Shown here one piece after another: positions 1 through 29,350 of a DNA stretch of 29,350 bases. The translations under genes were made by a program, and so were the position numbers. The notes beneath the pieces were generated by a model. That model was not told the DNA's origin and did not search any database. It saw only the letters and a list, made by a program, of their open reading frames with translations. Origin of the DNA: a virus. The stretch spans positions 1 through 29,350 of IMG/VR virus record IMGVR_UViG_3300033571_004902. The stretch is one strand, 5' to 3'. The stretch's first letter is position 1, and each line of letters starts with the position of its first letter.

Positions 1-87
1 ACCAGTGCTCACGCTGGCCATTTTACAACTTATTGGAGAACAACATATGGCTGGCGTTTTAACCCTTGGTCAGTGGCTTGGCGGCCC
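1..87. repeat. Circular-closure repeat, left copy
   Basis: These 87 bases are identical to 29264-29350. An exact overlap at the two ends of a contig is how an assembler represents a circle, so position 29263 is followed by position 1. One copy should be removed to give about 29,263 bp. The repeat covers the leader and first codons of the gene at 47, so it is not a separate element. A true short direct terminal repeat is possible but less likely, because the repeat ends inside a coding region. Confidence 0.93.
2..17 (+). promoter_or_regulatory. Leader hairpin upstream of the fibre operon
   Basis: CCAGTG and CGCTGG can pair (one T-G wobble) around a CTCA loop. The hairpin lies between the TAAATA motif at 29242 (next to this point on the circle) and the ribosome binding site at 35-38. 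It would sit in the 5' leader of the fibre mRNA. A role in mRNA stability is only a guess. Confidence 0.4.
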
Positions 88-559
88 TGATAATGTGAAA
101 GTAGAAAGTATTTTTCCTTCCACACAAAAAACCTACGCATACGATTTTAATCAAAGCATTGCAGGTTGGACATTCAAACTTGACTACCAAACAGTGGTAG
201 TTGATCAGATTGCTTACACTAGAGACGGCGAGCCCAACTTTGCAGAAAGTGCAGTCATTGGTTATTTCCCCAGTGGTGTTGTTTCAACAAGTTCATTTAT
301 TGCAGTAACCAGTTCTGGGGCTGGCACAGTAAACGTAACACATCCTGGTGGACTGTATCCAGAAGCCAATGGTATTCTTCCTGATGCTCGTGCTAATGTT
401 CCTTTACTGGTTATGAGTTTAGCATGGACTAATGCCGCAAATCCTCCAGTTACTAATATTCACCGTATTGCAAAAATACTAGCTTGGGAGCCAGGCGTTC
501 TTCCACGAGATCCAACCACTTTAACAAATACCAACTTTGTAAGCATTGTTGCAGCCTAA
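47..559 (+). CDS. Small virion/tail appendage protein, unknown function
   Basis: This 170-aa protein is not recognised as a named family. The frame is open further upstream to a GTG at position 5, but the ATG at 47 has a GGAG 8 bases before it and is the better start. The protein has no signal peptide or membrane segment. It is rich in Val, Thr, Ala and Pro with alternating hydrophobic residues, as expected for a beta-rich virion protein. On the circle it directly follows the tail-tip gene (26955-29213) and comes before two fibre genes, so a baseplate or fibre-attachment role is inferred from position. It opens the fibre operon behind the putative late promoter at 29242. Confidence 0.75.
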   Translation: MAGVLTLGQWLGGPDNVKVESIFPSTQKTYAYDFNQSIAGWTFKLDYQTVVVDQIAYTRDGEPNFAESAVIGYFPSGVVSTSSFIAVTSSGAGTVNVTHPGGLYPEANGILPDARANVPLLVMSLAWTNAANPPVTNIHRIAKILAWEPGVLPRDPTTLTNTNFVSIVAA

Positions 560-574
560 TTTAGGAGATCTACA

Positions 575-3340
575 ATGATTACAGTAGAAGTTACCTCAAC
601 AAATTACATTGTCTCAGCTACAGAAATCTCATATGATTTCACTGTAAGTGCTGACGATTATTTGTTCACTGTCACTAACATTACTCCTAATTTTACTGTC
701 ACTAACATTACCCCAACATTTAATTTTACTGCAGATGGCAGTGGATTTGAATTTGCTAATAAGTTTTTAGGAGACTGGGTCAGTGGAGACAGATATTACA
801 GAAATGATGTTGTTCAATATCAATATTCAACTTACATCTGCGGAGTTGAATCTGACAGTTATGTAGAAAGTTCAACGCCGCCGCCTAATGATACCTCAAG
901 CTGGATACTATTCATATTCAATGAATGGCCTCGTGCGTATCTTACAATTACCAACACACTTTCAGTTGGCTCAACTGCCACTTTCAACATTCTCAATGTT
1001 GGAAGCAACAGTTCAACTGGTACATTTGCAATCAATGGATTGCAATATCCACAGAACAAAGGCACATACGGACAAGTTCTTTACACCAACGGAACCACTG
1101 ATGCAGCCTGGGTAAACTTAGGTGAATTGACATTCTGGGAATTGAGTGAAGACCTACAGACTGTGGGCTACAACATTGTCACTGGTGCTGCCACAGGTGA
1201 TCCTAATCCGCAACTGACCATAGGTAGTGGTGCTACACAATTAGGCAACAATACCAGCACATTCAAATCATTCATTAAATTTGATGCTGTAGATGGGGCC
1301 ACAGCACTGGGCAATATTAGAGTTAAAGGAAGCACATTATTCTACAACACAGTGACAATGGCCAGCTCACTGACTGTCAATGGTGCTAATTCTGTAAATG
1401 GTAATCTTTCAGTATCAGGTAATGCTAGTATTGGTGGCACCTTAAATGTCACAGGTGCCAGCACACTAGGCAGACTAACTGCCACAGCCACTAATGTCAC
1501 TACACTAACAGCCAGTGATACTTTAACTGCAAATGGAGTCTTAAATGCCAATGCAGCCACTAATCTAAAAGCTACTACTATTGTAGGTGCTTTAACGCAA
1601 AGTGGCGGTGCAGTCAACATTGCGGGTGGCACACGACTAACAGGTAAAACTACCACAACTAATATTTTAGACGTAGTTGCTCCTGCTAATTTCTACAGTG
1701 ATACTTACATTAGTCATTCAGCAAACTTAGTTGGCTACAATTTTGATACTAACACATCAACATTCATCAATGTGAATAAAGGTTTCCGTTTCCCAGACGG
1801 ATCAACACAGGACACTGGTATCAGTGCCGCGATGCGTGTGGTTGCAGGCACAGGTATTTCAACATCTACTAACATAGATGGTGCCACTGTTGTTAGTCTA
1901 CTAACTGCCACTACATCAACTATTGGTGGCATTAAAGTCTCTAATCCATTTAGTGTAAGCAATGGCTTCTTGGGAATAGAACAGACTCAAGGTGTAATAG
2001 GTGCATTCCCAGGACAGATGGGCATTATTCAAATTGGTCGTGGACTTGGTTATGTAAGAAATGGCAAAGAGGTTGATGTTGTTTCTGCCAGCACTAGCAG
2101 TATTGGTGGTATTATGGTTGGAGATTTCCTAACTATCAATACAGAAACCTACTTACTCAGTGTCAACACAGCAACATTAGGTCCAGCCTTAAACGAATTT
2201 TCTTACATACTGCCCATTGCTTCAACCAGCACATTAGGTGGTATCAAAGTTGGCAATGGTTTTGAAATCAATTCGTCAACTGGAGTATTTTCAGTAAGTG
2301 GTGCGACAACCAGCACATTAGGCGGAGTTGTAGTTGGTGAATATCTAACTATCAACACCACCACTGATGTTCTTAGTGTCAACACAGCAACATTAGGTCC
2401 TGTTCTAGCACAAAGTTTTAGCTACACATTGAACACTGCCACAGACACTGTGTTAGGTGGTATCAAAGTTGGTGAATATCTAAGTATCAATTCAAGCACA
2501 GGTGTACTAAGTGTAAACACAGCCACACTGGCTCCTGCATTGATTGATATCACATTGCCTATTGCCACTGATGTGCATCTAGGTGGAGTAAGAATACCTG
2601 CTGCAGGTCCTATTACTATCAATACCACAACTGGTGATATTTCAGTTCCGTTTGCTACCAAAGGAGTTCCTGTCAATGTTGGAACACCAGGTGTAGTTAG
2701 AGTTGGTGCTAATCTAGTCATTGACGGTAATGGTGTAATAGACGTATTAGAAGCAGGTGCCACTACATTAGGTGTTGTTAAACCAGGCTTTGGGTTGACA
2801 GTTGCCGCAGGTGCTCTCAGCGTAAACACAGCAACTACAACCAGACCAGGTATTATTCAAGTAGGCACTACATTGAGCATTGATGCTAATGCTGTACTAA
2901 ATGTAAATTCTTCTAACGCCTATGGCAATATCAACCTGTCAGAAGACATGGAGACCAACGGATATGCTATTCGCTACAATGCCACATATCCTAATAGTAA
3001 ATTGTTGTTGGGCACCGCCAGTGTTGATCTACAGGCCAATGCTCTAAACAAACTTACTTTGGGTTCTGAATCAGCAACCCTACAAGCTACCACACAAAGT
3101 TATGTCACAGTGACAGCAACTTCAGTGGTAATTACAACACCAAATACCAGCACAGCACAGGTGCTAATTCAAACACCTGAATTGGTTGTTGGCAGTGACA
3201 TTTACAACAGCCAAATACAGGCTAGTGCTTATTATGATTTCAGTGGAACGGGAGCCGCGTTCTTCCCAGCCAACGTAAAGTTTAGCGATGACACAATTCA
3301 ACGCACCGCCTGGCGTGGATACGACCAGGGTTTAATTTAA
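575..3340 (+). CDS. Tail fibre protein with repeats and a chitin-binding-like module
   Basis: This is a 921-aa Ser/Thr/Asn/Gly-rich fibre. Residues 23-50 carry the tandem motif FTVTNITP. Residues 64-110 match the CBM5/12 (ChtBD3) pattern: Trp, GDxYxxxDVVQY, TYIC, a Pro-rich stretch and a closing Trp, which suggests glycan binding. Residues about 444-760 hold imperfect repeats of the type STLGGIKVG, then YLTINTTT, then VLSVNTATLGP, a beta-structured repeat common in phage fibres. The C-terminal part contains DGS/DDT-type turns. AGGAG stands 7 bases before the ATG. It follows the gene at 47 by 15 bases and is probably cotranscribed with it. The N-terminal CBM could anchor or bind polysaccharide; host specificity cannot be read from the sequence. 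Confidence 0.88.
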   Translation: MITVEVTSTNYIVSATEISYDFTVSADDYLFTVTNITPNFTVTNITPTFNFTADGSGFEFANKFLGDWVSGDRYYRNDVVQYQYSTYICGVESDSYVESSTPPPNDTSSWILFIFNEWPRAYLTITNTLSVGSTATFNILNVGSNSSTGTFAINGLQYPQNKGTYGQVLYTNGTTDAAWVNLGELTFWELSEDLQTVGYNIVTGAATGDPNPQLTIGSGATQLGNNTSTFKSFIKFDAVDGATALGNIRVKGSTLFYNTVTMASSLTVNGANSVNGNLSVSGNASIGGTLNVTGASTLGRLTATATNVTTLTASDTLTANGVLNANAATNLKATTIVGALTQSGGAVNIAGGTRLTGKTTTTNILDVVAPANFYSDTYISHSANLVGYNFDTNTSTFINVNKGFRFPDGSTQDTGISAAMRVVAGTGISTSTNIDGATVVSLLTATTSTIGGIKVSNPFSVSNGFLGIEQTQGVIGAFPGQMGIIQIGRGLGYVRNGKEVDVVSASTSSIGGIMVGDFLTINTETYLLSVNTATLGPALNEFSYILPIASTSTLGGIKVGNGFEINSSTGVFSVSGATTSTLGGVVVGEYLTINTTTDVLSVNTATLGPVLAQSFSYTLNTATDTVLGGIKVGEYLSINSSTGVLSVNTATLAPALIDITLPIATDVHLGGVRIPAAGPITINTTTGDISVPFATKGVPVNVGTPGVVRVGANLVIDGNGVIDVLEAGATTLGVVKPGFGLTVAAGALSVNTATTTRPGIIQVGTTLSIDANAVLNVNSSNAYGNINLSEDMETNGYAIRYNATYPNSKLLLGTASVDLQANALNKLTLGSESATLQATTQSYVTVTATSVVITTPNTSTAQVLIQTPELVVGSDIYNSQIQASAYYDFSGTGAAFFPANVKFSDDTIQRTAWRGYDQGLI
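2159..2400 (+). repeat. Repeat block inside the fibre gene
   Basis: Twenty-six bases at 2159-2184 recur exactly at 2375-2400. They encode the shared SVNTATLGP segment of successive fibre repeats. Less exact copies lie around them. The near-identity at DNA level suggests recent duplication or gene conversion within the fibre. Confidence 0.8.
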
Positions 3341-3352
3341 GGACAAAAGATT

Positions 3353-6300
3353 ATGCCAATTTACCCAAATGATTTAGATATTCCCCCACTACAACTGCGT
3401 AGAAGTTCTGCCGCAACAGTCAGCAACTATGTTCCAGCAATGGGCGAGCCTGTTTGGACCACTGACACAAAAGAACTTTTTGTTGGTGACGGAAGCACAG
3501 TAGGCGGTATTGCTGTTGGTGGCGGTGGCGGTGCGTCAACTGTCACAGATCAACTATTGTTTACCACAAGCTCAGTGACTTTTGCAAACCTCACCGTCAC
3601 AAATATTACAATGAGTGGTGAGATCAATCAAACATATGTTGGAGCACGAGGAGGCGTTAGTAGTAATATTGCTGTTGGCAATGCGTTAGCATCTGCAACT
3701 GGCGGCTCAAGTTTTAACATTGGTGTAGGTGACGATGCCTTAGGTTTATTAAACACAGGTGATTACAACGTAGCTGTTGGTTTGAATACTTTAGCTGGTG
3801 TTCAATCTACCAATTACAATACCGCAGTTGGTCATTCTGCACTTAGCTCTGCCAGCGGCACAGGCAACACTGCATTGGGATTTAGTGCTGGTCAAAATCT
3901 TGGCACAGGTGATTACAACACATTCATTGGTTATGGTTTTTCATCACTTACTAACGGCGTTTCAAACACTGTATTCATTGGTGAAAGTGCTGGCGAACCT
4001 AAACTTAAAATGAGTGAAGCAGGAACCTTCATTAAAAACATTGCTTCAAGCACCAGTACAAATGTTCTTTATTACAATACCAGCACACGTGAACTTACCT
4101 ACGGTCCACCAACTGGCGGCGGTTCAACTTTTGATCAAACATTAAACACTACTAGTAATGTAGTATTCAACAGCGTAGTCACACAAGATTTAGTTTCATC
4201 AGGTGGCTTCCCCTTAGATGCCAACGGACAAGCATTGATCCGTGCAGCCAACACACAAACACCAGCAATGGTTGTCAGCAACTTCACAGCAGGTCTGCGT
4301 CCAGAAGTTATTTTGCGTGGTTATGGACAAAATCGTCCAGGTGGCGGTGCAACAACACCAGCTACTCCAGCAATCTTGATGGAAGGTAGCCGCGGCACAA
4401 GTGCAACCCCAACAGCCACAGGCAGCGGTGATACATTATTTGCACTAAGCGGTGGTGGATACGACGGTTCTCGTTGGGCCAGTGATATTGATCTTTCACC
4501 TGCACAAATTATTGCATTATCCACTGAAGCATTTGCGGGCAATGCCACAACATCAACTAATAGTGGTGCACGAATTTTTATGCGAGCACAACCACAAGGT
4601 GTTCAACTAAACGCAACAAGTCGTCAAGGATTCTTAAATCACACTTGGTCAGCAGGTTCAGCAAGTGCTCCTCCTACACAGATCTTAAATTTTGGAACTG
4701 CATTGAATGACACTCCAACATTGATTATGAGCAATGGAGTTGATACCCATACTGGCTTTGGTAGAACATCAATGAACATTATCAATAGTCAAGTAGCTAT
4801 TGTTGGTGTGCCATTTGAAGATGCCGCAGTATTCACCGCATCAATTAGTGGAACAACATTAGATGTCACAGCAGTTGCCAGTGGTGTTATCAGTGTTGGA
4901 CAACGTGTTTACGCAACAGGCGTCACAACAGGCACATTTATCACAGCGTTAGTCACAGGAGCTGGCGGCGTTGGAACTTACACTGTCAACAACAGTCAAA
5001 CAGTCAGTTCAATGACTATGAACAGTGGTGCTGACAATACTACATTGAACGACACTAACTTATTGACGTTTTCAAGTGGACGCAAGAGTGGTGCAAGCGG
5101 TCGTAGAAACGCATTGAAGAATGGTGACAGTGTTGGTAAGCTGCTGTTTAACGGACAGACTGCTAACAGTGGCACAACAGGTGGAAGTCGCACAGCCCGC
5201 ATACAGGTCACTGCAATGGAAGACTTCACTGGTAGTGCTCGTGGTAGTAGAATGATATTTCAAACTGTCAACAGTGGCACAAACACTGAATCTAGCAAAT
5301 TGATATTGGCCAGCAACGGCAATGACTACTACTCAACATTTCACACATTTAGAAATAACAGTGAAACAGTTGCCTTTATTGTTGATTCAAGCAACGGATC
5401 TGTCTCTGTAGGCAATGGAAGCAGCCTAGGAACTGTGAATGCCAACGGCACTAACGAATTGTATTTGGCAGGTGGAGGACTTACCAGTGGCAGAGTCAGA
5501 TTGACTACAAATGCTGGTGTTCAACTTGAAGCTAATGGTGGAACACAGGTTGCTAACTTTACTACAGGTAGTATTACAGCCAGCACACACGTTCTTCCAT
5601 CCACAGACAGCAGTTATGATCTAGGCAGCACATCTAGTCAATGGCGTAGTCTGTATGTCAGCACTGCCACTATCTACCTTGGTGGTAATTCACTCAGCGT
5701 AGCAGGTGGACAACTAACACTAAATGGTACTGCACAAGTGGGACCAACAGGACCACAAGGACCACAGGGTGTTGTTGGACCAACTGGACCACAGGGTCAA
5801 AACAACAGTTTGTATGACTACAAGGCTAAGACAAATTCAACAACAGGCGACCCAGGTAATGGTAAAGTGCTATGGAACAATGCCACACAGCAGTCAGCCA
5901 CAGCCCTACACTTCAGTCACATTGATGACCTAGGTGATGACATTGAATATCTATTGGGATTGATACTCACTGGTGATGTTATCAGACTACAAGACCAAAC
6001 CATCAGTGAAAATTATCAGACATGGACTGTCACAGGCACGCCTACTGTAAATGTTGGAAGTTATGTTAGTGTGCCAGTCAGCCTAACTACCAGCACACAT
6101 TCATTCAGCAACAATGACACATTGGTGGTTATTTTAAGAGCTGCTGGCGTAGCTGGACCTACTGGCCCTCAGGGACCACAGGGACCTCAGGGTGCTGTTG
6201 GACCAACAGGACCACAAGGTGCTCAAGGTAATACTGGTCCACAGGGCCCACAAGGACCTCAGGGCATTCAGGGAGATGTGGGACCAACTGGACCACAAGG

Positions 6301-6880
6301 ACCTCAGGGTGTTCAAGGCGACACAGGTGCCACTGGACCGCAAGGACCTCAGGGTGTGCAGGGAGATGTAGGACCAACAGGACCTCAGGGCATTCAGGGA
6401 GATGTGGGACCAACTGGACCACAAGGACCTCAGGGTGTTCAAGGAAATACTGGTGCTACTGGACCAACAGGACCTGTAGGACCAACAGGCCCAGGTGCTA
6501 ACCAAAGTCTTGACACAACCAGCAACGTCACTTTCAATAACATTACTGCCAACGGTAATGTGGCATTGAAAGGATTTACTGAAACTCGTGTAGCACACGG
6601 TTATGTAGCCAGCTTTGCTCCAGACCTGTCAACTGCTACAATATTTGCAATGACACTAACTGGCAACGTCACATTCAATGGATTTACAACTCCAGTGGCA
6701 GGCGAAAGTGGAACATTTGTGTTTACACAAGACGGCACAGGTGGACGCACATTGTCATCAACAATGAAGTTCGCTGGTGGTAGTAAAACATTGAGTACAG
6801 CCGCAAGTTCAACTGATATTATTTCAGTGTTCTATGATGGCACTAACTACTTTGCTTCATTGAACAAAGGATTTGTGTAA
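3353..6880 (+). CDS. Large collagen-like tail fibre / receptor-binding protein
   Basis: This 1175-aa protein is a mosaic fibre. Residues 1-55 ([27 protein letters not shown]) match the N-terminal domain seen in Mtd-type and other phage fibres. Residues about 100-216 carry repeats such as [12 protein letters not shown] and NTALGFSAG, like YadA-type trimeric adhesin heads. Residues 755-778 contain the common fibre motif [15 protein letters not shown]. Collagen-like Gly-X-Y runs occupy 795-816 and 933-1047. Between them sits a separate globular domain (816-932), and a beta-rich domain (1048-1175) closes the protein. Gly-Pro-Thr/Gly-Pro-Gln triplets imply a trimeric rod. AAGGA is 9 bases before the ATG. 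The gene overlaps the next one at TAATG. It is the best candidate for the main receptor-binding fibre. Confidence 0.9.
6149..6494 (+). repeat. Collagen-like repeat DNA with a 66-bp exact duplication
   Basis: This block encodes the second Gly-X-Y run of the large fibre. The 66 bases at 6253-6318 are identical to 6379-6444, an offset of 126 bp or 14 triplets. Such arrays change length by recombination, so rod length may vary between strains. Short-read assembly could also have misjudged the copy number. Confidence 0.88.
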
Positions 6881-7899
6881 TGCTGGGATTTTCTACAATA
6901 GATACACCTAACTTGGAAAAGTCAGTGGCTTGCCCACATGCCACAACACCTTTTGTAACTATCTACAACCATCAAGGTGGTACATTGACTAAGGTAGCTA
7001 ACCCAGCTACCTTACCTACTAACTTTGGTCGTACTTGTGCTTTTACTCCCAGTGGTCGTTATCTTGGTATGAGTATGACCACTACTCCTTTTATCAGAAT
7101 ATGGGAAAGAAGTGGTGATAGCTACACAGCATTGCCTAACCCTAGTTCATTGCCTGCAACTTATTCAACTGGATTTGCCTGGGATCCTACTGGACGATAT
7201 TGTGTAGTGGCACACGAAAGTGGAACTACAAGAATGGACTTTTATCGTTTTGAAAATAACACATTGACTAAACTTTCAAGTCCAGCATCATTGCCCACTC
7301 CACAATGTCGTGAAGTTGCATGGAGTCCAGATGGATTACACGTGGTATTCACACTCTACGCCAGCCCCTGGATAGCAATTTACAAATTCAACTATCAAAC
7401 AGAAGGATTTACACTACTGAGCAACCCAGCTACTGTTCCTAGTGGTGTTGGTTATGGACTGCAATACAATCGTACTGGTACAAGTTTAGCCATTGCCTTT
7501 GCAGGTGGTAATCGCTTGATTATCTACAATCGCAGTGGTGATACCTACACTAAGATTGCAGACCCAGCAACACTGCCATCAGGAACGGACGGATTAGCCA
7601 TTGAATGGAACAAAGATGGTAGTAAAATGTTTGTAGCCAGCAATGGAACACCTTTCCTACAGCATTACAATCGCAGTGGAGATACATTCACTCGTGTTGC
7701 GGCGGGTTCAGCACCCACAGGTGGCGGTGGTTGGGGTTTGAGATTGAGTGTAGATGAAGGTTATGTATTTTATGGACCATACAATAGTCCATTCTTTCAG
7801 TGGTATTCAATCAGTGGTGATACCTACACCAAATTGACCAACCCTGGAACTACGCCAACTGGCAACATCAATGGTATGTTTTCGTACACACCAATTTAA
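6880..7899 (+). CDS. Seven-repeat beta-propeller virion protein
   Basis: This 339-aa protein is made almost wholly of seven repeats of about 45 residues. Each has the pattern TPFxxIYNRSGDTYTKLxNP, then xxLP, then a WD40-like strand such as FAWDPTGRYCVVA, VAWSPDGLHVVFT or IEWNKDGSKMFVA. Seven repeats fit a closed seven-bladed propeller resembling WD40/TolB-type folds. Its ATG overlaps the stop of the collagen fibre (TAATG), so the two are translationally coupled and probably made together. I infer a receptor-binding or fibre-tip role. There is no signal peptide, so it is more likely a virion part than a secreted protein. No enzymatic motif was seen. Confidence 0.82.
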   Translation: MLGFSTIDTPNLEKSVACPHATTPFVTIYNHQGGTLTKVANPATLPTNFGRTCAFTPSGRYLGMSMTTTPFIRIWERSGDSYTALPNPSSLPATYSTGFAWDPTGRYCVVAHESGTTRMDFYRFENNTLTKLSSPASLPTPQCREVAWSPDGLHVVFTLYASPWIAIYKFNYQTEGFTLLSNPATVPSGVGYGLQYNRTGTSLAIAFAGGNRLIIYNRSGDTYTKIADPATLPSGTDGLAIEWNKDGSKMFVASNGTPFLQHYNRSGDTFTRVAAGSAPTGGGGWGLRLSVDEGYVFYGPYNSPFFQWYSISGDTYTKLTNPGTTPTGNINGMFSYTPI

Positions 7900-7916
7900 G
7901 ATTAAAGGATAAAAAG

Positions 7917-8096
7917 ATGGAACTGATTATGAATTTTATTGAGAATGGGCCCAGTGCTGATTTGTTTCAGCGTGACTCAGATCTATTATTGATTTGTTAT
8001 GACAAGGATCACAATGTAGTCAGCGAAACAGCCTACACTGACATTGACACAGCCGCAGCCGCAGGTGAAGCTTGGAAAATTACCTGGAGAGAATGA
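7917..8096 (+). CDS. Small unknown protein (59 aa)
   Basis: A short reading frame begins MELIMNFIENGPSADLF and ends EAWKITWRE. AAAGGA lies about 10 bases before the ATG. The protein is acidic with an Ala-rich stretch (DTAAAAGEAW). Its stop overlaps the next gene's start region (ATGATG), which points to translational coupling. Small proteins with this look are frequent behind fibre genes in aquatic phages and may be fibre-assembly or accessory factors, but no family is recognised. Confidence 0.6.
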   Translation: MELIMNFIENGPSADLFQRDSDLLLICYDKDHNVVSETAYTDIDTAAAAGEAWKITWRE

Positions 8097-8395
8097 TGCG
8101 TCAAGAATTGATTGATCACTGTTCAAAGTTCATGCCCGTGAGTCAAGAATATCTTGCTGATGATAGAATGATCAACACACTCTATGTTGGCAAAGAATGT
8201 CCAGGTAAAGATTTTAATGTGGTCTATGCCTATGTGGATGCTGACAATGAATTTAATCAGCAGTGGCACAAAAACATTATGAAGAGCAAAGATTTTTTAC
8301 CAGGATACCACATAGAAGTTATGAGTGTGTTGTCTTCTGCTTACAAAGATTGTGTGGTCAAACCTTATGCGTTTGTAGCCAGACCTAAAAACTAA
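8096..8395 (+). CDS. Unknown protein (99 aa) downstream of the fibre genes
   Basis: The protein begins MRQELIDHCSKFMP. Two adjacent ATGs (8093, 8096) are possible. GGAG at 8086-8089 is better spaced for 8096, giving 99 residues. The sequence looks like a small soluble alpha/beta domain with no membrane segment and no motif known to me. It lies between the 59-aa gene, whose stop it overlaps, and the XhlA-like gene, which starts 2 bases after its stop at the earlier of two possible ATGs. It might belong to the lysis cassette by position, but I see no catalytic signature of an endolysin. Confidence 0.65.
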   Translation: MRQELIDHCSKFMPVSQEYLADDRMINTLYVGKECPGKDFNVVYAYVDADNEFNQQWHKNIMKSKDFLPGYHIEVMSVLSSAYKDCVVKPYAFVARPKN

Positions 8396-8397
8396 AA

Positions 8398-8634
8398 ATG
8401 TATCCATGGGAACGTTGGGAGAATGACATGACGAGAACACTGAAAGATCACGAAGAAGTATGTCAAGAGCGTATGAAAAATATTGAGGCAAAATTTGACT
8501 CAATTGACGCAAAAATAGACGAAATTCGCAAAGAAATAGACGGGTTTAAGACGTTTTTGCTTAAATTAGCCTTCAAAAGTTTCATGGGTCTCATTCTCGC
8601 TATCAGTGCCGCAGTGTTCGTGATTAAACTTTAA
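8398..8634 (+). CDS. XhlA-like membrane protein, holin candidate
   Basis: This is a protein of up to 78 aa with a long charged helix (about 15-50, heptad-like: MKNIEAKFDSIDAKIDEIRK). One hydrophobic segment (about 60-76, FMGLILAISAAVFVI) lies at the very C-terminus. This layout matches the haemolysin XhlA family of phage lysis proteins. The ATG at 8398 has no clear ribosome site. The in-frame ATG at 8428 has GGGAG 6 bases upstream and would give 68 aa, so either start is possible. It is the last gene before a terminator. The holin role is inferred from architecture only; a membrane-anchored virion accessory protein is the alternative. Confidence 0.65.
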   Translation: MYPWERWENDMTRTLKDHEEVCQERMKNIEAKFDSIDAKIDEIRKEIDGFKTFLLKLAFKSFMGLILAISAAVFVIKL

Positions 8635-8643
8635 TCTTTTTTT
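8622..8643 (+). terminator. Rho-independent terminator after the fibre/lysis operon
   Basis: GATTAA and TTAATC form a 6-bp stem with an ACT loop, followed by seven Ts. It overlaps the end and stop codon of the XhlA-like gene. The stem is AT-rich and so moderate in strength, but its position at the end of the operon supports it. Confidence 0.6.
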
Positions 8644-8679
8644 GGATAGCTGATTTGGGTGTTTTCATAAGTAGTTGGT

Positions 8680-8904
8680 ATGGAAAAAACACTATTCACT
8701 GAGCGATTAGATTCACTGGGACACTTTAGAAAACGAGAAGGCACTGAACCTCAATTTGTCCCCAACCCCACTGTGAACCTATGTTCAGTATGCAAAGATG
8801 GTTGGTTGTTGTTTATTGAAAAGAAGTGGGGCTACAACGATAGACCCTACTGGCGATACAAGTGTAATAATTGTAGAAGCACTTGGCAAAAAAAGCCGTT
8901 GTAA
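8680..8904 (+). CDS. Zinc-ribbon protein
   Basis: This is a 74-aa protein with two CxxC knuckles (Cys35/Cys38 and Cys62/Cys65) separated by 23 residues, the layout of a zinc ribbon. The loop between is rich in Trp, Tyr and Lys, and the C-terminus is basic (WQKKPL). Zinc ribbons of this size usually bind nucleic acid or protein partners, for example as small transcription regulators. It stands alone between the terminator at 8643 and the structured region before the replication gene, with only a weak ribosome site (GTTGGT). A role in regulating replication or late transcription is possible but not shown. Confidence 0.7.
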   Translation: MEKTLFTERLDSLGHFRKREGTEPQFVPNPTVNLCSVCKDGWLLFIEKKWGYNDRPYWRYKCNNCRSTWQKKPL

Positions 8905-8925
8905 AACCCTTTTGAATCATGTAGA

Positions 8926-8932
8926 CTAAATA
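8926..8932 (+). promoter_or_regulatory. TAAATA motif before the origin-like region
   Basis: ACTAAATAT (8925-8933) is identical to the copies at 13814 and 18306 and lies 20 bases behind the zinc-ribbon gene. A transcript from it would run through the structured region into the replication gene. Confidence 0.45.
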
Positions 8933-8935
8933 TTC

Positions 8936-8985
8936 GTAGTGAGGGGTTTGTCATCTCCTTAAATCAATTTCGTTCCCCTCACTAC
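8936..8985. repeat. 11-bp perfect inverted repeat
   Basis: GTAGTGAGGGG (8936-8946) is the exact reverse complement of CCCCTCACTAC (8975-8985), with 28 bases between. It begins four bases after the TAAATA motif at 8927-8932. It could be a protein-binding site or the first stem of a structured leader. Confidence 0.85.
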
Positions 8986-8987
8986 AT

Positions 8988-9054
8988 TTACTTTATTGAT
9001 AAACTTATTTTAGTTCGCAAGGCTTTGATAAGTGGCATAGGGTCAATAAAGTAA
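8988..9054. repeat. 12-bp inverted repeat with nested stem
   Basis: TTACTTTATTGA (8988-8999) pairs exactly with TCAATAAAGTAA (9043-9054). Inside it ACTTAT (9003-9008) pairs with ATAAGT (9028-9033). Together they make a long AT-rich stem, an element type often found at unwinding regions of origins. Confidence 0.85.
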
Positions 9055-9060
9055 GATTGC

Positions 9061-9179
9061 TTTTATTCAGTAATACGGAGTGCAATGCTCCACAACATCA
9101 CAAACCAAGAGGCCCCTTCAATGGGGCTTCAAGGTGAGTAAACAACAGTGATGTGTTAGTTTACGCTAACTGAATAAAA
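9061..9179. repeat. Long-range inverted repeat enclosing hairpins
   Basis: TTTTATTCAGT (9061-9071) pairs exactly with ACTGAATAAAA (9169-9179). Enclosed are ACATCAC/GTGATGT (9095-9101/9148-9154) and a GC-rich hairpin, 9109-9116/9123-9130, with GCCCC/GGGGC at its core and a TTCAAT loop. GTTAG/CTAAC (9155-9170) shares bases with the outer right arm, so two folds compete. This multi-branched shape resembles an RNA or single-strand origin. Confidence 0.8.
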
Positions 9180-9185
9180 AATTAA

Positions 9186-10220
9186 ATGAATTCCTACCAA
9201 CCCAACTTCAATGACCCTCGTGTCAAGAAAAAAATTAAACGAGCTCTGGGCTTTGCCTGTTCCTCTCTAAGTGCTGATAAACCCAGACAGTGGGCTCGTG
9301 TTGAACTAGACAAGTGGTTAGGACATCAACACAGAGATTTAGGCGTTTGGTTGAGAGGGCGACTACTGATTACTCATTCAGAGAGATGGAATAGACTTAC
9401 AGGTGTATGTAAGTCATATCTACTGAACTTAGAGGGTGTGAGAGAATTAGATGAGATTTATTATGACTATCTAATAGCTAAACTCCCTATTGCCAACAAA
9501 GTCCAGAATATTGGTGTTGAGTGGGCTGAACAGGAGTACAAACAGCAACTTGACTCAGGTGATTTTACCTACAAAGAAAAAAGCCACAGACTTTGGAATG
9601 ACATTCAACGCTTGCCCACAGAAATACGCAGACCTCTGTTTACCAAACACGGCTATGAATATGAGTATGATATCAAGTGCTGTGCCCCCACACTAATACA
9701 TCAACTGGCTAGATCAGTAGGTATGACACGCCCCACTAAAACCCTAGATGAGTATCTCGCAGACAGACAACTCTACAGATTGGCACTTAGTGAACGTCTG
9801 GGCTGTGATTTGAAGCAGGCCAAAGAAATCATCAACGCTGTGTTTGCAGGTGCTAAACTAGGACCTGGAAATAGTATTGACGAAATCCTTAAAGGTAATA
9901 GACGTCAGTTAAACCTCTTGTCCTCTAATATTTGGTTTAAGAACTTACGCAAAGACATCAAGAAGTGTTGGGATGCTATCAAAGTCAGTAAAGGCATTAC
10001 CAAACTCAATAGTCGTACTAAGTGGATGATTTACTTTGAACTTGAAAGCTCTGTGATAAGTGTTGTGAGAAGTCATTTACAAAAAGAGAAGAACAAGTTC
10101 TTTCTTGAACATGACGGGTGGAGATGTGAGAGTTATGTAGATGAGAATGAGTTGAGAAGATCTGTGAGAACTAAAACAGGTTATGATGTTGAGTTTGAGT
10201 ATGTGAGGAATTATGTCTGA
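9186..10220 (+). CDS. Putative replication protein with polymerase-like palm motifs
   Basis: This 344-aa protein is the only clear replication candidate. Residues 160-175 (EYDIKCCAPTLIHQLA) resemble polymerase motif A, with Asp162 followed by Pro-Thr-Leu. Residues 209-222 (LKQAKEIINAVFAG) resemble motif B/O-helix of family A polymerases (Lys213, Asn217, Gly222). Residues 308-312 (EHDGW) resemble motif C, as in HDE of Pol I or HDS of T7 RNA polymerase. No exonuclease, helicase or zinc domain is visible, so it would be a very small polymerase or primase-polymerase. The N-terminal 90 residues are basic. No Shine-Dalgarno precedes the ATG; a hairpin and an A-rich stretch do. The family match is my reading of short motifs and could be wrong; a plasmid-type initiator is the alternative. 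Confidence 0.55.
   Translation: MNSYQPNFNDPRVKKKIKRALGFACSSLSADKPRQWARVELDKWLGHQHRDLGVWLRGRLLITHSERWNRLTGVCKSYLLNLEGVRELDEIYYDYLIAKLPIANKVQNIGVEWAEQEYKQQLDSGDFTYKEKSHRLWNDIQRLPTEIRRPLFTKHGYEYEYDIKCCAPTLIHQLARSVGMTRPTKTLDEYLADRQLYRLALSERLGCDLKQAKEIINAVFAGAKLGPGNSIDEILKGNRRQLNLLSSNIWFKNLRKDIKKCWDAIKVSKGITKLNSRTKWMIYFELESSVISVVRSHLQKEKNKFFLEHDGWRCESYVDENELRRSVRTKTGYDVEFEYVRNYV
9464..9503 (+). repeat. 40-bp direct repeat, copy inside the replication gene
   Basis: These 40 bases encode about residues 93-106 (YDYLIAKLPIANKV) of the replication-protein candidate. They are identical to 10229-10268, placed right after the same gene's stop codon. Flanking bases on both sides also show weaker similarity, so the original duplication was somewhat longer. 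Confidence 0.95.
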
Positions 10221-10228
10221 ATTATTAT

Positions 10229-10268
10229 TGACTATCTAATAGCTAAACTCCCTATTGCCAACAAAGTC
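10229..10268 (+). repeat. 40-bp direct repeat, copy downstream of the replication gene
   Basis: This is an exact copy of 9464-9503, starting 8 bases after the TGA at 10218-10220. It is non-coding here. It lies between the replication gene and the promoter region for the gene at 10352. It may be a recombination scar or a functional binding site. Confidence 0.95.
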
Positions 10269-10290
10269 TAAAACTTGGCAAAATTACCGC

Positions 10291-10319
10291 TTTACAAAGC
10301 TCATTAAATAAAGCATACT
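10291..10319 (+). promoter_or_regulatory. Possible sigma-70-type promoter
   Basis: TTTACA (10291-10296) and CATACT (10314-10319) are 17 bases apart, a fair -35/-10 pair upstream of the gene at 10352. Two TAAATAAAG copies (10305-10313, 10319-10327) overlap it, and they may themselves be the promoter element. The exact start cannot be decided from sequence. Confidence 0.45.
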
Positions 10320-10351
10320 AAATAAAGTAGAGTTTTAAGGAGATAACACTC

Positions 10352-10792
10352 ATGACAAAAAACAAAATTACATTTGATGACAAGGTCTTGATTACCAACA
10401 CAGTGGTCAACACAGTCAATCGCTACTGGATCATCTGCGAGGGCGAATTATTCAATCACGCAGAGTTCTGGGATGAGACATTTCACTCATTTACCAACGA
10501 GGACTGGGAAGATATGATGACAGTTATGGATATGCTCAAGGCAACCGCACCAGAGCTATTCACCTACAATGCAAACTCAGTTTTTGAAGATGTTAAAAAA
10601 ATACTTATCACAGAAGCTCATTCAGGCAACCCTCGTGCTCTTGATGCTCGCAAGCACAAGAAGACAGAGTTCAAAGCACTGATGAATATCAAAGACATAT
10701 TCAACGCTGTCACTGGCTATCAACAGCCTACAAAGTTTAAGAAGAAGGAAGAACCTACTCCGTTTGAGACATTCTTCCACACAGGAGATTAA
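10352..10792 (+). CDS. Unknown protein (146 aa), first gene of a small-gene cluster
   Basis: A soluble, mostly helical protein beginning MTKNKITFDDKVLITNTVVN and ending FETFFHTGD. It has a Trp/Glu/Asp-rich middle (NEDWEDMMTVMDML) and a basic patch near the C-terminus (DARKHKKTEFKA, KFKKKEE). AAGGAG sits 9 bases before the ATG, one of the strongest ribosome sites in the region. No family is recognised. It opens the cluster that carries the HNH-type proteins, one base before the next start codon. Its placement just after the replication gene suggests an early or middle function in DNA metabolism. Confidence 0.75.
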   Translation: MTKNKITFDDKVLITNTVVNTVNRYWIICEGELFNHAEFWDETFHSFTNEDWEDMMTVMDMLKATAPELFTYNANSVFEDVKKILITEAHSGNPRALDARKHKKTEFKALMNIKDIFNAVTGYQQPTKFKKKEEPTPFETFFHTGD

Positions 10793-10793
10793 A

Positions 10794-11225
10794 ATGGCAA
10801 GACGTTATGCACTACCAGAACACTGGGGCCGCTACAACTGGATGCTGTCAGTATGCAATAACCCCAATCACCCTGCGTATGACAAATACGGAGGCAGAGG
10901 CATTCAATGCTATTGGGGCCCAGGCAGTTATCGCGAGTTTGCCCACTGGCTTGAAACTACGCTAGGTCCTCGTCCTAGCCCACAGCACTGCCTCAACAGA
11001 AAAGACAAAGAAAAAGACTACTGCCCTAAAAACTTAGAATGGGCACTGCCACAACGCCGCAGTCGTTGCAACACACAGCAAAACAAATTTGCCAAGTATC
11101 GCAATCAAAGCAAGCCCCTGGCACAATGGGCTGATGAACTAGGAATCCCATACCACTCATTCCGCAGACGTATTGCACAGGGCATTTCTATCAAAGACAT
11201 CCTGAAAGAATATCGCAATGCCTAA
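10794..11225 (+). CDS. HNH/AP2-endonuclease-like protein with C-terminal helix-turn-helix
   Basis: This 143-aa protein matches the layout of phage HNH/AP2-type homing-endonuclease-like proteins. It has NWMLSVCNNPNHPAYDKYGG followed by RGI (residues 15-37), then LNRKDKEKDYCPKNLEWA (67-84) in the place of the usual DRxDNxGxYxPxNCRWA box. Residues 108-137 (PLAQWADELGIPYHSFRRRI) form a probable helix-turn-helix. The usual Asp-Arg start of the catalytic box reads Leu-Asn-Arg here, so nuclease activity is doubtful and a DNA-binding role is possible. I chose the ATG at 10794, with GGAG 7 bases upstream, over an upstream in-frame start. It overlaps the next gene by 8 bases. Confidence 0.7.
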   Translation: MARRYALPEHWGRYNWMLSVCNNPNHPAYDKYGGRGIQCYWGPGSYREFAHWLETTLGPRPSPQHCLNRKDKEKDYCPKNLEWALPQRRSRCNTQQNKFAKYRNQSKPLAQWADELGIPYHSFRRRIAQGISIKDILKEYRNA

Positions 11226-11541
11226 AAAATACAAAGATGAGTTTACCAATGAACGTCGTCTTGCCTATGTTCGCTTTACCAGTCAGTGCCGCTACAGAGA
11301 TGAAGAATGTAGTTTGACATTTAGTGAATTCTGCCAGTTCTGGAATACACAGAAACTTTGGCTTCAAAGAGGTCGCAATCCACAGAGTCTTGTTCTCACA
11401 CGCTATGACAACACCTTGCCTTGGAATACTGACAATTGTTGCATTATGACAAGACAGACTCAACTAGACATTAGAAACAAACGAAGATACGATCTTCAAT
11501 ATCAACACCTTTACAAGGAGGCTATCCCATATGGAGGATGA
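11218..11541 (+). CDS. HNH-like small DNA-binding protein
   Basis: This 107-aa basic protein has a region RLAYVRFTSQCRYRDEECSL followed by FSEFCQFW, then RGRNPQSLVLTRYDNTLPWN and NCCIMTR. This resembles the phage HNH-associated pattern in which a LTRxD box is followed by W, N and R positions. It appears related in design to the protein just upstream, suggesting an old duplication or a functional pair. Cys29, Cys54 is Leu/Trp-rich context rather than a clear zinc site, and the catalytic His is not obvious. It starts inside the end of the preceding gene and ends within the next one, so all three are tightly coupled. Confidence 0.6.
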   Translation: MPKKYKDEFTNERRLAYVRFTSQCRYRDEECSLTFSEFCQFWNTQKLWLQRGRNPQSLVLTRYDNTLPWNTDNCCIMTRQTQLDIRNKRRYDLQYQHLYKEAIPYGG

Positions 11542-11800
11542 TTTTTTCAAAGGTCTAAGAGACCCCTACGACCGCCTTGAGGAACTTGAAATCATCACAA
11601 CTGGACAGGCCATGGCCATGGAACAGATCAGTGAACAGATAAAAAATCATGCAGAGAATTTTGTTGGACTCAGTGATGGTCTAGTACAGATTACCAAAGT
11701 AATCAGAAACTTACAACTACAGACGCAAAGTCTAAATCAACAATTTCAAAACCTACACCACCGTGTTACTATTTTAGAAAAGGAAAAACACAATGACTGA
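11531..11800 (+). CDS. Small coiled-coil protein (89 aa)
   Basis: The protein is almost entirely helical with heptad spacing of Leu/Ile/Val (QISEQIKNHAENFVGLSDGL, VIRNLQLQTQSLNQQFQNL), so an oligomeric coiled coil is likely. There is no membrane segment. AAGGAGG lies 8 bases before the ATG, inside the end of the upstream gene. It overlaps the next gene by 8 bases. No family is recognised; it may be a scaffold for a complex or an inhibitor of a host protein. Confidence 0.65.
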   Translation: MEDDFFKGLRDPYDRLEELEIITTGQAMAMEQISEQIKNHAENFVGLSDGLVQITKVIRNLQLQTQSLNQQFQNLHHRVTILEKEKHND

Positions 11801-12068
11801 AGCAGCTTTACTCAAAAAGAAACCTCTACCAGATGACTTCCTCGCCAACAATGTTATCTATGAAATTGATATTTTAGTCTCTGGAGGTGCACAAGCTCGC
11901 GTACAAACCACTGACAAAGATCTTTACAATGAGATACTCACTGAACTCAAAGGTATTGGTATGTTTCATAGACAGCCAGTTAGAACTTGGGAAAGTCGTG
12001 AACACGCCGCAGCCGTAAAACCTAAAAAAGTCAAAGACAAGCCAGATAATGACACTGCTGTTTCTTGA
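11793..12068 (+). CDS. Unknown protein (91 aa)
   Basis: It begins MTEAALLKKKPLPDDFLANN, continues with a likely beta-alpha core (VIYEIDILVSGGAQARVQTT, LYNEILTELKGIGMF) and ends in a Lys/Pro/Asp-rich tail (KPKKVKDKPDND). AAAAGGAAAAA precedes the ATG. It is coupled to genes on both sides by short overlaps. No motif points to a function; the basic tail could contact nucleic acid. Confidence 0.65.
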   Translation: MTEAALLKKKPLPDDFLANNVIYEIDILVSGGAQARVQTTDKDLYNEILTELKGIGMFHRQPVRTWESREHAAAVKPKKVKDKPDNDTAVS

Positions 12069-12279
12069 TCAAAGTCAAATACACAAGCACAACATCACAC
12101 ACAGTGATCTGCAGGGCTGTGACTATGACACACTGAGATTGGGCTATTGGATTAAATCAGACAGCCCACAGGCAGTTTGGCTCACACTCAAAGGACTAAC
12201 ATTGAGACGATTGCACTACAATCCACAAAACTTGCCGCCCAAAATACCTAACAGTAAAAACCCTTTCTCGCAAGTTTGA
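12049..12279 (+). CDS. Unknown protein (76 aa), last gene of the cluster
   Basis: It begins MTLLFLDQSQIHKHNI and contains a Trp/Tyr-rich middle (LRLGYWIKSDSPQAVWLTLK). The start lies 20 bases inside the upstream gene with no clear ribosome site, so it would depend on coupling. A terminator begins 8 bases after its stop, which supports it as a real final gene. No family is recognised. Confidence 0.5.
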   Translation: MTLLFLDQSQIHKHNITHSDLQGCDYDTLRLGYWIKSDSPQAVWLTLKGLTLRRLHYNPQNLPPKIPNSKNPFSQV

Positions 12280-12286
12280 GGTTTTG

Positions 12287-12312
12287 AGCCCATAATTCTG
12301 TGGGCTTTTTAT
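12287..12312 (+). terminator. Rho-independent terminator
   Basis: AGCCCA (12287-12292) pairs with TGGGCT (12301-12306) around an 8-base loop, followed by a T-rich tract (TTTTATTT). It ends the cluster that starts at 10352. Its 5' context (TTTGAGCCC) is shared with the terminator at 13781. Confidence 0.82.
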
Positions 12313-12328
12313 TTGGTAAAATGAATAG

Positions 12329-12357
12329 TTGATTTTCTTATTTAGTTGTGCTACAAT
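12329..12357 (+). promoter_or_regulatory. Sigma-70 promoter with extended -10
   Basis: TTGATT (12329-12334) and TACAAT (12352-12357) are 17 bases apart, and TGC stands directly before the -10, giving an extended -10 box. This is the best sigma-70-type promoter in the genome. It lies between a terminator and the operon at 12392, and transcription would begin near 12364. It suggests early expression by host RNA polymerase. Confidence 0.78.
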
Positions 12358-12391
12358 AAACTATGTTCAACAGCACACAGAAAGGTGCAAA

Positions 12392-12589
12392 ATGAGAGTC
12401 AATAGATCCAAAATAGTTTGTCTTTTCCAAAATGACAAAACTAACATCAATTTGATTGCCCAAGGCTACAAGCCCTCTACAGATCACGTTCTTGCCAAAC
12501 TGATTTCTAAAAATGAATTGACTTTGAAACAGCAACAACAGATTCACAAGATTGGCTGTGAAGTTTATGGTTTGGAGGCTGCAGAATGA
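12392..12589 (+). CDS. Small unknown protein (65 aa), promoter-proximal
   Basis: The ATG at 12392 is preceded by AAAGG; an upstream in-frame start would overlap the promoter and is rejected. The protein begins MRVNRSKIVCLFQNDKTNIN and has a helical second half with a Gln/Lys-rich stretch (LTLKQQQQIHKIG), ending EAAE. It may be a small helix-turn-helix-like protein, but I cannot match a family. It is the first product of the sigma-70 operon, a usual place for host-takeover or regulatory proteins. Its stop overlaps the next ATG (AATGA). Confidence 0.65.
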   Translation: MRVNRSKIVCLFQNDKTNINLIAQGYKPSTDHVLAKLISKNELTLKQQQQIHKIGCEVYGLEAAE

Positions 12590-12789
12590 TCAATACTCGC
12601 TCATATCAAGATGACCAAGAAGTTCTAAAAGATTTGCAATATGATCTGATTCAGATTGAGCAAGAGATTGACGACGAATGGTCTAAAGAAGACTGTGATC
12701 ATTATCACATCAATCAACTTGAACACGCCCGTGCTCGTATCCGTCAAGATATTGAAGGACTGAAAATGTTTATGGAGACCGCAGAATGA
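12586..12789 (+). CDS. Small helical acidic protein (67 aa)
   Basis: The protein is strongly acidic and helical (DLIQIEQEIDDEWSKEDCDH, then QLEHARARIRQDIEGLK), probably a coiled-coil hairpin. It ends ETAE, close to the EAAE ends of other genes in this operon. A GGAGG inside the previous gene is 7 bases before the start, and the stop/start overlap by 4 bases. Acidic small proteins like this can mimic DNA or block host proteins, but that is only a possibility here. Confidence 0.65.
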   Translation: MINTRSYQDDQEVLKDLQYDLIQIEQEIDDEWSKEDCDHYHINQLEHARARIRQDIEGLKMFMETAE

Positions 12790-13109
12790 AACCTATTCCT
12801 AAACCAGTTCCAGATCAAAAGTTCCTTATTATGTTCCAGGATACTGTTGATGTTGACAGAGAACCTACTTGGATTATTGGTGTTAAACTGGGCCGCCGCT
12901 TTGTTTGGGACAATGACAACGAAGAACCTAATGTATTCAATGTTATCTTATCAGAACAAGACTTTGAAAAGTTCAAGAACTGGAGTAGCCTTTGTTCCTA
13001 TGACACCACCTGGCATTCAGTAAAGAAATTTCCTTGGTTCTGTGTTAAAGAATCAATGTTTGATAGTTTTATTTCTATGTTAGTAAAAATGAAAGAGGCT
13101 GCAGAATGA
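12786..13109 (+). CDS. Unknown protein (107 aa)
   Basis: It begins MKPIPKPVPDQKFLIMFQDT and is rich in Trp, Phe and Asp/Glu, with beta-prone segments (TWIIGVKLGRRFVWD, VFNVILSEQDFEKFKNW) and two Cys residues. It ends with EAAE. It overlaps both neighbours by 4 bases, with a GGAG ribosome site inside the upstream gene. No recognised domain; a soluble single-domain protein is likely. Confidence 0.65.
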   Translation: MKPIPKPVPDQKFLIMFQDTVDVDREPTWIIGVKLGRRFVWDNDNEEPNVFNVILSEQDFEKFKNWSSLCSYDTTWHSVKKFPWFCVKESMFDSFISMLVKMKEAAE

Positions 13110-13342
13110 TCTTAACACGAGAACAAGTTGAACTAATGACCTCAGAAGAGTGCTCTAAGCACCTCAAACTTCTGGACAAGAAATATCCTCTAGAAGAAAG
13201 TCTGCACCGCCTGACTCCAGAACTGTTCCAACAAGTTGACAGCATAGCCAACACTTTACTCTACTTAGAAGACCGTATCCGCTACTGTCAGCAAAGTGAG
13301 AATGCCGTTCAAGCCAACAAAATCAGATACGGTAGAGAATGA
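13106..13342 (+). CDS. Small helical protein (78 aa)
   Basis: The protein is mainly alpha-helical and charged (MILTREQVELMTSEECSKHL, then LYLEDRIRYCQQSENAVQAN). It starts at the repeated GAGGCTGCAGAATGATC junction that also joins the genes at 12586. No family is recognised. Its stop overlaps the start of the lipoprotein gene. Confidence 0.62.
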   Translation: MILTREQVELMTSEECSKHLKLLDKKYPLEESLHRLTPELFQQVDSIANTLLYLEDRIRYCQQSENAVQANKIRYGRE

Positions 13343-13593
13343 AACTTTTAATCACACTCCTCGCCACATTGACATTGAGTGGATGTGCAAGTAAATGCAC
13401 ACACGCTTGCCTATTTGGCTTTGGTCCAGGCAGTGATGCATTTGACGCAGTGGCCAACCATTATGATACCACAGACGCTTGTCAATACAAAGGCAAGCCA
13501 GAAGGCTATGCTCTGCCCTATTACTGCGGACATAAGAGCACCAAACATCGCATCACTGACCGTACGGGCAGAACATTGGGATACATCAAATGA
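13339..13593 (+). CDS. Small outer-membrane-type lipoprotein
   Basis: This 84-aa protein has a short signal peptide with a lipobox: MKLLITLLATLTLSGC, cleavage before Cys16. The mature part has four further Cys residues (Cys20, Cys24, Cys48, Cys63) that could form disulphides in the periplasm, and it ends with DRTGRTLGYIK. Phage lipoproteins of this size serve as outer spanins or as superinfection-exclusion proteins that block receptors. It is not Pro-rich, and no partner inner spanin overlaps it. Its sigma-70 operon also fits early expression, so exclusion is at least as likely as lysis. A host with an outer membrane is implied. Confidence 0.72.
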   Translation: MKLLITLLATLTLSGCASKCTHACLFGFGPGSDAFDAVANHYDTTDACQYKGKPEGYALPYYCGHKSTKHRITDRTGRTLGYIK

Positions 13594-13760
13594 ACTTTCC
13601 CATAAAGGTTAAACTCACTGACCTACGCTATCCCAACGTGGATTACATATTGACTATCAAGGATCTGCGTGATTGGCAGAACTTAAAAAGCATTGAAGAA
13701 ACTGGAAACTATTCAGTCGTAGAACTGGCACCCAAGAAACCTGTAACAGTCACAGCCTAA
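13590..13760 (+). CDS. Small unknown protein (56 aa)
   Basis: The frame begins MNFPIKVKLTDLRYPNVDYI and ends KKPVTVTA, with ATG overlapping the lipoprotein stop (AAATGA). The composition suggests a small beta/alpha domain. It is the last gene before a strong terminator, which supports it as real. No function can be assigned. Confidence 0.6.
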   Translation: MNFPIKVKLTDLRYPNVDYILTIKDLRDWQNLKSIEETGNYSVVELAPKKPVTVTA

Positions 13761-13780
13761 ACAAGGTTATTGACACTTTG

Positions 13781-13807
13781 AGCCCGCTAATATGCGGGCT
13801 TTTTTTT
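13781..13807 (+). terminator. Strong rho-independent terminator
   Basis: AGCCCGC (13781-13787) pairs perfectly with GCGGGCT (13794-13800) around TAATAT, followed by seven Ts. It separates the early small-gene operon from the packaging genes. The TAAATA motif begins 9 bases after it. Confidence 0.92.
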
Positions 13808-13814
13808 GGTTCCA

Positions 13815-13821
13815 CTAAATA
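13815..13821 (+). promoter_or_regulatory. Putative late promoter element CTAAATA before terS
   Basis: The 9-mer ACTAAATAT (13814-13822) recurs upstream of the capsid genes and before the origin-like region. No -35 box is present; that position is inside the terminator hairpin. By analogy with T4 late boxes, transcription would begin near the A of the ATG at 13827. Confidence 0.5.
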
Positions 13822-13826
13822 TCATT

Positions 13827-14288
13827 ATGGAAGAACCAAATGATATTCCCACCACCGTTATTCAGCCAAAACTAGAATACGATGAGGTAATCCCTTACAT
13901 AGAGGAACCAGTCAATCCCTCTAAGACTGGCAACAAACCCAAACAACTTGTGGCTGTTGAAGTATGGGGTTATGAAGTGGGCAGAGGCAGAAACAAGCGT
14001 GTGGTTGTGCCCAAAGATGTCTATGAACTGGCTGTGATAGGTTGCAATGACCGTGAGATCGCACGTTGGTTTGATATGGATGAAAATACTTTAAGATACA
14101 ACTTCAGCGACATAATGCTAAAAGGTCGTGAGGATTTGAAGCACACTTTAAGGCGTGCTATGATTAAAAACGCATTAGGTGGCAATGCGGCATTACAAAT
14201 CTTCCTTGCTAAAAACTTATTAGGCATGAGTGACAATCCTATTGACAGCGAAGAAAACAAACCCCTACCATGGCGGGATGAAGAATGA
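13827..14288 (+). CDS. terS: Terminase small subunit
   Basis: This 153-aa protein probably recognises phage DNA and loads the large terminase. Residues about 64-94 (DVYELAVIGCNDREIARWFD, then ENTLRYNF) form a helix-turn-helix. Residues 104-138 form a helical oligomerisation region (LKHTLRRAMIKNALGGNAAL, then LLGMSDNP), as in small terminases of many phages. It lies before the large terminase and portal. The ATG at 13827 is chosen. No Shine-Dalgarno is seen before it, and the mRNA may be leaderless (see 13815). A TTG further upstream would overlap the terminator T-tract. Confidence 0.8.
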   Translation: MEEPNDIPTTVIQPKLEYDEVIPYIEEPVNPSKTGNKPKQLVAVEVWGYEVGRGRNKRVVVPKDVYELAVIGCNDREIARWFDMDENTLRYNFSDIMLKGREDLKHTLRRAMIKNALGGNAALQIFLAKNLLGMSDNPIDSEENKPLPWRDEE

Positions 14289-14365
14289 CAGTTGATACTG
14301 CATTCTGGTGCCTATTCACCATAACAGTGCTGGCCATCATTATTGAATTTTTTAGACCACATTGA
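14285..14365 (+). CDS. 26-aa single-span membrane microprotein
   Basis: The frame reads MTVDTAFWCLFTITVLAIII followed by EFFRPH. Almost the whole chain is one transmembrane helix. Its ATG overlaps the terS stop and its TGA overlaps the ATG of the methyltransferase (TGATG), so it couples translation of both neighbours. It may act as a membrane peptide or may serve mainly as a coupling leader. Evidence is the clean overlap on both sides and the hydrophobic pattern. Confidence 0.5.
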   Translation: MTVDTAFWCLFTITVLAIIIEFFRPH

Positions 14366-15144
14366 TGACATACCAATTACACAATCAAGACTGCTTAGAG
14401 TGGATGAAGACACAGGCTGATGCCACTGTAGATATCATAGTGTCAAGCCCACCCTACAATAGAGGCATTGCCTACAATGGATACAAGGATCGTAGAACAG
14501 ACTATCTAGAATGGCAAAAACAAATATGGACAGAAGCCTGTCGCATACTTAAACCCACAGGACACTTGTTCTTAAACATCTGCGGCAATGGCAAGGATCC
14601 TTTTCTAGCCTATGAAGTAGCACGAGATGTTCCTTGGACAGTCCAGAACAATATTGTATGGGCCAAGGCTGTGGAGTTCAAAGGACACATCTACGGCCGT
14701 TCAACAGTGAATATCAACAGCAAGTATGTCTTACCACACGGACATGAAACTGTTTGGCATTTTACTCAAAAAGGCAAGACACCCATAAGTCTCAGTCAAT
14801 CAGCAGTGGGCTATCGTCCTGAATATGCTGAAGATAACTTTAAGAGAACTGGTCGCAAGACCCGTCCCACTACAACCTGTTGGCATATTCCATATGAAAC
14901 AACTGGCTACATGGGCAAGGCGGCTGCTACACTAAAAGGTGATAAAGGACATCCAGCAATATTCCCTAGAGACCTAGTGAGACATTGCCTAAATGTCGCT
15001 GGAGCACAACCTGGACAACGTGTTTATGATCCTTTCGCAGGCACAGGCACTACATTGGTAGTTGCTAAGGAAATGGGTTTAGTGGGCATAGGCACAGAGA
15101 TAGATCCAGACTACACTGCCTTCATACACGAAAGAATGCTCTAA
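14365..15144 (+). CDS. DNA methyltransferase (N4-cytosine/N6-adenine, beta-type order)
   Basis: This 259-aa enzyme transfers a methyl group from S-adenosylmethionine to DNA bases. Motif IV SPPY is at 28-31, with the target-recognition region in the middle. Motif I DPFAGTGTT is at 222-230, followed by GIGTEIDPDY. Motif IV before motif I is the beta-class order of the N6_N4_Mtase family. The SPPY form is common in N4-cytosine enzymes but also occurs in N6-adenine enzymes. It is a lone methyltransferase with no restriction gene beside it. Its place between the terminase genes suggests that it protects phage DNA or marks it for packaging. The start at 14365 is coupled to the microprotein stop. 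Confidence 0.9.
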   Translation: MTYQLHNQDCLEWMKTQADATVDIIVSSPPYNRGIAYNGYKDRRTDYLEWQKQIWTEACRILKPTGHLFLNICGNGKDPFLAYEVARDVPWTVQNNIVWAKAVEFKGHIYGRSTVNINSKYVLPHGHETVWHFTQKGKTPISLSQSAVGYRPEYAEDNFKRTGRKTRPTTTCWHIPYETTGYMGKAAATLKGDKGHPAIFPRDLVRHCLNVAGAQPGQRVYDPFAGTGTTLVVAKEMGLVGIGTEIDPDYTAFIHERML

Positions 15145-16376
15145 TGCCACTAAGCCTACCACAGGAGACTATTGCCAATGATGACCACAGATTCAAAGTC
15201 TGTATTGCAGGACGACGATTTGGAAAAACATTCCTCAGTATCAGAGAACTTTGCAAAGCAGCTAGACAGCCTTCACGAGAAGTTTGGTATGTCGCTCCCT
15301 CATACAGAATGGCCAAACAGATCGTCTGGCGAAAACTTAAAAACAAACTTATGGACCTTAAATGGGCTAAAAGAATCAATGAGAGCGAACTCTCAATCCT
15401 TCTTAAAAATGGCTCAACGATATCACTTAAAGGTGCTGACAATTACGATAGCCTGCGTGGCGTGGGCCTTGACTATTTGGTTATGGATGAGTTCGCTGAC
15501 ATAGACCCAGCGGCATTCTTTGAAGTTCTGCGTCCTACACTGGCAGATCGTCAAGGTGGTGCTTTGTTCATTGGAACACCTAAAGGCAAGAACTGGGCCT
15601 ATGATTTGTTCTGCAATGAACAAGAAGATCCAGACTGGAAATCATATCAATTCACTACACTAGAGGGCGGCAATGTTTCAGAAAAGGAAATAGAATCCGC
15701 CCGCAGGACTTTGGACGAACGAACCTTCAGACAAGAATTTTTGGCCACCTGGGAAACATTCTCAGGTCGTGTCTACTATGCGTTTGATAGAAATCACAAT
15801 GTTAAAAAATACACTGGAGAAACCCCACATGAAATATTAGTAGGTTTAGATTTTAACGTGAGCCCCATGTCAGCAGCCATATTTGTCAGAGTACCAGAAG
15901 GACTGCATCTCATAGACGAGATCAGAATATTTGGCAGCAACACAGATGAAATGGTTGAAGAAATTAAATCACGCTATCCCAAACAGCGTGTGGTAGTGTT
16001 TCCAGATCCTGCAGGTCGCCAACGCAAGACATCAGCAGGTGGAAGAACTGATTTTACTATCCTACAGTCAGCTGGCTTCACTGTACGAGCACATTCAGTG
16101 ACCAGCAGTGTTAGAGACGGAGTCAACGCTGTCAACGCCAAACTTCGCAGTAGTTCAGGTGAAACCAGCCTATTTATTGACCCCAGCTGTAAATACAGCA
16201 TTGAGACTTTTGAAAAGTTTTGTTACAAAGAAAATACTTCACAGCCTGACAAAGATTCAGGCTTTGACCACCTTGGAGATGCAATACGATATTGTGTGGA
16301 ATTCCTGTTCCCCATCAGACAAGCAATACCTACACCGCCAGCAGGAATGTGGACGCACAAACTGGCCAGAACGTAA
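15144..16376 (+). CDS. terL: Terminase large subunit
   Basis: This 410-aa packaging motor has an ATPase and a nuclease domain. Walker A is AGRRFGKT (22-29), Walker B is YLVMDE (111-116, catalytic Glu116), and the coupling motif FIGTPKG is at 142-148. The RNase H-like nuclease shows Asp236 (VGLDFNVSP), Asp288 (VFPDPAGR) and Asp379 (HLGDAIRY) as metal ligands. Its length is normal for compact terminases. The ATG overlaps the methyltransferase stop (TAATG). It translocates DNA through the portal encoded just downstream. The packaging mode (headful or cohesive ends) is not decided by the sequence. Confidence 0.96.
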   Translation: MPLSLPQETIANDDHRFKVCIAGRRFGKTFLSIRELCKAARQPSREVWYVAPSYRMAKQIVWRKLKNKLMDLKWAKRINESELSILLKNGSTISLKGADNYDSLRGVGLDYLVMDEFADIDPAAFFEVLRPTLADRQGGALFIGTPKGKNWAYDLFCNEQEDPDWKSYQFTTLEGGNVSEKEIESARRTLDERTFRQEFLATWETFSGRVYYAFDRNHNVKKYTGETPHEILVGLDFNVSPMSAAIFVRVPEGLHLIDEIRIFGSNTDEMVEEIKSRYPKQRVVVFPDPAGRQRKTSAGGRTDFTILQSAGFTVRAHSVTSSVRDGVNAVNAKLRSSSGETSLFIDPSCKYSIETFEKFCYKENTSQPDKDSGFDHLGDAIRYCVEFLFPIRQAIPTPPAGMWTHKLART

Positions 16377-16385
16377 GGACAAGAT

Positions 16386-17963
16386 ATGAATAATAATTTA
16401 ACGGCTAACACCAGCAACAGCACACTACAAGATGACTATCGTTATCTTTCAATGACCAACAAACTCTATGCCTACAATAGACCACGTTGGGAATTTTATC
16501 TAAACAGCTACACAGGTGGCAAGCAATATCAAGACGGTGGATACCTTACAAGATATGCTCTTGAAGATGCTGGTGCTTACCAACAGAGATTGTGGAATAC
16601 TCCACTTGACAATCACTGTATGAGTGTTATTCAAACTTACATGAGCTTCCTGTTCCGTGAAGAACCAGATCGTGACTTTGGAGACTGGGAAGGTCAGATT
16701 GATGTTGAAGACTTCCTCAAAGACTGTGATTGGGAAGGTCGTACATTTAATAATTTTATGAAGCAGGTTTCTATCTGGGCTTCAGTGTTTGGGCACACCT
16801 GGGTCATAGTAAACAAGGCCAATATTGGTGCCACCAGCTTAGGTGAAGAGCTGGATCAAGGTGTTAGACCCAGCGTGAACATTGTTTCGCCCTTGGTAGT
16901 ATCAGACTGGCATTGGAAACGTAATCCCAGTGGCAGCTACACATTAGACTATTTCAAATATGTTGAAGAAGTCATTGATCAAGTCACAGTGGTCAAAGAG
17001 TGGACACTCACTGAGATCAAAACTTGGGAAATGGATGAAAACAGAAAAGAAGCCAGGATAAAAACTGTTGAACCCAACCAGCTGGGCAAGATTCCCGCAG
17101 TGTTGGTCTACAATGAGCGTAGCATTGAGAGAGCCATTGGAGTCAGTGACATCTGTGATATCAGTGACCTACAGCGTCAAATCTACAATTTAACATCTGA
17201 GCAGGAGCAGGCCATTAGACTGGACGGACACCCCAGCCTTGTTGTTCCCAACACGGCACAGTTGGGCAGTGGTGCTGGTGCTTTGATTATTCTACAGGAC
17301 GGCAGCGACGCCGCACTGAACCCCTACTACCTTGAAAGTAATGGAGTAAGCGTAGCAAACATTCACTCCTCAATACAGAAACTAATAGAAGCCATTGACC
17401 GTATGGCCAACACAGGTGGCGTCAGAGCCACAGAAAGCCGCACACTTTCTGGTGTGGCACTTGAGGTAGAGTTTGCCTTACTGAATGCTCGTCTGGCCAG
17501 TAAGGCAGCAAACCTTGAATTAGCTGAAGAACAGATTTGGCGTTTGTTTGGCGAATATCAAGGACGTGAGTGGCAGGGCGAGATTGAATACCCATCAAGC
17601 TTCAACATCCGTGATGACCAGCGTGAATTTGCTCAGTTGGCCAGTGCCAAGGCAGCTGCTACTGATCCTGTGGTATTCCGTGTCATAGATGAGCACATAC
17701 TTGAACTACTGGGCGAAGAAGAAGAACGACTACCGTTCATTGATCCTAATCCACAAGTGGGTAGACTGTACCCTGATGGTGAACTGATTCCAGACAGCTT
17801 GCCAGCAGCCTATCAATCAGCCAGCAACCCAGATGTTCCAGCAGGAGAAAACTGTGGCAATTGTGAATACTACAAGCCAGGTGAAATGTATTGCACCAAG
17901 TTTGATGCACCAGTTCGTGCAGTGTTCTGGTGTGCTAAATGGGAACCTATGGAGGATGAATAA
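16386..17963 (+). CDS. Portal protein with C-terminal Cys cluster
   Basis: This 525-aa protein forms the ring through which DNA enters and leaves the capsid. The family is judged from its place between the large terminase and the scaffold/capsid genes, its size, and portal-like helical segments (DLQRQIYNLTSEQEQAIRLD, RTLSGVALEVEFALLNARLA). The last 40 residues hold Cys490, Cys493, Cys503 and Cys516 in the pattern CGNCEYYKPGEMYCTKFDAP then VFWCAKWEP. This resembles high-potential iron-sulphur protein (HiPIP) Cys spacing and could bind an Fe-S cluster or zinc. AAGGAC precedes the ATG by 5 bases. Its stop overlaps the next microprotein's start. Confidence 0.9.
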   Translation: MNNNLTANTSNSTLQDDYRYLSMTNKLYAYNRPRWEFYLNSYTGGKQYQDGGYLTRYALEDAGAYQQRLWNTPLDNHCMSVIQTYMSFLFREEPDRDFGDWEGQIDVEDFLKDCDWEGRTFNNFMKQVSIWASVFGHTWVIVNKANIGATSLGEELDQGVRPSVNIVSPLVVSDWHWKRNPSGSYTLDYFKYVEEVIDQVTVVKEWTLTEIKTWEMDENRKEARIKTVEPNQLGKIPAVLVYNERSIERAIGVSDICDISDLQRQIYNLTSEQEQAIRLDGHPSLVVPNTAQLGSGAGALIILQDGSDAALNPYYLESNGVSVANIHSSIQKLIEAIDRMANTGGVRATESRTLSGVALEVEFALLNARLASKAANLELAEEQIWRLFGEYQGREWQGEIEYPSSFNIRDDQREFAQLASAKAAATDPVVFRVIDEHILELLGEEEERLPFIDPNPQVGRLYPDGELIPDSLPAAYQSASNPDVPAGENCGNCEYYKPGEMYCTKFDAPVRAVFWCAKWEPMEDE

Positions 17964-18058
17964 TGTCTAACACTGAAAAGATCAAATACTTTGCCTTAGG
18001 TGGTATTTGGGCCTTGACCTTTTATGGCATTGCCCTACTCACAGTAAAACTATTTTAA
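17963..18058 (+). CDS. 31-aa single-span membrane microprotein
   Basis: The frame reads MSNTEKIKYFALGGIWALTF then YGIALLTVKLF: a short polar N-terminus and one membrane helix. The ATG overlaps the portal stop (TAATG). It is one of two tiny membrane proteins in the packaging block. No function is known to me; small holin-like or membrane-targeting roles are possible. Confidence 0.5.
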   Translation: MSNTEKIKYFALGGIWALTFYGIALLTVKLF

Positions 18059-18067
18059 GGATATGCT

Positions 18068-18205
18068 ATGCCAGTTCGTAAAGTAGCAGAAGGAAAATAC
18101 AAGTGGGGTTCAAGTGGAAAGACTTACCCCACTCGCAAGCAAGCTGAAGCTCAAGGACGTGCAGTCTATGCTTCAGGATACAAACCCAAGGAGAAAAAGC
18201 GATGA
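18068..18205 (+). CDS. Small basic protein (45 aa)
   Basis: The protein begins MPVRKVAEGKYKWGSSGKTY and has the repeated-looking core PTRKQAEAQGRAVYASGYKP. It is strongly basic and lacks a membrane segment. Small proteins of this KWG-SGKTYPTRKQAE type are common next to portal genes in aquatic phages, so I consider it real. AAGGA is 6 bases before the ATG. A role in DNA binding within the head is plausible. Confidence 0.65.
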   Translation: MPVRKVAEGKYKWGSSGKTYPTRKQAEAQGRAVYASGYKPKEKKR

Positions 18206-18288
18206 ATGATGAACAACACAGCCCCCTACCAGTCAGAGGCATGAGAACTGCCAAAAACAAAAAGCGTCCAAAGCCACCTAAAAGATAA
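18202..18288 (+). CDS. Small basic peptide (28 aa)
   Basis: The frame reads MNDEQHSPLPVRGMRTAKNK followed by KRPKPPKR. It overlaps the previous gene's stop by 4 bases (CGATGA) and ends just before the terminator region. It is very basic and Pro-rich. Coding status rests on the overlap and on its place in a run of coupled genes, so it is uncertain. Confidence 0.4.
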   Translation: MNDEQHSPLPVRGMRTAKNKKRPKPPKR

Positions 18289-18303
18289 CCTTTTTTCAGG
18301 CTT
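18277..18303 (+). terminator. Possible terminator after the packaging genes
   Basis: CCTAAAAG pairs with CTTTT...AGG around ATAAC, with a 3-base bulge, and a T-rich stretch overlaps the 3' arm. It is weaker than the terminators at 13781 and 21346. It overlaps the last codons of the small peptide gene. Its place just before the TAAATA motif at 18308 fits the pattern seen elsewhere. Confidence 0.4.
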
Positions 18304-18306
18304 TCA

Positions 18307-18313
18307 CTAAATA
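18307..18313 (+). promoter_or_regulatory. Putative late promoter element CTAAATA before the capsid operon
   Basis: ACTAAATAT (18306-18314) is identical to the copies at 8925-8933 and 13814-13822. No -35 box is seen. It lies about 54 bases upstream of the scaffold gene and would drive the capsid operon. Confidence 0.52.
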
Positions 18314-18320
18314 TTCACAC

Positions 18321-18339
18321 TGGAGACACTTTCTCTCCA
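18321..18339 (+). promoter_or_regulatory. Leader hairpin before the capsid operon
   Basis: TGGAGA pairs with TCTCCA around a 7-base loop, within the 5' leader downstream of the TAAATA motif. A hairpin in the same place occurs before the fibre operon (2-17). Both may stabilise late mRNAs. Confidence 0.4.
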
Positions 18340-18367
18340 CACAACATACGAAAGGCAAACGCAAACA

Positions 18368-19027
18368 ATGAGCGACAATACATTGGCTAATGAGGACACT
18401 GGGTCTTCTGAAAACAACAACCAGGCAAATGAAAAAACATACACCCAAAAAGATTTGGATGATTTGGCAGCAAAAGTTAAAAACTCAGTGGCCAGAAAAT
18501 ATGAAAAACTTTTTGAGGAACTAGGCGATCCAGACGAACTGCGAAACATCAAGCAGGATCATGAAAAACGCAAACACGAAGAACAAAAGAAGCGTGGCGA
18601 ATTTGATACAATCCTAAGAGAACTTGCAGAGAAGAAAGATCAAGAAATACGTAAAAGGGATGAGATCATTAGAAACTATTCTATTGATGTGCCCTTGGTC
18701 AATGCGGCAGCTCAACTGCGTTCTGTAAATCCAGACCAGGTCAAGCAATTATTAAAACCGCATCTGCGTTTGAATGATGGTGGTGAAGTTGAAGTCCTTG
18801 ATGACAAGGGATCAATCAAATACACAGACAAGGGTACACCTTATCGTGTTGATGACTTGGTCAAAGACTTTTTAACTGCTAATCCTCACTTTGTTCAAGC
18901 TCCACCAAGCACAACAAACGGTAGAACAAACATTGGTCAAAGCCCTGAGAAGTTTGACGTCAGCAAATTGAACATGAAAGATCCTAATCAAAGACGAATG
19001 TTCAAAGAAGCTATGTCTAAAAAATAA
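18368..19027 (+). CDS. Capsid scaffold protein
   Basis: This 219-aa, highly charged, mostly helical protein has the shape of a phage scaffold. It has an acidic Asn-rich N-terminus, a long Glu/Lys coiled coil (about 60-100: EKRKHEEQKKRGEFDTILRE) and a basic C-terminus (NMKDPNQRRMFKEAMSKK) suited to binding the capsid protein. It lies directly upstream of the major capsid gene. Scaffolds are not found in the mature virion. The ribosome site is weak (AAAGG about 12 bases before the ATG). Confidence 0.82.
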   Translation: MSDNTLANEDTGSSENNNQANEKTYTQKDLDDLAAKVKNSVARKYEKLFEELGDPDELRNIKQDHEKRKHEEQKKRGEFDTILRELAEKKDQEIRKRDEIIRNYSIDVPLVNAAAQLRSVNPDQVKQLLKPHLRLNDGGEVEVLDDKGSIKYTDKGTPYRVDDLVKDFLTANPHFVQAPPSTTNGRTNIGQSPEKFDVSKLNMKDPNQRRMFKEAMSKK

Positions 19028-19046
19028 CCTTTAAGGAAAAATTAAA

Positions 19047-19910
19047 ATGGCTTATCCATCAAATAACAACACAGATATCAACAGCGAATTGTATGCCAAT
19101 TTTGTGGCCAACGCTGAATTTGCAGCCTACGAGAATTCTGTGGCTCGTGCATTATGCAACGTAATCCAAGTTCCAATGAACGCTGGTAAAGTTGTTCAGG
19201 TTCCAGTTTGGGCTTCTATCACAGCTCAAGTTATCACTGACGAAGCTGCCGCAACTGCAAAAACTACAAACACCACTGCTCCAACAATTACATTGGACGA
19301 GCACGTTGTTTACAATCAAGTAACTGATATGTTACGTGACAGCTCCTACGGTGACGTAATGGGTCAATTGGCTGACCAAAGCGGTCGTGCAATTGGCGAA
19401 AGCTATGACACTATGGCTTTCAGCAAGTTCTCCAGCTTCAGTGCTGACATTGGAACTACAAGCACAGAACTAACAGTTGACTTGATCCTAAGAGCCGCAG
19501 CTACACTACGTGGCCGTAAGCTAACAGGTCCTTTCTTCGCAGTTGTTCACCCTGCACAGGCCTACAACATCAAGAAGCAGTTGACTTATTCTGCACAGAC
19601 TAACGTTCCTGCTCTAAGCGATGCTGGTAATGGTGTTCTAAGTGCATTCTACTTGGGTAGCATTGGTGGAGTAAACGTCCTGGAAAGCCCATTGCTAACA
19701 GCAGTAACCACTGGTGGTGCCAACGCATTCACAGCTGGTGTATTTGCTCCTACAGCGATTGGTATTGCTGAGCGTGGTGGTTTAGATCTAAACACTCTTT
19801 ACTTGCCAGCACAAAGAGCAACTGATATGGTATTAAAGGCTGTCGCTGGTGCTGCCGTAATTCAAAGCACTCACGGTGTTGCGATTACAGCAGAAGCAGA
19901 TATTGACTAA
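19047..19910 (+). CDS. Major capsid protein (HK97-type fold, predicted)
   Basis: This 287-aa protein is the likely shell subunit. It is positioned right after the scaffold gene with AAGGA upstream. Features typical of HK97-type capsid proteins include an N-terminal arm, a stretch TITLDEHVVYNQVTDMLRDS (about 80-110), a long helix AIGESYDTMAFSKF, the segment AAATLRGRKLTGPFFAVVHP (P-domain region) and GSIGGVNVLESPLLTA (A-domain). There is no N-terminal delta domain, consistent with a separate scaffold. Codon use in this gene is somewhat more even, as expected for a highly expressed gene, but I have not measured it. Confidence 0.9.
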   Translation: MAYPSNNNTDINSELYANFVANAEFAAYENSVARALCNVIQVPMNAGKVVQVPVWASITAQVITDEAAATAKTTNTTAPTITLDEHVVYNQVTDMLRDSSYGDVMGQLADQSGRAIGESYDTMAFSKFSSFSADIGTTSTELTVDLILRAAATLRGRKLTGPFFAVVHPAQAYNIKKQLTYSAQTNVPALSDAGNGVLSAFYLGSIGGVNVLESPLLTAVTTGGANAFTAGVFAPTAIGIAERGGLDLNTLYLPAQRATDMVLKAVAGAAVIQSTHGVAITAEADID

Positions 19911-19925
19911 TAGGAGATCCAGGCT

Positions 19926-20450
19926 ATGGCTTTCATAACTTCAGGCGGTAATGTAATAGCATTTGCAGAGTACTCTGATGTCACAGAACGTGACCAACGA
20001 GTATTTGAAGCTAATGATGGACTAACGGAAGCCATTGTTGAAGATTTGACAGAGAAAGCAACAACACGCATTCTCTATCTCATTCGCAACACCAGCTGGT
20101 GGACTTCTTATTACCTACGCCAGTCAGGCGGAAGTACAAATGTCAATATCTTTACATCAGGATTGATCAGTGTTCCTTTGCCAGATCCTAACCGTATCAA
20201 AGCAAGGCAACAGGATTTCACGAATCTCTGTGTTTTTTACACACTGAGTGAATATCTTTACCCAAAGATTGCTGATTTTAGCAGTCAAGACAATGCAGAA
20301 GTAAAAAAGATTGGAGTATTTGATCAGAAGTTTAGATCATTGTTTCAAGAATTGATTGATTCAGGTGATTGGTATGATTTCAACAACACTGGCACCGTCA
20401 GTGCTGAAGAAAAAATGCCAACCCGTACTAATCTACAGAGAGTAAGATAA
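19926..20450 (+). CDS. Head-tail connector / adaptor protein
   Basis: This 174-aa, largely helical protein lies directly after the capsid gene, where the gp6/gp15-type adaptor is usual. It begins MAFITSGGNVIAFAEYSDVT and has helical segments (DGLTEAIVEDLTEKATTRIL, then FTNLCVFYTLSEYLYPKIAD). Adaptors dock under the portal ring. AGGAG precedes the ATG. Its stop overlaps the next ATG (TAATG). The role is inferred mainly from position and shape. Confidence 0.7.
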   Translation: MAFITSGGNVIAFAEYSDVTERDQRVFEANDGLTEAIVEDLTEKATTRILYLIRNTSWWTSYYLRQSGGSTNVNIFTSGLISVPLPDPNRIKARQQDFTNLCVFYTLSEYLYPKIADFSSQDNAEVKKIGVFDQKFRSLFQELIDSGDWYDFNNTGTVSAEEKMPTRTNLQRVR

Positions 20451-20848
20451 TGAGAACTGAACTGTTAACAGCAATTACCTCAGCGACCAGCACACTTACC
20501 CAGTTTGCAGTCAGCAGTGAGTTGCCATGGGAACAGAACGGAACTCCACTTTATCGTAAGAACATGAAGAAGATCTATGTTGACCGTGAAAGGATGGAGG
20601 AGACTATTATGTTTCCTACACTAAGCGGTCCTGAAGTCTTTCAGAATGATCTTATCACAGAAGTGTATCTTGCCGTAGATGCCAAGAATCCGCCAAGTCA
20701 GTTAGACTCTGCTATTACAAAGATATTATCAGCAAAAGCAAACACAGGGATAATCAATTTTGGAGTAGAAAGCGACTACACCCTAGAGAAGCAAGAAGAT
20801 GTAATGATTTACACCTTTGAGTTTCGTCTAAACCAAGCAATAACATAA
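20450..20848 (+). CDS. Tail terminator / neck protein
   Basis: This 132-aa protein has an alternating helix/strand pattern (IYVDRERMEETIMFPTLSG, LITEVYLAVDAKNPPSQLDS, KQEDVMIYTFEFRLNQA). That pattern is typical of tail terminator proteins that cap the tail and join it to the neck. It lies between the connector and the tail tube gene, the usual place for this gene, and starts on the stop of the connector. No catalytic motif is expected or seen. Confidence 0.65.
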   Translation: MRTELLTAITSATSTLTQFAVSSELPWEQNGTPLYRKNMKKIYVDRERMEETIMFPTLSGPEVFQNDLITEVYLAVDAKNPPSQLDSAITKILSAKANTGIINFGVESDYTLEKQEDVMIYTFEFRLNQAIT

Positions 20849-20860
20849 AAGGAAAACATA

Positions 20861-21325
20861 ATGGCTTACATCAACGTCAGTGCTCCTACACAGAACGCAA
20901 CACTACAGATCGCTAACACAGCGACTGCAATTTCCAGCACAACAACTGGTTACATAGTGCCCGCTCTGCAGGATATCACTATCAACAACGCAGCAGGCGT
21001 ATTCAACTGGACACAGTTGGACACCTTTGCACAACTAGCAGTATCAACACCTGCAACAAACAGCATCAGTGCTAACCTAGTGTTAGACAACACAACATTC
21101 TTCACTGGCAACGGTGCAGGAACTGCTGGCCTGTTTGATCTCAGCAATGATGCTACTGAAATCCAGTTCCGTGTCTATTTCAATGGACGTGGAGTTGGAG
21201 CAAAGTATGTGTCAGGAAGTGGTTTCATTACCAACCTAGCACCTACTGTAAATCCAACAGCACCAGTTTGGGTATCACCAATTACCATCAGTGTGAATGG
21301 CGACCTAACAGTTGGCACAGTCTAA
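20861..21325 (+). CDS. Major tail tube protein
   Basis: This 154-aa protein is rich in Thr, Ala, Asn and Val with strand-forming segments throughout (ITINNAAGVFNWTQLDTFAQ, AVSTPATNSISANLVLDNTT, ATEIQFRVYFNGRGVG). Together with its place between the neck protein and the chaperone genes, this fits the tube subunit of a siphovirus. AAAAGGAAAA precedes the ATG. It is followed by a strong terminator, which may raise its level relative to downstream tail genes. Confidence 0.78.
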   Translation: MAYINVSAPTQNATLQIANTATAISSTTTGYIVPALQDITINNAAGVFNWTQLDTFAQLAVSTPATNSISANLVLDNTTFFTGNGAGTAGLFDLSNDATEIQFRVYFNGRGVGAKYVSGSGFITNLAPTVNPTAPVWVSPITISVNGDLTVGTV

Positions 21326-21345
21326 TTAGAAATTAGGCTACAAGG

Positions 21346-21371
21346 AAAAGGGTGTATTCGCACCCTTTTTT
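21346..21371 (+). terminator. Strong rho-independent terminator after the tail tube gene
   Basis: AAAAGGGTG (21346-21354) pairs with CACCCTTTT (21361-21369) around TATTCG, and the T tract runs to 21371. It ends the capsid/tube operon. The TTAAATAC motif follows within 10 bases. Confidence 0.9.
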
Positions 21372-21380
21372 CTTTAGAAC

Positions 21381-21387
21381 TTAAATA
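21381..21387 (+). promoter_or_regulatory. Putative late promoter element TTAAATA before the tail operon
   Basis: TTAAATAC (21381-21388) matches the motif at 29242-29249 before the fibre operon. No -35 box is visible. It lies 19 bases before the ATG at 21407. Confidence 0.48.
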
Positions 21388-21406
21388 CATCAAGGTAGAA
21401 AGATTC

Positions 21407-21574
21407 ATGGATTTAGAAAATCATAGCCAAGAAGATCTGCTGAAAAGCATTGAAGCAGAAATAGCAAAGAGCCTAGGAGAACTTAAATGTGCCCAAGGTG
21501 ATTTGAACAAGATAAGCAGCCGCCTGAGATTCGCTCTGGCAGCATTACATGTCATCAAAGACAAACAAGATTAA
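21407..21574 (+). CDS. Small helical protein (55 aa)
   Basis: The frame begins MDLENHSQEDLLKSIEAEIA and continues KSLGELKCAQGDLNKISSRL, RFALAALHVIKDKQD. It is a helical hairpin with a coiled-coil pattern. AAGG lies about 13 bases upstream, with AGAAAG nearer the ATG. Similar short helical proteins are common beside tail chaperone genes in aquatic phages, but the function is unknown. Confidence 0.65.
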   Translation: MDLENHSQEDLLKSIEAEIAKSLGELKCAQGDLNKISSRLRFALAALHVIKDKQD

Positions 21575-21586
21575 AAGGAAATAAAG

Positions 21587-21883
21587 ATGCGTCTCACACA
21601 ATTAGCAGCAAAACCAAAGTTAGTAAAAATCATCATTGACGACGAGGATGTGGTCAAAGAGTATGGCGAAGCCTTGGAATTTCATATCTATGATAGACAG
21701 CCAATGGATCAATTCGTGCGTCTAGCACAAATGAAACCTGAAGACTTTCAAGATATGGTTGCCATGGTGAATAGTATGGTACTAGATGAAGATGGACAGC
21801 CAGTAGTCAAGGATGACCTAGTATTACCCACAGGCATTATGACCAAAGTCATTGGCAAGGTTGTAGAAACGCTGGGAAAGTAA
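21587..21883 (+). CDS. Tail assembly chaperone, gpG-like
   Basis: This 98-aa protein corresponds to gpG of lambda-type phages, which coats the tape measure during tail assembly. It begins MRLTQLAAKPKLVKIIIDDE and has a compact alpha/beta pattern. Its last codons read CTG GGA AAG TAA, which contains the slippery heptamer GGGAAAG in the right frame. A share of ribosomes should therefore shift to -1 and make a longer gpGT protein. AAGGAAA precedes the ATG. Confidence 0.85.
   Translation: MRLTQLAAKPKLVKIIIDDEDVVKEYGEALEFHIYDRQPMDQFVRLAQMKPEDFQDMVAMVNSMVLDEDGQPVVKDDLVLPTGIMTKVIGKVVETLGK
21874..21880 (+). other. Programmed -1 frameshift slippery site GGGAAAG
   Basis: The heptamer is read as G GGA AAG in the gpG frame, two sense codons before TAA at 21881. 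Slipping by -1 gives GGG AAA and continues GTA ACA CAG in the frame of the gene at 21916 without a stop. The same heptamer is used by phage lambda for gpG-T. The resulting product would be about 177 aa. Confidence 0.88.
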
Positions 21884-21915
21884 CACAGGAGTCCATAGAT
21901 CCTAAAAGTATTGAA

Positions 21916-22119
21916 ATGAGTCTTATCCTATCATTAGATACACTAGGACAACGCTATGGAATGTTGCCCAGTAAATTGATAGCAGAAGCCTCTACTTTTG
22001 ATTTGGTAGTGATGGACATGGCATTGACCTATGAACGCCACATACATGAATCAAGTAAGAAAGATTATGTGCCAGAGGTCAGTGTTGAGGAACTTATGAA
22101 GATAAAGGAGCGAGCATGA
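21916..22119 (+). CDS. Tail assembly chaperone extension, gpT-like part of gpGT
   Basis: The 67 residues from the ATG at 21916 are probably not made alone. The frame is open back to the frameshift site (21880), and no ribosome site stands close to the ATG: AGGAG is about 25 bases away. The segment (MSLILSLDTLGQRYGMLPSK, then DLVVMDMALTYERHIHESSK) is helical, as the T domain is in other phages, and should bind tail tube protein. It ends overlapping the next gene by 4 bases. Confidence 0.82.
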   Translation: MSLILSLDTLGQRYGMLPSKLIAEASTFDLVVMDMALTYERHIHESSKKDYVPEVSVEELMKIKERA

Positions 22120-22436
22120 AAGTGTCAGTGAATACCCGTGGAGTTAGCAAGTTATTTGCAGAAGCCCCTAAGGTTGGTGAAACAGTCATTGAAGATGCCT
22201 ACAAGTATTTTCGTGCTCTAACTCCAATCAAAACTGGAAATGCAAAAAACAACACCAGTCTTGACAAAGCCAATAGAACCATAGAAGCAGATTATCCATA
22301 TGCTGGCGTCTTAGACGCTGGACGCCGCATGACATCCAGCGGTATGCGTGGAAGTCAACAGGCACCTAATGGTATGAGTGGTCCTACTCTAAAAGAATTA
22401 GATAGGATTGTCAAGAGAGAAATAGGAAAACTTTAA
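22116..22436 (+). CDS. HK97 gp10-like neck/tail completion protein
   Basis: This 106-aa basic protein contains the pattern TPIKTGNAKNNTSLDKANRT followed by DYPYAGVLDAGRRM, which matches gp10-type tail completion proteins (TPVKTG, N, YA..LE.G). AAAGGAG is 5 bases before the ATG. In HK97-like phages this gene usually lies before the tube gene. Here it sits between the chaperone and the tape measure, a modest shift of order. Confidence 0.75.
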   Translation: MKVSVNTRGVSKLFAEAPKVGETVIEDAYKYFRALTPIKTGNAKNNTSLDKANRTIEADYPYAGVLDAGRRMTSSGMRGSQQAPNGMSGPTLKELDRIVKREIGKL

Positions 22437-22437
22437 T

Positions 22438-25041
22438 ATGGCACAGAACATATCAGTCACCTTAGTTTTAGATGACAAGCAATACACCGCAAAATTAAAG
22501 GCTGCTGAAACTGCCACAAAAAGTTTTGCCACAGTTAGTGAGACCAGTGCTCTCGCTGCCAACAATGCCTTTAACAAATTAAACACTGGCACAGACCTAA
22601 TGATCAAACGCTTTGGTGGACTTAGAGCCGCTATTGCAGGTCTAGGTTTTGCCGCTATGGGCTCCAGTGCTCTTGCCATGGCAGACGACCTACAGGATTT
22701 GAGCAACGCCACAGGCATGGCAGTTGGACAATTACTTGAACTCAAGAAAGCATTGACCACAAGTGGTGGCCAAGCAGATCAAATGGGCACAGCCCTAAAC
22801 AACTTCTTGAGAGCCATTGACGATGCCGCTGAAGGCAGTATCAAAGCACAGAATTCATTCATGGGCTTGCAGATTTCAATGGGAGATCTGCGTAAACTCA
22901 GCGAACAAGAATTATTTGTAAAGACACTTGAAGGCATTGCAGGAATCACTGACAAGAGTCGTCAAGCAGCCTTGATGATGGAATATTTTGGCAAGAGTTT
23001 TAAGACAGTTGATCCTCAAGAACTGTTAGACAAACTTCGTGCTACTCGTGGTGAAGGTGACAAGTATGCTGAAACTATTAGACGTGCCGCTGAATTAAAT
23101 GATGCATTGGCCACAGCACAGGGCAATCTAAAGTTGGCATTCCTTGAGGCATTTAGTCCTATCATCAAACAGGTCAACGAATTCAATGCTGCCACAGAAG
23201 CAGGCAGCAAGAAGATGGAAAGCCTAATCACAACTATCAAGTTGGTTGGTATTGCATTAGCCACCAGTTTTGCAGTCAGTATTGGTTTAGGTCTAGTTGC
23301 CACAATAGGTCAGATTGGTCGTGGCTTGATGTCAGTGGCTAAACTAGCGGGCTTTGCCAGCACAGTGGGCATATTTGTTGCCAACGGTCCATGGATGGTT
23401 GCACTAAGAGGATTAGTTGTATTGTTGGCCACTGTGGGCACCAGCGTGTATGCGGCTAGTCAACTGTTTGAAGACTTTGGTGATATTGCAGCCAACGCCA
23501 CAGCCAGAGCCATTGAAGGTGTAGGCAAACTTGCAGGACAATTACTAAACTTGCCAACGGATCTTATTGGTAAGGTATTAGGCATTGACAATGCAGTTGG
23601 GTTGGGCACACCATTATTGAAGATGGTTGAGGCTGCTAAGAAAGCCAGAGAAAGTGCTGAATATGGTGCCAGAGTTGGCGGAGGAAGAGGCGGGCAAGGT
23701 GGTCCAACAGCAGAACAATTAGGCGTGCCAGCCATAACAGGTGGCAAAGGTGGCCCTGACACTAGAGAAGTTGATGAAACTGCTCGCCGCAATGCCATAC
23801 AAGGTATCCGTGATATCACTGCTGAATATGAAAAGCAACAACGTCTGAGAGTTGCGGCTTTAGACTTCCAAACTTCTATGGTTGGCAAGACTGAAGAAGA
23901 AAAACAATTAGCAGAAGCACAGCGAGATATTTTCCTTGACTACACTAACACATTTGAACAATTAGAAAAACGTAGGCAGAGTTTAGGTAAAGACGAACAA
24001 TATCTAAATGGCGAAATTATTAAACAGCAAGATCAACTTTATCAAGTCTATCTTGCCAAAGACAAACTGTTGGTTGAATCTATTACAAAACAACAGACTG
24101 CTAACATACTTGAAAAAGATAGACTAAACACACTACAAAATATCACTAAAGCCATTGAGGATCAAGTAGCCAAACAAGAAGCATTGGCTGAGATTTTAAG
24201 AAGTGCAAATGAACAAAGAGCCGCTGCCAAGGATGCTATTCCTGCCAGTCAGTTAGTTGGCTTGAATAGCCTACAAAAACAAATTGTTGATATTCAAGAA
24301 AATGCTCGCAAGGCAGCACAAGAAGCAGCCAAAGCATTTGCAGAGAAGTTTGGTGAAATCAATACCACCGCAGATGCACAAGAGTTTGCAGATGGCCTAG
24401 ACAAGATAGCAGGTGCCTACAAACGTGTGGCTGGAGCACAGATTGAAGTAGCACAGGCAAACTATGAAACCAGCCGCAGTTTCTCAACAGGCTGGCAGGA
24501 TGCCTTTGCCAAGTATGCTGAGGACGCACAAAACGCGGCTCAACACGCACAAACATATTTTGATAGATTCACAAAAGGATTTGAAGATGCTATTGTTAGT
24601 CTAGTCACTAATGGTAAGTTCAGTTTCAAAGACTTTGCCAACAGTATCATCGCTGACTTTGCACGTATTGAAGCCCGCAAGATGATGACCAGTTTCATGG
24701 GAGCAGGTGGCAGTGGCGGTGGTAGCGTATTAGGCAGTTTGTTTAACTTTGGAAAGAGTCTATTTGGATTTGCCAACGGTGGATTGATGCAGGCAGGTAT
24801 GCCAGGTATTGTTGGAGAGCGTGGTCCAGAATTGTTTATTCCAAGTTCAGCAGGACGCATAACCAGCAACGCACAAGCATTTGGTCGCCAAGAACCAACC
24901 ATTATCAACAATGCCATCACTTATGACATACAGGCAGTTGATGCCGCAAGTTTCCGTCAATTAGTTGCCAGAGACCCTAATTTTATCTACGCTGTCACAG
25001 AACAGGGACGTAGAAACCAACCAAGTAGGAGGTCAGCATAA
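22438..25041 (+). CDS. Tape measure protein
   Basis: This 867-aa protein sets tail length. It begins with a typical tape-measure start (VTLVLDDKQYTAKLKAAETA). Hydrophobic segments lie at about 267-292 and 302-345 (LVGIALATSFAVSIGLGLVA, ALRGLVVLLATVGTSVYAA), followed by a long coiled-coil middle (about 455-700) and a C-terminal signature FANGGLMQAGMPGIVGERGP then ELFIPSS. By the usual rule of about 0.15 nm per residue, the tail would be near 130 nm. The hydrophobic parts may enter the host membrane at infection. No lysozyme or peptidase domain is visible in it. Confidence 0.95.
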   Translation: MAQNISVTLVLDDKQYTAKLKAAETATKSFATVSETSALAANNAFNKLNTGTDLMIKRFGGLRAAIAGLGFAAMGSSALAMADDLQDLSNATGMAVGQLLELKKALTTSGGQADQMGTALNNFLRAIDDAAEGSIKAQNSFMGLQISMGDLRKLSEQELFVKTLEGIAGITDKSRQAALMMEYFGKSFKTVDPQELLDKLRATRGEGDKYAETIRRAAELNDALATAQGNLKLAFLEAFSPIIKQVNEFNAATEAGSKKMESLITTIKLVGIALATSFAVSIGLGLVATIGQIGRGLMSVAKLAGFASTVGIFVANGPWMVALRGLVVLLATVGTSVYAASQLFEDFGDIAANATARAIEGVGKLAGQLLNLPTDLIGKVLGIDNAVGLGTPLLKMVEAAKKARESAEYGARVGGGRGGQGGPTAEQLGVPAITGGKGGPDTREVDETARRNAIQGIRDITAEYEKQQRLRVAALDFQTSMVGKTEEEKQLAEAQRDIFLDYTNTFEQLEKRRQSLGKDEQYLNGEIIKQQDQLYQVYLAKDKLLVESITKQQTANILEKDRLNTLQNITKAIEDQVAKQEALAEILRSANEQRAAAKDAIPASQLVGLNSLQKQIVDIQENARKAAQEAAKAFAEKFGEINTTADAQEFADGLDKIAGAYKRVAGAQIEVAQANYETSRSFSTGWQDAFAKYAEDAQNAAQHAQTYFDRFTKGFEDAIVSLVTNGKFSFKDFANSIIADFARIEARKMMTSFMGAGGSGGGSVLGSLFNFGKSLFGFANGGLMQAGMPGIVGERGPELFIPSSAGRITSNAQAFGRQEPTIINNAITYDIQAVDAASFRQLVARDPNFIYAVTEQGRRNQPSRRSA

Positions 25042-25856
25042 TGACTACAAGAGGAATGCAATACATCATTGACCATGCAAGTGCTATTGAGTTTGGTCGT
25101 GCAAAGACAGTAGGACAACTGGTCACACGTAGCGGAAGGATTGCCACAGCAGAACGTGCCAGCACAGTGCCATGGCAGTTGATTGTGACACCACCCGCTT
25201 ACAGCAAATATGAAGACGTCCGTGATGTTATTGAAGGTATCACTGTCACAGACCGTAATAGATTATTCTTTATTGACTTTAATAACAATGCCAATCTAAA
25301 TTACATCACTGAATATCAAGGTGATTTAACTACAGCACAACAAGATGCACTGCGTATTTCAACCAGCACTGGCTATCTTGGACAGGCTACATTCAGCGTT
25401 GAAAGTATTGTAAATTACACTGGAGCAACTAACACTTCAACATTTGACTACATGAGATTGACCAACTTGCCCAGCATTGGTGCAACAGGTGCCAACGGAA
25501 CAATTACAACCAGCAGTGTGGTTTTCAAAGCAGGTGATTGGGTGCAGTTTAGAACAGTACAAGACCCACCTAATCAAACTGTTACCTACACAGCCAATCT
25601 TGGATTGGCTAGAACAGTGCCACTTGATGTATTGAGAGGCAGTGGAACTACTGTTGATGTTCCAGTACACCGTCCATTTGTCTTTAGCAATTCAGCCACT
25701 TATGCCACTAGTGGGCGAGCAGGTGCTGACATCAGCATTGGACAATATGTTCGCATGGGATTCTATCTTACTAAAATGCCAAGTTGGAAATTGCTACCAG
25801 GTAAGTTAGTTCAATGGAGTGGTGACTTTGAAATGTATGAACGCATTGGAGATTAA
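25041..25856 (+). CDS. Distal tail / minor tail protein (gpM/L position)
   Basis: This 271-aa beta-rich protein begins MTTRGMQYIIDHASAIEFGR. It follows the tape measure, where lambda has gpM and gpL, and its ATG overlaps the tape measure stop with AGGAGG upstream. It has an inserted Thr/Gly-rich region (ATNTSTFDYMRLTNLPSIGA) and ends LVQWSGDFEMYERIGD. A distal tail role is inferred from position and composition. Confidence 0.7.
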   Translation: MTTRGMQYIIDHASAIEFGRAKTVGQLVTRSGRIATAERASTVPWQLIVTPPAYSKYEDVRDVIEGITVTDRNRLFFIDFNNNANLNYITEYQGDLTTAQQDALRISTSTGYLGQATFSVESIVNYTGATNTSTFDYMRLTNLPSIGATGANGTITTSSVVFKAGDWVQFRTVQDPPNQTVTYTANLGLARTVPLDVLRGSGTTVDVPVHRPFVFSNSATYATSGRAGADISIGQYVRMGFYLTKMPSWKLLPGKLVQWSGDFEMYERIGD

Positions 25857-25858
25857 AC

Positions 25859-26467
25859 ATGGCAGCATATGACTCACAGCAGATTCGCCATGGTATGCTG
25901 ATTGACCTAGAGGTCAATGGCACAGTCTATCATATTAGTAATCTTTATTCAACACTGTCTTGGAATGGTAATCAATACCAGACCATGGGCAGTTTCTTAA
26001 ACATTACTGAAATGCAGAATGATTTGCGTGCCACAAACAATCAACTTACTGTAGGCTTGAGTGGCATTCCAGTCAGTGATGACACTCCTGACTTTTTGAA
26101 TGTTGTTCTAAATTCAAATGTAAAAGGCAGTCGCATACAGATTTATCGTGTGTTCTTTAACGCTAATAGTTTTACAGTCATTGACGTTTATCAGAGATAC
26201 AATGGTTATGTTAGCAATTACAGTCTAAGTGAAAACTGGGATCAAGAAGATAGATTAGTCAGCAACTCAATCAGCTTAGCCTGTTCTAACATCAACGCTA
26301 TCATTGAACGCCAGTATGCAGGACGTAGAACAAATCCAGGTGATCAGGAGAAATACTTTCCTAATGACACTGGAATGTATCGTGTTAAATTACTAGCAGA
26401 TACACAGTTTGACTTTGGTAAGAAGTACGCAGGCGGCACAACAACTACACCGCCTCCATTAGAATAG
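25859..26467 (+). CDS. Minor tail protein (DUF1833/DUF2163-like, gpL position)
   Basis: This 202-aa protein begins MAAYDSQQIRHGMLIDLEVN. It has the segments HISNLYSTLSWNGNQYQTMG and LRATNNQLTVGLSGIP, and a C-terminal block YAGRRTNPGDQEKYFPNDTG then FGKKYAGG. This pattern is typical of tail proteins around lambda gpL and the DUF2163 group. It probably forms part of the tail tip below the distal ring. It ends with a Thr/Pro-rich tail and has no peptidase motif. Confidence 0.68.
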   Translation: MAAYDSQQIRHGMLIDLEVNGTVYHISNLYSTLSWNGNQYQTMGSFLNITEMQNDLRATNNQLTVGLSGIPVSDDTPDFLNVVLNSNVKGSRIQIYRVFFNANSFTVIDVYQRYNGYVSNYSLSENWDQEDRLVSNSISLACSNINAIIERQYAGRRTNPGDQEKYFPNDTGMYRVKLLADTQFDFGKKYAGGTTTTPPPLE

Positions 26468-26496
26468 TTGCGGTGGCGGATTTCAGGACGCATAAT

Positions 26497-26955
26497 ATGA
26501 TTAAACAGATAAGCACTATGGTGGAAGCCAGAGATGCAATAAGATTACTGCAGGACTTTCTCAAAGAAACAGCCTACGCACAAAGCGTTGAGGCTGCAAA
26601 TAACATTGAACATCTAGGCAAGTTGATATTCACTGTTATGAACAATGGATACATTTGGATCGCATACATTGATGAACTGCCAGTTGGATTGTTGATGGCC
26701 ATTAAAGAAAAGAACATTTGGGCTCCACAACACACTGAACTTAGAGAATTAGTTTGGTTTGTTAAACAAGAACATCGTAAAACTACCATTGGTGGTAGAT
26801 TGTTCAAGACATTCTGCGACATGGGTGACGCCTTACTTGAACAAAATAAGATTGACGGATATTTTACAACCCGCATGACTACCACAGACGACATTGATCT
26901 AGAGCGTAGAGGTTTTAGACTCACTGAAAAAACATATTTGAAGGAAAGAACATAA
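26497..26955 (+). CDS. GNAT-like acetyltransferase in the tail module
   Basis: This 152-aa protein shows the GNAT pattern: a strand and helix, then IWIAYIDELPVGLLMAIKEK, then ELVWFVKQEHRKTTIGGRLF as the acetyl-CoA loop region (R/Q-x-x-G-x-G/A-like: TTIGGRL), and ERRGFRLTEKTYLKE at the end. An upstream GTG (26473) would add 8 residues; the ATG at 26497 has AGGA upstream and is preferred. It occupies the place where lambda has gpK (a cell-wall peptidase). It may modify a tail or host protein, or may have become a structural protein. Confidence 0.7.
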   Translation: MIKQISTMVEARDAIRLLQDFLKETAYAQSVEAANNIEHLGKLIFTVMNNGYIWIAYIDELPVGLLMAIKEKNIWAPQHTELRELVWFVKQEHRKTTIGGRLFKTFCDMGDALLEQNKIDGYFTTRMTTTDDIDLERRGFRLTEKTYLKERT

Positions 26956-29213
26956 TGCCTGCATTTACCTACGTTGCCAGTATTATTGTAGCAGAAGTCA
27001 TTGGTATCGCTGGTGCTGCCATTCTAGGTAGTGCTGGTGTTGCCTTTGTCACCTCAGTTATTGCCCTGGGCTTGGCCACAGTGACATCACGCCTTATCAA
27101 CGGAGCAGGTGGAGGTGCTGGTGGTACAGCACAGGATCCAGGTGTTCGCATACAGTTTCCACCTGCAACCAACAACAAAATACCTATTGTCTATGGTAGT
27201 GCAAACACCAAAGGCGTTATCACTGATGCTAGACTAAGTTCCAGTGACAGTGTTACCAATGACACTATGACCTATGTATTGGTTATCAGTGAGAAAACAC
27301 AGACTGGCACATTCACAGTTGGAGACATCTACTGGAACGATCAGAAGTTGGTTATGAAAACAGCCGCTGGTAGCCAACACATTGTTGCTAGCAGTATTGA
27401 CCAAAACGGATTTGGAACCAGCAATACTAACTTTGATGGCTTGATTAAAATGCGTATCTACGCAGGTAGTACAGCAGCCACTGATCAGATATTCCCTCCA
27501 CAGGCCTCTGGCAACACTGAAAATGCCCGCACTGCCTTAGGTGAAAGTGATACCAACTACCTATTGAGTGGTTTGGTATTTGCAGTTATTCAGGTCAAGT
27601 ATTCCAGTGAAAAAGGAACAACTGGTCTGGGACAGATTACATTCCAAATCAATAACACACTAAAGAACCCTGGAGAAGTTTGGTATGATTACGTCACTAG
27701 TAGTCGCTACGGTGCTGGTTTTCCTACTGATAGTGTCAATACAGTGACCAGTATTAGTTCAACATCAACTAGCCTAAAAAGCATTAGCAACACTATTCCA
27801 ACAAATCAATTTCAGAGTGATGGCATTACAACTTCAACACAAGTTCGTTATGAAATGAATGGCGTGTTATCCACAGGTGACACAGTTAAAAATAACTTAG
27901 ATAAACTTTGCATGAGTTGTGAAAGTTGGACAACCTATGACTTCAATCAAGGCAAGTGGATGGTTATTCCCAACCGTGCTGCCACTGCTGGAGAACTTGC
28001 CACAGCATTTGAATTCAATGATGACAACGTCATTGGTGACATCTCAGTCAATGCCACCAGTTTAGAAGATCTTTACAACTTACTTGAAGTTGAATATGCA
28101 AGTCGCCAACTGCGAGATCAGAATGATTATTTCAGAGCGGAAATTGATCCACTTGAACGCAATGACTTAGAGCCAGACAACACACTGAACCTACGTCTTG
28201 AAATGTGCAACAATGCCTTACACGCTGGGCGTGTGGGTTTAATTGAACTCAAGCAAAGCCGTGTTGATTTGATTGCTTCATTTACAGCAGACTGGAGTGC
28301 TCTCAGTGTTAGGGCTGGTGATGTTGTTAAACTTACCACTGAAGTATTTGATTTTAATGAAAAATTATTCCGTGTGACTAAAACTAAAGAAGTTGAAGGT
28401 GATGACGGAACCATTAGAGTTGAAGTCACAGCGTTAGAATACAATGCTGATATCTACACTGATGAAGTTTTAGTGGATAGTAGTGAGAATACAGGTAGTG
28501 GTATTGGTTCATTTGCCAATAGTTTGCCTGCACCAACAACACCAACAGCCACTGGCAATGCAACAGCCGCAACACCATTCTTTACTGTGAGTACTACTAT
28601 TTCAAATGGAAGTTTGCCTGTTGATAGAGTTGATTTCTTCATTGCCACAAGTTCAGGCGAACCAATAAGTAATTTAGCAACCGTTCAAGGACCATTCAGC
28701 AGTGGTGATACTGTGACTACCCCTAATATTACAGGGCGTGCCGCTGGAACTTATTACTTCGTAGCAAGAACAACCATTGGTGATAGAACCAGTCCTAATA
28801 GTTCTGTAAGTTCAGCATTTACTTGGACACTGGCACCTGCAACTCCATCAGCACCGTTCTGGGATACAACAACCAGCACTACTTCAACTACCAACGTTGA
28901 TTTATTTCCAAATGCTACAACGCCACACTTCTACATTCATTCATTGATACCTGCAGGCAGTATTACAGTCAGCAGTGTGACATTTCAGTATTCAACAAAC
29001 AGCAGTAGTGGATTCACTTCATTGATCACTATGAATGGTCCCTACACTGCGGGCACTGATGTTAGTACAATTGCTATCACAGGATTACCTGCAGACACCT
29101 ACTACTTTAGGGCATTTTCAACCAACAACGGCAATAACAGCAGTCAATCAACTTCCAGCATTGCATTAGTCTGGAATCCAAACCCAACATTTGACGGTGG
29201 AGTTATTCCATAA
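26955..29213 (+). CDS. Tail tip / central host-specificity protein (gpI/J-like)
   Basis: This 752-aa protein probably forms the central tail tip. Residues 8-47 are hydrophobic (IIVAEVIGIAGAAILGSAGV), like the gpI region. Then DPGVRIQFPPATNNKIPIVY and ITDARLSS match the start of lambda gpJ-type hubs. The middle (SLEDLYNLLEVEYASRQLRD, VRAGDVVKLTTEVFDFNEKL) matches the J hub core. Residues about 519-750 hold two Thr/Ser-rich FN3-like repeats with the shared TYYF motif (AAGTYYFVARTT, PADTYYFRAFST). It ends the tail operon. The fibre genes follow on the circle. Confidence 0.85.
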   Translation: MPAFTYVASIIVAEVIGIAGAAILGSAGVAFVTSVIALGLATVTSRLINGAGGGAGGTAQDPGVRIQFPPATNNKIPIVYGSANTKGVITDARLSSSDSVTNDTMTYVLVISEKTQTGTFTVGDIYWNDQKLVMKTAAGSQHIVASSIDQNGFGTSNTNFDGLIKMRIYAGSTAATDQIFPPQASGNTENARTALGESDTNYLLSGLVFAVIQVKYSSEKGTTGLGQITFQINNTLKNPGEVWYDYVTSSRYGAGFPTDSVNTVTSISSTSTSLKSISNTIPTNQFQSDGITTSTQVRYEMNGVLSTGDTVKNNLDKLCMSCESWTTYDFNQGKWMVIPNRAATAGELATAFEFNDDNVIGDISVNATSLEDLYNLLEVEYASRQLRDQNDYFRAEIDPLERNDLEPDNTLNLRLEMCNNALHAGRVGLIELKQSRVDLIASFTADWSALSVRAGDVVKLTTEVFDFNEKLFRVTKTKEVEGDDGTIRVEVTALEYNADIYTDEVLVDSSENTGSGIGSFANSLPAPTTPTATGNATAATPFFTVSTTISNGSLPVDRVDFFIATSSGEPISNLATVQGPFSSGDTVTTPNITGRAAGTYYFVARTTIGDRTSPNSSVSSAFTWTLAPATPSAPFWDTTTSTTSTTNVDLFPNATTPHFYIHSLIPAGSITVSSVTFQYSTNSSSGFTSLITMNGPYTAGTDVSTIAITGLPADTYYFRAFSTNNGNNSSQSTSSIALVWNPNPTFDGGVIP

Positions 29214-29263
29214 CATAAAACGGGGTATTTTTCGTTATTCGTTAAATACTATCAACAAACTTG
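29214..29263. other. Intergenic region with late-promoter motif, no strong terminator
   Basis: Between the tail-tip stop and the fibre leader lies an AT-rich stretch with TTAAATAC (29242-29249). A weak AACG/CGTT pairing (29219-29236) is the only terminator-like sign, so tail and fibre genes may be partly read through. Confidence 0.5.
29242..29248 (+). promoter_or_regulatory. Putative late promoter element TTAAATA before the fibre operon
   Basis: TTAAATAC is identical to the element at 21381-21388. It lies about 68 bases upstream of the fibre operon start (47 on the circle), with a leader hairpin between. No -35 box is seen. Confidence 0.48.
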
Positions 29264-29350
29264 ACCAGTGCTCACGCTGGCCATTTTACAACTTATTGGA
29301 GAACAACATATGGCTGGCGTTTTAACCCTTGGTCAGTGGCTTGGCGGCCC
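29264..29350. repeat. Circular-closure repeat, right copy
   Basis: Identical to 1-87. It contains a truncated second copy of the first gene's start (ATG at 29310), which is an artefact of linear display rather than a separate gene. Confidence 0.93.

Follow-up and report, generated by a model that had tools for sequence, protein, structure and literature searches.

A minimal A-family polymerase-like protein with paired repeat sites in small phages, a candidate initiator-primase

Introduction

TV-Pols were predicted in 2008 to act as both primase and polymerase, and these proteins share a hairpin in which one Arg is absolutely conserved (Iyer, Abhiman and Aravind 2008, PMC2579912). The primase-polymerase question has stood open since that prediction and, according to a 2020 study of SCCmec, has been answered biochemically for one member (PMC7581432). 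CCPol-MP, an A-family primase, primes preferentially at the origin of its element, mostly with dG opposite template C; the processivity of CCPol is limited, and in the view of its authors a host polymerase would finish the replication (PMC7581432). The origins of SaPIs lie just downstream of the rep genes (PMC7581432), and the Rep protein of ColE2 is an origin-specific primase whose primer is extended by Pol I (PMC4538821).

Here we analyse a gene in the IMG/VR virus record IMGVR_UViG_3300033571_004902. The window is the whole of this 29,350-bp record, which is classed as linear and is possibly a fragment. An earlier note, made from the sequence alone, had pointed to a very small polymerase-like replication protein in it. 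The protein belongs to an unannotated polymerase family that appears to be the sole replication gene in many small phages. The open literature that we searched holds no description of its domain arrangement or of the paired sites that accompany the gene; such an absence is not proof, and both appear to be new.

Results

A family of polymerase-like proteins in uncultured phages

The gene occupies the following position in the window.

9186–10220, plus strand: gene for a minimal A-family polymerase-like replication protein (relatives in IMG/VR and GTDB; AlphaFold pLDDT 94.7)

The ORF is real and, exactly as the earlier note described it, encodes 344 aa plus a stop codon. Iterated scans of IMG/VR raised the number of relatives from 1 to 2, then 4, then 59, that is, at least 59 in uncultured phage contigs, and one scan of the GTDB genomes yielded 4 relatives, in a Legionella MAG, Janthinobacterium, Caballeronia and a further MAG. 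Judging from translations, two chromosomal relatives lie near tyrosine-recombinase ORFs (L074, Janthinobacterium, ~9965–12664; L075, Caballeronia, ~9980–14107); the context of these two relatives suggests small integrative elements or satellites that would use the same polymerase. The family alignment comprises 52 distinct members with a median pairwise identity of 37%.

Searched alone, the 344-aa protein has no match in PHROGs, Pfam, NCBIfam or the PDB sequences, where both phmmer and a profile search returned nothing meaningful. Scans of up to 52 relatives against PHROGs, Pfam and NCBIfam gave scattered chance matches only, and tblastn of INPHARED phages and PLSDB plasmids detected zero relatives.

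The gap of 280 bp upstream of the gene contains an 11-bp inverted repeat, GTAGTGAGGGG ... CCCCTCACTAC (window 8937–8985), and a short hairpin, GGCCCC TTCAAT GGGGCTT (window 9110–9129), which are possibly a terminator or a control region.

A compact palm/fingers fold

Structure prediction, which the earlier note had proposed as the check on its polymerase reading, produced a confident AlphaFold model with the 52-sequence alignment (pLDDT 94.7, pTM 0.88), and the outcome set there as refutation, a fold lacking a palm, did not arise. In a Foldseek comparison with the PDB, the best matches are A-family enzymes, namely, Pol theta (probability 1.00) and T7 DNA polymerase (probability 0.97), followed lower down by mitochondrial RNA polymerase and Pol gamma and, at lower probability, by group II intron reverse transcriptases and B-family enzymes, with not one E-value below 0.001. 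The comparison with predicted viral structures gave 22 matches below 0.001, including the Zamilon and Qinghai Lake virophage replication proteins (E ~1e-5, down to ~1e-6), which carry the TV-Pol domain, and several uncharacterised Caudovirales proteins (E down to 7e-10). The first AlphaFold model, built from 4 sequences (pLDDT 84.6), had mixed reverse-transcriptase, PolB and PolA matches, and the deeper model moved PolA to the top. The modelled structure is very probably a minimal A-family palm/fingers polymerase fold. A B-family reading of the motifs (DxxxxxPT, KxxxNAxF) was rejected on account of the HD motif, the hairpin preceding motif A and the fold ranking.

The model consists of two domains.

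9216–9461, plus strand: N-terminal winged-helix-like domain (residues 11–92), predicted to bind DNA (AlphaFold secondary structure)
9564–10217, plus strand: palm/fingers catalytic core (residues ~127–344; AlphaFold, Foldseek and profile comparisons)

The N-terminal domain, which the earlier note had not seen, contains helices 11–27, 38–45 and 51–60 and strands 61–65 and 77–80; a short strand at 34–36, present in the first (4-sequence) model, adds to the winged-helix order of strands and helices, and a Pfam winged-HTH match is weak and comes from one family member. A variable linker (residues ~93–110) joins this domain to the core, which runs from the R135 hairpin through motif A and the fingers (R198 and K213) to motif C. 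In the model, helices 102–117 and 119–124 stand N-terminal to the R135 hairpin, and the thumb is reduced, below normal size. The catalytic core is smaller than the Klenow part of Pol I and lacks an exonuclease; neither exonuclease nor helicase domains are found in the 344-aa protein, as had been noted from its sequence.

Invariant residues of the catalytic core

The elements of the core that are conserved across the family map to the following positions.

9573–9608, plus strand: beta-hairpin with invariant R135, then invariant Q141 (residues 130–141; alignment and AlphaFold model)
9669–9671, plus strand: motif A catalytic Asp162; the +5 residue is Ala167, where T7 DNAP has the ribose-gate Glu (profile comparison and alignment)
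9822–9824, plus strand: motif B (fingers) Lys213, invariant (profile comparison and alignment)
10107–10118, plus strand: motif C, E308-H309-D310-G311, invariant, with catalytic Asp310 (alignment)

Invariant in the 52 distinct members are R135, Q141, Y161, D162, R198, K213, W262, Y283, E287, F306, E308, H309, D310 and G311, among them every residue on which the polymerase reading of the earlier note depends. Motif A (EYDIKCCAPTL, with D162), motif B (KQAKEIINAVFAG, with K213) and motif C (EHDGW, with D310) lie where that note located them, and D162, K213 and the E308-H309-D310-G311 block are 100% conserved in the 52 homologues; the motifs amount to more than chance. Position 167 is Ala in 49 of the 52 members, Gly222 at K+9 is like the 'YG' of PolA and T7 RNAP, and the HDG of motif C, present in 52/52 members, is common to MAP_030 of phage Ma-LMM01. 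The strands of the hairpin (130–132 and 135–137) precede motif A in the model and carry R135; we read the segment with R135 and Q141 as a template/primer-side element like the PolA 'RLSS..PNLQN'. The Arg of the fingers RxxxK is missing: position 209 is variable (E/P/V/L and others) and K213 is invariant. The invariant R198, which sits in the preceding helix, may substitute for this Arg.

Profile comparisons point the same way as the fold. Alignment with hhalign to nine phage A-family polymerases (PolA; P=0.0042) puts motifs A and B in register, with D162 on the T7 DNAP motif-A Asp, K213 on the motif-B Lys and G222 on the 'YG' Gly, A167 facing the ribonucleotide-excluding Glu, and alignment to MAP_030 gives P=0.0023 over 194 columns, HDG included; these figures are single comparisons with reported probabilities of 8–13% and modest significance, which back up the fold result and are no substitute for it. 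The 14 other Ma-LMM01 proteins scored 0.09 or worse. MAP_030, which we take to be the likely TV-Pol reported in that phage by Iyer 2008, is a 506-aa protein encoded beside a transposase pair, with YDVVKCHATI as motif A and HDG as motif C. The same protein (L079, Microcystis phage LMM01, 22746–24266) is assigned to PHROG 34692, of unknown function, and is near-identical across all related Microcystis phages. In the 34 records searched with Pfam DNA_pol_A (PF00476), nothing reached the cut-off, and the controls were positive.

Replication gene content of the phages

The gene content of the record and 33 relatives was searched (34 contigs of 20–52 kb each, which may be incomplete). DnaB_C, Helicase_C, DNA_pol_A, D5_N and IstB/DnaC were each found in 0/34 contigs, and the positive controls were detected. 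The 344-aa protein is thus the only recognised replication gene among the types searched (DnaB, SF2 and D5 helicases, Pfam A-family polymerase and DnaC-like loader), and the observation of the earlier note that no other replication gene could be recognised holds for the record and extends to the 33 related contigs. Clustering of neighbours across the loci recovered structural and packaging genes as well as small ORFs of unknown role; no universal early partner gene was found by this approach, nor did BLAST across the loci reveal a recurring small neighbour of the SSB type, such partners being too diverse for sequence search.

Several other genes of the window recur in the family. A small ORF of an unknown family (window 11218–11541; no Pfam match above the cut-off) is found near the polymerase in 11 loci, an N6/N4 DNA methyltransferase gene (window 14362–15144; Pfam PF01555, E 1.6e-35) has related ORFs in 9 loci, and a large tail-fibre-like ORF with collagen-like GPTGPQG repeats (window 3353–6880) has related ORFs in 36 loci.

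Given this gene content, the protein might be a true replicase, that is, a processive minimal DNA polymerase that primes itself and copies the whole genome, with the repeats described below as start sites. The A-family palm, the lack of any other A-family polymerase in the phages and the dual activity predicted for TV-Pols (Iyer 2008) are consistent with this possibility. However, a normal-size thumb, an exonuclease, a helicase and a processivity partner all go unrecognised, and the limited processivity of CCPol, with completion of replication left to a host polymerase (PMC7581432), argues in the same direction. We consider a self-sufficient replicase unlikely.

Paired repeat sites in and after the gene

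The earlier note had also missed a direct repeat of 45 nt (96% identical, 40 nt perfect), one copy of which lies within the gene and the other just after it.

9464–9508, plus strand: repeat copy 1 (in-gene site), in the variable inter-domain linker; core 9482–9503, ACTCCCTATTGCCAACAAAGTC
10229–10273, plus strand: repeat copy 2 (gene-end site), 9 bp past the stop codon; core 10247–10268

The 21-nt repeat core, with up to 3 mismatches, occurs at no further place in the window. We propose the gene-end copy as a candidate origin or priming site.

The pair recurs in about half of the family, inverted pairs included, as near-identical sites of 20–50 bp on either side of the sequence that encodes the catalytic domain. 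An upstream or in-gene repeat matches a gene-end repeat with a score of at least 16 in 30 of 56 loci (compared with 2 of 112 random placements), and a leave-one-out motif matrix, built without the phage under test, picks one of these two positions as the strongest match anywhere in the stretch for 35 of 55 loci. The consensus core across phages is ATACCCTAgTGTATTACAAGTC; the core of the window's own phage has diverged, is missed by the matrix derived from other phages and was recognised by the 40-nt identity and its position. About half of the members have no detectable pair by the criterion used, and many of these carry a site right after the gene. When 2.9 million viral contigs were scanned for the exact pattern, 12 stretches matched, of which 11 are on contigs with the polymerase gene and the 12th starts at the gene-end copy. 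The first base of one contig (L070, 1–43) coincides with the start of the gene-end repeat found in the L005 phage, so that assemblies appear to break at this repeat.

Some members show other repeats. In divergent members (L052 after 9050, L054 after 3667 and L057 after 11056), other short motifs, e.g. CAACAAGCTATGTTTGTAACAACTTTCG, are repeated two or three times in tandem right after the gene and are possibly their own version of the gene-end site. In L029, the polymerase gene as a whole is bracketed, at -88 and +214 relative to it, by a near-identical direct repeat of 47–64 nt that does not contain the common core.

The in-gene copy is translated, yet it agrees at the nucleotide level with a gene-end copy that in many cases is non-coding or out of frame. 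Inverted pairs are found in L024, L032, L045 and L051, and the first copy lies upstream of the gene in L041, L074 and L021. With phase, orientation and placement all variable, a peptide motif, a fixed-direction promoter and a frame-keeping cassette each fail to explain the pair, and we read the sites as functional DNA. The identity of the two copies within a genome, compared with that between genomes, is 1.00 vs 0.69 in the core, 0.87 vs 0.36 at -7..-1, 0.70 vs 0.39 at -15..-8 and 0.54 vs 0.31 at -25..-16, reaching the baseline by -26; downstream of the core, it ends within ~5 nt. The stretch just upstream of the core contains 3–6% G on the given strand. This one-sided fade could result from primers swapped between the sites or from plain gene conversion.

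The sites could also be promoters of a promoter-specific single-subunit RNA polymerase, a miniature T7-like system. The palm is related to T7-like enzymes, the steric-gate Glu is lost (A167), mitochondrial RNA polymerases are among the fold matches, and the reverse complement of the core, by eye, loosely recalls T7-type promoters (TAATAC..CACTA..GGG). Nevertheless, each phage has only ~2 sites, both at the gene itself, and the gene-end site points either way, as the inverted pairs show, unlike a promoter for downstream genes. Furthermore, the protein has no promoter-recognition or N-terminal RNAP domain, and hhalign with T7 RNAP found nothing (P=0.45), all of which makes this option very unlikely.

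Alternatively, the repeats might have no part in replication and serve for recombination or mark the ends of an element (a swappable catalytic-domain cassette, Xer/dif-like sites or att), considering that they bracket a discrete 760–870-bp segment as direct repeats and are homogenised within genomes. In many pairs, however, the spacing does not keep the reading frame (it is no multiple of 3), and there are inverted pairs as well as pairs outside the gene, upstream of it, grounds on which a domain-swap cassette was rejected; in contrast to dif, conservation between phages covers just one half of the site, which likewise disposed of the Xer/dif idea. Moreover, the N-terminal domain is conserved along with the rest, and a tyrosine integrase is present in only 2/34 contigs. 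Recombination sites therefore seem highly improbable. A catalytically dead palm-fold regulator or origin-binding factor, which would have a parallel in the polymerase-like mobile-element proteins without their catalytic Asp residues (Rice 2023), is extremely improbable given the full (100%) conservation of the two Asp, the fingers Lys, the hairpin Arg and HDG across the 52 members; one would not expect a dead enzyme to retain these residues.

Discussion

Gene content and origin-like sites together are best accounted for by the reading that the earlier note had offered, a minimal primase-polymerase initiator that works with host help, the activity itself being a prediction. It is reasonably likely that the 344-aa protein acts as an initiator-primase specific for its origin and passes primers on to the host replisome. 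The winged-helix domain, joined to the core by a flexible linker, would bind the site core (consensus ATACCCTAgTGTATTACAAGTC; here ACTCCCTATTGCCAACAAAGTC), the catalytic domain would start a short primer at the site, with G as the probable first nucleotide where the template has its nearly invariant CCC, and primer synthesis would copy the G-poor stretch upstream of CCC. The primer may be RNA or mixed because Ala replaces the ribose-gate Glu of Pol I, and the host helicase and polymerase would then take over.

A further step, which we consider quite unlikely, is that the two sites exchange primers, such that a primer started from the CCC of one site and extended by ~10–25 nt anneals and is extended at the other. 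Exchange of this kind would keep the sites identical in each phage, with a gradual loss of identity along the copied flank and an abrupt end at the opposite one. If true, it would be an undescribed way to start replication, with a single minimal A-family enzyme and an origin inside its own gene.

The initiator-primase reading offers a compact model of an A-family palm that starts DNA synthesis without a separate primase, in a protein that pairs a winged-helix-like domain with a near-smallest A-family polymerase core, and the paired sites make the candidate origin directly testable.

With regard to known systems, we infer that the mechanism would resemble those of ColE2 Rep and SCCmec CCPol-MP, but with one polypeptide, a predicted double-strand binding domain and no phage helicase. 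The CCPol-MP and PolA-SSB primases of SCCmec and other Bacillota elements share with the 344-aa family the A-family catalytic domain, a role in mobile elements, the proposed priming at an origin beside the operon and the start with G opposite C (PMC7581432). In contrast to this family, CCPol lacks a winged-helix domain, needs an SSB subunit and a partner helicase, neither of which was recognised in the phages, and retains the ribose-gate Glu and uses dNTPs; the Ala found here suggests a possible use of ribonucleotides. In the ColE2 type, a single Rep likewise binds the origin and makes a short primer that the host polymerase extends (PMC4538821), but Rep is an archaeo-eukaryotic-type primase and not an A-family fold, so that the likeness is one of mechanism only. 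The phage and bacterial Pol I enzymes (PolA) have the same fold class, with motifs A and B in register by profile, whereas the 344-aa family has no 3'-5' exonuclease, a reduced thumb, a motif A without the Glu (DYSxIELR in PolA) and HDG in place of HDE.

The closest fold and profile matches are TV-Pol proteins, that is, the virophage replication proteins, which are the best viral fold matches, and MAP_030. Both groups have a minimal A-family palm/fingers core without a nuclease, two conserved catalytic Asp in an RRM-like palm (here D162 and D310, invariant in 52), an Arg-bearing hairpin ahead of motif A, a motif A of the form YD[IV]xxC[AH][PA]T[LI] and HDG as motif C (as in Ma-LMM01 MAP_030), and both occur in viruses and integrative elements. 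The TV-Pol thumb consists of two antiparallel helices N-terminal to the hairpin. Many TV-Pols have a fused or neighbouring D5-like helicase, although stand-alone forms exist; the 344-aa family shows neither a fused nor a neighbouring one (0/34 contigs with D5_N), and it further differs in the fingers without the Arg of RxxxK, its own N-terminal winged-helix-like domain and the paired cis sites in and after the gene. The family would work like a TV-Pol or A-family primase and is not filed here as a standard member; it is probably a divergent branch of the TV-Pol/A-family primase group.
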